Position numbers and translations under genes: made by a program. Below the pieces are notes generated by a model. The model ran no database searches. It had not been told where the DNA came from and worked only from the letters and a program-made list of their open reading frames with translations. From Meiothermus cerbereus DSM 11376 (lineage in GTDB: Bacteria > Deinococcota > Deinococci > Deinococcales > Thermaceae), in the NCBI RefSeq assembly GCF_000620065.1, contig NZ_JHVI01000022.1, positions 1-64,000 on the forward strand: DNA of 64,000 nucleotides, in the 5' to 3' direction. Each line of letters opens with the position of its first letter. The stretch's first letter is position 1. Shown in pieces: positions 1-64,000 of the stretch.

Positions 1-585
1 TCCACATGGCCGTTGAGCTTAGGACTTCGCGGGGGCAGCACGAAGAGCCGGATGCCCAGAGCCTGGCAGCCCTCCTCAAACGCCGCCATGAACTCGCTTC
101 CCCCATCCACCTGCACCGCCCGGATGGGAAAAGGACACCGCTCCACCCGTCCCTGGCCCTCCAGGTAGACCAGGATGCGCCCCACCGTGCGCTCGCTCAA
201 GGTATAGCCCGCCTTCCGCAAGGAAAGCCAGATGGGCCAGCGCCCCCAGGTGGGGTTCTCCTTCCGCAAGCCTTCCACCTGCGCCAGCAGCTCGGGGGTC
301 CAATGCACCTTGCCCCGCAGGCGTTGGGGTCGCTTACTTCTGGGTTTCAGGCCGGTGAGTCCCTGCTCCTTGAGCCTTCCCTTCCAGCGGTAGTAGCTGG
401 CCCGGCTGAGGCCCACCACCTCCTGCACCTCGCTCCAGGGTACCCCCCGTTTCCTGAGGGCTTCCACCTGCTTGAGCTGGCGCAGGCGTTCTAAGGACTG
501 TGGGGTCACCTGCGCCGGCCTCGGCCAGTTCTAAAGCTTTCCTGGCGCCCCTAAAGACCTCTTTGCCAACTGTGGTAAGCTGCAT
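1..585 (-). pseudogene. Degenerate IS481-type transposase (frameshifted, internally deleted, cut by window edge)
   Basis: On the minus strand one frame is open from about 530 down to base 1. It encodes a helix-turn-helix region (WSEVQEVVGLSRASYYRWK) followed by an integrase-core segment with VQVDGGSEF and LFVLPPRSPKLNG, as in IS481-type DDE transposases. The ATG at 585 (MQLTTVGKEVF) lies in a different frame, so a frameshift separates the N-terminus from the rest. The segment before the first catalytic Asp through to the second runs directly from GQGRVERC into PFPIRAVQVDGG; the roughly 100 residues that normally lie between, including the first catalytic Asp, are missing. Inactive remnant. 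The family is inferred from motifs and the deletion size is estimated from family length. Confidence 0.8.
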
Positions 586-632
586 CTGGGGAACCTCCTC
601 TTCCTAAAAGTGGTTCCCCTATTTTGCTTCAC

Positions 633-663
633 TCGGAGTCTCACCTGTGTTTGTCCGAGTACA
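633..663 (-). repeat. Possible terminal end of the IS481-type remnant
   Basis: Read on the minus strand from 663, the sequence begins TGTACTCGGACAAACACAGG and continues into GTGAGACTCCGAG. A TGT start lying just upstream of the transposase N-terminus is typical of IS481-type ends. The matching other end is outside the window, so the boundary is not proven. Confidence 0.35.
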
Positions 664-756
664 CCCAGTGGTTAAAAAGTTGAAAAACGAATGCGCCTGT
701 ATCCAGCGGAGCTTCCTGGCAAGAAGCACACTACGGGTTCCTCAGGGGGCAGGACA

Positions 757-1107
757 CTAGCTGGCGCAACTCAGCATTCGGTTCAGCAGCCGTGGGTTCT
801 GCGTGTGGGCCTGCAACTCGAGGGCCAGCAGCTTCAGGTATTCGGCAAAGAAGGGCTCGAGCTGGGGTCGCCAGTTCACCAATAGGGTTTCGGACAAACC
901 CAGGTGTTCAGCCCATAGCTCCACAAGCTCATCGGCTTTGATGGGAAGGTGCGCCTGCAAACGATAAAGCAACGTTGGAATTAAGTGCTCAGACACAAAA
1001 TGCCGGTCTACCAACCAGTCTTGCTGGCCACCTTGCTTTTGCACAAACAGGGCGAGGGCGGTGTGGGCGCTTTGCTCCAGAGTTTTGGCGTTAAGGGCGT
1101 GCTTCAT
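757..1107 (-). CDS. Small helical protein of unknown function (116 aa)
   Basis: The product is not recognised. The protein starts MKHALNAKTLEQSAHTALAL and looks mostly helical and soluble, with no signal peptide or membrane segment. It has conserved-looking stretches VDRHFVSEHLIPTLLYRL and VNWRPQLEPFFAEYLKLLAL. I chose the ATG at 1107 because GGGAGA stands 6 nt before it; an in-frame extension to 1161 would run through the palindrome at 1121-1141. It is divergent from the Lrp/AsnC gene at 1234, so it may be a target of that regulator (inference). Confidence 0.6.
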   Translation of the reverse strand: MKHALNAKTLEQSAHTALALFVQKQGGQQDWLVDRHFVSEHLIPTLLYRLQAHLPIKADELVELWAEHLGLSETLLVNWRPQLEPFFAEYLKLLALELQAHTQNPRLLNRMLSCAS

Positions 1108-1120
1108 ATCGTTCTCCCCG

Positions 1121-1141
1121 ATCGGCTCGACTCGAGCCGAT
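1121..1141. promoter_or_regulatory. 21-bp perfect palindrome between divergent genes, candidate operator
   Basis: ATCGGCTCGA, one central C, then TCGAGCCGAT: 10-bp arms with a 1-nt centre. It lies 13 nt upstream of the start of the unknown protein and about 90 nt upstream of the Lrp/AsnC gene, overlapping the expected 5' leader of the former. The arms contain CTCGAG, a motif very common in this genome, so chance must be considered. Confidence 0.45.
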
Positions 1142-1233
1142 GTCTTAATGGTAGTAGGCACATGAGCGATTGAGAATGGTAAAACAAAAGAAAAGTGGGC
1201 TCATAACAAGCAAAACTAAAGTAAACTTTGCAT

Positions 1234-1704
1234 ATGGCTATTGATTCTAAATATCTAGATGGAACCTCTTGGAAAATCCTCGAGCTGCTCCAGCAAAACG
1301 CCCGCCTGCCTTTTAGCGAGATTGGCCGGCAGGTGGGGTTGTCGGCTCCTGCTGTTGCCGAGCGGGTGCGCCGGATGGAGGAAGCTGGGATCATCCGGGG
1401 CTACCGGGCCGAGGTAGACCCAGGCAGACTGGGCTACACCCTCGAGGTCTTTATTCGGGCCGAAATAACCCACAGCAACCACGATGCAGCCATCCGTTAC
1501 ATTGCTCAGCTACCCAATGTGCTCGAGTTCTGGAACCTGACGGGCCGCGATGGCTACCTGATTCGAGCAGTTTTTCGCTCCGTACAGGAGCTCGAGCAGG
1601 TGCTCAACCAAAAACTGGGTATGTACGGAACCACCACCACCGCCCTGGTGCTTTCCAAGCCGGTCGCCTTTCGCGTCCTAAGCAAGGAGCAAGCCGCTTT
1701 ATAA
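1234..1704 (+). CDS. Lrp/AsnC-family transcriptional regulator
   Basis: 156 aa, the usual family length. The N-terminal winged helix-turn-helix spans roughly residues 8-55 (LLQQNARLPFSEIGRQVGLS, then SAPAVAERVRRMEEAGII), followed by the RAM effector domain (residues 65-150). The family binds amino acids or related metabolites as an octamer or dimer and regulates amino-acid metabolism; the ligand cannot be read from the sequence. ATG 1234 is preferred over the upstream TTG at 1228 because a -10-like TAAACT (1222-1227) ends 6 nt before it, which fits a leaderless transcript. Convergent with the ferredoxin-like gene; divergent from the unknown gene at 1107. Confidence 0.9.
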   Translation: MAIDSKYLDGTSWKILELLQQNARLPFSEIGRQVGLSAPAVAERVRRMEEAGIIRGYRAEVDPGRLGYTLEVFIRAEITHSNHDAAIRYIAQLPNVLEFWNLTGRDGYLIRAVFRSVQELEQVLNQKLGMYGTTTTALVLSKPVAFRVLSKEQAAL

Positions 1705-1808
1705 TCGAGCGCACCCTTTCCGGGCAGTTGAAGCCCAGGTTTGACTGAACAGTCTCTAACAGCGGGGCGACGCTCTTTTCGCCCTAGGGAGCGAAGGGTG
1801 GGCACTGG

Positions 1809-1847
1809 GCTTCACAGCGATAACTTTGATGGGCAGCTCTGTGAAGC
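1809..1847. terminator. Hairpin between convergent genes
   Basis: GCTTCACAG (1809-1817) pairs with CTGTGAAGC (1839-1847) around a 21-nt loop, between the stops of the Lrp gene and the ferredoxin-like gene. There is no T-run on either strand, so terminator function is tentative. Confidence 0.35.
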
Positions 1848-1852
1848 CGCTA

Positions 1853-2821
1853 TTACAGGTCGTACCAGGGTGGCGTTCCGCGAAATAGCTCGATGGGCTC
1901 ACCCAAAACTTCTGCCCGGCTGGCCTCTACAAGCGAAATTACCTGTGGCGGGCAGCTTTCCACACAGGCCCGGCATCCCGTACAGGCCGACACGTTTAGT
2001 TTCAAGACGTACTCTTCGCCCCCTGCGCTGTCGCGTTCACGCTCGACTGCTTTGGTGGGGCAAACGTTGGTGCAAACCGGGCATAGCGTACACCCTTCTG
2101 CTACCGCAATGCGCGTCCACTGCACAGCCGGGGCTCGGTAGGCAGCCACTTTACGCAAACGCAGCTCTGCGGGCAGGTCGCCCCGCTTGTCCTCGTAGGG
2201 TTCCGCTGGTGGCAGGGGCAGGTTGGGCACCAGCTCGGCAGCCGAGCGCTTGGCCCCGCCAAACATCGCCCCAAAAAACTCCCGCCGACCCACCTCGGCC
2301 CCACGTAAGGCCTCCTGCTGCATATGCGCCTCGAGCCCTGGAAAATACCTCTTCGCTTCCTGCAGCGCCCATTGCACCCGCTCTGGAACGGTAGGGCCAC
2401 CAATCTTGCAGCTTTGGCAGTCGCCGTGGGCCAGCTTGAGCGAACCAAAGCGCGAGGCCGCCTCGGCTAAAACCCCGGGCGTAAGCTGGCCCAGGCAATG
2501 GATTTCGTCGCCCGCACCGGGCGCTTTGGAGCAGCGAAGCTGTCCCTGGCCCCGGTGCAGCTTCTCCTGGATTGGGCCAAGCGGAAACTCCAGTGCTACG
2601 CCCGGACAAACGGCGGTACAGAGCCCACAGCTGGTGCAGCTCACCTCATCTATCTCGACGGTAAAGTTTTGCAAGTTGATGGCCTGGTGCGGGCACACCT
2701 GCTGACATTTATCGCACCCACCCACGCTGTTGCGCTCGAGCAAGCAGCGCGGCCCGGTATATTCCGGGGTGGGGTCGGTTAGTTTGAGAAAAGCGCCTAC
2801 GAGGTTATCGAGTAATCCCAC
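1853..2821 (-). CDS. Ferredoxin-like protein with four [4Fe-4S] cluster motifs
   Basis: 322 aa, cytoplasmic, no signal or membrane segment. The N-terminal ferredoxin module has C26 plus CDKCQQVCP (C36, C39, C43) and CTSCGLCTAVCP (C62, C65, C68, C72). The C-terminal module has CTLCPVCTNVCP and CTGCRACVESCP. The middle segment holds further cysteines (CSKAPG, CLGQ, CQSCKIGG) but no recognisable catalytic domain. It resembles electron-transfer subunits of the heterodisulfide-reductase/polyferredoxin type. No partner enzyme is adjacent, so its redox partner is unknown. It is a stand-alone gene ending convergently with Lrp. Confidence 0.75.
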   Translation of the reverse strand: MGLLDNLVGAFLKLTDPTPEYTGPRCLLERNSVGGCDKCQQVCPHQAINLQNFTVEIDEVSCTSCGLCTAVCPGVALEFPLGPIQEKLHRGQGQLRCSKAPGAGDEIHCLGQLTPGVLAEAASRFGSLKLAHGDCQSCKIGGPTVPERVQWALQEAKRYFPGLEAHMQQEALRGAEVGRREFFGAMFGGAKRSAAELVPNLPLPPAEPYEDKRGDLPAELRLRKVAAYRAPAVQWTRIAVAEGCTLCPVCTNVCPTKAVERERDSAGGEEYVLKLNVSACTGCRACVESCPPQVISLVEASRAEVLGEPIELFRGTPPWYDL

Positions 2822-2891
2822 AATAAACAGCGTACAGGGTAATGGGTAGCGAGGAGGGACAAAACTGACATTTCATCGCGCTGGCGGAGCT

Positions 2892-3977
2892 TCAAGCAGG
2901 GGAGCTCGAGGCCGCCTTTGGCATCAGGTCGCCAAGGGCCTGTAGGAACTGTTCGAACTGGGCAAAGTCGAGCTGCTGTTCGTTATCGGAAAGGGCCACT
3001 TTAGGGTTGGGGTGTACCTCAATGTGAACCCCATCGAGACCAGCCGCCAGGGCCGCTCGAGCCAGTGGTGCCAGCAAATCCCGCCGCCCGGTCGCATGGG
3101 TTACATCCACAATCACCGGCAGGTGGGTTAGCTGCTTGGCCAGGACGGCCGCCGAAAGGTCGAGGGTATTGCGGGTCCATTTTTCGTAGGTGCGGATGCC
3201 CCGTTCGCACAAGATTACCTCGGAATTGCCCTGCGAGAGGATGTATTCCGCGCTATAGAACCACTCTTCAATGGTCTGGGCAAAGCCCCGCTTGAGCAAG
3301 ACCGGCTTGTTGGCTCTGCCCACCTCGCGCAGCAGGGCAAAGTTTTGCGCGTTGCGGGTGCCCACCTGCAGAATGTCGGCATACTGGGCCACCAGCTCCA
3401 CATCGCGGGTATCCATCACCTCGGTCACGAAGACCATGTCGTTGGCATCGGCAGCCGCGCGTCCGAGTTTCAGGGCAGGCTCCCCCATGCCCTGAAAACC
3501 GTATGGCGAGGTACGGGGTTTGTAAGCACCACCACGCAATACTTTGACCCCGTGCGCCGCCAAAAACCTGGCCGTAGTGAACATCTGCTCTTCCGACTCT
3601 ATGGAGCAGGGCCCGGCCACCAGCACCTTGCCCCGGCCAAAGACCACATCCCCTACCTTAACCGTGGTGTCCTCGGGTTTTACCTGGCGGGAATAAAGAA
3701 ATTTTTGCTGATCTTGCTTCTCCTCTAAGTCGAGGGAGGCCTTAAAAATTTCCTTGAACAACCGCTTGATGGTCTCGGCCGGGTAGGGACCAGGGTTCTC
3801 CCGGGTGAGGTAGGCCAGCATCTCCTCCTCTCGCTTGGGGTCGTAGTGGGGCATGCCCACCTCAGTTTGAACCCGCCCAATCTCACTCACCAGCCGGCCC
3901 CTTTCGGAAAGCAAGCGGAGCAGTTCCCGGTTGATGCGATCTACTTCTTTGCGCAAGTCTACGATTCGCTGGTCCAT
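2892..3977 (-). CDS. aroF: Bifunctional chorismate mutase / DAHP synthase
   Basis: 361 aa. Residues 1-85 are an AroQ-type chorismate mutase (VDLRKEVDRINRELLRLLSE). Residues from about 100 form a type I-beta 3-deoxy-7-phosphoheptulonate synthase with GPCSIES, RGGAYKPRTSP, GTRNAQNF, LLKRG and the metal-ligand motif EVHPNP. It condenses phosphoenolpyruvate and erythrose 4-phosphate as the first shikimate-pathway step. In this fusion type the mutase domain also mediates feedback inhibition by chorismate or prephenate (family knowledge). ATG 3977 is used because MDQRIVDLRKEVD is the conserved N-terminus and a promoter lies just upstream; the frame extends to 4034 without conserved sequence. Confidence 0.95.
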   Translation of the reverse strand: MDQRIVDLRKEVDRINRELLRLLSERGRLVSEIGRVQTEVGMPHYDPKREEEMLAYLTRENPGPYPAETIKRLFKEIFKASLDLEEKQDQQKFLYSRQVKPEDTTVKVGDVVFGRGKVLVAGPCSIESEEQMFTTARFLAAHGVKVLRGGAYKPRTSPYGFQGMGEPALKLGRAAADANDMVFVTEVMDTRDVELVAQYADILQVGTRNAQNFALLREVGRANKPVLLKRGFAQTIEEWFYSAEYILSQGNSEVILCERGIRTYEKWTRNTLDLSAAVLAKQLTHLPVIVDVTHATGRRDLLAPLARAALAAGLDGVHIEVHPNPKVALSDNEQQLDFAQFEQFLQALGDLMPKAASSSPA

Positions 3978-3986
3978 GAACACAAT

Positions 3987-4015
3987 GGTATACCAAGCCA
4001 GCCCCTTTGAGGCAA
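3987..4015 (-). promoter_or_regulatory. Promoter of the DAHP synthase gene
   Basis: On the minus strand TTGCCT (-35, 4010-4015), a 17-bp spacer and TATACC (-10, 3987-3992). The -10 ends 9 nt before ATG 3977, so the transcript is probably leaderless. Confidence 0.6.
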
Positions 4016-4085
4016 GCCCGCCTGATACACCCAACCAATCGCCGCATCGGCTGGTGGGGTGATGCCAGTAAAGGTTCCGACAAGC

Positions 4086-4838
4086 TCAGACCGGGCTGGT
4101 CTCAACCTCTTTAGGACGCCCCCGCTCAGCCCACTTGACCAGCAGAATTGAGAAGCCATAAAGCACCATCAGGGGAATAGAAACCAGGCTCAGGTTGACC
4201 ACGTCTACGGTCGGGGTTATCAGGGCTGCCAGGGTAATCAGCAAGACCACCGCAATGCGCCAGTTGCTGATCAGGAAGCGGCTGGAGAGCATCCCCAGCT
4301 TAGCCAGCAGGAAGCTCACCACCGGCATCTCAAAGAGAATACCCATTACGGCCAGGAAGGTAACCACCTGACCCATATACATGCCAATGGAGATTTGCGG
4401 CGTAACCACGTCCCCCAAAAAACCCAGCAAGAAGGGCACGGCAAAAGGCAACAGCACAAAATAAGCGAACAGCGCGCCCAGGGCAAAGCTAAAACCCGCT
4501 CCCAGGATGAATGGAATCGCCAGTCTGCGCTCGTGAGGATACAAACCGGGGGCAATGAAGGCCCAGATCTGGTAAACGATAAAGGGCAGGGCCAGGGCCA
4601 GTCCACCAAAGGCCGCTACCTTAAAAGCGGTAAGGAAGGGCTCAGTGATATTGAGCACAATCAGCTCGGCTTTGAGCGAGGCGCTTGTGTTGTAGGCGTC
4701 CAGGGGCCGCCGCAGGGCCTCGAGGATCTGTACACGAAAGGTAAAGGCCACCACGGTCATCGCCGCCCAGGAAACTATGGCCCAGATTAGGCGGTTGCGC
4801 AGTTCCTCCAGGTGTTCCATCAAAGGGGCTTCACGCAT
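4086..4838 (-). CDS. tatC: Sec-independent protein translocase TatC
   Basis: 250 aa integral membrane protein with six predicted transmembrane helices. The N-terminal signature is MEHLEELRNRL, and conserved segments include FKVAAFGGLALALPFIVYQI, FIAPGLYPHERR and LALITPTVD. It is the twin-arginine signal receptor for export of folded proteins and works with TatA, encoded immediately upstream. A GTG at 4850 overlaps the tatA stop, but ATG 4838 has a GTGGGGG Shine-Dalgarno 5 nt ahead and is the better start. No separate tatB is present here, as in minimal Tat systems. Confidence 0.93.
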   Translation of the reverse strand: MREAPLMEHLEELRNRLIWAIVSWAAMTVVAFTFRVQILEALRRPLDAYNTSASLKAELIVLNITEPFLTAFKVAAFGGLALALPFIVYQIWAFIAPGLYPHERRLAIPFILGAGFSFALGALFAYFVLLPFAVPFLLGFLGDVVTPQISIGMYMGQVVTFLAVMGILFEMPVVSFLLAKLGMLSSRFLISNWRIAVVLLITLAALITPTVDVVNLSLVSIPLMVLYGFSILLVKWAERGRPKEVETSPV

Positions 4839-4849
4839 GGCAACCCCCA

Positions 4850-5104
4850 CTAGGACTTAGGTTCTTCCTTGGCCTCGAGGGGCTTTTTGAGTTCCTCCAG
4901 AGGCTTGCTGATCTCTTCTTTGATCTCTTTTAACTCCTGCACATCGGCGGCTTTTTCAAACTCCTCGCGGATGTTCTTGGCGCCGCGTTGAAACTCGCGG
5001 ATACTCTGGCCCAGGCTGCGCCCCAGCTCAGGCAGCTTGCGGGGGCCAAAAAGCAGCAAGGCGATCAACAAGATAATCAGGATTTCCGTCATTCCAAGGT
5101 TCAT
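4850..5104 (-). CDS. tatA: Twin-arginine translocase subunit TatA/E
   Basis: 84 aa: a short N-terminal transmembrane helix (MTEILIILLIALLLFGPRKL), the FGPRKLPELGRSLG hinge and a charged amphipathic tail rich in Glu and Lys. It forms the protein-conducting assembly of the Tat pathway together with TatC directly downstream. The start at 5104 has AGGAG 6 nt ahead; an internal ATG (5092) is an alternative. First gene of a tatA-tatC operon. Confidence 0.93.
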   Translation of the reverse strand: MNLGMTEILIILLIALLLFGPRKLPELGRSLGQSIREFQRGAKNIREEFEKAADVQELKEIKEEISKPLEELKKPLEAKEEPKS

Positions 5105-5242
5105 GGCAATCTCCTAAACACAGTTTACTCGCTACCCTGAAACCCATCTGAAAGCCGGGCCACCGCATGGCCGCCCCCTCGGGTGCAGGTTTCTCCTGGC
5201 AGCAGCACAGGGAGGGGCCAAAAAGGCCGGGAAGTTTGCGCT

Positions 5243-6616
5243 TTACTGGCTCCGCTTGCGCTTAGCATAGTCTTCGATGTTGCGTTGCCGCCCACGGGCA
5301 ATGGCGAGCGCACCCTCGGGCACGTCCTGGTTGATGCTGCTTCCCCCAGCAATAAAAGAATGGTCAGCAAGCGTAACCGGGGCGATCAAAACGCTGTTAG
5401 AACCAACAAACACCCGCTTGCCGATGGTGGTTTTGTGCTTGTGCTGACCATCATAGTTGGCCGTAATAACCCCAGCCCCGATGTTGGATTCCTCCCCCAC
5501 CTCGGCATCGCCGAGATAAGCCAGGTGTCCGGCCTTGGCCCGCTTACCCAAGCGGGCATTCTTGAGTTCAACAAAATTGCCCACATGGGCGCCTTCATCC
5601 AAAAAGGCTTTGGGGCGCAGCCGTGCGAAAGGTCCGGCGTCGGCGCCACTCGATACGTAGGCCTCTTCGCAAACCGTATGGGATTTGATCTTCCCTCCCG
5701 GCTCTACTACGGTATCACTTAGCGCCGCATAGGCTCCAACCTCGACCCCCTCACCCAGTCGGGTTTTACCTCGCAAAATTACCCCTGGCCACAAGGTAAC
5801 ATCGGGGGCCAGCTCGACCGTAGGCTCAATGTAGATGGTCTCGGGCTGGATCATCCGCACCCCAAGAGCCATCCAGTGGGTACGCAAGCGCTGTAGCAGC
5901 ACCTGCTCCACCTGGGCCAGTTGGGCACGGGAATTAACGCCCAAAAGTTCTCCCGTATCCCTGGACTCAATGGAGGCGATTTTTTGACCGGCCTCGCGGT
6001 AGATGCGAATCAGGTCGGGTAGGTAGTATTCACCTGCGGCGTTGCGATTGTCCACCAGCTTTAGTTTTTCCCAGAGGCTGGCATCGAAACAGTACACTCC
6101 AGGGTTGATCTCCTGAATTGCCCTTTGTTCTGGGGTAGCGTCTTTTTGCTCGACGTTGCCGATAATCTGACCCTGTTCATCGCGCAGGATGCGGCCATAT
6201 CCGGTGGGGTCATCAAGGTGCATGGTGAGCATGGCCATTCCTGCCCCCTCAGCCTGCATGGTGTGCACCAATCCGGTCAGGGTCTCGACCTGGGTAAGGG
6301 GTGTATCGCCCTGGGTTACCACAATGGGACCCTGAAAACCCTGCAAAACTGGCTCTGCCTGGGCCAGGGCATGGGCCGTGCCCAATTGCTGCTCCTGTAC
6401 CACAAAGCTCAGGTTTGGGTACCCTTCGAAGACCTGGCGTACCTGTTCGGCCCCATGACCTATGACCACCACCACTTTTTCGGCCCCACTGGCAAAAGCG
6501 GTATCGATGCAATACCCCACCAGGGGTTTGCCCAGCAGGGGGTGTAGAACTTTTGGTAGCCTTGATTTCATGCGGGTTCCCAAGCCCGCCGCGAGAATCA
6601 CTACAGCATGTGCCAT
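5243..6616 (-). CDS. glmU: Bifunctional UDP-GlcNAc pyrophosphorylase / glucosamine-1-P acetyltransferase GlmU
   Basis: 457 aa, normal length. The N-terminal uridylyltransferase domain has LAAGLGTRMKSRLPKVLHP near residues 8-26 and GTAHALAQA. From about residue 250 the left-handed beta-helix acetyltransferase domain carries hexapeptide repeats, RLRP, NFVELKNARLG and ANYDG. It makes UDP-N-acetylglucosamine for peptidoglycan and cell-surface glycans. The start is supported by GGAG 5 nt upstream and a -10-like TACAAT (6626-6631) ending 9 nt before the ATG. Confidence 0.96.
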   Translation of the reverse strand: MAHAVVILAAGLGTRMKSRLPKVLHPLLGKPLVGYCIDTAFASGAEKVVVVIGHGAEQVRQVFEGYPNLSFVVQEQQLGTAHALAQAEPVLQGFQGPIVVTQGDTPLTQVETLTGLVHTMQAEGAGMAMLTMHLDDPTGYGRILRDEQGQIIGNVEQKDATPEQRAIQEINPGVYCFDASLWEKLKLVDNRNAAGEYYLPDLIRIYREAGQKIASIESRDTGELLGVNSRAQLAQVEQVLLQRLRTHWMALGVRMIQPETIYIEPTVELAPDVTLWPGVILRGKTRLGEGVEVGAYAALSDTVVEPGGKIKSHTVCEEAYVSSGADAGPFARLRPKAFLDEGAHVGNFVELKNARLGKRAKAGHLAYLGDAEVGEESNIGAGVITANYDGQHKHKTTIGKRVFVGSNSVLIAPVTLADHSFIAGGSSINQDVPEGALAIARGRQRNIEDYAKRKRSQ

Positions 6617-6660
6617 ATCACTCCAATTGTATTGCCAAAAACGAAAGACCCGACCAAAAT

Positions 6661-7572
6661 CTAGCGTTTCTTCCCAGGTGTGCTGGGCCTGGCCGAAGAC
6701 CCTACCGAAGCAGCAGCAGGCGGGTTTTCACGCGATCCCTTCCAGCGCATTAAGAAAAAGATGGCCAGGGCGATGAGGGGGATGGAGATTATCTGGGTTG
6801 CGGTGAAAAGGCCAATGCCTGCTTGCTCGTTGAGGTAAACCTTAATCCACAGCGGGTTGAGTCGGAAGGTTTCCTCGAAGACCGAGCGCAAAAGGCTGTA
6901 CCACAAAACAAACTGCCAAAACACATAGCCATAGGCTCGGTTCTGCCTTAGCCAGTAGATCGAAAGCAGCAACAGAACCAGCCCAATCAGAACCCCGTAC
7001 AACTGGGTAAAGTGGACTGGGCCGCGTACCAGCGCCTCCGGGGCACAGCGCACCACCTCGCTAATGTCGTTGATGCCAGGGCAAACACCCGGAAAACCGC
7101 TGGCCGAAGCGGGCCAGGTAAACCCGATGGGCCAGTTGGTCAGGCGGCCCACGGTATCGGAGCCGTTCATGATGTTACCTAGGCGACCTGCCACAATGCC
7201 CACTGCAACACCCGGCACCACCGCGTCCAGGTAGGCCCAGACCGGGATTTTGCTGCGGTAGTAGTGGTAAATGAATGGAATCAGGCCCCCGATGATCGCC
7301 CCGTGGAAAGAAAGGCCGCCCTGCCAGATGTAGAGGGCCGAGATGGGGTTGCTGCTGAAGTCGCCCGGACTTGTAAGCACGTATCCCAGGCGGGCCCCAA
7401 TAACACCCCAGATAACAGCCCAAAAGGCAATTTGCTCGAATCGGTCGGGGTCAAAACCCCAGCTCTTTAGAATACGCTTGGCAATTTCAAAGGATGCAAA
7501 AATGGCCAGTACTAGGAACAGCCCGTACCAGCGTATTTGCAGCGAACCAATTTCGACTAGGATTGGATCCAT
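6661..7572 (-). CDS. lgt: Prolipoprotein diacylglyceryl transferase Lgt
   Basis: 303 aa, about seven transmembrane helices. Family signature [15 protein letters not shown], plus the YGLF and HGAIIGG motifs and a C-terminal [11 protein letters not shown] segment. It transfers diacylglycerol from phosphatidylglycerol to the lipobox cysteine of lipoprotein precursors, the first step of lipoprotein maturation at the membrane. GGAGG stands 6 nt before ATG 7572. It lies between the small glutaredoxin-like gene (13 nt upstream) and glmU, all on the minus strand, probably co-transcribed. Confidence 0.95.
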
Positions 7573-7585
7573 TCAAAGCCTCCAG

Positions 7586-7807
7586 TCACAACGATAGTTT
7601 CTTGGATAGGCGCTCGAGGGTAAACTTGCCCTCGAGCAGCACCCGGCCCTCGCGCAGGAGAACCGGAACCCGGAAGGTATATAGATTTTTGAGATTTTCG
7701 TCAGCGTCTACATCCTGAAAAGTATAGGCAATACCCTGCGCTGCCAACAGCGCCTCGGCCTCCTCGCAGAGGTGGCAACCTTTCCGACTGATCAGCACGT
7801 AGCCCAT
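7586..7807 (-). CDS. Glutaredoxin-like thioredoxin-fold protein (73 aa)
   Basis: 73 aa starting MGYVLISRKGCHLCEEAEALL. The CHLC redox motif follows the first beta strand, then comes the conserved cis-Pro segment FRVPVLL, as in the short glutaredoxin/DUF836 family. Probable thiol-disulfide exchange in the cytoplasm; the substrate is unknown. The frame extends to 7870, but the fold begins at the ATG at 7807. It ends 13 nt before lgt and is probably in the same operon. Confidence 0.75.
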   Translation of the reverse strand: MGYVLISRKGCHLCEEAEALLAAQGIAYTFQDVDADENLKNLYTFRVPVLLREGRVLLEGKFTLERLSKKLSL

Positions 7808-8035
7808 CTGCCAAACAAGTATAGCCCGCACAAGCAGAAATCCAAATGCATCTACTAGAGCACGGTGCATATGCCAAACCCAACCAAAACTACTAGCCGG
7901 TGGGTTTAGCCTGGCCGTAGCTATTTTTCGCTGCGGGCACAGACCGCCAAACAGGCTGGAGCAGCCCTTTGCGTTTTTGCTGAAGGTTACTTTAGTTGCG
8001 CGTCTAGCAGAGCAAACCCTGGATACTCCATCAAC

Positions 8036-9265
8036 TCAGGCCGCTCTTGCAGCCTGTAAAATGCCCAGCACCTCGTCCACATCGCGCTGGGTGTGTTCAG
8101 CAGAAATCTGGAATCGGATGGAGGCCTCGCCTTTGGGCACCACCGGGTACACAATGGCAGTAGCCAAAACCCCCTGTTCACGCAGAAAGCCCACCAGGCG
8201 GTTGGTTCGGGCCGCATCGCGTAGGAGCAGCGGAACTACCGGGTGTGCTCCGGGGAAAGACTCGTATCCCAGGCTCAGAAGGCCCTGGCGAAAACGCTCG
8301 GTCATGGCGGAGAGGTGCTGCAGGCGCTGCTGACCTTCTGGGGCCTGTACCAGCTTTAGGGCAGCCACCGCGGCGGCCGCTTCGCCCGGCGTGATGGGAT
8401 TAGAGTAGATGTACATGGGAGAGGTTTCGCGCAGATAAGCAATCAGGTCTGCTGCGCCCACCACATATCCCCCATTCACCCCAAAGGCTTTACCCAGGGT
8501 TCCAATCAAAACGTCGGCTTGCGCAGCGGTGTGCTCCTCTGTGCCACGACCCGTAGCGCCAAACGCACCCACCCCGTGTGAGTCGTCCACAATCAGAATG
8601 GCGTTTTCCGCAAACCGCTCATCGTACTGTTCTACCAGCCGGGCAATTTCTGCCAGCGGGGCGTGCGAACCGCGCATGCTGAACACCCCGTCGGTAATCA
8701 CCAGAACCCGCCGGGCTCCCAAAGCTGCGGCCTTTTGCAGGGCTTGCTCTAAGTTATCCAGGTCGAGGTGCTTGTAAATCAACTTCTCCAAAGGCCGCGC
8801 CAGGCGCACTGCGTTGATGATGCAGTTGTGGTTAAGCTCGTCGCTGATGAGCACCGTTTGGTCGGTAGTAAGCGGCACCACCACGCTGAGGACGGTGGCA
8901 TAGGCCGAGGAAAAAATCATGGCCGCCTCACGCCCATGAAAAGCAGCCAGGTGGCCTTCCAGTTCTACGTGCGGCGCATAGGTGCCGCTAATAAAACGCA
9001 CCGCTCCCGGCCCCACGCCAAAGTGTTCGATGGCTTCCTCCTCAGCTTTTTTGAGGGCCGGATGTCTGGATAGCCCCAGGTAGCTGTTGGAGTTCATGCG
9101 GATAAAAGGTTTATCGCCATAGCCTTGCAGCAAGTAGCGTGGCCCCCGATCGCCCTGGGGTGGCAAAATCCCCACCACAACAGTTTCGTGGCCCTTGCGG
9201 CGGCCTTCTTGCTCCAGGGTTTCCAGGCTCGGGCGTAAAACAGCACTCAGGCGGTTCAAAGGCAT
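8036..9265 (-). CDS. kbl: 2-amino-3-ketobutyrate CoA ligase (glycine C-acetyltransferase)
   Basis: 409 aa PLP enzyme of the alpha-oxoamine synthase family: NSYLGLS, DDSHGVGAFG and the PLP-lysine motif LIGTLGKAFG (Lys near residue 259). It converts 2-amino-3-oxobutyrate plus CoA to glycine and acetyl-CoA. The family also includes 8-amino-7-oxononanoate synthase (BioF). The choice of Kbl rests on the upstream gene, which ends 2 nt before this one and looks like threonine 3-dehydrogenase. GGAGGT of its ribosome site overlaps the end of tdh, so the two are translationally close. A dual Kbl/BioF role is possible, as reported for some Thermus enzymes. Confidence 0.85.
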   Translation of the reverse strand: MPLNRLSAVLRPSLETLEQEGRRKGHETVVVGILPPQGDRGPRYLLQGYGDKPFIRMNSNSYLGLSRHPALKKAEEEAIEHFGVGPGAVRFISGTYAPHVELEGHLAAFHGREAAMIFSSAYATVLSVVVPLTTDQTVLISDELNHNCIINAVRLARPLEKLIYKHLDLDNLEQALQKAAALGARRVLVITDGVFSMRGSHAPLAEIARLVEQYDERFAENAILIVDDSHGVGAFGATGRGTEEHTAAQADVLIGTLGKAFGVNGGYVVGAADLIAYLRETSPMYIYSNPITPGEAAAAVAALKLVQAPEGQQRLQHLSAMTERFRQGLLSLGYESFPGAHPVVPLLLRDAARTNRLVGFLREQGVLATAIVYPVVPKGEASIRFQISAEHTQRDVDEVLGILQAARAA

Positions 9266-9267
9266 AT

Positions 9268-10227
9268 TCAGACCTCCTTCAGGGCACGTTCGGCTAGTTT
9301 TTCTAGCATATCTGCGGTCATGCCAGCCAGGTTATAGCGCGGTTGCCATCCCCACTCCTCTCTAGCGGCGCTGTCATCCAGGGTACGTGGCCAGGATTCC
9401 GCGATGGCCTGGCGAAGCGGATCCACGGCATAGTGCATTTTGAAACCAGGGCGGTGTTTCTGGATCTCCGCGGCCAGCTCGGCTGGGGTGCAGCTAAAAG
9501 CCATGATGTTGAAGGCATTGCGGTGGCGAAGCCGGGCTGGGTCGGCCTGCATAAGCTCGAGGGTGGCCCGTATTGCATCGGGCATGTACATCATGGGTAG
9601 CCGGGTATCGGGCCCCAGGAAAGAGGTGTACTGGTTGTGGCGCAGGGCATGATGAAAAATCTCCACCGCGTAGTCGGTGGTGCCACCGCCCGGGTGTGCG
9701 GTGTAGGAAATTAGGCCGGGATACCGCAAGCCCCGCACATCCAGGCCAAACCGCAGCGCATAGTAATCGCACAACAGCTCTCCTGCCACCTTGGTCACGC
9801 CGTAGAGGGTATTGGGCCGCTGGATGGTGTCCTGGGGTGTGTGATCCTGGGGCGTGTTTGGGCCAAAGGCCGCAATCGAACTAGGAACGAAGACCTGGGC
9901 ATTTATCTGGCGTGCAGCCTCGAGCACGTTGTAAAGGCCCTCCATGTTCACCCGCCAGGCTAGCTGAGGATCGGCCTCGGCCCGGGCCGAAAGGATGGCC
10001 GCCAGGTGATAGACCACCTTGAACCGGTGGCGCTCGAGCAGTTCCCGTAAGGCATTTCCGTTGGCACAGTCCAACTGCTCATACGGACCACCCAGCGAAG
10101 GATGTTCTGCTGGCGCACCCCGAATATCCGTTGCCAAAACCTGTTCGGTTCCGTAAAAGCGACGCAGAGCCGGAACCAGCTCAGAACCCACCTGACCCAA
10201 CGCACCAGTAACCAAAACTTTAAGCAT
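9268..10227 (-). CDS. tdh: L-threonine 3-dehydrogenase, short-chain (GalE-like) type
   Basis: 319 aa extended short-chain dehydrogenase: NAD-binding VTGALGQVGSELVPAL (residues 5-20), catalytic YGVTK and the substrate-loop segment GLRYPGLISY typical of the epimerase-like Tdh group. It oxidises threonine to 2-amino-3-ketobutyrate, the substrate of Kbl encoded next. ATG 10227 is chosen; TAACAT (10236-10241) ends 8 nt upstream and may be a -10 for a leaderless mRNA. It is divergent from the COG0523 GTPase gene. Confidence 0.85.
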   Translation of the reverse strand: MLKVLVTGALGQVGSELVPALRRFYGTEQVLATDIRGAPAEHPSLGGPYEQLDCANGNALRELLERHRFKVVYHLAAILSARAEADPQLAWRVNMEGLYNVLEAARQINAQVFVPSSIAAFGPNTPQDHTPQDTIQRPNTLYGVTKVAGELLCDYYALRFGLDVRGLRYPGLISYTAHPGGGTTDYAVEIFHHALRHNQYTSFLGPDTRLPMMYMPDAIRATLELMQADPARLRHRNAFNIMAFSCTPAELAAEIQKHRPGFKMHYAVDPLRQAIAESWPRTLDDSAAREEWGWQPRYNLAGMTADMLEKLAERALKEV

Positions 10228-10402
10228 ACACACCTATGTTAGTTCTTCCTTAGCGGGACTTACTGCCCACGCAGCGGGGGTAAGTATAAGCGTTTCCATC
10301 TATTTTTTGTCACTAAGAGCAGTCTGCAATTCGACAAAAGCTAAACTGGCAAGCTCAAATGTAAAGCTGGTTTCCCTTCATCGTAGTCGCTGGAGTATGG
10401 TA

Positions 10403-11347
10403 ATGCCCATGGCCCAATTGCAAAAGCGCATTCCCGTAAGCATCATCGGGGGTTTTTTGGGAGCCGGAAAAACCACCCTGGTCAACCACCTGGTAGCCAG
10501 CAAAGCCCACAGGTTCGGCATCATCGTCAACGAGTTTGGGGAGACGGGCATAGACGGCTCACTGATTGAAAATGTGGACACCGATGGAATCGCCGAGCTG
10601 TCCAACGGCTGCTTGTGTTGTGTGGGACGTGAAGATCTGGTCTCGGCCTTGTTTAAGCTTGTATCCCGCAAAGACAAACCTGATTACGTCTTAATCGAGC
10701 TATCAGGCCTGGCCGACCCGGTGCCAGTAGCCCAGACCGTGATGGATCCATTTGCCCGCATCAAGTTTGAACTGGACGGCATTATTGGAGTGGCCGATGC
10801 CCGCAACCTCGAGCAAACCCTGCGCGATGGCCCCGAAGGCGCGGTTCAGCTAGCCTACGCCAGCACCGTGGTGCTGAACAAAACCGACCTGGCCAGCCCT
10901 GCGCAGGTGGCCGAGGCTGAGGGCTTGATCCGCCAGATTAATCCGCTAGCCCAGATTTACCGCACCTCGCGGTCAAGGGTAGACCCACAAGACCTGTTGC
11001 ACCTGCGCGCATTCGACCTGGACTGGCGGCCCCAGCATTACCAGCACCTGCACACCCCCAAAGTTCAGAGTTTCACCCTTACCGCCGAAGGGCTGCTCGA
11101 GCGCCAAAAAGTAAATGCGTTTATTGATCAGTACCTGATTTCCCGACCCGATGCAGTTTTTCGTGCCAAGGGTTTCCTTAGCGTAAAAGGCTTCGACAAG
11201 CAGGTGCTGTTTCAGTCGGTGCGTGAGATATTTAGCCTCGAGCTAGCCCAGCAGCCGGTGCAGGCCCTGTCGCGCCTGGTGGTGATTGGCCGGGGCCTGA
11301 ACCAGCCTGAGTATGAAGAAGCTTTCCAGGCCCTAAAAGCGGGTTGA
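10403..11347 (+). CDS. CobW/P47K (COG0523) G3E-family GTPase, probable metallochaperone
   Basis: 314 aa. Walker A GGFLGAGKTT near residue 17, the family metal-binding motif CLCC, the switch segment ELSGLADP and the base-specificity motif NKTD, then a C-terminal CobW domain. COG0523 proteins deliver Zn, Co or other metals to client enzymes using GTP hydrolysis; the metal here cannot be told from sequence. Three in-frame ATGs lie close together (10397, 10403, 10409). TGGAG at 10391-10395 gives the best spacing for 10403. It is divergent from tdh. Confidence 0.88.
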   Translation: MPMAQLQKRIPVSIIGGFLGAGKTTLVNHLVASKAHRFGIIVNEFGETGIDGSLIENVDTDGIAELSNGCLCCVGREDLVSALFKLVSRKDKPDYVLIELSGLADPVPVAQTVMDPFARIKFELDGIIGVADARNLEQTLRDGPEGAVQLAYASTVVLNKTDLASPAQVAEAEGLIRQINPLAQIYRTSRSRVDPQDLLHLRAFDLDWRPQHYQHLHTPKVQSFTLTAEGLLERQKVNAFIDQYLISRPDAVFRAKGFLSVKGFDKQVLFQSVREIFSLELAQQPVQALSRLVVIGRGLNQPEYEEAFQALKAG

Positions 11348-11365
11348 CCTGGCAGCTATGTGTAG

Positions 11366-13083
<1,718 letters not shown>

Positions 13084-13089
13084 CCGCCT

Positions 13090-13479
13090 ATGGTACGCAC
13101 AACCCGCCGCGTAAGCCGAGTGCTGGCCTGGGGCGACGCCGTTTGCATCTTGCTGTTCGCCATTATTGGCCTGCAAACCCACGGCGAGCCCATCGGCCTA
13201 GCCGGAATCATCCGCAATGCCCTGCCCATTTTGCTGGTTTGGTGGCTGGTCTCCCCCTTTCTGCGCACCTACACCCGGCCCACCTGGCAAAACCTGCTCT
13301 ACACCTGGGCCATCGCCGTGAGTACTGGCGTCTGGCTACGTTTTATGGTGCTAAATAAACCCTTCGACCTCGGTTATCTCGTCTTCTGGGCTGTAACCCT
13401 GGGCGCAACCTTGGTCTTGCTGCTGGCCTGGCGGGGGCTGGCTATGCTTCTGGCAAACCGCCTAAGAGCCAAATCTTGA
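13090..13479 (+). CDS. DUF3054-family membrane protein
   Basis: 129 aa with four hydrophobic segments (ILLFAIIGLQTHG, ALPILLVWWLVSPF, LLYTWAIAVSTGVW, VFWAVTLGATLVLLLAW). Length and the WWLVSPF / GVWLRF pattern match the DUF3054 family of unknown function. It starts 6 nt after lipA, so it is probably read on the lip transcript. Function unknown. Confidence 0.7.
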   Translation: MVRTTRRVSRVLAWGDAVCILLFAIIGLQTHGEPIGLAGIIRNALPILLVWWLVSPFLRTYTRPTWQNLLYTWAIAVSTGVWLRFMVLNKPFDLGYLVFWAVTLGATLVLLLAWRGLAMLLANRLRAKS

Positions 13480-13648
13480 AACCAAAACGGCTTTGTAGGT
13501 GGGTGATAAGAAACGTCTTTGATTTGTTCTTTTTCTGGGGCCCCCGCCTGAAGCGCGGGTAGCAACATCTCGAAAAACCAGGGTGCTCTGACAATCCCTA
13601 ACGGAACGATTCAGGCGGGGTTCACATGAGAGCTGTAAAGTGTGGGAG

Positions 13649-14272
13649 ATGCATCTGATCTCCGTCAACCTGGGCCACCCTCAGCTTCTACCTGACAAGA
13701 CAACCACCGGCATCTACAAAAGCCCGGTCGAGGCCGCACAAATTTCCACTTTAGGGCTGGTCGGCGACCATATAGACGACCAGGAACACCATGGCGGCCC
13801 CGACCAAGCGGTGTATGTCTACAGCGCCGAGGACTACGACTGGTGGATGGAGCAGCTGGGCGAGGCCCTGCAACCGGGCACCTTTGGCGAGAACCTGACC
13901 TTCTCGAGCTTCGGCCCTGCGCCTTTGCGCATTGGCGACCGTTTTCGCATCGGTCAGGTTCTACTGGAAGTCTCCGCCCCCCGCATTCCCTGCGCGACCC
14001 TGGCCGCCCGCATGAATGACCCGCAGTTCGTCAAAAAGTTTCGCCAGGCCCAGCGTCCGGGGTTTTATGCTCGGGTGCTGGAGGCGGGCCAAGTTCGAAA
14101 GCAAGACCCCATCGAAAAAATTGCAGCCCCCACCCACTGCGTTACGCTGGTTGAAGTATTCAATCTGTGGTATGAGAAAGCCCCCGATGCGGCCAGGCTT
14201 CGTTGGGTTCTTACGGCTCCACTAGCCAGCCGGGCCAGAAAAACCTTTGCGGGACGGCTGCAATCAACATAG
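13649..14272 (+). CDS. MOSC-domain protein (YiiM-like)
   Basis: 207 aa. The MOSC beta-barrel features GLVGDHIDDQEHHGGPDQAV and APRIPCATLAARM include the conserved cysteine. YiiM-like MOSC proteins are stand-alone and bind or transfer molybdenum-cofactor-linked sulfur, acting for example in N-hydroxylated base detoxification in E. coli; the substrate here is unknown. ATG 13649 follows TGGGAG closely, and TAAAGT (13636-13641) could be a -10 with a leaderless start 7 nt on. No molybdoenzyme gene is adjacent. Confidence 0.8.
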   Translation: MHLISVNLGHPQLLPDKTTTGIYKSPVEAAQISTLGLVGDHIDDQEHHGGPDQAVYVYSAEDYDWWMEQLGEALQPGTFGENLTFSSFGPAPLRIGDRFRIGQVLLEVSAPRIPCATLAARMNDPQFVKKFRQAQRPGFYARVLEAGQVRKQDPIEKIAAPTHCVTLVEVFNLWYEKAPDAARLRWVLTAPLASRARKTFAGRLQST

Positions 14273-14385
14273 CTCTAGGGTCTTTCGCCTTGAAGGCGGT
14301 ATCATATCGCTGCCCCCAAGGGCAAAAAATACGCCCGCAACGGTCTTCTTCTTGATTGGGTTGTATCAAGTCTGGCATAACAGGG

Positions 14386-14470
14386 GTTCCCTGAACCTGT
14401 CGAAGGGAACACCACGTAATGGATACCCGTATTGACCGTTGGGACGTTGGCTTCGACAAGCTCAGCCAAC
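14386..14470. repeat. Pair of REP-like palindromes in inverted orientation
   Basis: Two 25-nt hairpins, 14386-14410 (arms GTTCCCT/AGGGAAC) and 14446-14470 (arms GTTGGCT/AGCCAAC), separated by 35 nt. When the first is reverse-complemented the two align as GTTnnCTTCGACA with matching 3' halves, and the stem differences (CC/GG versus GG/CC) keep pairing. This is the arrangement of a bacterial interspersed mosaic (REP) element in the MOSC-rplI gap. Confidence 0.7.
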
Positions 14471-14530
14471 CTTATCGCACGCTTCGCAGGCGTGGACTCC
14501 CATCCAGGAGGCTTCATACTCCCGCCAAAC

Positions 14531-14559
14531 AAAAAATGCCGCCAAATCCGGCGGCATTT
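14531..14559 (-). terminator. Rho-independent terminator of the rpsF-ssb-rpsR-rplI operon
   Basis: On the minus strand AAATGCCGCC, a short loop, then GGCGGCATTT followed by a T-run, 16 nt after the rplI stop. Strong G+C stem with U-tract. Confidence 0.9.
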
Positions 14560-14574
14560 CTACAGGAGCTGGCT

Positions 14575-15024
14575 TCAGGCCTTGTCGGCCTCCACCGAGA
14601 CTTTAAGGGTCATGGGCACTTCAGGGTGGGGCTTGTAGGCCAGGGCGTAATCGCCCAGGTCTTTGATGGGCTTTTCCAGAACCAGCTTCTTGGGATCAAT
14701 GGTGATCTGGTGCTGGGCTTCCAGGGCAGCGGCAATTTCGCGGCTGGTAACCGAGCCGTAGATCTTCTGGTCGCCGGCCTTTACCTTGAGCACCAGGGTA
14801 ATGGGCTCGAGGAGCTCCTTTAGGCGCTCGGCCTCGGCCTTGCGTTCGGCAGCCTTCCTGGCCTGGGCGCGGATTTTAGCTTCCAGGGTCTTGAGGTTGC
14901 TCTCGGTAGCCAGCGTGGCAATTCCGCGCGGCAGCAGGTAGTTGCGGGCATAGCCCGGCTTCACGTTGACCACTGCCCCCACATCGCCGAGGTTCTCCAT
15001 AGGTTCAAGCAGAATCACTTTCAT
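14575..15024 (-). CDS. rplI: 50S ribosomal protein L9
   Basis: 149 aa. The N-terminal rRNA-binding signature MKVILLEPMENLGDVGAVV is followed by VKPGYARNYLLPRG, a long connecting helix rich in Ala, Lys and Glu (residues 45-75), and a C-terminal domain. Last gene of the rpsF-ssb-rpsR-rplI operon; starts 11 nt after rpsR and is followed by a clear terminator. Confidence 0.98.
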   Translation of the reverse strand: MKVILLEPMENLGDVGAVVNVKPGYARNYLLPRGIATLATESNLKTLEAKIRAQARKAAERKAEAERLKELLEPITLVLKVKAGDQKIYGSVTSREIAAALEAQHQITIDPKKLVLEKPIKDLGDYALAYKPHPEVPMTLKVSVEADKA

Positions 15025-15035
15025 TTTCCACTCCC

Positions 15036-15332
15036 CTATTTCCGTACCAGCTTTTCGGTGAAGGGCAACAGACCCATCATGCGGGCACGCTTGATGGTGC
15101 GGGCCAGTTTGCGCTGTTCCTGGGCGTTGAGTCCGGTGCGACGGCGGGGCAAAATTTTTCCGGTCTCGGACAGAAAACGCCGAAGAATCTCAACGTTCTT
15201 GAAGTCGGTGAGGTCGAAAGCCCCCACTGCCGCAGCCACTTTGGGTTTACGACCACGGCGCATACCACGCTCGCCACGGTCCTGGCGGTCGCCCTTAGGG
15301 CCACCACGGTTGGACATCTTCTTGGTGCTCAA
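15036..15332 (-). CDS. rpsR: 30S ribosomal protein S18
   Basis: 98 aa. The basic N-terminal extension (residues 1-30, rich in Arg and Gly) is followed by the S18 core: [20 protein letters not shown] and [20 protein letters not shown]. It binds S6, encoded by the first gene of the same operon. Its start overlaps the ssb stop by 4 nt (ATGA). Confidence 0.97.
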
Positions 15333-16168
15333 AACGGTAAATCCTCCTCAGGTGGGAAATCGTCTTCCAAGCCTTCTTCAATATCTACCTTACCCGTACG
15401 GCCTTTGGCTATAGAAGCCATCTGGGAACTGTTTCCACCTGTACTTTGTCCAGTTCCACGGGCAAGTCGCTCAAGGCGGGAGAGCTCCACACGGGTGGTG
15501 AAGCGTCTTGTGCCGTCCTGAGCAGTCCAGGAGTCGTTCACCAAGCGTCCGATTAGGAACGCCCCGTCTCCTTTTTTGAGTTCTGCCGCATACTCGGCCA
15601 GCTCGCGCCAGGCCTGAGCTTCCACGTAGTGCACCTTTTCCTGCTCTCCACCCTGGCGGGTGGTGTACTTTTCGTTTATCGCCAGCGAGAGTCGGGTTAC
15701 GGCGGTTCCCTGGGGCGTGTAGCGCAGCTCGGGGTCACGGGTCAGGTTGCCTACCAGCATTACGTGGTTGTAGCCATCCTTAAGGCGCTCCTGACCACGG
15801 GCATCGGTGATGGTTACCTGGCCCCGCTTACCTTCCAGACTCACAATCTCCATGCGGTCGGCACGGATGTCCAGACTGCTCTTCTTTTGCCCGTCCTGCT
15901 CCCAGGAACGGTACTCGAGCCTGCCATCCACAAACAGCGCCATACCGGCCTTCAGGGTGTCGCCCCAGAACTCTGCACTTTTCCCCAGCAGTTTAATGCG
16001 GTGGTACCAGGCCGGTTCGCGGGTCTGGCCCTGCTCGTCGGTGACGATATCGTTGCCGGCCAGGTTAAGATCCATGACAGCCAGCCCACCGGGCGTGTAG
16101 CGCAGTTCAGGGTCTTGGGTAAGGGTGCCTACAAGGGTTACGCGGTTGAGGCCTCGAGCCATACTCAT
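15329..16168 (-). CDS. ssb: Single-stranded DNA-binding protein with two OB folds
   Basis: 279 aa, about twice the length of most bacterial SSBs. The first OB fold (residues 1-115) begins [20 protein letters not shown]; the second (from about 133) begins [17 protein letters not shown]. The acidic C-terminal tip is [11 protein letters not shown], the partner-binding tail. Two OB folds per chain, acting as a dimer, are the known arrangement in Thermus and Deinococcus. ATG 16162 (MARGLNR) is an alternative start. It lies between rpsF and rpsR, as in many bacteria. Confidence 0.97.
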
Positions 16169-16305
16169 CAGTCCTTTTCGTTACGGTCTTTGCTTCAGTT
16201 TATCTCTAGTAGCGCTTTTTAGTCGGCCTCTTCAGGCTTCGGGTTTTGCGCCTGGTTTGAGTTCCATTACGGTCTCGGCCTCAGAACTCAACAGCAGCCA
16301 GCAGC

Positions 16306-16620
16306 CTACTTCTTCTTCTGGCTGTTTCGCCATTCGGGACGGTCGCGGATGATGGTTACACGACGTACGTGCTCACGCAAGCGCAGTTCGCGCTCCAGCG
16401 CGGCATTGTTGTTACCGGCCATCTCCACCGTGTAAAAGACCACATTGCCTTCGGGGTCTTTCTGGATGGGGTAGGCCAGACGGCGGTTGCCCCAGTCGTC
16501 CACGTTTTTGATACTGGCTCCGTGGCGCTCGAGGGTAGCTTTGATGGTGTCTTTTTCTAGAGCAGACTGGGCTCCATCGAGGTTGGGGTTGAGGATGACG
16601 TTAACTTCGTACTGTGGCAT
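16306..16620 (-). CDS. rpsF: 30S ribosomal protein S6
   Basis: 104 aa. MPQYEVNVILNPNLD, then DDWGNRRLAYPIQKDPEGNV and the helix ALERELRLREHVRRVTIIR. It partners S18. The frame continues to 16713, but AAGGAGGTG 4 nt before ATG 16620 and the conserved N-terminus fix the start. First gene of the operon, with promoter at 16720-16749. Confidence 0.97.
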   Translation of the reverse strand: MPQYEVNVILNPNLDGAQSALEKDTIKATLERHGASIKNVDDWGNRRLAYPIQKDPEGNVVFYTVEMAGNNNAALERELRLREHVRRVTIIRDRPEWRNSQKKK

Positions 16621-16712
16621 GTTCACCTCCTTTCTGGCTGGCTTTACCCATAACGCCCACTTGAAGAGCGGAATGGGGCACAACGCTACGGGCGATCCTT
16701 TCGGATCACGCA
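16621..16712 (-). promoter_or_regulatory. Structured rpsF 5' leader, candidate S6:S18 feedback site
   Basis: The leader contains a GATCC-GAAA-GGATC hairpin with a GNRA loop, followed by CGCCCGTAGCG. S6:S18 complexes are known to bind rpsF leaders carrying a CCG-containing stem-loop. The CCG here is suggestive, but I cannot align it to the published motif by eye. Confidence 0.35.
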
Positions 16713-16719
16713 AGGTGAG

Positions 16720-16749
16720 AGTATATCAGATGAACACCCAGTAGGCCAA
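16720..16749 (-). promoter_or_regulatory. Promoter of the rpsF operon
   Basis: Minus strand TTGGCC (16744-16749), 18-bp spacer, TGATATACT extended -10 (hexamer 16720-16725). It lies about 100 nt before the rpsF ATG. Confidence 0.7.
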
Positions 16750-16943
16750 TTAATGTTCTGGGTTCGCGCCGTCTGAGTTTGCAGCAGTCTCGCAAGGTTT
16801 CCTCGACGCCCAGGCCACCATTACATCAAACAACACCAGCCGTTGTACGTGGGGGAATGGTGGGGGCCGCTCTCAGTGGGCCGAGTCTGTCAGCCGAGCC
16901 GGGGTGCAGATCGTGCCGACTGCTTTTCGCCGACAGCACAGGC

Positions 16944-18047
16944 TCAGGTTAGCAATACCGCTCCCGGCCTCCGGCTGCCATGTAAAACCCAGGCCGCTTC
17001 ACGGCCCAGCAAAGCCCCCACCACGTTTCCAGTTCCGCTGTAAGCGCCAATGGCCCACACGTCGGGCCGCACCTCCTCGGCAATGGGCAGCCCGTTCGCG
17101 CTGTAGCCCACCGAGGCGGCCCAGCGGTGGGTAATGGGGGCCTCGATACCAAGTTGATGCAAAAGCGCCTCCAGGCGATGCTGCACCGTATCGCTGGGTT
17201 CATTCTGGGCCGTCCACTCGGCCTCGCCTCCGGCGTCGCGCATACCTCCCAGCGCGATGCGTCCATCGGGCAACTGCTGCCAGTAGTCGTATCCCCAGCG
17301 GCGATAGACAGGCCGCTTATAGCGCCGGGCTACCGGAGCCGTAGCCAGCATTTGCAAGCGGGCGGTGCGTACCCGGCCCTTTAGTTCGGGCAGCAGATGC
17401 TCGAGCCTCCCGTCCACCGCCACCAGTACCTTCTGGCAGCGTATGCACCCCTGGAGGGTTTGCACTTCCTGGCCACTAATCTTGTGTGCAGGGGTATTTT
17501 CAAAAAGCCGGGCCCCCGCCTCCAGGGCTTGTCGCGCTAATGTCCGACAGCGCTGCAGGGGATTGAAAGCAGCATCACTGGGAATCAGCAAGCCCTGCCC
17601 CTCTGGGCCTTCGTAGGGTTCGGCCTCAAACCCGTCGGCCCTGAGGGCCTTTAGGTGAGCGGCACAGTCCTGCAGTTCCTCCTCCGAGGCCGCAATGCGC
17701 AGCGAACCCACCGGCCAGATGGCCTCTGGTGTCTCGCGCTGCATATGGGCGATCTGCTCGAGGGTAGCCTGGTAGAGCCTTCGGGCAAGCGCAGGCCCGT
17801 GCTCGGCCACACTCTGGTGGTAAAACTTAGCCACCCCAGCCAGCAAGAACCCCCCATTGCGGCCTGCCGCCCCGCCCGCCACCGAGCCCGCATCTATCCC
17901 CACCACGGTTCGCCCCAGCCTTAGAAGCTCGAGGATGGCCGAAAGTCCCGAACCCCCCAAGCCCACCACGCAAAACTCGCTCTCGAGGTTCCCTTCCAGG
18001 TGTGGCAGGGGATGCCAGTTTCCATCATCCCAAACGGGTGTGTTCAT
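16944..18047 (-). CDS. FAD-dependent oxidoreductase of the DAO/glycine-oxidase superfamily
   Basis: 367 aa. The dinucleotide-binding motif is VVGLGGSGLSAILELLRLG near residue 27, followed by VGIDAGSVAGGAAGRNGGFLLAG (FAD-contacting arginine region). The C-terminal FAD-binding segment is IGAYSGTGNVVGALLGREAA. The family oxidises secondary or primary amines of amino acids, such as sarcosine, glycine or D-amino acids; the substrate is not readable here. Single gene; nothing recognisable lies in the 220 nt between its stop and the rpsF promoter. Confidence 0.85.
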   Translation of the reverse strand: MNTPVWDDGNWHPLPHLEGNLESEFCVVGLGGSGLSAILELLRLGRTVVGIDAGSVAGGAAGRNGGFLLAGVAKFYHQSVAEHGPALARRLYQATLEQIAHMQRETPEAIWPVGSLRIAASEEELQDCAAHLKALRADGFEAEPYEGPEGQGLLIPSDAAFNPLQRCRTLARQALEAGARLFENTPAHKISGQEVQTLQGCIRCQKVLVAVDGRLEHLLPELKGRVRTARLQMLATAPVARRYKRPVYRRWGYDYWQQLPDGRIALGGMRDAGGEAEWTAQNEPSDTVQHRLEALLHQLGIEAPITHRWAASVGYSANGLPIAEEVRPDVWAIGAYSGTGNVVGALLGREAAWVLHGSRRPGAVLLT

Positions 18048-18134
18048 CCCTTTAGCATATGGCTGCTAGCCGGGATTTCGCCACTCAGGAACGCTCTAGG
18101 GTCTGGGCTTCTGGCGCTGTTGCTGAAAAGCAAG

Positions 18135-18158
18135 AAAAATAACCTGGGTTTCCCCAGG
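18135..18158 (-). terminator. Terminator of tRNA-Ala
   Basis: Minus strand CCTGGG-GAAA-CCCAGG followed by TTATTTTT, 22 nt beyond the tRNA 3' end. Confidence 0.85.
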
Positions 18159-18179
18159 CCTAGTCTTGGTCTGGCTTTC

Positions 18180-18254
18180 TGGTGGAGGCGAAGGGATTTG
18201 AACCCCCGACCTTGTCCTTGCAAAGGACCTGCTCTCCCGCTGAGCTACGCCCCC
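18180..18254 (-). tRNA. tRNA-Ala (anticodon UGC)
   Basis: Acceptor stem GGGGGCG/CGCCTCC, D-arm GCTC...GAGC, anticodon loop TTTGCAA giving anticodon TGC, T-loop TTCAAAT, and an encoded 3' CCA (18180-18182). The first base pair of the anticodon stem (G27 with A43) is mismatched, unlike typical tRNA-Ala. Flanked by a good promoter and a terminator, so it is a single-gene transcript. Confidence 0.95.
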
Positions 18255-18275
18255 AGGGGCCAAACAGCACCAAGG

Positions 18276-18304
18276 AGTATAGCAATGTTTGGGACTTCCG
18301 TAAA
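18276..18304 (-). promoter_or_regulatory. Promoter of tRNA-Ala
   Basis: Minus strand TTTACG (18299-18304), 17-bp spacer, TATACT (18276-18281), 21 nt before the mature tRNA 5' end. Confidence 0.7.
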
Positions 18305-18324
18305 GTGTCTCTCTCGGTTATACT
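18296..18324 (+). promoter_or_regulatory. Probable rpsB promoter
   Basis: A consensus-like -10 TATACT at 18319-18324, with a poor -35 (TTCCGT) 17 bp upstream. It overlaps the divergent tRNA promoter, so the two may compete for polymerase. Confidence 0.5.
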
Positions 18325-18343
18325 CCTCCTTTGGGTGTGCCAA

Positions 18344-18385
18344 GCGCTGCCTGGGGTTAGGGAACGGTACCCAGGGCAAAAGCGC
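18344..18385 (+). promoter_or_regulatory. Structured leader of rpsB, candidate S2 autoregulatory site
   Basis: GCGCT-GCCTGGG (18344-18355) can pair with CCCAGGGC (18370-18377) and AGCGC (18381-18385), giving a two-part stem with an internal AAA bulge and a 14-nt apical loop. It lies in the ~100-nt leader, 49 nt before the rpsB start. Autoregulation by S2 is known in other bacteria; this specific structure is inferred. Confidence 0.4.
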
Positions 18386-18433
18386 AGACTGCACAAATTA
18401 ACGCCCGCTCCAACCGTCCCGTCAGGAGAAACT

Positions 18434-19177
18434 ATGGCTGTCAACGTAAGCATCAAGGAACTGCTCGAGGCCGGTGTGCACTTCGGCCACGAAACCAAGC
18501 GCTGGAACCCCAAGATGAAGCGCTACATCTATGCCGAGCGCAACGGCATTTTCATTATTGACCTGCAAAAAAGCATGGTTGAGCTCGAGCGCACCTTCAA
18601 GTATGTGCAGGACCTGGCCATGCGGGGGGCCACTATCCTCTACGTAGGCACCAAAAAGCAAGCCCAAGAAATCATCCAGCAGGAAGCCGACCGAGCTGGG
18701 ATGCCTTATGTCAACCAGCGCTGGCTGGGTGGGATGCTGACCAATTTCCGCACCATCACTGCTCAGGTAAACCGCTTAGCCGAGCTCGAGGCCCTCTTTG
18801 CCTCCGATGAAATCAAAGAGCGGGTCAAGACCGAGCAGGTGAAACTTCAGCACGAGCTCGAGCGCTTGCAAAAAAACCTTGGTGGTTTCCGCAAGCTGCG
18901 CCGTCTGCCCGACGCCATTTTCGTAGTAGACCCCACCAAGGAAGCCATCGCCGTTAAGGAAGCCCGCAAACTGGGCATTCCGGTGATCGCCCTGGCCGAT
19001 ACCGACTCCGACCCCGATGTCTGCGACTACATCGTTCCCGGCAACGACGACGCCATCCGCTCGATTCAGCTCATCGTAAGCCGCATGACCGACCTGATTG
19101 TGGAGGCTCGTGGCGGCGGACGTGAGGTTTCTGCCGCTGCCAGCAGCGACCAGGCCACTGAAGTAGCCGAAGCGTAA
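18434..19177 (+). CDS. rpsB: 30S ribosomal protein S2
   Basis: 247 aa. Begins MAVNVSIKELLEAGVHFGHE; the family signatures VHFGHETKRWNPKM and PDAIFVVDPTKEAIAVKEA are present. The start is fixed by AGGAG 6 nt before ATG 18434, although the frame is open upstream across the tRNA region. Head of the rpsB-tsf-pyrH-frr translation cluster. Confidence 0.98.
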   Translation: MAVNVSIKELLEAGVHFGHETKRWNPKMKRYIYAERNGIFIIDLQKSMVELERTFKYVQDLAMRGATILYVGTKKQAQEIIQQEADRAGMPYVNQRWLGGMLTNFRTITAQVNRLAELEALFASDEIKERVKTEQVKLQHELERLQKNLGGFRKLRRLPDAIFVVDPTKEAIAVKEARKLGIPVIALADTDSDPDVCDYIVPGNDDAIRSIQLIVSRMTDLIVEARGGGREVSAAASSDQATEVAEA

Positions 19178-19274
19178 GCAGGGCCAGGCGTCGCCAACGA
19201 GAGCCATAAGTGCTCGGGCACGCCCACCCACTTAGCGCCACTCATGCGCAAAAATCGTACAAGAGGTGAAACCA

Positions 19275-19865
19275 ATGACACAACTTGAGCAAATCAAAAA
19301 ACTCCGCGAGCAAACCGGCGCTGGCATGAGCGATGTCAAGAAAGCCCTGGAAGATGCAGGCTGGGACATGGAAAAAGCCACCACTCTGCTGCGCGAACGG
19401 GGCGCCCTCAAAGCCGCCAAAAAAGCCGATCGCGAGGCCCGGGAGGGCATCATCGGTTCCTACATCCACCACAACCAGCGGGTGGGGGTGCTGGTCGAGC
19501 TCAACTCCGAAACCGATTTCGTAGCCCGCAACGAAGAGTTCCAGCGTCTGGCCAAGGACATCGCCATGCACATCGCCATGGCCAACCCTCGTTACGTTAG
19601 CATCGAGGAAGTTTCTCAGGAAGACCTCGAGAAAGAAAAAGCCATCTATATTCAGCAGCTCCTCAACGAAGGCAAGCCGCAGAACATCGCCGAAAAGGCC
19701 GCCGAGGGCCGCCTTAAGAAATTCTACGAGGAGATGGTTCTTTTAGAGCAGCCTTTCGTAAAAGACGATAAAATCAAGGTGGGCGACTTGATCAAGGCCG
19801 CTATCGCCAAGATTGGTGAAAACATCCAGATCAAGCGCTTCTGCCGATTTGAAGTTGGAGCGTAG
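19275..19865 (+). CDS. tsf: Elongation factor Ts
   Basis: 196 aa, the short form known from Thermus rather than the ~280-aa form of most bacteria. Signatures [17 protein letters not shown] (UBA-like N-domain) and [16 protein letters not shown]. It is the nucleotide-exchange factor for EF-Tu; Thermus-type EF-Ts has one core repeat and acts as a dimer. AGAGGTG 6 nt before ATG 19275 sets the start. Confidence 0.98.
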
Positions 19866-19958
19866 GGCATGGGCAGCCAGGGTCGAGAGTCGCAAGGCTT
19901 TCGACCCTTTGCTTTTGCAAGGGGCAGACGGACTTTGGTCGAGAGCGGTCGTACCTAA

Positions 19959-20711
<753 letters not shown>

Positions 20712-20827
20712 CGTCTTGCCCAGCCCTGGCCGCGCTCCCCGGCAGTTCAGGAGGGTTGCCCCAACCGTCAAACTCGCGCCCATCTGGCACTTTTAGGGGT
20801 AAGCTATCCCAGACCCAGGAGGGAATC

Positions 20828-21385
20828 ATGCTCAAAGACCTGTACAACGAAACCAGACAGCACATGCAAAAATCGCTGGAAGCCCTCGAGCACCACCTCG
20901 CCACCATGCGTACCGGAAGGGCCAATCCCGCCATTCTCAGCAACATCAAAGTGGAGTATTACGGTTCCGCCATGCCCCTGAACCAGGTCGGTACAGTCTC
21001 TTCGCCAGACCCCCGCACCCTGGTGATTCAGTCGTGGGATCCGGGCATGCTCAAGGAGATCGAAAAAGCCATCCGCGACTCCGATCTTGGCCTGAACCCC
21101 ACCAACAAAGGCGATGCGTTGTACATTAACATTCCGCCCTTAACCGAAGAACGCCGCCGCGATCTGGTCAAGTCGGTCAAACATTACGCAGAAGAAGCCC
21201 GTATCGCCGTGCGAAACATCCGGCGCGAAGCGCTGGACAAGACCAAAAAGTTGGAAAAAGACCTGCACCTCTCCGAAGACGAGATCAAACGCGCCGAGGC
21301 CGAAATTCAAAAAATCACCGACGAGTTCATTCATAAAATTGACGAGGCCCTGAACAAAAAAGAGCAGGAAATTCTGAAGGGCTGA
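20828..21385 (+). CDS. frr: Ribosome recycling factor
   Basis: 185 aa, normal length. Signatures [31 protein letters not shown] and the long-helix C-terminus [19 protein letters not shown]. It splits post-termination ribosomes together with EF-G. AGGAGGG 5 nt before ATG 20828 sets the start; the frame is open upstream but unconserved. Confidence 0.98.
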
Positions 21386-21445
21386 GGTACCTGTCCACAA
21401 GCCCCCTCCGGATCGCCGCCAAAACCTGCTGATATCCTTTAACCC

Positions 21446-22306
21446 GTGGTGCCCGAAGCCCGACCAGACCCCTCGCTGCCCACCCGTGTGATCTCCTCAC
21501 TGATCGGGGTGGTGGTGTTGTTTGTGGTGCTGTGGGAAGGTCGCGTTTTTATGTTTTTGGCCCTGGTATTCATCCTGGTGGTGGGTTCGCTCGAGCTCCG
21601 CTATATGCTTCGCAACAAGGGCATCGAGCTGAATATGGCCTTCCTGATTGGCGGGGGGCTGGTCATGCTGCTCTTCAGCCTGCCCCAGCTCCACGACATC
21701 TACCCCGGCGTGCCCTGGCGGGAAATTGCCTTAGGCCTGGTGCTGATTGGTGCATTTAGCTCGGAGCTAATCGTTGGCGCCAACATCCAGCGGTTTGCCT
21801 ACAGCCTGATGGCCTTTTTGTACCTGCCCTGGACCCTGGGGTTTTTCCTGCTGTTGCGCCACTCCCCCGACGGCAACGTGGGGCTTTGGATTCTGGCGCT
21901 GCCTTTGATTACTAGCTTTGCCAACGATATTGGGGGCTATTTTGTGGGGCGTTACCTGGGAAAGCGCAAATTGGCACCCACCATAAGCCCCGGCAAAACC
22001 GTCGAAGGCTCCATTGGCGGTATTGTCACCAGCTTTGTACTGCTGTTCCTTTTTACCACCATCGTGCGCTCGGCCTATCCCGAAAGCCCCTTCGCCTTAT
22101 TCAGGCCGGTAGAGTTGTTTGTGGTCAACCTGGTGCTCTCTTTTGCCGCCCAGCTCGGCGACCTGACCGAATCCATGCTCAAGCGCTACTGCGGCGTAAA
22201 GGACTCAGGTCACTTCCTGCCAGGCCACGGCGGTCTGCTCGACCGCCTGGACTCGCACCTGTTCACTGTGCCCCTCACCTACTATCTGCTGACCATCTTC
22301 ATGTAG
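21446..22306 (+). CDS. cdsA: Phosphatidate cytidylyltransferase
   Basis: 286 aa, about eight transmembrane segments, with the C-terminal family signature QLGDLTESMLKRYCGVKDSG followed by PGHGGLLDRLDS. It makes CDP-diacylglycerol for phospholipid synthesis. GTG 21446 is preferred: TATCCT (21433-21438) ends 7 nt before it, which fits a leaderless mRNA. Confidence 0.95.
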   Translation: MVPEARPDPSLPTRVISSLIGVVVLFVVLWEGRVFMFLALVFILVVGSLELRYMLRNKGIELNMAFLIGGGLVMLLFSLPQLHDIYPGVPWREIALGLVLIGAFSSELIVGANIQRFAYSLMAFLYLPWTLGFFLLLRHSPDGNVGLWILALPLITSFANDIGGYFVGRYLGKRKLAPTISPGKTVEGSIGGIVTSFVLLFLFTTIVRSAYPESPFALFRPVELFVVNLVLSFAAQLGDLTESMLKRYCGVKDSGHFLPGHGGLLDRLDSHLFTVPLTYYLLTIFM

Positions 22307-22398
22307 TGAGCAAAGCGGGTGTCTACAACTTTGAGTTCCAAAACACCTTGCGGGTCTGCTTACAGACCCAGGCCGCCAAACCTGTACACTGACCCACA

Positions 22399-23526
22399 AT
22401 GAGCGAAACTTCCAAACGCGTTGTTGTACTGGGCTCTACCGGCTCCATTGGCACCCAGACCCTGGATGTCTGTCGCTGGCGCGGCTACCGGGTGGTGGGG
22501 CTGGTGGCGGGCAAGAACCTCGAGCTGCTTTCGCAGCAGATCGCGCAATTTCACCCCGAAGCAGTAGCAGCCGACCCCGCAGTGCTGCCAGTTCTCCGAG
22601 AACGTTTCCCCAAACTGCACATTGCAGATGCCCTCGAGGTGGCCGCCTGGCCCGCCGAGGTGGTGGTGGGGGCCATCCCGGGCCTGGCAGGTCTGCCCGG
22701 TGTGCGTGTGGCAGTGCAGCAAGGGCGCCGTATGGCCCTGGCCAACAAGGAAAGCATGGTGGCCGCCGGGCCGCTCTTATGGCAGGAGGCCGCACAGCAC
22801 GGGGCCGAGATTATCCCGGTGGATTCGGAGCACTCGGCCATCTTCCAGAGCCTAGTGGGGGAACCCTTCCAAGACGTTGCCGAGCTGATTCTTACCGCAT
22901 CTGGGGGCCCTTTCCTGCACGAACCCGCCGACCTTTCCAGCGTGACCCCCCAAATGGCCCTAAACCACCCCCGCTGGAAGATGGGCCCCAAGGTGACCAT
23001 TGACTCATCCACCCTGTTCAACAAAGGCTTGGAAGTTCTGGAGGCCGTACAGCTATTTAGGGTGCCGATCGAAAAAGTAAAGGTGCAGATTCACCCGCAG
23101 TCGTATGTGCACTCGATGGTGCGCTTTCAGGACGGCAACATCAAAGCCCAGCTCGGGCCTACCGACATGCGGCTGGCCATCCAGTACGCCCTGACCTACC
23201 CTCAAAGGCCCCCCACACCTTTGCGCGATGCACCTATACCCGAGCGCCTGGAGTTTTTTCCCCCCGACACCCAGCGCTTCCCGGCCCTGGCCCTGGCCTA
23301 CCAGGCCGGGCGCATGGGGGGACTGGCCCCGGCGGTGCTCAACGCCGCCGACGAGGTTGCGGTAGAGGCTTTCTTGAAGGGCCAGATCGGTTACCTCGAG
23401 ATTCCCTGGCTGCTGGAAAAAGTGTTGCAGCAGACCCCCAGCGGCCCGCTCACCTGGGACAATATCTTCCAGGCCGACCTCGAGGCCCGCGAGCTGGCTC
23501 GAGAACTGCTGGAAGTAAAGGTCTGA
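22399..23526 (+). CDS. dxr: 1-deoxy-D-xylulose 5-phosphate reductoisomerase
   Basis: 375 aa. NADPH-binding [39 protein letters not shown], the flexible-loop MNHPRWKMG equivalent ([20 protein letters not shown]) and EAVQLF. It makes methylerythritol 4-phosphate in the MEP isoprenoid pathway, relevant to menaquinone and carotenoid supply. TACACT (22385-22390) ends 8 nt before the ATG, so the gene is probably leaderless. Confidence 0.97.
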
Positions 23527-23567
23527 AGATGAATCTTTCCGGCCTTCAAAACTGTGCGGGGTAAAGC

Positions 23568-24581
23568 ATGAGCATCCTCTGGTTTCTTCTAATCATTTCC
23601 ATCAGTATCTTCGTTCACGAGCTGGGCCACTACCTGGCCGCCCGGGTTCAGGGGGTAGGGGTCAAGAACTTTGGGCTAGGCTTTGGCCCGACCCTGCTCA
23701 AGTTTGACCGCTGGGGAACCACTTTTCGACTTAATGCCATTCCGTTGGGGGGCTATGCCGAAATTGAAGGCATGATGCCCGGCGATACCCACGGCTACGC
23801 GCGGTTGTCGGGCTTGGGCAAGTTTTTCATTCTAGTTGCCGGGGTTGTGATGAACCTGCTGCTGGCCTGGGGGGTGCTGGGGGCTCTCTCCTCTATTCAG
23901 GGCATCCCTCAGACCCAGGCCATCGTGACCGAGGTGCTCCCTGGCAGCCTGGCCGAGCAAGCTGGTTTTAAGGTGGGCGACCGCATTCTTAGCCTGAATG
24001 GGGTGAAGCTCGAGTCCTACGACCAGGTCACGCGCTTCCGCCAGACCCCCGGCGAAAAGGTTTTTGTGGTGCTGCGCGATGGGGTCGAAACCACGGTGCG
24101 CTTCAACTGGGACAACACCCAGACCCGGCTGGGCATCGTCTACCGGCCCGAAGTCATCGGCTATACCCGCATCAATTTCTTTCAGGGCTTTGCTCGAGCT
24201 ATCGGCGAAACAGTGGTGGCCGTGCCGCGCTTCGTGCAGGAGTTCGTGGGAAGCATCGTCCGCATCCTGAGCGGCCAGCAAGCCCAGGGCGTCGCAGGGC
24301 CGGTAGGTATTGTCAACATCACGGGGCAAGCGGCGCAACAGGGGCTGAGTACCCTGGTGGGGCTGCTGGCAGTCATCAACCTTTCGCTGGCCGTGTTCAA
24401 CCTCTTGCCCATTCCTGGCCTCGATGGGGGTCGTATCCTGGTGCTCTTTGCCAATGCGATCAGCGGTGGACGCATCAAACCCGAGACCGAAGCCCGCCTC
24501 TCGTATGGGGGCTTTATCTTTTTAATTCTCCTGATTGTGCTGGTAACCATCAACGATATCCGCAACCTGGTGGGCGGCTAA
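23568..24581 (+). CDS. rseP: RseP-type site-2 zinc metalloprotease
   Basis: 337 aa membrane protease. HELGH active site in the first helix (residues 18-22), GGYAEIEGM after it, one PDZ domain (roughly residues 110-190, VLPGSLAEQAGFKVGD) and the C-terminal metal-ligand motif LPIPGLDGGRIL. It cleaves transmembrane segments of anti-sigma factors or signal-peptide remnants; the substrate here is unknown. Sits in the conserved frr-cdsA-dxr-rseP order. Confidence 0.96.
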   Translation: MSILWFLLIISISIFVHELGHYLAARVQGVGVKNFGLGFGPTLLKFDRWGTTFRLNAIPLGGYAEIEGMMPGDTHGYARLSGLGKFFILVAGVVMNLLLAWGVLGALSSIQGIPQTQAIVTEVLPGSLAEQAGFKVGDRILSLNGVKLESYDQVTRFRQTPGEKVFVVLRDGVETTVRFNWDNTQTRLGIVYRPEVIGYTRINFFQGFARAIGETVVAVPRFVQEFVGSIVRILSGQQAQGVAGPVGIVNITGQAAQQGLSTLVGLLAVINLSLAVFNLLPIPGLDGGRILVLFANAISGGRIKPETEARLSYGGFIFLILLIVLVTINDIRNLVGG

Positions 24582-24669
24582 CCTCGAGCGCCAACCTCAT
24601 GACGCCGACCAAAGCCCAGCAGCGAATTGTTTCTGCTCATTGAGCAGCAAGTTGGTAAAATAGGCCACA

Positions 24670-25302
24670 GTGGACACCACGGTGCTGATTCCCGCCTACA
24701 ACGAAGAAGCGCAGATCGAGGCTGTGGTAGCCGCTGCGCGGGATGCCGGTTTGCCGGTTCTGGTAGTGGACGACGGCTCCACCGACCGAACCGCCGAAAG
24801 AGCCGAACGGGCTGGGGCACGGGTGTTGCGGCTGCCAGAGAACCGCGGCAAAAGCCAGGCCCTGGCCTGTGGGCTGGCCCATGTCCAAACCCCCTATCTA
24901 TTGCTGCTCGATGCTGACTTAGTTGGACTAAAAGCAAAACACTTGCTGGAAATACTCGAGCCTGTTCGCAGCGGCAAGCTGGACATGGCCATCGGTGTAT
25001 TTAAGTCGGGTGGACTGATGACCGATTTCGGCAACCGGGCCACCCCTTTCTTGTCGGGCCAGCGTGCCTGTAAGACCGACTGGCTCAAAGGTGTGCCCAA
25101 CTTAACTCAAGAACGGTGGCCCGAGCCGGCCATTACCGACCACCTGAGCCGCAGCCAGGCCCGCTGGGCCTATGTGGAACTCCGCGGGGCCGGTCAAGTA
25201 ATGAAGGAGCAGAAACGCGGCTTCTGGAGGGGCCTGGGTCTGCGCTTGAAAATGTACGCTTCTATTTTGCGCTACCGGTTCTCAGGAAAAACTCGAGCCT
25301 AA
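24670..25302 (+). CDS. Family 2 glycosyltransferase
   Basis: 210 aa, GT-A fold: TVLIPAYNEEAQIEAVV, VVDDGSTDRTAERAERAGA, NRGKSQALACGLAH and LLLLDADLVGL (DxD-like). No membrane segment is obvious, so it is probably cytoplasmic or peripheral. The acceptor is unknown; prokaryotic GT2 proteins of this size often act on polyprenol or lipid carriers. GTG 24670 is used: TAAAAT (24656-24661) ends 8 nt upstream. Confidence 0.82.
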   Translation: MDTTVLIPAYNEEAQIEAVVAAARDAGLPVLVVDDGSTDRTAERAERAGARVLRLPENRGKSQALACGLAHVQTPYLLLLDADLVGLKAKHLLEILEPVRSGKLDMAIGVFKSGGLMTDFGNRATPFLSGQRACKTDWLKGVPNLTQERWPEPAITDHLSRSQARWAYVELRGAGQVMKEQKRGFWRGLGLRLKMYASILRYRFSGKTRA

Positions 25303-25318
25303 GTTTTCCTGACATCAA

Positions 25319-25555
25319 ATGCCTAGATTTACAGAACCGGAGGTTGATACGCGAATAGAAGTGGCCGTGATGATGCAGGTACACGTCCCCGACAATACCG
25401 ACCTCGACGATCTAAATATCAAGATTGACGAAGAGGGTCTGCGCTTTATGAGCAAAGGCCGCGTTATGGCCGATGCCAGCCACATCGAAGACTACTACAT
25501 CGACGATATCGAGTCGGAAGATGAGGACTGGGACGAGGATGAGGACGAGGACTAA
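25319..25555 (+). CDS. Small acidic protein of unknown function (78 aa)
   Basis: Not recognised. The N-terminal half looks like a small beta/alpha unit (EVAVMMQVHVPDNTDLDD, IDEEGLRFMSKGR). The last ~25 residues are almost entirely acidic (EDYYIDDIESEDEDWDED). Such tails are found in DNA-mimic or binding-adaptor proteins, but I do not infer a function. It starts 16 nt after the glycosyltransferase stop, so it is probably cotranscribed. An internal start at the MMQV methionines (about 25370) is possible. Confidence 0.6.
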   Translation: MPRFTEPEVDTRIEVAVMMQVHVPDNTDLDDLNIKIDEEGLRFMSKGRVMADASHIEDYYIDDIESEDEDWDEDEDED

Positions 25556-25636
25556 GACCCCAACCGTCCAGTCTTCCTCTTCGTAGGATGCCTTGCAAAT
25601 GCCGAATTTCAAGGTCATGATGCAAAAAATCTCGGC

Positions 25637-25798
25637 TAATACCAGATTCGGTTAGTTCGTCGCCGAACGGTGACGAACTAACCCGACCGAAGGGATACGC
25701 TTTCTTCGCCGAGCGCAGCGAGGGGTGTGCTCTAGGATTCAAAAAGATAGCCTCTTAGCGCTTTTTGTTTGAAGATTATCTTTTTGAATCCGGTATAA
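25637..25798 (+). mobile_element. Miniature inverted-repeat element (MITE), copy 1
   Basis: 162 bp with near-identical terminal inverted repeats TACCAGATTC / GAATCCGGTA, each flanked by TAA, which may be a 3-bp target duplication. Inside are two strong hairpins: GGTTAGTTCGTCGCCG with its complement (one mismatch), and GATTCAAAAAGATA with TATCTTTTTGAATC (14-bp perfect arms). It carries about 31 bp (near 25690-25722) that copy 2 at 35526 lacks; otherwise the copies are almost identical. No coding capacity. The rest of the 25556-25941 gap shows only the mqnC -10. Confidence 0.85.
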
Positions 25799-25941
25799 GT
25801 TGGGCGCTCCAGCCTAAAGGGATTCCAAAAGCCTTTAGCAAAGCGGTTGCGACACTTTCGAGCCAGTGGCCGATCAACCATCAAGCCAGCAGGGGTTGTT
25901 TGTCCTACTATTTCCAGAAAACCACTTAGTAGAATGGAGGC

Positions 25942-27075
25942 ATGGATGTTTTGAGCCGCGCAGTAGCGGGCGAACGACTCTCCGCCAACGAGATACGCGA
26001 CCTATACCAGCTCCCCTTACCCGACGTAGCTGCAGCAGCCCACGAGCTGCGGTTGCAGCGCGGCAACCCCCAGGTCGTTACCTACCTGATCGACCGCAAT
26101 ATCAATTACACCAACATCTGCAATGTGGCCTGTAACTTTTGCGCCTTCTACCGCACCAAGCGGCAGGGCGATGCCTATGTGCTTTCCTTCGAGGAGATTG
26201 GCCGCAAAATTGAAGAGCTCATGCAAATTGGCGGGCGGCGCATCCTGATGCAAGGGGGGGTCAACCCCGACCTGCCCTTTGAGTGGTACCTGGATCTGTT
26301 GCGCTACTTGAAGCAGCACTACCCCGAGGTGCGCGTTGACGCTTTTAGCCCCGAAGAGATTCTGGGCCTGGAAAAGATTACCGGGCGCGACTGCCGCGAA
26401 CTGCTAACAGAGCTCAAAGAAGCAGGTCTGGACGGCCTGCCGGGCGCGGGCGGCGAGATTCTGGTGGACGAGGTGCGGGCCAAAGCGGCTCCTGCCCGCA
26501 TCAAGAGCCGCGACTGGTTCCGCATCCTGGACACCGCCCAGAGTCTGGGACTCTACACCATTGCCACCATGGTCATCGGCTTTGGTGAGACCTATGAACA
26601 GCGCATCGCCCACCTGCTCCAGATCCGCCTTCAGCAGGAAAAGGCCCTACGCGAGTACGGGCAGGGCTTCGCGGCCTTTGCCATGTGGACGCTGCAAACC
26701 GAGCACACCCGCCTAAAGGGCAAGGCGCCGGGGGCCAGTGCCCACGAGTATCTGCAGCAGCTTTCCATCGCACGCATTGCCCTGGACAACATTCCCAACC
26801 TGCAGGCCAGTTGGCCCAGCATGGGCTTCAAGGTGGCCCAGGCCGCGCTTTATTACGGGGCCAACGACTTTGGCTCTACCATGCTGGAAGAAAACGTGGT
26901 CAGCGCAGCAGGTGGTCACAACCGCACCCACGCTACGGTGCGCCAGATTGTGCGGCACATTGCCGACGCAGGCTTTATCCCCGCCGAGCGCGACCCCTTT
27001 TACAACATCAAGCAGTACCCGGACGTAGAGGCCATCCTGAGCGAGAAGCCGCCGGTGGCGCTGCCGCTGGCTTAG
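25942..27075 (+). CDS. mqnC: Cyclic dehypoxanthinyl futalosine synthase MqnC
   Basis: 377 aa radical-SAM enzyme with NICNVACNFCAFYRTKRQGD (CxxxCxxC), QGGVNPDLP, GAGGEILVDEVR and SAAGGHNRTHATV. It cyclises dehypoxanthine futalosine in the alternative (futalosine) menaquinone pathway used by Thermus. ATG 25942 follows TAGAAT (25930-25935) and GGAGG. Its stop codon overlaps the stop of the convergent ABC permease gene by 4 nt. Confidence 0.93.
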   Translation: MDVLSRAVAGERLSANEIRDLYQLPLPDVAAAAHELRLQRGNPQVVTYLIDRNINYTNICNVACNFCAFYRTKRQGDAYVLSFEEIGRKIEELMQIGGRRILMQGGVNPDLPFEWYLDLLRYLKQHYPEVRVDAFSPEEILGLEKITGRDCRELLTELKEAGLDGLPGAGGEILVDEVRAKAAPARIKSRDWFRILDTAQSLGLYTIATMVIGFGETYEQRIAHLLQIRLQQEKALREYGQGFAAFAMWTLQTEHTRLKGKAPGASAHEYLQQLSIARIALDNIPNLQASWPSMGFKVAQAALYYGANDFGSTMLEENVVSAAGGHNRTHATVRQIVRHIADAGFIPAERDPFYNIKQYPDVEAILSEKPPVALPLA

Positions 27076-28250
27076 TTGCGAAAAACAACGTCCTCTCGGC
27101 TAAAATTTCTGAAGGCCAGGTACAGCACCAGCAAACCATACACCAGGGTGGAAACCCAGGTCAGGCCAAGCTGCCAGGGGCTCGAGGTTCCCTTCACGAT
27201 GGCATCTATCGCCACCACAACCCCCAGGCCGGGCAGGACAAAAAACCAGTCCTGGACTTTGATGAAATCGAACACAAAAAAAAGCAAAAGCGGCGACATC
27301 ACCAACATATCCAAAGGGTCAAAATAAATGTTGGCCTCACGGTAGGTGCGGGCAAAAATGCCCAGCGCCAGCATCGCTGCTACCACAAAAAAAGCCAGAA
27401 GCACCGAGGTGAGAAAGATCGCTGCCAGGTCGGCTGGCTCGAGGGCCAGTGTTCCCAACTGCACTTCAAGGTCATCGGGCAAAGCCTGAATCTGGCCCGA
27501 AAAGCCCATCCTGACAAACATGCTTCCCAAAACGACCCCAATAAACGAAGTCGTGGCAGGGAAAACCGTTGCCACCAAAACAGCCAGCCCCTTGCCTAGA
27601 AGTAGCTTCCAGGGCGCTACAGGCGCAGAAAGCAAGGCCTCTATGGTGCCCTTTTCTTTCTCTCCTACCGTGGCCTCGAGGGCCATGGCCTGTCCTCCCG
27701 AGATAAGCAGACCCACCAGCATAAGGGGAATGATGAGTGCCAGTAGGCCCAGGGACTGCTCTCGTTCACTGGCCGCCTTCTGGGTCTCGATGGTGAAGGG
27801 CTCGAGGTCTACCAGGCCCAGCCCACGGGATTGCAGGCGCTCGAGCAAAACCTGTTCTTTATACCGCTGCAAAACTTGCCGGGTCTGCTCGGTTGCTGCC
27901 GAAAGCCGCAGACTGAGAAAACTGTTTTGGTCAAAGATGGTGTAGCGCCCCTCGGAGTAGATCAGTCCAACCGCCGCAAGCCGCTCTCGAACAGCCTTGC
28001 GCGGGTCAGGGCTGGACTGCACTACAAAATTGGCCTGCCGCAGAAGAATCTGAACCTCTTGGGACACCCCTTTGATGGCCACAATCTGCGGCCTGCTTTG
28101 GGCTTGCTGTAAGAAGTGACCCATCAACAGTAAAGGTAGGTTGATCAGCAAGGGCATAATCACCAACGGCAAAAAAACCATTAGCCAAAAACGATCCTCG
28201 CGCACATAGGTCAAAAGCTCCTTACGGGCAATTTTCAGCGCATCCTTCAC
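27072..28250 (-). CDS. ABC-2 type exporter permease (NatB-like), downstream paralogue
   Basis: 392 aa. N-terminal helix after LKIARKELLTYVREDRFW, a large extracytoplasmic domain (residues 45-170), then the EKEKGTIEALLSAPVAPW loop and about five transmembrane helices ending YLAFRNFSREDVVFRN. Clearly paralogous to the permease at 28460-29647, with the same ends and loop. Last gene of the five-gene ABC cluster, separated from its paralogue by 209 nt in which I see no recognisable gene. Family members export Na+, antibiotics or peptides; substrate unknown. Confidence 0.85.
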   Translation of the reverse strand: MKDALKIARKELLTYVREDRFWLMVFLPLVIMPLLINLPLLLMGHFLQQAQSRPQIVAIKGVSQEVQILLRQANFVVQSSPDPRKAVRERLAAVGLIYSEGRYTIFDQNSFLSLRLSAATEQTRQVLQRYKEQVLLERLQSRGLGLVDLEPFTIETQKAASEREQSLGLLALIIPLMLVGLLISGGQAMALEATVGEKEKGTIEALLSAPVAPWKLLLGKGLAVLVATVFPATTSFIGVVLGSMFVRMGFSGQIQALPDDLEVQLGTLALEPADLAAIFLTSVLLAFFVVAAMLALGIFARTYREANIYFDPLDMLVMSPLLLFFVFDFIKVQDWFFVLPGLGVVVAIDAIVKGTSSPWQLGLTWVSTLVYGLLVLYLAFRNFSREDVVFRN

Positions 28251-28459
28251 CTCAACGCCTCCTCACAGCCAGCCTACGCATTCAAACATCAGGTCCTGGT
28301 GCTTTTGACATCAGCGCACGATTCTAAGCCAGGCAGAACACAGCATCGCCGCTTGGGTTCGGTGGAATCTACCTGACATGCCCTCAACCTACTCGCGCAG
28401 AACTACCGTCAGTGCATCAAGAATGAAAACTTGTGGTTCCCCCGGCCTGATCTCTCAGG

Positions 28460-29647
28460 CTAGTTTCTAAACACCACATCCTCCCGCTGGAAGTTGCGGT
28501 AGGCCAGGTAAAGGGCCAGTCCAGCGTAGAGCAGGGTGGAAGCCCAGGTATTGCTGAGTTGAGCCACGGTAGCAGCGCCCTTGACAATAGAATCCAGCGC
28601 TAGCACCACGCCCACGAAGGGCAGGGCAAAATACCAGTCTTGCAGTTTGAGAAAATCGGAGAACTGAAGAAACAGGATGGGAATAATCATCACCAGCATC
28701 AAAGGGCTCATGTAGCTTTGGGCCTCTTTGAAGGTGCGGGCATAGAGGCCCAGCGAGATCATGATGGCAATCACCAGCAGGGCAAACAATACCGCCGTGA
28801 GGACGATGGAAAGGTAGCCCAGCGGGTCCAGGGCCAAAGCACCTCCCAACTGAACCGCGTTCCCTCCATTTTGGACTGCTTGAATCTGCACGGCAAAAAG
28901 ATTGCGAAACACACCCCCGCCCAGCAAGAGCCCGGCAATTGCAGCAAAGGTCGAGAGCAACGACATCACAAATACCGCCAGCCCCTTGCCCAGCAAAATC
29001 TGGACAAGCGGTACAGGGGCCGCCAGGAGGGCCTCGAGCGTTCCTTTTTCCTTCTCACCCGCCGTAGCATCCACCGCCACCGGCATTCCACCCGATTGAA
29101 TGAACACGATCAGGAAATATGGGATCAGAAAAGCGAACAGGCCCGCTGCTTGCTCCTGCTCGCGCGAAGCATCTTTGGTTTCGACCTGGAAAGGTTCCAG
29201 TACTTCTGGACTAACACCCTTGGCTCGGAGCTGCTCGGCCACTACCTGGTCTTTGTAGGTACTCAAAGCGTTCTGCACTTTTTCGACCACCAATGCGCTC
29301 TGGGTAGCCCCGCCAGAAAGCCTGCCGTAGAGAGTGTAGACGCCGTTCTCAAATACCAATGCGGCTTCCACCTCACGGTTCTGCACCGCTTGCTGGGGGT
29401 TGACAATCTCGATCGGCTCGACTCTGGCTTTCCTTAGCTCCTCCAGTACAACCGCTGGAACCCCAACCACCCCCACTTTCTGCACCGACTCCTGGGTTTG
29501 TCGCGCAGCATTGCCAAATAGAAGAATCGGCCCGAACATCAGCACCGGCATAATCACAATCGGCAGAATTATGGTAGTGAAGAGCACCCGGCGCTCGCGC
29601 ACCACGCTCAGCAGCTCCTTGCGGGCAATGATCAGGATTTCGTTCAT
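28460..29647 (-). CDS. ABC-2 type exporter permease (NatB-like), upstream paralogue
   Basis: 395 aa starting MNEILIIARKELLSVVRERR. Same plan as its neighbour: N-terminal helix, extracytoplasmic domain, EKEKGTLEALLAAPVPLVQI loop and C-terminal helices ending YLAYRNFQREDVVFRN. ATG 29647 lies 11 nt after the ATPase stop at 29659, so the two are coupled and form a NatA/NatB-like exporter. Substrate unknown. Confidence 0.87.
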   Translation of the reverse strand: MNEILIIARKELLSVVRERRVLFTTIILPIVIMPVLMFGPILLFGNAARQTQESVQKVGVVGVPAVVLEELRKARVEPIEIVNPQQAVQNREVEAALVFENGVYTLYGRLSGGATQSALVVEKVQNALSTYKDQVVAEQLRAKGVSPEVLEPFQVETKDASREQEQAAGLFAFLIPYFLIVFIQSGGMPVAVDATAGEKEKGTLEALLAAPVPLVQILLGKGLAVFVMSLLSTFAAIAGLLLGGGVFRNLFAVQIQAVQNGGNAVQLGGALALDPLGYLSIVLTAVLFALLVIAIMISLGLYARTFKEAQSYMSPLMLVMIIPILFLQFSDFLKLQDWYFALPFVGVVLALDSIVKGAATVAQLSNTWASTLLYAGLALYLAYRNFQREDVVFRN

Positions 29648-29658
29648 GCGCCTACCCC

Positions 29659-30381
29659 TCACGCGGCCTGTTCCAGACGCCGGATGAAGGCCCGCTCGAG
29701 GTTGCCCGAGCCAAGCTCGAGGGCTTCCTGCAGACTCCCTTCATATACCAGCAAGCCTTTGTCAATAAAGCCCACGCGGTCGCAGACCTCCTGGGCCTCG
29801 CTCATCACGTGGGTCGAGTAGATCAGGGTTTTGCCCAGATCCACATACGCCCGCACAAAATCGAGCAAGGCCCGCCGGGCAAACACATCCAGCCCCGCAG
29901 TGGCTTCGTCCAGCAGCAAGACCTGGGGCTGGTGCAGGATGGCCCTGGCGATCACAATTTTTTGCTGCATGCCGGTAGACATGTCCTTGACCTGCTTATT
30001 CAGTACCGACTGCTCGATGTGCAGCAAATCGGCAGCCCAGGCAATGCGCTCTTTGAGCCTGGGCCCCCACAGGTCGTAGAAGCTGCCAAAGAAGTCCAGC
30101 ACCTCGTAGCCGGTGAGCCGGTCGTAGACCTTCATGCCACCGTTGACGATGCCCAGGTTGCGGCGCACCTCCAGCGACTCTCGCACCACATCGTAGCCCG
30201 CCACCTTTACGCTTCCGGCAGTGGGCTTGAGCAAGGTAGCCAGCACCCGCAAAGTGGTGGTTTTGCCCGCGCCGTTGGGGCCCAAAAGGCCATACGCCTC
30301 TTTGGCCTTTACCGCAAACGAAATGCCCTTTACCGCCACGAACTTCCGATAGGCTTTTTGCAGGTTAGAGACTTCAATCAT
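29659..30381 (-). CDS. ABC transporter ATP-binding protein (NatA-like)
   Basis: 240 aa. Walker A GPNGAGKTTT near residue 36, signature MSTGMQQKI (a diverged LSGGQ), Walker B VLLLDEATAGLD and switch His STHVMSEAQE. Residues start MIEVSNLQKAYRKFVAVKG; ATG 30381 is used although the frame is open to 30420. Pairs with the permease directly downstream. Confidence 0.9.
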   Translation of the reverse strand: MIEVSNLQKAYRKFVAVKGISFAVKAKEAYGLLGPNGAGKTTTLRVLATLLKPTAGSVKVAGYDVVRESLEVRRNLGIVNGGMKVYDRLTGYEVLDFFGSFYDLWGPRLKERIAWAADLLHIEQSVLNKQVKDMSTGMQQKIVIARAILHQPQVLLLDEATAGLDVFARRALLDFVRAYVDLGKTLIYSTHVMSEAQEVCDRVGFIDKGLLVYEGSLQEALELGSGNLERAFIRRLEQAA

Positions 30382-30438
30382 GTTGCCCCCGTGTGCTCGT
30401 TCTGATTGCAGCAAAACCAACGCTCCGCTGGTTGCATT

Positions 30439-31266
30439 TTAGCCGGTACGCTTGAGTTTGCCGGTGCGCTTGGCCCACATCTCGGCGGTGTGGAAAACCA
30501 AAAGGCCCAGCGGAATCAAAACCACGCCCATCAGCAGCAAGATGCCCAGCTCGGGCAGCACCGAAGAAAGCGGAGCACCCACCAGTTTGTCGGGGGTGGA
30601 GTCGGGGTGGTTGATGCCCATCAGCTTGCGGCAGGCTTCCAGGGCATAGGTGGCCGGGCTCAGGTAGGCCAGGGGCTGCACCCAGCTTGGTAGTACGCTC
30701 ACCGGATAGTAGATACCCGAAACCAACAGCAAAATGCCCTGGAAGATGTTGGTGGCCTGGGCACCGTTCTCGGGCGACATCACCGGCAGAATGGCGGCCA
30801 TCAGACCCAGGCCCATGAAGGCCAGACTGGCTACCAGCAAGACCACCAGCACCCCCAGCAGGTTGGCCCCGTTCACCGAGACCTGGATGAAGAGCACCAG
30901 CCCCACCAAAATGACGATGGTGCGCAGCACGCTAAAGATGATGGCAAACAGCGAGACCCCCGAAAGGTGGATGAGCCTCGAGACCGGGGCCATAAAGGTG
31001 TACTCGAGCGTACCCTCCCAGCGCTCGTAGCTGATGGAGTTGGCAATCTCGTTGTACATGGCCGACAAAAACGACCACAACAGCACCCCCAGCAACAGCG
31101 TCAGGGTCAGGCGAAAGTCGTCCTGGGCCTTGCCAATGAGGGCAATGGTGGCCGAGTTGACGATGGCGTAAAACACGAACACCACTACCCAGCTCATATA
31201 GCGCCGGGTCAGGTGCCAGTCGCGGAAGACAAAAGCCCACATGGGGCGGATGTATCGTTCAAGCAT
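30439..31266 (-). CDS. ABC-2 type transporter permease
   Basis: 275 aa, six transmembrane helices; conserved segments SISYERWEGTLEYTFMAPVSR and VSGIYYPVSVLPSWVQPLAY are typical of the DrrB/YadH-type ABC-2 permeases. It follows the ATPase at 31345-32154 and precedes the second ATPase, so it probably forms the first exporter of the cluster. Substrate unknown. Confidence 0.87.
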   Translation of the reverse strand: MLERYIRPMWAFVFRDWHLTRRYMSWVVVFVFYAIVNSATIALIGKAQDDFRLTLTLLLGVLLWSFLSAMYNEIANSISYERWEGTLEYTFMAPVSRLIHLSGVSLFAIIFSVLRTIVILVGLVLFIQVSVNGANLLGVLVVLLVASLAFMGLGLMAAILPVMSPENGAQATNIFQGILLLVSGIYYPVSVLPSWVQPLAYLSPATYALEACRKLMGINHPDSTPDKLVGAPLSSVLPELGILLLMGVVLIPLGLLVFHTAEMWAKRTGKLKRTG

Positions 31267-31344
31267 AAAACTCCTTTCGCTCGGGGGCCCAGATTTCTGG
31301 CTATCTCTAAGCGCTTAAGGCCTCCGGCCACATCAAGCTGTCTA

Positions 31345-32154
31345 CTAGATGGTGGCCTCTTCGTCCAGCTCCTCGCCGGTAAGGGCAATAAAGGCCTCCT
31401 CTAAGTCGGGGCTCCCTGCCTGGCGCTTGAGTTCCTCAGCAGTACCCTCGGCCACCAGTCGTCCGTGGGCCAGAAAGCCGATGCGGTGCGAAAGGCGCTC
31501 GGCTTCGGCCATGTCGTGGGTGGTGAGCAGGATGGTGGTACCCTCGCGGGCCCGCAGGTCTTCCAGGAAGGCCTGCACGTCGCGACGGCTTTTGGGGTCG
31601 AGGCCGGTGGTGGGCTCGTCCAAAAGCAGTAGCGGCGGGTTGATGAGCAATGCCCGGGCAATGGCAATCTTCTGCTGCATACCCCGGCTCATCTCCTCGA
31701 TGGGGTCGCTAAAGCGGCGCGACTCGAGGCCCAGTTGCTCCAGAATCTGCATGGCCCGCTTTTCGGCCTGGCGGGGCTCGAGGCCGTAGAGCTGTGCAGC
31801 GTACAAGAGGTTCTCCCGCGGCGAGAGCTTTTTATAGAAGGCCGCATCCACGCTCACCCGGCCCATCTTGCGGCGCAACTCCCGCTCCCCTTCGGGGAGG
31901 GTATGCCCCAGCATCCGCACCGTGCCGCCATCGGCGGTGAGCAGGGTGGAAAGGATGCGAATCAGGGTGGACTTGCCCGAGCCATTGGGGCCTAAAAGAG
32001 CGTAGGTCTCGCCCTCCTGCACGTAAAAAGAAACCCCCTTCAGGGCCCATTCTTCCTTGAGGGGGGCCCGCAGTCCTTCGCGCTTGCGGAAAACTTTTTT
32101 GAGGTCGGAGACCTCGATGGCGAGCTTGGTTTGGGCGGGTATCAAGGTTAGCAT
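31345..32154 (-). CDS. ABC transporter ATP-binding protein
   Basis: 269 aa. Walker A GPNGSGKSTLIRIL, signature MSRGMQQKIAIARAL, Walker B LLLLDEPTTGLD and the switch histidine TTHDMAEAE. First gene of the exporter cluster, divergent from the TetR gene at 32504, which is its likely repressor (inference). Its start codon overlaps the stop of a 26-codon leader ORF (ATGCTAA). Confidence 0.92.
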   Translation of the reverse strand: MLTLIPAQTKLAIEVSDLKKVFRKREGLRAPLKEEWALKGVSFYVQEGETYALLGPNGSGKSTLIRILSTLLTADGGTVRMLGHTLPEGERELRRKMGRVSVDAAFYKKLSPRENLLYAAQLYGLEPRQAEKRAMQILEQLGLESRRFSDPIEEMSRGMQQKIAIARALLINPPLLLLDEPTTGLDPKSRRDVQAFLEDLRAREGTTILLTTHDMAEAERLSHRIGFLAHGRLVAEGTAEELKRQAGSPDLEEAFIALTGEELDEEATI

Positions 32155-32228
32155 AATTGAGTCCTGTATCTAAACAGCCAAGGCTTTGGGCTGGGGTCGA
32201 AGGTTGCTAAGAGTTCCAAAGAACACAT
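32148..32228 (-). CDS. Possible 26-aa leader peptide of the ABC exporter operon
   Basis: The ORF runs from ATG 32228 (MCSLELLATFDPSPKP...) to a TAA that lies inside the ATGCTAA at the start of the ATPase gene. GGAGG stands 5 nt before the ATG, a better ribosome site than that of the ATPase itself (AGGAC). The layout suggests translational coupling. No family match is expected for so short a peptide; it could be chance. Confidence 0.45.
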   Translation of the reverse strand: MCSLELLATFDPSPKPWLFRYRTQLC

Positions 32229-32245
32229 TTTTCCTCCAAACCGAT

Positions 32246-32265
32246 CGGCGGCCCGAAGGCCGCCG
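32246..32265 (-). promoter_or_regulatory. UUCG-capped hairpin upstream of the leader ORF
   Basis: On the minus strand CGGCGGCC-TTCG-GGCCGCCG: an 8-bp perfect G+C stem with a C(UUCG)G tetraloop, 8 nt before the GGAGG of the leader ORF. No T-run follows, so it is not a simple terminator; an mRNA-stabilising or attenuating role is possible. The rest of 32155-32503 holds only the TetR promoter and operator. Confidence 0.6.
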
Positions 32266-32464
32266 AGAAACGCTGAAGCGTGGTAAATGCGGATCGGGCT
32301 TGGGTCGCGCTTAGGCGCGAGACCAGAAGTTACGAATGACAATCGGGTTGCTCATGGTTCACCTACCGAGTTCAAGTGTACGCTTTGGTCAGATAGATGC
32401 GCAAGAGGAGAAGCTATACACCAATGTGATGCGCTGTACGGGCAGGCAAATGCGCCCGGCACTA

Positions 32465-32525
32465 TTGACGCAGCCATGCTCAAATCCTATACTCTGCGCC
32501 AAGGTGTCAAACAACCGTTCGTTTG
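32465..32525 (+). promoter_or_regulatory. TetR-gene promoter with candidate autoregulatory operator
   Basis: TTGACG (32465-32470), 17-bp spacer, TATACT (32488-32493), then the GTG start at 32504, so the mRNA is near-leaderless. CAACCGTTCGTTTG at 32512-32525 matches the palindromic consensus CNAACGNNCGTTNG, reported for TetR regulators of Thermus, at all but one fixed position. It lies just downstream of the transcription start, inside the first codons. Confidence 0.6.
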
Positions 32526-33109
32526 AAGTGGCCAAAGCAGAAAAGGTAAACCGCCGCGACGAAATTCTGGATGCAGCCGGTCAGCTTTTCAGCCGACAGG
32601 GGTTTCACGCCACTTCGATGCGGGATCTGGCTCGAGCCGTTAATTTGCAAGGTGGAAGCCTTTACGCCCACATCCAGTCGAAGGAAGAGGTATTGTTTGA
32701 GCTGGTAAATCGGGCTGCAGATGAGTTTTTGAGCAATGCTGAAGCAATACCTTCCGACCTATCACCCAAAGAGCAGCTCGAGCGCTTTGTGCACGGACAC
32801 CTCGCGGTCATCGTGCGCGAGCTGGATAACGCCACGGTCTTCTTTCATGAGTGGAAATTTTTGAACCCCGAGCTGCAACAAAAAATTACTGCCCGCCGGG
32901 ATGCCTACGAGGCCCACTTTCGCCGGATTATCGAGGCGGGTATTCAGCAGGGCCAGTTTCAGGTCGAGGATGTTCGGCTAGCAAGCCTGTTTATACTTTC
33001 GGCCCTGAACTGGACGTACCACTGGTACCGGCCCGGCGGCAAACTAACCCTCGAGTCCCTCTCGAGCCACTACTGCAGGCTCATTTTTAAAACTTTAGGG
33101 GCTGCATGA
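32504..33109 (+). CDS. TetR-family transcriptional regulator
   Basis: 201 aa from GTG 32504. The N-terminal helix-turn-helix is DEILDAAGQLFSRQGFHATS, MRDLARAVNLQGGSLYAHI; the C-terminal ligand domain resembles the FadR/AcrR-like TetR_C groups. The long upstream frame (to 32336) runs through the promoter and is rejected. GTG 32528 is an alternative start. Divergent from the ABC exporter operon, which it may control; acyl-CoA or drug ligands are possible but not shown. Confidence 0.88.
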   Translation: MSNNRSFEVAKAEKVNRRDEILDAAGQLFSRQGFHATSMRDLARAVNLQGGSLYAHIQSKEEVLFELVNRAADEFLSNAEAIPSDLSPKEQLERFVHGHLAVIVRELDNATVFFHEWKFLNPELQQKITARRDAYEAHFRRIIEAGIQQGQFQVEDVRLASLFILSALNWTYHWYRPGGKLTLESLSSHYCRLIFKTLGAA

Positions 33110-33159
33110 ACCACACAAACTCCCCAAGCCCTGCCAGCCTTGGGTAAAATCGGGTTCAA

Positions 33160-33846
33160 ATGCCCTATCTTCATCAGCCCGGTTTCTTGGAGCGACTTAG
33201 CGAATACGAGCGCGAAAGGCTGGCACAGATTTGCCCGCCCCGAATCTTCCAGCCCGGCGAGCTGCTGCACCGTGCAGGTGAACCCTGCCAGAGCTTGATC
33301 ATCCTGATTGAGGGCCAGGTAAAACTGCTGAGGATGGTCGCAGGAGGCCAGGAGCGCATCGTTTATGTGGCTGGCAGCGGCGACCTGCTGGGCATTAACT
33401 TTTTGGATCAGGACGCAACCCATACCAGCAACGCAGTCTGCCTGAGCCGGGTGATGATCTGTCCGGTGGGAAAGAGCCAGGTCGAGCAGGTCTCGCGTGA
33501 GTTGCCCAACGTGCCACTACGGCTGGCCCAGGTGCTGGCGCAACGGGTGACCTTGTTGGAGGGCCAGCTCGAGGTGGCTTCAGCTCCTGTAGCGTTTCGT
33601 CTGGGACGCGCCCTGGCCTGGCTCGCACAACGCTTCAGCGTGCCCGATTACTCAGCCTGGCGCGATTTACCCATGGAGCTCAAGCAAGAAGACCTGGCAG
33701 CCATGTGTGGAACCACACGGGTGTCGGTTACCAACAGCCTGGGCGAGCTCAGAAACCTGGGGCTTGTGCAAGGTACTCGAGGTCGGTATAGGGTCAATCT
33801 AAAGGCCCTCGAGGACTGGCTCGAGGGCTTTGGTGAAATGGCCTAG
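33160..33846 (+). CDS. Crp/Fnr-family transcriptional regulator
   Basis: 228 aa. Cyclic-nucleotide-binding-like domain at residues 10-125 (QPGELLHRAGEPCQSLIILI, EGQVKLLRMVAGGQERIVY) and a C-terminal Crp-type helix-turn-helix (LKQEDLAAMCGTTRVSVTNSLGE, residues about 175-200). The Fnr Fe-S cysteine cluster is not present, so sensing by that route is unlikely; the effector is unknown. TAAAAT (33145-33150) ends 9 nt before the ATG. Convergent with the P460 gene, their stops 1 nt apart. Confidence 0.9.
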   Translation: MPYLHQPGFLERLSEYERERLAQICPPRIFQPGELLHRAGEPCQSLIILIEGQVKLLRMVAGGQERIVYVAGSGDLLGINFLDQDATHTSNAVCLSRVMICPVGKSQVEQVSRELPNVPLRLAQVLAQRVTLLEGQLEVASAPVAFRLGRALAWLAQRFSVPDYSAWRDLPMELKQEDLAAMCGTTRVSVTNSLGELRNLGLVQGTRGRYRVNLKALEDWLEGFGEMA

Positions 33847-34299
33847 TTATCTGCGGCCCCAGGGTGTAAATACCAGGTCAGATGCGCTGGCCTGGCGGTG
33901 GCAGTCCACACACATCGCCGGGTTGGCCAGTGTTCCGCCCTGAAAAGTGTCTCCTTTGCGCTCGTAGGCTGCCCAGGCCCAGTCACCCGCTGTGTTGCTG
34001 CGCTTTTGCATCACATATATGTTGGTAACTTGCAGGCTTTGGGGATCAACGCGCTCCTTGACAAAAATGGTGCCCTGACCAAAGGGTAGCTTGTAGTTTC
34101 CGTTTGCGCCCAGCAGGCGGTCTGGGGTCAGGTTGACATAGACGTCCTTACCCAATGCGTGTGCACCAGCGGTATTGATTTTATTCACGTTTACCCGGGT
34201 CCAGCTTGCATAATTGCGGATATTTTCCGCCAGGCTCGACACCTGTCCTAAAACCGCCCCAACAAACAGCAATCCCGCCAACGCCATCCACTTTTTCAT
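33847..34299 (-). CDS. Cytochrome P460-like periplasmic c-type haem protein
   Basis: 150 aa. N-terminal signal peptide (MKKWMALAGLLFVGAVLGQ), a beta-rich body with DVYVNLTPDRLLG and GTIFVKERVDP, and a single haem-c motif CVDCH (C130, C133, H134) close to the C-terminus, the layout of cytochrome P460. P460 proteins oxidise hydroxylamine or related N-species or act in NO handling; activity here is unproven, and the lysine cross-link cannot be judged from sequence. GGGAGGAAG before the ATG is a strong ribosome site. Confidence 0.8.
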   Translation of the reverse strand: MKKWMALAGLLFVGAVLGQVSSLAENIRNYASWTRVNVNKINTAGAHALGKDVYVNLTPDRLLGANGNYKLPFGQGTIFVKERVDPQSLQVTNIYVMQKRSNTAGDWAWAAYERKGDTFQGGTLANPAMCVDCHRQASASDLVFTPWGRR

Positions 34300-34645
34300 A
34301 AACTTCCTCCCAGATTGAGGCTACCTTCTATCCCAGGAGGGCTGTGTATTGCGCTTAACCTAAAACTCGCTTATCGCACCCTTCGCAGACGTTGCTTCCC
34401 ATTCGGACAAAGCAATCATGTTGTGAGCAGCTCAATATTTGTGAAGAGGGCACTATATTGCTAAACATCCGGGGCGTTGTGCTTAGGCCAGCTCGTGGGC
34501 CATGGCCCAGGAAGCCTGCTCGCTGACCTCGCGGGCTAGGCTACCAGATCGTGCCTTAACGCTTACGCTTCCAGGGCCAGCCGGTGGGATTCATATAAGA
34601 AGCCCTTCTCCCCAGGGGTCTTTAGCAATTTCTCTGAAGAGCGCG
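34300..34645. other. Gene-free stretch with a short possible coding remnant
   Basis: No gene or RNA is recognised in this ~345-nt gap. On the minus strand a stop-bounded frame at about 34483-34590 encodes REVSEQASWAMAHELA before its stop. It has no start or ribosome site and could be the tail of a lost gene. The remainder is unremarkable. Confidence 0.3.
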
Positions 34646-35515
34646 CTATTGCACGTTTTGAAGCGCGTTTTGCAGCGCCTCCCCAAAGGCCTGGGGCTGG
34701 TCAATCCAGGGATAATGGCCCGCACCCTCAATCAGCTCGAGCTGGCCGCCAACCAGGTCGGCAATGGTCTGGGCTTCGGGGTAACTGCTGGCATCCAGGG
34801 CACCCAGCAAAACCGCAGTGGCTGCCTGCACCTCGAGCACAAAGGGGGTGTAGTCTAGCCGCCAAAGCCCGTTAAGCACAAACATACGTCCCGGGGTATC
34901 GGCCCCCACCACGGTTGATCCCTCGGCGATCCACTCATATTCCATGCGGCTATGCGGGCTGGGAAACAGCAGCCGGTCGAATGCAGCCTTTGGCTCTACC
35001 GTGGCAAAAGCCTCCTGCAGCAGCCGGGTTCCGTCTTCAGGAATCTCTAGGTCTGCGTTTTCGTCCATGCCCTTCAGTGCCAGCGCGGCCCGGTAAAGCT
35101 GGCGAGCCAGCCAGGGAAAGTTGGTCCAGGGGTTGATGAGCACCAGCTGCTCGGTGGTGTCGGGCGAGCGGCGGGCATAGTCTAGGGCCAACAGCCCACC
35201 AAACCCATGCCCCAGCAGTGTCCAGGAATTGAGCCCCAGGTGGTCGCGCAGGTGGAAAAGGTCGCTCACCAGGGCATCAATGGTAAAAAGTCCGGGTTCT
35301 TCTGGAAGGGCTGGGCTGCGCCCGCCTCCGCGCTGATCCAGGTAAATCACGCGGAAGCCCTCCAGGTACTCCTCCAGACCCTCCCGCAAGGTATAGCTGC
35401 TACCTCCAGGCCCGCCGTGGAGTACCATGATGGCCGGTGCATCCAGCGGGCCAGTGTCCTCGAGGTAGACCTCTACCCCATCGTCAACTGCAATCAAATC
35501 GATTTCTTCACGCAT
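34646..35515 (-). CDS. Alpha/beta-hydrolase-fold protein (proline-iminopeptidase-like) lacking the nucleophile serine
   Basis: 289 aa. Oxyanion segment HGGPGGSS, DQRGGGRS and the C-terminal His motif EGAGHYPWIDQP match the prolyl iminopeptidase/epoxide-hydrolase-like group. At the nucleophile elbow the expected GxSxG reads GHGFGG: Gly104 (codon GGG, 35204-35206) replaces Ser. Either the protein is not a classical serine hydrolase or it is inactive. The ATG is preceded by AGGTAAGG and, 9 nt away, by TATAAC contributed by the end of a MITE (35525-35530). Confidence 0.85.
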   Translation of the reverse strand: MREEIDLIAVDDGVEVYLEDTGPLDAPAIMVLHGGPGGSSYTLREGLEEYLEGFRVIYLDQRGGGRSPALPEEPGLFTIDALVSDLFHLRDHLGLNSWTLLGHGFGGLLALDYARRSPDTTEQLVLINPWTNFPWLARQLYRAALALKGMDENADLEIPEDGTRLLQEAFATVEPKAAFDRLLFPSPHSRMEYEWIAEGSTVVGADTPGRMFVLNGLWRLDYTPFVLEVQAATAVLLGALDASSYPEAQTIADLVGGQLELIEGAGHYPWIDQPQAFGEALQNALQNVQ

Positions 35516-35525
35516 ACCTTACCTG

Positions 35526-35656
35526 TTATACCGGATTCAAAAAGATAATCTTCAAACAAAAAGCGCTAAGAGGCTATCTTTTTGAATCCTAGAGCACTCC
35601 CTTCGGTCGGGTTAGTTCGTCACCGTTCGGTGACGAACTAACCGAATCTGGTATTA
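35526..35656 (-). mobile_element. Miniature inverted-repeat element (MITE), copy 2
   Basis: 131 bp, inverted relative to copy 1 at 25637 and nearly identical apart from a ~31-bp segment missing here. Ends are TTATACCGGATTC and GAATCTGGTATTA; TTA flanks both sides (TAA in element orientation). Hairpins: 35610-35643, with perfect 16-bp arms GGTTAGTTCGTCACCG around TT, and the GATTCAAAAAGATA / TATCTTTTTGAATC pair. It lies between two genes and its right end abuts the hydrolase start. Confidence 0.88.
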
Positions 35657-35665
35657 GACCCGCCA

Positions 35666-35890
35666 CTAAAAGACGCTATCCCGTCTCCCCTCCTCGAGCA
35701 ACTCAAAACTCCAGCTACGATAACCCTCGAGCCCCGTCGCGGCAGCCTCCATCTCCGGGCCAAAAGCCCAGACCTCGAGCAGGTATAGGGCCTGTTCGGG
35801 GCGATGCAGCAGCCGGTAGGGGTGTGGGTGCAGTCGGGCCAGTGCCCGCAGGGGTTCGGGGTTCTTGCCTTCTACAAAAAGCACCTTCAT
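35666..35890 (-). CDS. Hypothetical 74-aa protein
   Basis: Not recognised. MKVLFVEGKNPEPLRALARL, then a compact alpha/beta-looking chain (YLLEVWAFGPEMEAAATGLE) and a polar tail. No signal or membrane segment. It ends 10 nt before the MITE and lies downstream of the class II aldolase gene on the same strand. Codon use resembles its neighbours, supporting a real gene. Confidence 0.55.
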   Translation of the reverse strand: MKVLFVEGKNPEPLRALARLHPHPYRLLHRPEQALYLLEVWAFGPEMEAAATGLEGYRSWSFELLEEGRRDSVF

Positions 35891-35951
35891 CCGCCTTCAG
35901 TCTACCCTTTCAGGTCTATGCCGGGCCCTTCCCTGGGCCTGCCAAGGAGGC

Positions 35952-36542
35952 TCAAACCCCTGCACCTCGCCACAGGCGCTCTAGAAACAACACCTCACAG
36001 GCTTCCTCCAGGCTGGTCATGAGCGAGTAGGCCTGCAACAGCGATTTTTCCAAGGCCTCTTCGGTTCCTTTAATGAAGGCCCCATGTCCGCGCACCACAC
36101 AGGCTATGTTTTCTCGCAGGGCTTCGGCCACGGCTTCGGCAACCTCTGGGGTTCCCGAGGCTGTCTTGGGAGTCAAAACAGGAATTTTGTCGAAGTAGTA
36201 GCGCCCTTCTAGGTCTATCGGCACGATGGCCTCGAGGTGAAACGACAGCGCAATGGCGTGGCGGGGGTGGGCGTGTACCACCGCGGTGGCGTCGGTTTGT
36301 TGGTATATGGCCCGGTGAATCACCCGCTCGACCGAGGCCCCCTGGTCCCGTTTTGGGTCGGGCAAAAGCGGCAGAAACATCACATCCTCGGGGGTCAGGT
36401 GGGCCTTCTGCGCGCCCGAACGGGTAATCCAGAGCCCTTCCCCCTCCCGCACCGAGTAGTTGCCCGAGGTGGCCGAGGCCAACCCGGCAGCAAACAAATC
36501 GGCACCAATTTGCTGAAAGGTAAGATACAGTTTGGCTTTCAT
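35952..36542 (-). CDS. Class II aldolase/adducin-family protein
   Basis: 196 aa. LASATSGNYSVREGEGLWITRSG (substrate/phosphate loop), VVHAHPRHAIALS (zinc-binding histidines) and VVRGHGAFIKG fit the fuculose-1-phosphate aldolase / ribulose-5-phosphate 4-epimerase / methylthioribulose-1-phosphate dehydratase group. The exact substrate cannot be read. It might serve methionine salvage or sugar breakdown; no diagnostic neighbour is present. Confidence 0.8.
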   Translation of the reverse strand: MKAKLYLTFQQIGADLFAAGLASATSGNYSVREGEGLWITRSGAQKAHLTPEDVMFLPLLPDPKRDQGASVERVIHRAIYQQTDATAVVHAHPRHAIALSFHLEAIVPIDLEGRYYFDKIPVLTPKTASGTPEVAEAVAEALRENIACVVRGHGAFIKGTEEALEKSLLQAYSLMTSLEEACEVLFLERLWRGAGV

Positions 36543-36628
36543 AATCTACCTGCCCCAGGTAAACCGTCTTCAGGCAACTGTTATCAAACAACAGCACCGC
36601 CTTGCGGGCATTTATAGCATCCAATAGC

Positions 36629-36661
36629 TATGGGCTGTAAGCACAGTGCCTACAGCCCATA
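36629..36661 (-). terminator. Hairpin downstream of rpoC
   Basis: TATGGGCTGTA (36629-36639) and TACAGCCCATA (36651-36661): perfect 11-bp arms around an 11-nt loop, about 110 nt beyond the rpoC stop. On the minus strand it is followed by TTGG rather than a long T-run, so its termination strength is uncertain. Confidence 0.5.
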
Positions 36662-36681
36662 AGTCAGGGTTTCGCTTTAGA

Positions 36682-36723
36682 ACAGAGATGCCCTTCTAAA
36701 GCTTCAGTGAGACGCATCTCTGT
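36682..36723 (-). terminator. Second hairpin downstream of rpoC
   Basis: ACAGAGATGC (36682-36691) pairs with GCATCTCTGT (36714-36723) around a 22-nt loop, 46 nt after the rpoC stop. With the 36629 hairpin it forms a tandem end-of-operon structure. Confidence 0.45.
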
Positions 36724-36768
36724 GAAGCCGAGTGTACCCCATCCAGTGGCTGGTTAACCAAACCCAGG

Positions 36769-41349
<4,581 letters not shown>

Positions 41350-41399
41350 TTTTCCCCTCTTGGATAGCCGATAGCCCAAGGGCCACCGGCTTTCGCTCT

Positions 41400-44774
<3,375 letters not shown>

Positions 44775-44874
44775 CAAAACACCTCATAACCCGTACGCTC
44801 TGGTCTGCCCCTGCTGGTGCAGAAACGGCTTGCCTGGGGTCGTTTGGGGGTTTTCGTAAGCTAACAGGGTTCTT

Positions 44875-44897
44875 CCGCAGGCGAAAATTCCCTGCGG
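44875..44897 (-). promoter_or_regulatory. Hairpin in the rpoB leader
   Basis: CCGCAGG (44875-44881) and CCTGCGG (44891-44897) form a 7-bp stem with a 9-nt loop, about 100 nt upstream of the rpoB ATG inside the transcribed leader. Possible attenuator or processing site; no T-run follows on the minus strand. Confidence 0.4.
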
Positions 44898-44959
44898 CGG
44901 CTGGCTCTTACGCTTTTTGTGGGACACACCTGGGGTGCAGGCCACAAAACACAAAGGCT

Positions 44960-44989
44960 AGTGTACCATACCTACACGCACAGGCACAA
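44960..44989 (-). promoter_or_regulatory. Probable rpoB promoter
   Basis: Minus strand TTGTGC (44984-44989), 18-bp spacer, TGGTACACT extended -10 (hexamer 44960-44965). A second TACACT-type -10 lies further upstream, near 45022-45027. Apart from these and the leader hairpin, the 44775-45113 gap holds nothing I recognise. Confidence 0.55.
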
Positions 44990-45113
44990 TATGCACCCCG
45001 AATCTCAAGCTGCTAGAGGCGAGTGTAGCACAGAATGAGATTTTTGAGGAGTAGCCTAGCACCCTGCCAAAACCGGAGCTACGACCACTGCGGCCCGCAA
45101 AGCAAGAAGGGTG

Positions 45114-46418
<1,305 letters not shown>

Positions 46419-46505
46419 TTAGCTTTCAGTCTGGTTTTAGCGCCGCATCCGAGCTGTTTTCTAAGTGAGCCGGCGCGGTGCTCAGGCCCTTTGGGATCGC
46501 ATTAG

Positions 46506-46793
46506 CTATTCGATGACCCTGGGCACTTTGAACTGCCCCTCGAGCTGCTCAACGGCTACCGAGAGGGCTTCCTGCTGCGAAAGCGATGGGCCAACCTGGT
46601 CGGCCCGCAGGCGGTTGGTGATCTCTACCGGTCGGGCCATCTCGGGAAGCCCCTGGGTATCAAGCTCGCTCAGCTTCTCAAAAAAACCCACAATCGAGCG
46701 CAGTTCTCCCTCGAGCCGGGTCTCTTCTTCGGGCGTGAGTGCAAGACTTGAAAGCCTGCCCAGATTTTTCACCAGCTCAGGCGTAATCTCCAT
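46506..46793 (-). CDS. gatC: Asp-tRNA(Asn)/Glu-tRNA(Gln) amidotransferase subunit C
   Basis: 95 aa: MEITPELVKNLGRLSSLALT, ELRSIVGFFEKLSELDTQGL and the conserved N-terminal half of GatC, the subunit that stabilises GatA-GatB. gatA and gatB are not adjacent. Two starts are possible, ATG 46802 and ATG 46793; the GatC fold begins at MEITPE. A -10-like TATTAG (46804-46809) lies 10 nt before ATG 46793 and comes from a MITE-end sequence. Confidence 0.88.
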   Translation of the reverse strand: MEITPELVKNLGRLSSLALTPEEETRLEGELRSIVGFFEKLSELDTQGLPEMARPVEITNRLRADQVGPSLSQQEALSVAVEQLEGQFKVPRVIE

Positions 46794-46803
46794 AGGTGTC
46801 ATT

Positions 46804-46817
46804 CTAATACCAGATTC
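46804..46817. repeat. Solo MITE end upstream of gatC
   Basis: TAATACCAGATTCG is identical to the left end of the MITE at 25637 (also present at 35656). The following sequence (CCCGGTTCGTTAGC) only weakly resembles the element interior and no matching right end is visible, so this is a remnant or solo end. Read on the minus strand it gives GGTATTAG just before the gatC start. Confidence 0.6.
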
Positions 46818-46941
46818 GCCCGGTTCGTTAGCAAAGGCGAGCAGGCCGGGCAAATAAAAATTGTCTTTGCTTTGTTCCTTTTGCTGTGGCCCCTGCTGTG
46901 TGGCTGCTCATTTGGTGAAAGCGTCGGGCCAGCCTGGCCCC

Positions 46942-48081
46942 CTACAGGAAATCCCCCAGAATACGCTCAACCTGGTCGGTTTCAATCAGAAAGGCGTCGT
47001 GGCCGTGCGGGCTATGAATCTCGCGGTACATGGCGCCGCTCAAAGCGGCCATTTCACGAACCTCCTGGGCGGTGTATAGCACGTCGGTGTCGATGCCCAC
47101 AAACAGGCTGGGGATGCCCTTGAGGCGGTTCAGTGCGGCCTCGAGGCCTCCGCGCCCGCGGCCCACATCGTGGGTATCCATGGCCTCCGAGAGGACAAGG
47201 TAGGCGTTGGCGTCAAAGCGCTTGGCAAATTTTTCTCCCTGGTACAGCACATAACTCTCGCCCCGCTCCGGGTGCTGTTGCCAGCGCAGGCGGAAGGAGT
47301 CGGGTGAGCGGAAGGAAAGCATCGCGATGGCCCGGCCCAGTTGAAGCCCCAGGGGTTGTTCGGTGTAGTAGCCACCCCGGTAGCCAGGGTCGGCCAGCAC
47401 CGCTTCGCGCGAGAGGCGGTTGAAAGCCCGGGCCCAGGGGCCATGCACTGCGGGCGCGGCCAGCACCACCATCTTGTGCACCCGCTGTGGGTACAAGAGG
47501 GCGAACTCCATCGCTACCATCCCGCCCAGGCTGCCCCCCAGCAAGGTCACCTTTTCGATGCCCAGGAAGTCCAGGAGCTTGGCCTGGGCTCGAGCCAGGT
47601 CGCGCACGGTGAGCCTGGGAAATTCCGGCCCATAGGGCCGACCCGTGGCCGGGTTGAGCGAAAGGGGGCCGGTAGAGCCGTAGCAACTGCCAATGTGGTT
47701 GGCGCAGATGACAAAATACTTCTCCGTATCCAGCATCCGGCCCGGCCCAGCCAGCTCGTCCCACCAGCCATCCGGCCCGAAGGCCTGGTCGAGCCTGGGC
47801 AGGCTGCTGAGGGTTTCTTTGCTATAGGTTCCGGCCAGGTGGGCAGAGCCCGTCCAGGCGTGGAAAACCAGTACCGCATTGCTGCGCTCGAGGTTGAGCT
47901 GACCATAGGTTTCGTAGCGCATGCGCAGCTCGGGCAAGGTACCGCCGTACTCGAGGTGAAACCCGCCCGCTACCAGGGCCTGGGCCGGTACCGGAGGCGG
48001 TACCCGGCCCCGGCTCTTGGGGGGCTTGATGAGCAGGGCCTCGTGATCGCCCCAGGCCTCTTGAATCAGCAGTTCGGTCAT
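46942..48081 (-). CDS. metX: Homoserine O-acetyltransferase
   Basis: 379 aa alpha/beta-hydrolase-fold acyltransferase: LVFHAWTGSAH, CANHIGSCYGSTGP, nucleophile elbow LLGGSLGGM and C-terminal SPHGHDAFL with the catalytic His. It makes O-acetylhomoserine from homoserine and acetyl-CoA (some members use succinyl-CoA; sequence alone does not settle this). It lies 47 nt after metY on the SAM-riboswitch-controlled transcript. Confidence 0.94.
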   Translation of the reverse strand: MTELLIQEAWGDHEALLIKPPKSRGRVPPPVPAQALVAGGFHLEYGGTLPELRMRYETYGQLNLERSNAVLVFHAWTGSAHLAGTYSKETLSSLPRLDQAFGPDGWWDELAGPGRMLDTEKYFVICANHIGSCYGSTGPLSLNPATGRPYGPEFPRLTVRDLARAQAKLLDFLGIEKVTLLGGSLGGMVAMEFALLYPQRVHKMVVLAAPAVHGPWARAFNRLSREAVLADPGYRGGYYTEQPLGLQLGRAIAMLSFRSPDSFRLRWQQHPERGESYVLYQGEKFAKRFDANAYLVLSEAMDTHDVGRGRGGLEAALNRLKGIPSLFVGIDTDVLYTAQEVREMAALSGAMYREIHSPHGHDAFLIETDQVERILGDFL

Positions 48082-48128
48082 TTCTGGTTATCCCTGGTTG
48101 TGAATTCCCAAGCCATGCGCTATGTACC

Positions 48129-49430
<1,302 letters not shown>

Positions 49431-49438
49431 CTACCGTC

Positions 49439-49510
49439 TATCCCGAAGGGAATCGTCCGCTTGGTGAACAGCGGCGCGAGCCGTCTGTCCCAGAGGGGAT
49501 CGTCCGCGTG
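49439..49510. repeat. Outlying copies of the 47-bp repeat (about 1.5 units)
   Basis: 49439-49485 and the start of a second unit at 49486 match the array at 49867-50117 (TCCCGAAGGG, ATCGTCCGC, GGTGAACAGC, GCCGTCTGTCCC in the same order and spacing). They lie in the metY leader, between the riboswitch and the metY ribosome site. Confidence 0.8.
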
Positions 49511-49527
49511 GGATTTGGGGCGCTGTT

Positions 49528-49602
49528 GGTAGGAGTTTTGCTATAGCAAAACCCCCTACCAGACGTTCTTTTATGGCTGGAAGGGGGTACGGCTTGCGCA
49601 TT
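49528..49602 (-). terminator. Expression platform (terminator/antiterminator) of the SAM-I riboswitch
   Basis: RNA ACCCCCTTCCAG (49577-49588) pairs with CTGGTAGGGGGT (49551-49562) and is followed by TTTT: an intrinsic terminator. Its 5' arm contains CCCTTC (49580-49585), which can instead pair with GAAGGG (49603-49608), overlapping the 3' strand of riboswitch helix P1. A further near-palindrome at 49528-49560 reuses the terminator's 3' arm. The layout fits a SAM-OFF switch. Confidence 0.8.
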
Positions 49603-49605
49603 CCC

Positions 49606-49785
49606 TTCTCTTATCTTTCCCAACCGCCAAGCTATGCCTAGCTTCGAACGCCGTGTGCCTACAACGTTCAGCGGATGGGCCGGAATTAGCACCGTGCAAA
49701 AAGCTTTCTGGTGATGAGCAGAAGCTTTTTGTGGGTTGCTGCGACTTCACAGGGCCGAATCCCTCCGTCGCTCTCGATAAAAGAA
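49606..49785 (-). promoter_or_regulatory. SAM-I (S-box) riboswitch
   Basis: Minus strand. P1 TTCTTTTATC (49776-49785) pairs fully with GATAAGAGAA (49606-49615). Between them come the S-box core motifs in order: GAGAG, GGAGGGA, GGCCCTGTGAAG, CAGCAACC, a P3 helix AAAAAGCTT...AAGCTTTTT, then GGTGCTAATTCC. These are conserved SAM-binding elements. It precedes metY-metX, the expected target. Confidence 0.95.
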
Positions 49786-49823
49786 CTTTTGATTGTGGCC
49801 GCGCCCCAGCGCGGATAAAAGTG

Positions 49824-49852
49824 AGTGTAGTTAGAAGGTATGGTTATGTCAA
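49824..49852 (-). promoter_or_regulatory. Promoter of the SAM-riboswitch / metY-metX transcript
   Basis: Minus strand TTGACA (49847-49852), exactly 17 bp, TACACT (49824-49829). Near-consensus. Transcription would start about 30 nt before the riboswitch. Confidence 0.88.
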
Positions 49853-49866
49853 GCCCAGTGCAAACC

Positions 49867-50117
49867 GGGCCCGGAGGGAATCATCTCGCTGGTGAACAGC
49901 CGTGGCAGCATCCTGTCCCGAAGGGGATTGTCCGCCGGGTGAACAGCCGCGTCAGCCGTCTGTCCCGAAGGGGATCGTCCGCCGGGTGAACAGCCGCGTC
50001 AGCCGTCTGTCCCGAAGGGGATCGTCCGCCCGGTGAACAGCGGCGTCAGCCGTCTGTCCCAGAGGGGATCGTCCGCCCGGTGAACAGCCGCTTTAGCGGT
50101 CTGTCCCAGCAGGGGCG
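49867..50117. repeat. 47-bp imperfect tandem repeat array
   Basis: TGTCCC recurs at 49914, 49961, 50008, 50055 and 50102, exactly 47 bp apart. The units at 49961 and 50008 are almost identical across their whole length. A diverged first unit begins near 49867 and a partial one ends near 50117. Each unit can form small hairpins (CCC-GAA-GGG, and ACAGCCG with CGTCTGT, one mismatch). It lies just downstream of gcvP and upstream of the metY promoter. 47 is not a multiple of 3 and no frame stays conserved, so it is non-coding. Confidence 0.9.
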
Positions 50118-50166
50118 AACTGGCACCGCTCAGCCAGGCCGCCACGTTAAGCGCCCTGGACGCCGG

Positions 50167-53055
50167 TCAGGCGCTATGTGTCTCTTTCTGCAGTCCCGGC
50201 GAATCGGTAGCCTGAGCGTACGCTTCCATCGGTGGGCACGAGCAGACGATGTTGCGGTCACCATAGACGTTGTCCACACGGTTTACCGGGCTCCAGTACT
50301 TGTCCATAGCCTGCTGGCCCGCAGGGAAGCAGCCCTGGGCCCTTGTGTACTTGCGGTTCCAGTGCTCATCGGCAATGTCCAGCACGGTGTGGGGAGCATG
50401 GCGCAAGGGGCTTTCGTCTGCGGTAAGTTCGCCGCGCTCGATTTGCGCAATTTCCTGACGGATGGCAATCATGGCGGCAATAAAGCGGTCGAGCTCGTGC
50501 TTCGACTCCGACTCGGTCGGCTCGACCATGAGGGTGCCGGGCACCGGGAAGCTCATGGTAGGGGCGTGGAAGCCATAGTCGATCAGGCGTTTGGCGATGT
50601 CCTCCGCGGTGATATCGCAGCGGGTTTTGAAGGCCCTGGGGTCGAGGATGCACTCATGGGCCACCAGGCCTTTTTCGTTTTTGTAGAGCACCGGGAAGTA
50701 GGGCTCGAGCCGACTAGCAATATAGTTGGCGTTCAGAATGGCCACTTCGGTGGCCCGCTTGAGCCCCTCGCTACCCATCATCCAGATGTAGGCGAAGGAA
50801 ATGGGGAGAATCGAGGCCGAGCCATAGGGGGCTGCCGCCACCGGCCCCACCGGAGCAGTTCCACCGTCAAGCGCAGGGTGCCCAGGCAGGAAGGGGGCCA
50901 GGTGAGCCTTGACCCCAATGGGGCCCATCCCGGGGCCACCCCCGCCGTGGGGAATGGCAAAGGTCTTGTGCAGGTTGAGGTGCGAGACATCGGCCCCGTA
51001 GTGGCCGGGTTTGGCCAGCCCCACCTGGGCGTTTAAGTTGGCGCCGTCCAGGTAGACCTGGCCCCCGTAGCGGTGCACAATCTCGCACAGCTCACGAATT
51101 TTTTCCTCGAACACCCCGTGGGTCGAGGGGTAGGTAACCATCACCGCCGCCAGTTTATCGGCGTGCTGCTTGGCTTTGGCCTCGAGGTCGCTCAAATCCA
51201 CATAGCCCTGCTCGTCGCAGGCCACCACCACCACCTCCATGCCGGCCATCTGCGCCGAGGCCGGGTTGGTGCCATGGGCCGAGGAAGGAATTAGGCAGAC
51301 CTTGCGCTGCCCCTCCCCTCTCGAGCGGTGGTAAGCCCGGATTGCCAGCAGTCCAGCATACTCGCCCTGGGCGCCCGAGTTGGGCTGTAGCGAGATGGCG
51401 TCGTAGCCGGTAATTTCACAGAGCCAGCGGCTCAAAGTCTCGAAAAGCTCGTGGTAGCCCTGGGCCTGCTCGGCGGGTGCAAAGGGGTGCAGGTTGGCAA
51501 ACTCGGGCCAGCTAATGGGCATCATCTCGGCGGCGGCGTTGAGCTTCATGGTGCAGGAGCCCAGGGGGATCATGGCCCGATCTAAGGCCAGGTCGCGGTC
51601 GGCCAGCTTACGCATGTAGCGCATCAGTTCGGTCTCGGAGTGGTAGCGATTGAAAACCGGGTGGGTCAGGTAGGGGCTGGTGCGCCGCAAGGCCGCAGGC
51701 AGATGGTTTTCCGGGGCAAAGTCTTCGTATTTGAACTCGCCCCCAAAGGCCTGCCAGACCGCCTCGATGACGGCGGGGGTGGTGGTCTCGTCGAGGGCGA
51801 TGCCGATATGGGCCTCGTCCACTTTACGCAGGTTGATGCGGCGGCTGCGGGCTTTGGCCAGAATCTCCTCGAGCTGGCCTTCCGCCCGAATGGTGAGGGT
51901 ATCGAAGAAGTGTGGGTTGACCGGCTCAAAGCCCAGGCGCTTTAGCCCTGCCGCCAGCACTGCGGTTTTGTCGTGTACGCTCTGGGCAATTTCACGCAGC
52001 CCGTCTGGCCCGTGATAGACCGCGTACATCGAGGCGATAACCGCCAGCAAGACCTGCGCGGTGCAGATGTTGGAGGTGGCTTTTTCCCGGCGGATGTGCT
52101 GCTCGCGGGTCTGAAGGGTCAGGCGGTAGGCCCGGTTGCCCCTCGAGTCGATCGAAACCCCCACCAACCGCCCCGGTATGGCCCGCTTAAGTGCGTCCTT
52201 AACCGCCATGTAACCCGCGTGGGGCCCACCATAGCCCATCGGTACCCCAAAGCGCTGGGCCGAACCCACCGCAATATCGGCCCCCAGCTCGCCAGGAGGG
52301 GTGAGCAAGGTAAGGGCCAGAAGGTCGGCGGCCACCACCGCCAACCCACCCGCGGCCTTTACTTTTTCGATGTAGGGCCGCAGGTCGCGGATGTTGCCCA
52401 GGGTGTCGGGATACTGAAAAATGGCACCAAACAGCCCCTCAGGGTTCAGATCGGTCTCGAGGTCTCCCACCACCAGCTGCCAGCCCAGGGGCTCGGCCCG
52501 GGTTTGCAGCACCGCCAGGGTCTGGGGGTGAAGGTTCTTATCGGCAAAAAACGCGATGCGGGGCTCTTTGCAGACCCGATGCGCTACCGCCATGGCCTCG
52601 GCCGCTGCGGTGGCTTCGTCCAGCAACGAGGCATTGGCGATGTCCAGCCCGGTGAGGTCGGCGATCATGGTCTGGAAGTTGAGCAAAGCTTCCAGGCGGC
52701 CCTGGCTAATCTCAGGCTGGTAAGGGGTGTAGGCGGTGTACCAGGCAGGGTTTTCCAACAGGTTCCGCTGGATTACGGGGGGCAGGATGGTACCGTAGTA
52801 GCCCTGCCCAATCAGCGAAGTGAAAACCTGGTTCTTACTGGCAATGGCCCGCATGCGTTCGAGCATCTCGCTTTCGCTCAGACCCGGACCGATGTTCAGG
52901 GGCGCGGCCTCGCGAATGGAGGCCGGCACGGTTTGCTCGATGAGTTCATCTAGAGATGAAACCCCCACCGCCTGAAGCATCTGCTCGATATCGGCAGGGG
53001 TGGGGCCAATGTGGCGGCGGGAAAAGTCGGTGGACTGGGGTTTACGTTGGGTCAT
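50167..53055 (-). CDS. gcvP: Glycine dehydrogenase (decarboxylating), P protein of the glycine cleavage system
   Basis: 962 aa, full-length fused form (N- and C-terminal halves of the P protein in one chain). Begins [29 protein letters not shown], the PLP-lysine segment [20 protein letters not shown] (Lys near residue 697) and [17 protein letters not shown] are present. It decarboxylates glycine and passes the aminomethyl group to GcvH. ATG 53055 follows GGAG; the upstream frame to 53094 lies within the riboswitch leader. Direct target of the tandem glycine riboswitch. Confidence 0.97.
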
Positions 53056-53126
53056 GGGGTCTCCTCTCTTCGCTGTTGCAGGGGCAGCAAACACCCGTTG
53101 CAGTCTTTGAAGAATCTTGACCCCAT
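53054..53126 (-). promoter_or_regulatory. Expression platform linking the glycine riboswitch to the gcvP start codon
   Basis: RNA ATGGGGTC (53119-53126) is exactly complementary to GACCCCAT (53054-53061), which includes the first two bases of the gcvP ATG and lies right after its GGAG. The first two bases of ATGGGGTC also belong to the P1 3' strand of the second aptamer, so aptamer folding should free the start site. Suggests translational ON control. Confidence 0.65.
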
Positions 53127-53270
53127 CTGTCCTTTTGCCTGAGAGTGTTATCCCGTCGGCGGGCGGCGTTCGCCTCTCTCCAGATTGCGCTGCTGTGGTC
53201 CTTTTGCCTGAGAGTTTCCGGGGTGGTTGCTCCTTCGGCGTGGGGCTGGCCCATCTCTCCCATCAGCAGC
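53125..53270 (-). promoter_or_regulatory. Tandem glycine riboswitch (two aptamers)
   Basis: Minus strand. Aptamer 1 spans 53189-53270, closed by GCTGCTG/CAGCAGC, with GGGAGAG and CTCTCAGGCAAAAGGACC. Aptamer 2 spans 53125-53185, closed by ATCTG/CAGAT, with GGAGAGAGGCGAACGCC and CTCTCAGGCAAAAGGACAG. A short GCGC linker joins them. CTCAGGCAAAAGGAC repeated 70 nt apart is the class hallmark. It sits between gcvH and gcvP rather than ahead of gcvT. Confidence 0.96.
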
Positions 53271-53403
53271 CTGCTGCATGTACCTTGATTATCATAGCCC
53301 AAACAGGCCTGGCTCAAAAAGTGACACTTGTACAGTTTCTCAAGGAAATCGGGATGGGGCTGTATTACCCCATCCCCAGCCTGGCAGGGCGCCCGCTCGA
53401 GCA

Positions 53404-53784
53404 TTACTGGCTTTCAGCTACAGCCTGATACTCCGCCGCCGACAAAAGCCCATTGGCGCTTTCTGGGTTAACTTTCATTTTGAACAACCAGCCCTCGCCG
53501 TAGGGCGACTGATTAATCAGCTCGGGCTTATCCGACAGGGCGCTATTAACTTCAATGATTTCGCCGCTCAGTGGCGCATAGATGTCGGAAGCCGTCTTGA
53601 CCGACTCCACCACCGCCACCGCTGCAGCGGCTTCTACCTTCTTGCCCACCTGTGGCAGATCCACAAAAACCACATCCCCAAGGGCATCCTGGGCAAAGTC
53701 GGTGATGCCCACCACGGCTACGTCGCCCTCGAGGCGAACCCATTCATGCGTCTTGGTGTACTTGAGCTCAGAAGGATAGTTCAT
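53404..53784 (-). CDS. gcvH: Glycine cleavage system H protein
   Basis: 126 aa. The lipoyl-lysine motif is [18 protein letters not shown] (Lys63), with [21 protein letters not shown] before it and the acidic C-terminus typical of GcvH. The lipoyl arm shuttles the aminomethyl group between GcvP, GcvT and dihydrolipoamide dehydrogenase. Needs LipB/LipA, also encoded in this window. It lies 55 nt downstream of gcvT. Confidence 0.97.
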
Positions 53785-53839
53785 GATGTCACCTCGGTTG
53801 TAAGTTTATTGCCCAAAGGGCCTTTTCGCACAAACCCAG

Positions 53840-54910
53840 TTACTGGGTTCCTGGCTGGCGCTTCCAGAAGGGCATCTCAACCACTGTAGCCGGCACTGTC
53901 CTGCCACGAATTTCAACTTCTAGTAGCGTGCCTACCTGGGCTAAATCGGACTGCACGTAAGCCATCCCGATTCCCTTTTTCAAAAGGGGTGAGTGGGTTC
54001 CCGAGGTCAGCAGGCCCACCTCGCTTCCTTCTTTCAGCACCCGGTAGCCCTCGCGGGGAATGCCCCCTTCGACCAGCAAGCCCACCAGTCGGCGCTCACA
54101 TACGCCCTGGAGCAAAGCGCTTTTACCGAAAAACTCCTTCTGGTCTTTGACCACCCAGCTAAAGGGGGTACACCGGGGGTTGGTCTCATCGGTTAACTCG
54201 TGGCCGTAGAGGGGAAATCCGGCCTCGAGCCGCAAGGTATCGCGTGCCCCCAGGCCACAGGGGGTTACCCCAGCAGCCAGCAAAGCCTCCCAAACTACCT
54301 GGGCATCCTCAGGGGCGATAAACACCTCGTAGCCATCCTCTCCGGTGTAGCCTGTCCGGGCAAAGCGCACCCATTTACCTGCCAGCTTACCCATGAAGGT
54401 ATCGTTCTTTTTGCGCGAGGCCAGGTCGGTATCGGTGAGTTTTTGCATTACGGCCACCGCGTTGGGGCCCTGCACAGCGATCAGGGCAAATAGATCGGAG
54501 GCGTTCTTTAGCTCTACTGCAAAGCCCTCCGCCAGCCGCTGGAGGTGGCCCCAGTCTTTCTCGATGTTGGCTGCGTTCACCACCATCAAATACTCTTGTG
54601 CGCCGGTTCGATAAAGATAAATGTCGTCCACCACGCCCCCCCGCGCATTGGGCAGCATGGAGTACTGGGCCCGTCCTTCCTTAAGCTTGGAGACATCGTT
54701 CAGGGTGGCGTACTGCAAAAACTCGAGCGCATCCGGCCCACGTATCCAGAACTCGCCCATATGGCTCACATCAAACATACCCACCAGTCCCCGCACCGCC
54801 AGGTGCTCCGAGGTGATGGAGGTGTACTGGATGGGCATCTCGTAGCCCGCAAAAGGCACCATCCGGGCTCCTTGCGCCAGGTGGGCTTGATGTAGTGGAG
54901 TGGTTTTCAT
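53840..54910 (-). CDS. gcvT: Glycine cleavage system T protein (aminomethyltransferase)
   Basis: 356 aa. MKTTPLHQAHLAQGARMVPF, GYEMPIQYTS, GMFDVSHMGEFWIRG, FARTGYTGEDGYEVFI and RDTLRLEAGFPLYGHEL are family hallmarks. It transfers the methylene group to tetrahydrofolate. ATG 54910 is chosen: TATGCT (54919-54924) ends 8 nt before it and GGGG also precedes it; the frame open to 54973 is not conserved. First gene of gcvT-gcvH-(riboswitch)-gcvP. Confidence 0.96.
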   Translation of the reverse strand: MKTTPLHQAHLAQGARMVPFAGYEMPIQYTSITSEHLAVRGLVGMFDVSHMGEFWIRGPDALEFLQYATLNDVSKLKEGRAQYSMLPNARGGVVDDIYLYRTGAQEYLMVVNAANIEKDWGHLQRLAEGFAVELKNASDLFALIAVQGPNAVAVMQKLTDTDLASRKKNDTFMGKLAGKWVRFARTGYTGEDGYEVFIAPEDAQVVWEALLAAGVTPCGLGARDTLRLEAGFPLYGHELTDETNPRCTPFSWVVKDQKEFFGKSALLQGVCERRLVGLLVEGGIPREGYRVLKEGSEVGLLTSGTHSPLLKKGIGMAYVQSDLAQVGTLLEVEIRGRTVPATVVEMPFWKRQPGTQ

Positions 54911-55131
54911 GCCCCAATAGCATACCAATGCCAGGGCCAATGGCTGCAAATTGCCGTAGGGCCGCGTAGTCAAACATCAGCCTACCAGGCCAATCCCGAC
55001 AACAGCGCCACACACCTGCGCCAGGGCGGTTGAGAAGACCCCTTACACCCCTCAGCTAGTGGCGCACAACAAAAGGTATGTAGGCCGCCCAGCGGCCCCA
55101 GAGCAGCGCGTGGGGCTTTCCAGTCCTGGTA

Positions 55132-55722
55132 CTAGCTGGCAGCCGCCACCCTTGAAAGCACCTGGCGGCTTACGGCTTTGAGGGTTTCAAAAACCCCCAT
55201 GCCAGTGGTGGCTACCGCCTCGAAGATGGGCAGGCGCATCTCGGGGTCAATAACGGCCTGAATCATCTCGAGCGGTAGGGCATCCGGGGCGTCGCGTTTG
55301 TTGGCTTGCAGCACGATGGGGATGTCTTCTAGTTTTATGCCGTATTCGGCCAGGTTTTCGCGCAGGTTGCGCATGGACTCGGCATTGGCGCGCAAACGGT
55401 TGGGGGCCGAGTCGGCCACGAACACGATGCCGTCCACACCGCGCAGAATTAACTTGCGGCTGGCGTTATAAAAGACCTGGCCCGGCACCGTGTAGAGGTG
55501 AAAGCGGGTCTTGAAGCCCTTAACTTCACCCAGGTCTACAGGCAAAAAATCAAAAAACAGGGTGCGCTCGTCCTCGGTTGCCAGCGAGACCATCTCGCCT
55601 TTGCGGTTTTGCGGCACCTGCTGGAAAACCCACTTGAGGTTGGTGGTCTTTCCAGACATGCCGGGGCCATAGTAGACAATTTTGAAGTTGATTTCCCTGG
55701 CAGCAAAGTTAATCGTGCTCAT
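55132..55722 (-). CDS. mglA: MglA-type small Ras-like GTPase
   Basis: 196 aa. P-loop [10 protein letters not shown] (residues 19-28), switch segment [28 protein letters not shown] and base-recognition NKRD. MglA is a polarity GTPase (gliding or twitching motility in Myxococcus; the Thermus pair is structurally characterised). Starts 2 nt after mglB, which encodes its GTPase-activating partner. What it controls here, perhaps type IV pili, is inferred. Confidence 0.95.
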
Positions 55723-55724
55723 AG

Positions 55725-56216
55725 TTAGTTACCAAATAGCTCGTCCAAGAGGGCACTGGCTCCATCGCGGTACTCGTGGTCAATCCCAAGGGTTCCAGGC
55801 TGTACCAGGGCATCTTTGGTGATGACCTCGAGCGTTTGCACCGCCCGCTTGCCAAACAGCTTAACCCGCCCCACCGGTGCCGAGCTATCAAAGATAACCG
55901 CCAGCAAGGCCAGATCGCCCACTTCTTCTGCGTAGAGGCCGTAGGTGGCACCCTGGTGCAATAACTCGTTGAAGCGAGGCTCACCCAGCATTTTTGCTAA
56001 GGCCTGGGTGGCTGCTGCGTTACCGGCAATAAGGGTTGCCAGCGAGTCCAGGGCTGGAGGCCGGGGTGCCCACAAGGCTTCTTTGTGGGCCAGCACAAAG
56101 CCCTTGCGATCGAGCAGCAGCACGTAACGGGCCCCACTTTCTCGCAGTAACTCCTCGAGGACCTGCACAGCCTTCTCGTAGGTGCCCCCAAAGAGTGCGA
56201 TGGCAGGCTCAACCAT
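55725..56216 (-). CDS. mglB: MglB-type roadblock/LC7 GTPase-activating protein
   Basis: 163 aa roadblock/LC7 fold: [49 protein letters not shown]. MglB dimers stimulate GTP hydrolysis by MglA. Two-gene operon mglB-mglA, divergent from hemW. Preceding ATG-proximal sequence shows no clear -35/-10 pair. Confidence 0.93.
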
Positions 56217-56376
56217 AATGGGCCCAGTGTAACATGCACACCTTACCTACCCCTGTGACGAATTACGCTAAAGCCACGCCGCCAGTGGTCGGACGTCCCG
56301 GCTGGGACTTCTTCCCCAGGGCGCTAAACTAAACCACGCACGGCCTAAAGCTGGCTCAAACAAGGGAGACCTGGCC

Positions 56377-57492
56377 TTGAAACACCTCTACATTCACGTT
56401 CCTTTCTGCCCCACCATCTGCCCTTACTGCGACTTTCATGTGGTTCGGCGGTATGGGGGGCTGGTGGAGGCCTATCTAAAGCGGCTGACCCAGGAGGCCC
56501 AGGCCCTCTTCGCGCAGCACCCTAGCAAGCTCAACACGCTGTATCTGGGCGGGGGCACACCGAGCTTTTTACGCAACCAAGAGCTGGAGAGGCTTTTTCA
56601 GGCCTTGCAGTGGAACCTCGAGGGGGCCGAGGTGACCCTCGAGGCCAACCCCGGCACGCTCAACCCCGAGCGCCTCCAGCTGCTGCGCGCGCTGGGGGTC
56701 AACCGCCTTTCGCTGGGGGTGCAAAGTTTTCAGGATGATGTGCTTAGGGCCCTGGGCCGGGCTCACGGAGGAAAAGGGGCTTTGCGGGCGGTGGAGATGA
56801 GCCTCGAGGCCGGGTTTCGCACCTCCATTGACCTTATTCTGGGCCTGCCCGGACAGGATGTCCTGGCCGACCTAAAGCAGGCTGTGGCTTTGGGCGTGGG
56901 GCACGTTTCGGCCTACACCCTGCAAATCGAGCCCGGTACGCCATTTGCCCTGTCAGGCCTTGCGCCCGACCCGGATGCCGAGGCCCAGGCTTTTGAGCTG
57001 GCACAAACCGTGCTGGGGCAGGCCGGTCTGGTGCGCTACGAGGTATCCAACTTTGCCCGTCCCGGCCAGGAGAGCCAGCACAACCTGGCCTACTGGCACA
57101 ACACCACCTGGGGAGGGCTGGGGCCTGGGGCTACCGGCCAGCTCGCTGGGGCTGGCGATGGCGGCTTTCTCACCTGGCGCTACACCAATCCTCCGCTACC
57201 GCGCTGGCTTCAGGGCGAAGAGCCCTGGGTTGAGCAGGTCGGCGCGCTCGAGCACGCCAAAGAATCCCTGATGCTGGGCCTGCGACTGTCCCAGGGGGTG
57301 GATGTGGGACAGATCGAGCTACGCTGTGGGCTAAAGCTGTGGCCGGCCCTGGAGTCCACAGTGCAGGCCTTGAGCCTCGAGGGGAGTCTGGAGGTGCAGC
57401 AAAAGCGCATCCGCGCTTTGGAGCTCAGCACCCTGCACCCCATAATTCTGCAACTATGGGCAGCGCTAGAGGCAGCGCAAATCGAACGCTGA
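56377..57492 (+). CDS. hemW: Radical-SAM haem chaperone HemW (HemN-like)
   Basis: 371 aa. LYIHVPFCPTICPYCDFHV (CxxxCxxC), LYLGGGTPSFL, VTLEANPGTLN, RLSLGVQSFQDD and a C-terminal HemW domain. The short N-terminus before the first Cys and the lack of the extra HemN N-terminal segment favour HemW, which hands haem to respiratory enzymes, over coproporphyrinogen dehydrogenase HemN; annotations often confuse the two. TTG start at 56377 with GGGAG 8 nt upstream. Confidence 0.88.
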   Translation: MKHLYIHVPFCPTICPYCDFHVVRRYGGLVEAYLKRLTQEAQALFAQHPSKLNTLYLGGGTPSFLRNQELERLFQALQWNLEGAEVTLEANPGTLNPERLQLLRALGVNRLSLGVQSFQDDVLRALGRAHGGKGALRAVEMSLEAGFRTSIDLILGLPGQDVLADLKQAVALGVGHVSAYTLQIEPGTPFALSGLAPDPDAEAQAFELAQTVLGQAGLVRYEVSNFARPGQESQHNLAYWHNTTWGGLGPGATGQLAGAGDGGFLTWRYTNPPLPRWLQGEEPWVEQVGALEHAKESLMLGLRLSQGVDVGQIELRCGLKLWPALESTVQALSLEGSLEVQQKRIRALELSTLHPIILQLWAALEAAQIER

Positions 57493-57501
57493 CCCTACGT
57501 A

Positions 57502-58320
57502 TCAGTCCAGCGCTGAAAAGTTCAGGGCTTCAAAATCGCGCAGGGCCTCGAGGGCATTCGGGTAGCGCTCGCTGGCGTCTTTGGAAATGAGTCGGTTTAT
57601 AAAGCCCCGCAGCTCTGTGGTAACCAACAAGCCCGAATCCGGGGCAGCTACCAGCGGTGGGGGGGGCCGGTTTAGGTGGGCATTCATCACCTCGGCGGGA
57701 TCCCCCACAAACGGCAACTCACCTGCAATTGCCCAGTACAAAAGGATGCCCGCCGAGTACATGTCCGATGCCGGGGTAGGCGACTGCCCCCGGATCTGTT
57801 CTGGGGCGATATAAGCTATGGTTCCCAGGCGAACTTTCTGGCTAAAACGCTCACCCAGTGGGCCGGAGAGGTCGAAGTCTACCAGGCGGGCCTCTCCAGT
57901 GCCGTCTACAACAAGGTTATCGGGTTTAACATCGCGGTGCACCAGATTCAGGCCGTGCATGTGGGCGAGGGCCTCGAGCAGGTGTCGAAACACCCCCAAC
58001 ACCTTGGCGGGATTATCCTTCCGCCACTCCGACAGGCGGCTGCCAGGCGCAAAAGCCAGCAGCACCGCCGGATGTTCACCCCCCTCATGGGGTACGCTTA
58101 GCCGTGCCAGAACAGGGTTGATGTGCGGGTGCTTGAGCTGTTGACCCACCTTCCACTCGCGGTCGGCCCGCCCTTCAAAGCCCTTGGGAAAGACCTTTAA
58201 GGCATAGGGGGTGCCGTGTATGTCGAAAGCCAGGTATACCGTAGCCAATGCCCCGCGGGCAATCGGTCGGATGACCTTGTAGCGGCCTTCCAGGGTGATT
58301 CCGGCTAACCCCACAACCAT
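57502..58320 (-). CDS. Small Hanks-type Ser/Thr protein kinase with altered motifs
   Basis: 272 aa, kinase domain only, with no transmembrane or sensor part. VAIK-type lysine YALKVF, catalytic HRDVKPDN (Asp130) and APEQIRGQ are intact. The glycine loop reads ARGALATVYLA instead of GxGxxG, and the DFG motif reads DFD (Asp148, Asp150). It may still be active or may be a regulatory kinase. TATAGT lies 1 nt before ATG 58320, so a leaderless GTG at 58314 is an alternative start. Convergent with hemW, 9 nt between stops. Confidence 0.88.
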   Translation of the reverse strand: MVVGLAGITLEGRYKVIRPIARGALATVYLAFDIHGTPYALKVFPKGFEGRADREWKVGQQLKHPHINPVLARLSVPHEGGEHPAVLLAFAPGSRLSEWRKDNPAKVLGVFRHLLEALAHMHGLNLVHRDVKPDNLVVDGTGEARLVDFDLSGPLGERFSQKVRLGTIAYIAPEQIRGQSPTPASDMYSAGILLYWAIAGELPFVGDPAEVMNAHLNRPPPPLVAAPDSGLLVTTELRGFINRLISKDASERYPNALEALRDFEALNFSALD

Positions 58321-58471
58321 CACTATACCGATTTTGACCAGCCATCAGAGGTAATTTCAGGACGCCGGTGCCGGGCCGTACCGGGCTGTCTTGTTTGGAT
58401 AGCGCCAGGTCAGGGCAGGGGTGAGTGGCTCAGGTTAGAATTACCCTGGCCCAGGCTGGGGAGGTTGCAAC

Positions 58472-59215
58472 GTGCGTGGTCTAGTGTTGTCAGGAGGCGG
58501 AGCCAGAGGGCTGGCCCATATAGGGGTACTGGAGGTACTCGAGGCCCAGGGATTCCAGGCCGAGGTGGTAGCCGGAACCAGCATGGGGGCAGTGGTAGGG
58601 GCCCTTTATGCCTCCGGCAAAAAGCCCCATGAAATCTTGGAAATTGCCCGCTCTACACCCTGGCTGCGCCTGCTGGATCTGGTACCTCGCCCAGGGCTCA
58701 TTTCCCAGCGTGGCCTGCGGGACTTCCTGGCCAAATACCTGCCGGCGCGGTTTGAGCAACTGCCCATCCGGCTGGTTGTTACTGCAGTAGACCTCGAGGC
58801 CGGTAAGGTGGCTTACTTCTCCGAGGGCGACCTGACCGGGGCGGTGCTGGCCTCGGTGGCCTACCCCGGCCTGGTGGCTCCGGTGCTCTTCGAGGGTCGA
58901 ACCTATGTGGATGGCGGGGTGCTCGACAATCTGCCGGTAGATGCCGCCCGCTTTATGCGGGCCAAATACGTGCTGGCGGTGGATGTGACCCCGGAAATGC
59001 ACTTACCTGGGGTTCCACGCTCCTCCATCGGACAGGTACGCCGGGCCATAGACATCATGCAAAACCACCTGACCGCGGCCCGCCGTTCGCTCTACCCGCC
59101 CGAGCTCTATATTCGCCCAGAGCTGCCAGGGGTGGGCATCGAGCAGTTTGGCCGGCTCGAGGAAATTGTCGAGGCTGGCCGCAAAGCTGCCTCACAGGCA
59201 CAGCTCAGGTTTTAG
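58472..59215 (+). CDS. Patatin-like phospholipase (RssA/YchK type)
   Basis: 247 aa. GGGARGLAHIGVLEVLE oxyanion segment, nucleophile GTSMG (Ser37) and the catalytic YVDGGVLDNLP (Asp148). Members hydrolyse fatty acyl groups of phospholipids; the physiological substrate is unknown. Starts at GTG 58472 with GGGAGG 8 nt ahead. Confidence 0.9.
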   Translation: MRGLVLSGGGARGLAHIGVLEVLEAQGFQAEVVAGTSMGAVVGALYASGKKPHEILEIARSTPWLRLLDLVPRPGLISQRGLRDFLAKYLPARFEQLPIRLVVTAVDLEAGKVAYFSEGDLTGAVLASVAYPGLVAPVLFEGRTYVDGGVLDNLPVDAARFMRAKYVLAVDVTPEMHLPGVPRSSIGQVRRAIDIMQNHLTAARRSLYPPELYIRPELPGVGIEQFGRLEEIVEAGRKAASQAQLRF

Positions 59216-59410
59216 GACTATCCTGGTGCCGGCCAATCAGGGTAAACCAAGGGTTGGCCAGTGTTTATGCCGGGCTGTCGGCACAGCTCCGCCATGCAAC
59301 ATAGCCAGCACCCGATGCCAGAAGGTTTGTTGAAGTGAACTGCCGGGCCAGGTCAGCCGTGGGTTATGCTATGGGCCGGGCCTTGGCCACCACGAAAGGG
59401 ACTTTTTGCG

Positions 59411-60193
59411 ATGCACAGGTTTTTGGACTATCTCTTCAAAGAATGGTTTCGTCAAGTGGGCGAAGCGCTTTTGCTGGCCTTCCTGGTTACTACGTTCCTG
59501 TTTACCACAGTCGGCGTGGTGGGCAGCTCGATGAACCCCACCTTGCTCAACGGTGAGCGGGTGTTTGTACCCAAATATGAAACCTGGTTGGTGCGCTTCG
59601 GCCTGATGCAGTGGCGGCGGGGCGAGATCGCCATTGTCAAGCCGCCCGAGGGAACGCCCAACGCGGTAGCTCAGTTCCCGGTGCTGGGTTTTCAGTTTCG
59701 GGCTTTTTTCATCAAGCGCATTGTTGGCCTGCCGGGCGACGAGGTAAGCCTGCGGGAAGGGGTGGTTTACCTCAACGGCAAGCCCCTCAACGAAGTCCAC
59801 ATCACGGCCTCGCTGAGCCCCTACCCCGATAGCTATCCAGTGGTTTGTTACGAGAACGAACGGTTAACAGCCCTCATCACCCAGCAGCAGGTGCGTTTTG
59901 CCCCAGAGCAACTACCCGAATACCTCAAACCTACCCTCCAGATGCTCGCACCCCCCAGCCCCCAAGACCTGGCAAAAAGCCGGGCTGGCGAGCACTGCTT
60001 TACCGGCTCGCTTAAGCTCAAGTCTGGCTACTACTTCGTGATGGGCGATAACCGCACCTTTGGAGGCTCGGAGGATTCGCGCACCTTCGGCCCGGTGCCC
60101 ACGGAGGCCATCGCGGGGCGGGCCAATGCAGTCTGGTGGCCCCTCAACCGCATCCGGGGCCTGGACATTCCCGAGGGTTTCAAAGGGCTGTAG
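59411..60193 (+). CDS. lepB: Signal peptidase I
   Basis: 260 aa. One N-terminal membrane helix (ALLLAFLVTTFLFTTVGVVG), SSMNPTLLNGERV with catalytic Ser40, FFIKRIVGLPGDEV with catalytic Lys102, and the C-terminal GDNRTFGGSEDSR box. It cleaves signal peptides of exported proteins, such as the P460 precursor. The large insertion between the boxes (about residues 125-215) is longer than in E. coli. ATG 59411 is chosen since the upstream frame lacks conserved sequence. Confidence 0.93.
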   Translation: MHRFLDYLFKEWFRQVGEALLLAFLVTTFLFTTVGVVGSSMNPTLLNGERVFVPKYETWLVRFGLMQWRRGEIAIVKPPEGTPNAVAQFPVLGFQFRAFFIKRIVGLPGDEVSLREGVVYLNGKPLNEVHITASLSPYPDSYPVVCYENERLTALITQQQVRFAPEQLPEYLKPTLQMLAPPSPQDLAKSRAGEHCFTGSLKLKSGYYFVMGDNRTFGGSEDSRTFGPVPTEAIAGRANAVWWPLNRIRGLDIPEGFKGL

Positions 60194-60262
60194 GGCTTGA
60201 GCAGGTAGGGGCTTGCGGGCTTCTCATACCAGCTTCACCGTGCAGCGCTAGATTCCTTAGGA

Positions 60263-60814
60263 ATGGAGCGAATGCACGGCACCACCATTGTGGCAGTTCG
60301 TCGAGACGGTGTCACGGCAATCGCAGGCGACGGACAGGTTACCCTGGGTCAGACCATCATGAAGACCGGGGCGGTTAAGGTTCGCCGCCTGGAGCAGGGC
60401 GAGGGCATCCTGGTTGGTTTTGCCGGCGCTGTGGCCGATGCCCTGGTGCTTCTGGAAAAGTTTGAGGGTGCGCTATCGGGGGCCAAAGGAAACTTGCAGC
60501 GAGCCGCCATAGAAACCGCCAAACTATGGCGTAGCGACCGGATACTGCGGAACCTCGAGGCCATGCTGGTGCTCGCCGACCGCCACAGCCTGCTACTTTT
60601 GTCTGGCAACGGCGAGGTGTTGAGCCCCGATGAGCCGGTAATGGCTGTCGGCTCCGGTGGCCCCTATGCCCTTGCTGCTGCAAAAGCCCTGCTGCGGTAC
60701 TCGAGCCTCCCTGCCCCCCAGATAGCCGAACAGGCCATCCGGATTGCCGGAGAGATAGACCTTTACACCAGTGGCCAGGCCACCCAGGTCTTGAGCATAG
60801 GGGGTGAAGGATGA
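60263..60814 (+). CDS. hslV: ATP-dependent protease subunit HslV
   Basis: 183 aa. TTIVAVRRDGVTAIAGDGQVTLG, GFAGAVADALVLLEKFE and GSGGPYALAAAKALL. The catalytic residue is the Thr after Gly6, so a six-residue propeptide (MERMHG) precedes the usual mature N-terminus; many HslV have only Met. TAGATT (60249-60254) ends 8 nt before ATG 60263. It pairs with HslU, whose start overlaps the stop (ATGA). Confidence 0.95.
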   Translation: MERMHGTTIVAVRRDGVTAIAGDGQVTLGQTIMKTGAVKVRRLEQGEGILVGFAGAVADALVLLEKFEGALSGAKGNLQRAAIETAKLWRSDRILRNLEAMLVLADRHSLLLLSGNGEVLSPDEPVMAVGSGGPYALAAAKALLRYSSLPAPQIAEQAIRIAGEIDLYTSGQATQVLSIGGEG

Positions 60815-62064
60815 ACCTGACCCCCGCCGAGATTGTGCGCGAGCTGGACAAGCACATCGTGGGTCAGGCCGCCGCCAAACGGGCTGTGGCAGTGGCCTTG
60901 CGTAACCGTATACGCCGGAAGAAACTACCACCCGAGCTGGCTCGAGAGGTCACACCCAAAAACATCCTGATGATTGGCCCCACCGGAGTCGGCAAAACCG
61001 AGATCGCCCGGCGCTTGGCCCGCCTGGCAGGGGCACCCTTTTTGAAGGTCGAGGCCACCAAGTTTACCGAGGTGGGCTATGTGGGCCGGGATGTGGACTC
61101 CATTGTGCGCGACCTGGCCGAGGCTTCCTACCAACTGGTGATGCAGGAGATGAAGGCCAAAGTGGAGGGGCGGGCCCAGAGCCTGGCCGAGGACGAGGTG
61201 GCCTCGCTCTTGCGCATCCAGCCTTTTGAATTGCGCACAGGCCGCTACAACGACCAGATGGTGGAAATCGAGGTGGCCGAGGAGGCCCGCCTGCCCATGA
61301 TGGGCATGTTCGGTGGCGAGCAGATGCAAGGCCTACAGGACATGCTCAAAGGGCTGATACCGCAGCGCAAAGTACGGCGCAAAGTGCGGGTCAAAGAGGC
61401 TTTGGAAATCCTGAAAAACCAGGAGGCTGAACGCCTGGTGGACAAGGAAGAGGCCACCCAGGAAGCCCTGCGCCGCGCCCAGGAAGAGGGCATTGTGTTT
61501 ATCGACGAGATGGACAAGATCGCCCGGAGCAAAGGGGGCGTCGGCGGCCCGGATGTCTCGGGCGAGGGCGTGCAACGCGACCTGCTGCCCATCGTGGAGG
61601 GTACGGTGGTATCGACCCGCTTAGGGCCAGTCTCGACCGATCATGTGCTGTTTATTGCTGCGGGGGCCTTTCATGTTTCCAAGCCTTCAGACCTTATCCC
61701 GGAATTGCAGGGCAGGTTCCCTATTCGGGTTGAACTCGAGCCCCTCGGGCCCCAGGAGTTCGAGCGCATCTTGCGCGAGCCAGAAAACTCGCTCATCAAA
61801 CAGTACCAGGCTTTGCTTGCTGCCGACGAGACCGAGCTGCACTTTACCCCCGAGGCCATCCAGGCCGTAGCCCAATTTGCTCACCAAGCTAACCAAGAGT
61901 TGGAGGATATTGGCGCCAGGCGACTCGCTACGGTGTTGGAGCGGCTTTTGGAAGAAGTTTCCTTTCAAACCAGCCTGGGGCGGGTTGAAGTAACCAAGGA
62001 GTATGTGGAAGTGCGGCTCAAAGATGTACTTGCCTCCCCCGACCTTTCCCGCTACATCCTATGA
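60811..62064 (+). CDS. hslU: ATP-dependent protease ATPase HslU
   Basis: 417 aa AAA+ unfoldase. LDKHIVGQAAAKRAVAVALR, Walker A GPTGVGKTEIARR (Lys62), TEVGYVGRDVDSIVRDL pore loop, Walker B GIVFIDEMDKIA and the C-terminal RYIL tail that docks on HslV. Shorter I-domain than E. coli (417 versus 443 aa). Translationally coupled to hslV. Confidence 0.97.
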   Translation: MNLTPAEIVRELDKHIVGQAAAKRAVAVALRNRIRRKKLPPELAREVTPKNILMIGPTGVGKTEIARRLARLAGAPFLKVEATKFTEVGYVGRDVDSIVRDLAEASYQLVMQEMKAKVEGRAQSLAEDEVASLLRIQPFELRTGRYNDQMVEIEVAEEARLPMMGMFGGEQMQGLQDMLKGLIPQRKVRRKVRVKEALEILKNQEAERLVDKEEATQEALRRAQEEGIVFIDEMDKIARSKGGVGGPDVSGEGVQRDLLPIVEGTVVSTRLGPVSTDHVLFIAAGAFHVSKPSDLIPELQGRFPIRVELEPLGPQEFERILREPENSLIKQYQALLAADETELHFTPEAIQAVAQFAHQANQELEDIGARRLATVLERLLEEVSFQTSLGRVEVTKEYVEVRLKDVLASPDLSRYIL

Positions 62065-62170
62065 AGACCGGGGGCCTTCTGTGAAGTCCAGGCAAGCAGA
62101 ACCCGTTTGGGTAACGCCTTACCGTCAGGTAAACAACGACCAACAAGTTGAAAGATTTAGGAGGAAGATG

Positions 62171-63235
62171 ATGCGTTTTTGGTTCTTTATGCTGGTGCTG
62201 TCGATGGGGGGCGTGCTGGCGCAACAAAACCCTGCCCAGCCCGCCTCAAAGCCGCAGACCCAGGCCAGCTTATGCGTCGTGCTGTACGAGGCTGGGCGTC
62301 CCGAGGCAGCGCTTCCGGCCTGCGAGCGGGCGGTAAAAGATGCTCCCAGCGCTGAAAATCTTTACCTGCTGGCAAGGGTACAGTCCGAGCTCAACCGCTT
62401 TACGGCAGCCATTGAGAACCTGCGCCGTTCGATTACCCTCAACAGCAGTTTTATCCAGTCCTATGTAGCCCTGGCCCAGGTGTATGTGCGCCAGTACCTC
62501 TTGTCAGAAAACCGAGAAGCCTCTAAGGGTTTGCTGGATCAGGCCCTGAGCATTCTGCGCGAAGCCGAGCGGGTCAACCCCCGATATGCCCCCATTTATG
62601 CCACCCGCGGGGCAGTTCTCGCATATCAAAACAGGCTAGACCAGGCCGTTGAATCCATCAACCGCTCGCTGGCCATCAAAGATGAGCCGGTTGTGCGGGC
62701 CCTGCTGGCCGATATTTATATCCGCCAGGGCAAGTGGGATGAAGCCCTCAAGAACTACGATGAAGCGGTCAAGGCGGCCCCCAAAAACGCCAACCTGCGG
62801 GTCAAATACGGTAGCTTGCTGCTGCTGCGGGGCAACGTCGATCTGGCCATTGAACATCTAGACCAGGCCGTTATTCTGAGCCCCGGTAACGCTGAAGCCT
62901 GGCTGCGCCGCGGTGATGCCTACTATGAAAAGAAAGACTGGCAGCAGGCCGGGGTTTCTTACCAGCAAACCGTAGCCCTTTCACCGGTTCGTTATCCGGA
63001 TGCCTATATCGGTTTGGGGCAGGTTTTGATTGAACTCAAGGATTACCAGAAGGCCCGTTTCAACTTTACCAAGGCGGTAGCCCTGGAGCAGGACAATCCG
63101 GTTTACCGCTTCTGGTTGTGCCGCGCCAACGAGCTGTTGGGTGACAAGGCTGGGGCTAAGGCGCAGTGCGAACAGGCCCTTAAGCTGCGGCCCGATTTCA
63201 AAGAAGCCCAGGATGTGCTCAATCGCCTGAAATAA
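62171..63235 (+). CDS. Exported tetratricopeptide-repeat protein
   Basis: 354 aa with an N-terminal signal sequence (MRFWFFMLVLSMGGVLAQQN) and about eight TPR units from residue 30 on (AGRPEAALPACERAVKDAP, QGKWDEALKNYDEAVKAAP, RGNVDLAIEHLDQAVILSP, and others). Probable periplasmic or outer-membrane-associated scaffold; the partner is unknown. ATG 62171 is chosen because AGGAGG stands 6 nt ahead (ATG 62168 is only 3 nt away). Ends in a clear terminator. Confidence 0.85.
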   Translation: MRFWFFMLVLSMGGVLAQQNPAQPASKPQTQASLCVVLYEAGRPEAALPACERAVKDAPSAENLYLLARVQSELNRFTAAIENLRRSITLNSSFIQSYVALAQVYVRQYLLSENREASKGLLDQALSILREAERVNPRYAPIYATRGAVLAYQNRLDQAVESINRSLAIKDEPVVRALLADIYIRQGKWDEALKNYDEAVKAAPKNANLRVKYGSLLLLRGNVDLAIEHLDQAVILSPGNAEAWLRRGDAYYEKKDWQQAGVSYQQTVALSPVRYPDAYIGLGQVLIELKDYQKARFNFTKAVALEQDNPVYRFWLCRANELLGDKAGAKAQCEQALKLRPDFKEAQDVLNRLK

Positions 63236-63263
63236 AGCAGCGCTTGCGAATAGTTTTTGGCTT

Positions 63264-63302
63264 CAGCCCTGCCCCCTCAAGGAAGGGCTGGGCTTCTTTT
63301 TG
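63264..63302 (+). terminator. Rho-independent terminator after the TPR gene
   Basis: CAGCCCT (63264-63270) and AGGGCTG (63284-63290), then GGCTTCTTTTT. A 7-bp stem with T-run, 28 nt after the stop codon. Confidence 0.85.
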
Positions 63303-63334
63303 TCTATTCTGATTCTGACTATCTGCAGTTGATA

Positions 63335-63363
63335 TTTACGTCTAAAACAAAATAGTGTAGATT
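63335..63363 (+). promoter_or_regulatory. Promoter of the NurA-like gene
   Basis: TTTACG (63335-63340), 17-bp spacer, TAGATT (63358-63363), 6 nt before ATG 63370, so the transcript is probably leaderless. TTGATA at 63329 is an alternative -35 for a -10 at TAGTGT. Confidence 0.55.
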
Positions 63364-63369
63364 GTATCC

Positions 63370-64000
63370 ATGAGCTGGAAGCTGGAAGCCTGGAATCCTG
63401 AGTATGCCCTACCGGACAGGCTAGAAGAAGGTGAGGGCCTCGAGGATATCAAAGCGCACTACGAAGGTGACTGGACGGCCCGTTCCCCGAAAAGGCAAGC
63501 GCCCACCGACTGGCCCATTGTGTACCTGGTGGATGGCCGCCAGCGCATAGATGCTCAGATTGCCAACTCGAGGGGTCACCGGGCCCTGCTGGCTACCGTG
63601 ATAGCAGGGGCCGTAGTGCGCGATGGCGCAGGTATCCGCCCGGTGGGAGAGCCCCTAAAACGCCATATTTTGCTCTACAGCGGCGACCTCGAGGAACCTC
63701 TGCCCCCCGGCCTGGGCCACTACCAGCTGGTGGAGACTAAAAAATCCGACCCCGCCAGCATGCGCTCCAGGGTCACCGAGGAGATGCGGCGCCTGGAGGC
63801 CAGCCTGGTGAACGAGCTAGAGGGGGGGTTGGTGATCGTGGACGGGCAGATATACCGAGGTGAAAAGTCGTACACCGCACCAGAGCGAGTTCTGGGCTAC
63901 ACCAAGACCCAGGCCGCCATCTACCTGGGCGCAGAGCAACAAGCCCTGTTGTACGAACTCAAACCCTACCAGCGCACGCCCATTTTTATGATTCCCGGCA
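63370..64000 (+). CDS. Probable NurA-domain nuclease (partial, cut by the window end)
   Basis: 210 codons open to the window edge, with no stop. Begins MSWKLEAWNPEYALPDRLEE; VYLVDGRQRIDAQIANSRG resembles the N-terminal active-site Asp segment of NurA nucleases (VDGS-type), and GGLVIVDGQIYRG could be a second acidic strand. NurA proteins process DNA ends together with the HerA helicase; herA, if paired, would lie beyond the window. The assignment is by pattern and moderately certain. Confidence 0.55.
   Translation, partial: MSWKLEAWNPEYALPDRLEEGEGLEDIKAHYEGDWTARSPKRQAPTDWPIVYLVDGRQRIDAQIANSRGHRALLATVIAGAVVRDGAGIRPVGEPLKRHILLYSGDLEEPLPPGLGHYQLVETKKSDPASMRSRVTEEMRRLEASLVNELEGGLVIVDGQIYRGEKSYTAPERVLGYTKTQAAIYLGAEQQALLYELKPYQRTPIFMIPG

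Follow-up and report, generated by a model that had tools for sequence, protein, structure and literature searches.

We believe that the short, gene-free repeat bounded by TACC(A/G)GATTC in Meiothermus cerbereus DSM 11376 is very probably a non-autonomous MITE, one that was inserted with a 3-bp stagger by a transposase made elsewhere. This reading follows from the TNA triplet that stands on both sides of the copies and only once at empty sites. It also upholds the earlier, sequence-only reading, which had proposed a mobile, coding-free element from two copies: further copies were found, and so was the duplication when empty sites were compared. In kind the family is ordinary; what is notable about it is a covarying hairpin and a missing transposase, the latter a definite target for searches. 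High in copy number, recently mobile and marked by a very clean TNA signature, this MITE of Meiothermus and the genera nearest to it could serve as a strain-typing marker.

The events that gave rise to the copies can be sketched in outline. A DDE-type transposase, supplied in trans, would bind the short ends TACC(A/G)GATTC and cut the target with a 3-bp stagger at a TNA triplet; once the element had been joined in, gap repair would leave the TNA duplicated. We infer the class of the enzyme from the 3-bp stagger and the inverted-repeat ends, a combination that suggests a DDE transposase.

Two copies in the window

The window, by which we mean the whole stretch of 64,000 nucleotides that was analysed (contig NZ_JHVI01000022.1, positions 1 to 64,000), contains the following features.

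25637-25639, plus strand: TNA target duplication, here TAA, to the left of copy A
25640-25795, plus strand: MITE copy A, 156-bp form, ends TACCAGATTC ... GAATCCGGTA
25650-25683, plus strand: hairpin 1 of copy A, arms of about 15 bp, pairing covaries across species
25696-25726, plus strand: 31-bp block TACGCTTTCTTCGCCGAGCGCAGCGAGGGGT, which separates the 156-bp from the 125-bp form
25735-25791, plus strand: hairpin 2 of copy A, with sequence-conserved arms (25735-25749 and 25777-25791) around a variable loop
25796-25798, plus strand: TNA target duplication, here TAA, to the right of copy A
35526-35528, minus strand: TNA target duplication flanking copy B on its right (TTA, which is TAA in element orientation)
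35529-35653, minus strand: MITE copy B, 125-bp form, ends TACCAGATTC ... GAATCCGGTA
35533-35589, minus strand: hairpin 2 of copy B, with its arms at 35575-35589 and at 35533-35547 (derived coordinates, computed fold)
35610-35643, minus strand: hairpin 1 of copy B (computed fold)
35654-35656, minus strand: TNA target duplication flanking copy B on its left (TTA, which is TAA in element orientation)
about 46804-46828, plus strand: decayed left end of a third copy, with no right end found

Copies A and B had been described as nearly identical, opposite in orientation and distinguished by an indel of about 31 bp, and this is what we observe: with the 31-bp block set aside, they differ at a single base (G/A at element position 23). 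The inverted repeats TACC(A/G)GATTC at both element ends, and the TAA that flanks them in element orientation, are likewise present in both copies as described. Each copy also has the two stems attributed to it, and each folds far better than its shuffled counterparts (copy A as DNA, z = -6.97; copy B as RNA, z = -6.93; in each test, none of 200 shuffles did as well). Copy A lies between a 78-aa ORF that ends at 25555 and a 377-aa ORF that starts at 25942, and copy B occupies the whole gap between the minus-strand ORFs at 35666-35890 and 34646-35515. Elsewhere in the window, at 49434-50123, 47-bp tandem units (CCGTCTGTCCCGAAGGGGATCGTCCGCC...) lie outside the flanking ORFs of 432 aa (48129-49427) and 975 aa (50167-53094).

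Copies across the genome

The whole genome was scanned for exact matches to TNA followed by TACCRGATTC, the next base being taken to mark a left end if G and a right end if any other. The scan returned 87 left ends and 83 right ends, the latter all continuing with A; the reversed control pattern returned 0, and chance is thus ruled out. Paired, these ends delimit 78 elements in the 3.03-Mb genome, 49 of them 125 bp and 26 of them 156 bp long, with one each of 73, 126 and 150 bp. The flanking triplet (TAA, TTA, TCA or TGA) is identical on both sides in 75 of the 78 pairs, where the T and the A are fixed by the scan pattern and agreement by chance would be about 1/4 to 1/3. Among the copies sampled, 11 of 27 125-mers and 8 of 28 156-mers are mutually identical, and what variation there is falls chiefly in the two hairpin loops. 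The recent spread suspected from two near-identical copies is supported by many identical ones with TNA duplicated on both sides. Because the loop alleles AGCGC and GATGT are common to the 125-bp and 156-bp forms, our data suggest exchange of the 31-bp block, or its repeated gain or loss. At one locus (L159, about 1067-1116), a short palindrome has a left-type end on each side and flanks TTA...TGA, and adjoins what looks like the terminal part of a gene for a DNA cytosine methyltransferase.

Target sites and landing places

When elements of Meiothermus and Calidithermus are pooled, 186 of 206 are flanked by an identical TNA (TAA in 64, TTA in 58, TGA in 33 and TCA in 31). The pooled flanks favour T at -2, C or G at -1, G or C at +3 and A at +4, which makes for a roughly symmetric, or palindromic, preferred target, T-S-T-N-A-S-A. 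Comparison of occupied with empty sites bears out the duplication, since the triplet stands once where the element is absent. A single TAA is found at two empty orthologous loci of 86-88% identity (L206 against L285, and L214 against L338). At the site of copy A, too, relatives lack the element and have the two genes closely spaced, with flanks too diverged for proof at the level of single bases. Within the M. cerbereus genome itself, two elements (L063, L074) share one insertion point within a second dispersed repeat, other copies of which run through without an element, several of them without any gap; the copies lacking the element mostly read CAA where the two filled ones have TAA. This second repeat (GTTCTTTTTCTGGGGCCCCCGCCTGAAGCGCGGGTAGCAAC...) occurs in the window from 13526 onward, as well as at L063, L074, L080 and L085. 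In Calidithermus chliarophilus, MITEs land at the TAA of a GC-rich dispersed repeat, CCCCCCTTAGCAAGGGGGGCTGGGGGGGATAAACCCTCCCC (L319, L323).

As to landing places, 37 of 51 sampled sites with enough flank fall outside called ORFs of at least 90 aa, even with the flanks joined, the ORF calls being crude and at least one 'inside' call looking spurious. The intergenic sites lie between tandem genes in 22 cases, convergent genes in 12 and divergent genes in 3; between tandem genes, the copy runs in the direction of the genes in 16 cases and opposite to it in 6. One apparent gene disruption (L016) probably involves a spurious antisense ORF.

Length series and internal modules

Element sizes increase stepwise, from 125 and 156 bp to about 194 (194-196), about 233 (232-234) and 272 bp. 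In relatives, a 38-39-bp unit close to CTTCCAAGGGGCGGTATCGCCCTCCGCTACGCGGATAA is present in 0, 1, 2 or 3 copies, corresponding to elements of about 156, 194-196, 232-234 and 272 bp, and nearly all of these elements have matching TNA on both sides, the 272-bp one being an exception. A remnant of this unit adjoins a solo end in the M. cerbereus genome (L157). The idea of the 31-bp block as an ancestral module finds only partial support: the longer forms do carry the block plus further units, but forms with and without it coexist in several species, and the direction of change is therefore unsettled.

Two hairpins with different constraints

The two hairpins are conserved in visibly different ways. 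Across 50 distinct left ends, selected on the four bases that follow the stem regardless of pairing and with near-duplicates removed by hand, 95.9% of the cells in hairpin 1 are paired. Double changes occur at 10 of its 15 pairs, in 62 cells against 15.9 +/- 3.2 after shuffling (0 of 500), counts that are inflated by the relatedness of the copies; controls slid along the alignment fall far below the true register. The arms of hairpin 2 are almost invariant in sequence, and its pairing and covariation do not rise above shuffles; such conservation of letters is what a protein-binding sequence would be expected to display. It is conceivable, though we hold it unlikely, that the left hairpin is maintained by selection on its shape and the right one by selection on its letters, and that the donor enzyme belongs to a DDE group which has yet to be linked with ends of this kind. 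If so, the two ends would differ in role, one read as sequence and the other as shape, either in a transposition complex that reads cruciforms or in a transcript. The family offers a testable case in which structure-guided and sequence-guided recognition can be compared. At the same time, template switching from arm to arm can mimic selection on shape in covariation of this kind.

The missing transposase

Mostly 125-272 bp long, the elements have no room for a transposase gene. The sequence-only reading saw no autonomous partner in the window, and none with exact ends came to light in the assembly or in the sampled relatives. The assembly contains no IS-sized pair of exact ends, save pairs formed by two neighbouring MITEs; about 2 Mb of related loci, a sample of relatives, contain no same-end carrier large enough for a transposase, and the 271-kb plasmid pMtWR-220 has no transposase-carrying element with the same ends. 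TACCRGATTC ends surround none of the 21 PF01609 loci of this genome, nor any PF13340 locus that was read in it or in relatives, and PF13359 is absent from all 25 genomes searched for it (this one and 24 others). Readable IS copies end in AGAGACTGTC, AGAGGCTGTC and similar sequences, unlike TACCRGATTC, and those truncated at contig ends have other termini.

Several candidates were rejected. An apparent autonomous element of 1166 bp with matching TAA (L111) is an IS5-family IS, with ends AGAGGCTGTCG, nested among MITE sequence; its position at a MITE end possibly reflects a site preference. A 2.8-kb pair (L265) consists of two MITEs flanking ordinary genes, and in C. chliarophilus the right ends that lack a left partner belong to longer or diverged MITEs, not to an IS. 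The IS5-family copies with ends AGAGGCTGTCG at L111 (1437-2342) and L132 (1432-2393) share the flanks CTG...GAT in G002.

Alternative explanations

The source of the enzyme could lie closer to hand, if the copies are internal-deletion products of an IS that is still in the strain and is absent from the 54-contig draft assembly. We consider this doubtful. IS copies do coincide with contig breaks here, and at contig edges there are several truncated element ends; yet a collapsed IS should still leave TACCRGATTC at those edges, the unpaired ends we examined are cut or diverged MITEs, and the other Thermaceae stretches examined contain no such IS. Transposition of a quite different sort, in which a Y1 (RAYT-type) transposase mobilizes REP/REPIN- or IS200/IS605-like palindromes in single-stranded form, would suit the two hairpins near the ends, the small size and the scatter between genes. 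Y1 transposition, however, is not known to leave a target duplication, and here the TNA is duplicated in 75 of 78 pairs, the triplet stands once at empty sites and the ends are inverted repeats, so that this explanation appears extremely improbable.

The main present function of the repeat might instead be that of a structured RNA, or of a regulatory module within untranslated regions, with a part in processing, stability or termination, its mobility being a thing of the past. The compensatory changes in hairpin 1 (62 against 15.9 +/- 3.2 double-changed cells), the way copy B spans the gap between two same-strand ORFs, and the rarity of divergent-ORF sites (3, against 22 tandem and 12 convergent) all favour such a role, although compensatory change in a palindrome can also arise by template switching and purifying selection alone can give an intergenic bias. 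Identical copies with intact TNA, on the other hand, speak of recent transposition, a search of Rfam gave no match, and there is no terminator-like site near copy A. A present role that is mainly regulatory is thus quite improbable, and a MITE mobilized by a transposase made elsewhere remains our preferred reading.

Distribution and relation to known systems

Matches were found in 19 of the 41 genomes searched (that of M. cerbereus included), all from the same bacterial family, and in none of 16 drawn from the order's other families. Among the matches listed are Meiothermus taiwanensis, M. hypogaeus, M. rufus, C. chliarophilus, C. roseus and uncultured Meiothermus, and among these listed matches the MITE family was seen only in Thermaceae. 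It is present on plasmid pMtWR-220 and, as distant relatives, on a plasmid of Allomeiothermus silvanus. The sole named match outside the bacterial family among those listed, in a Zixiibacteriota MAG, has no second end, and the IMG/VR matches are isolated single ends; we attribute both to chance. None of the phage records searched carries the MITE. A literature search returned no paper on this family or on a Meiothermus MITE, and the family is apparently undescribed so far.

Members of the IS1031 group, within the IS5 family, produce a 3-bp TNA target duplication. The Meiothermus element shares this trait, a likeness tested here on the MITE side only, and we would guess, from the TNA target alone, that the donor is an IS1031-like member of the IS5 superfamily; at the same time, no transposase with the MITE's ends was found, and its termini are unlike those of the IS5-family copies read here. 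Eukaryotic Tourist MITEs and PIF-Harbinger elements also duplicate a 3-bp TNA, mostly TAA or TTA, a likeness of target only, the PF13359 transposase of PIF-Harbinger being the one absent from the 25 genomes. With bacterial MITEs such as Correia, RUP, QMITE and MITEAba12, as portrayed in the review PMC10969869, in which a term search found no Thermus or Deinococcus MITE, the element has in common its shortness, lack of genes, terminal inverted repeats, target duplication, many intergenic copies and stable transcript fold. It differs from them in its end sequences, its TNA duplication, its 31-bp and 38-39-bp modules and its covarying left hairpin. REP/REPIN sequences resemble it in having paired hairpins scattered between genes, whereas the Meiothermus element has a true TNA target duplication and inverted-repeat ends.
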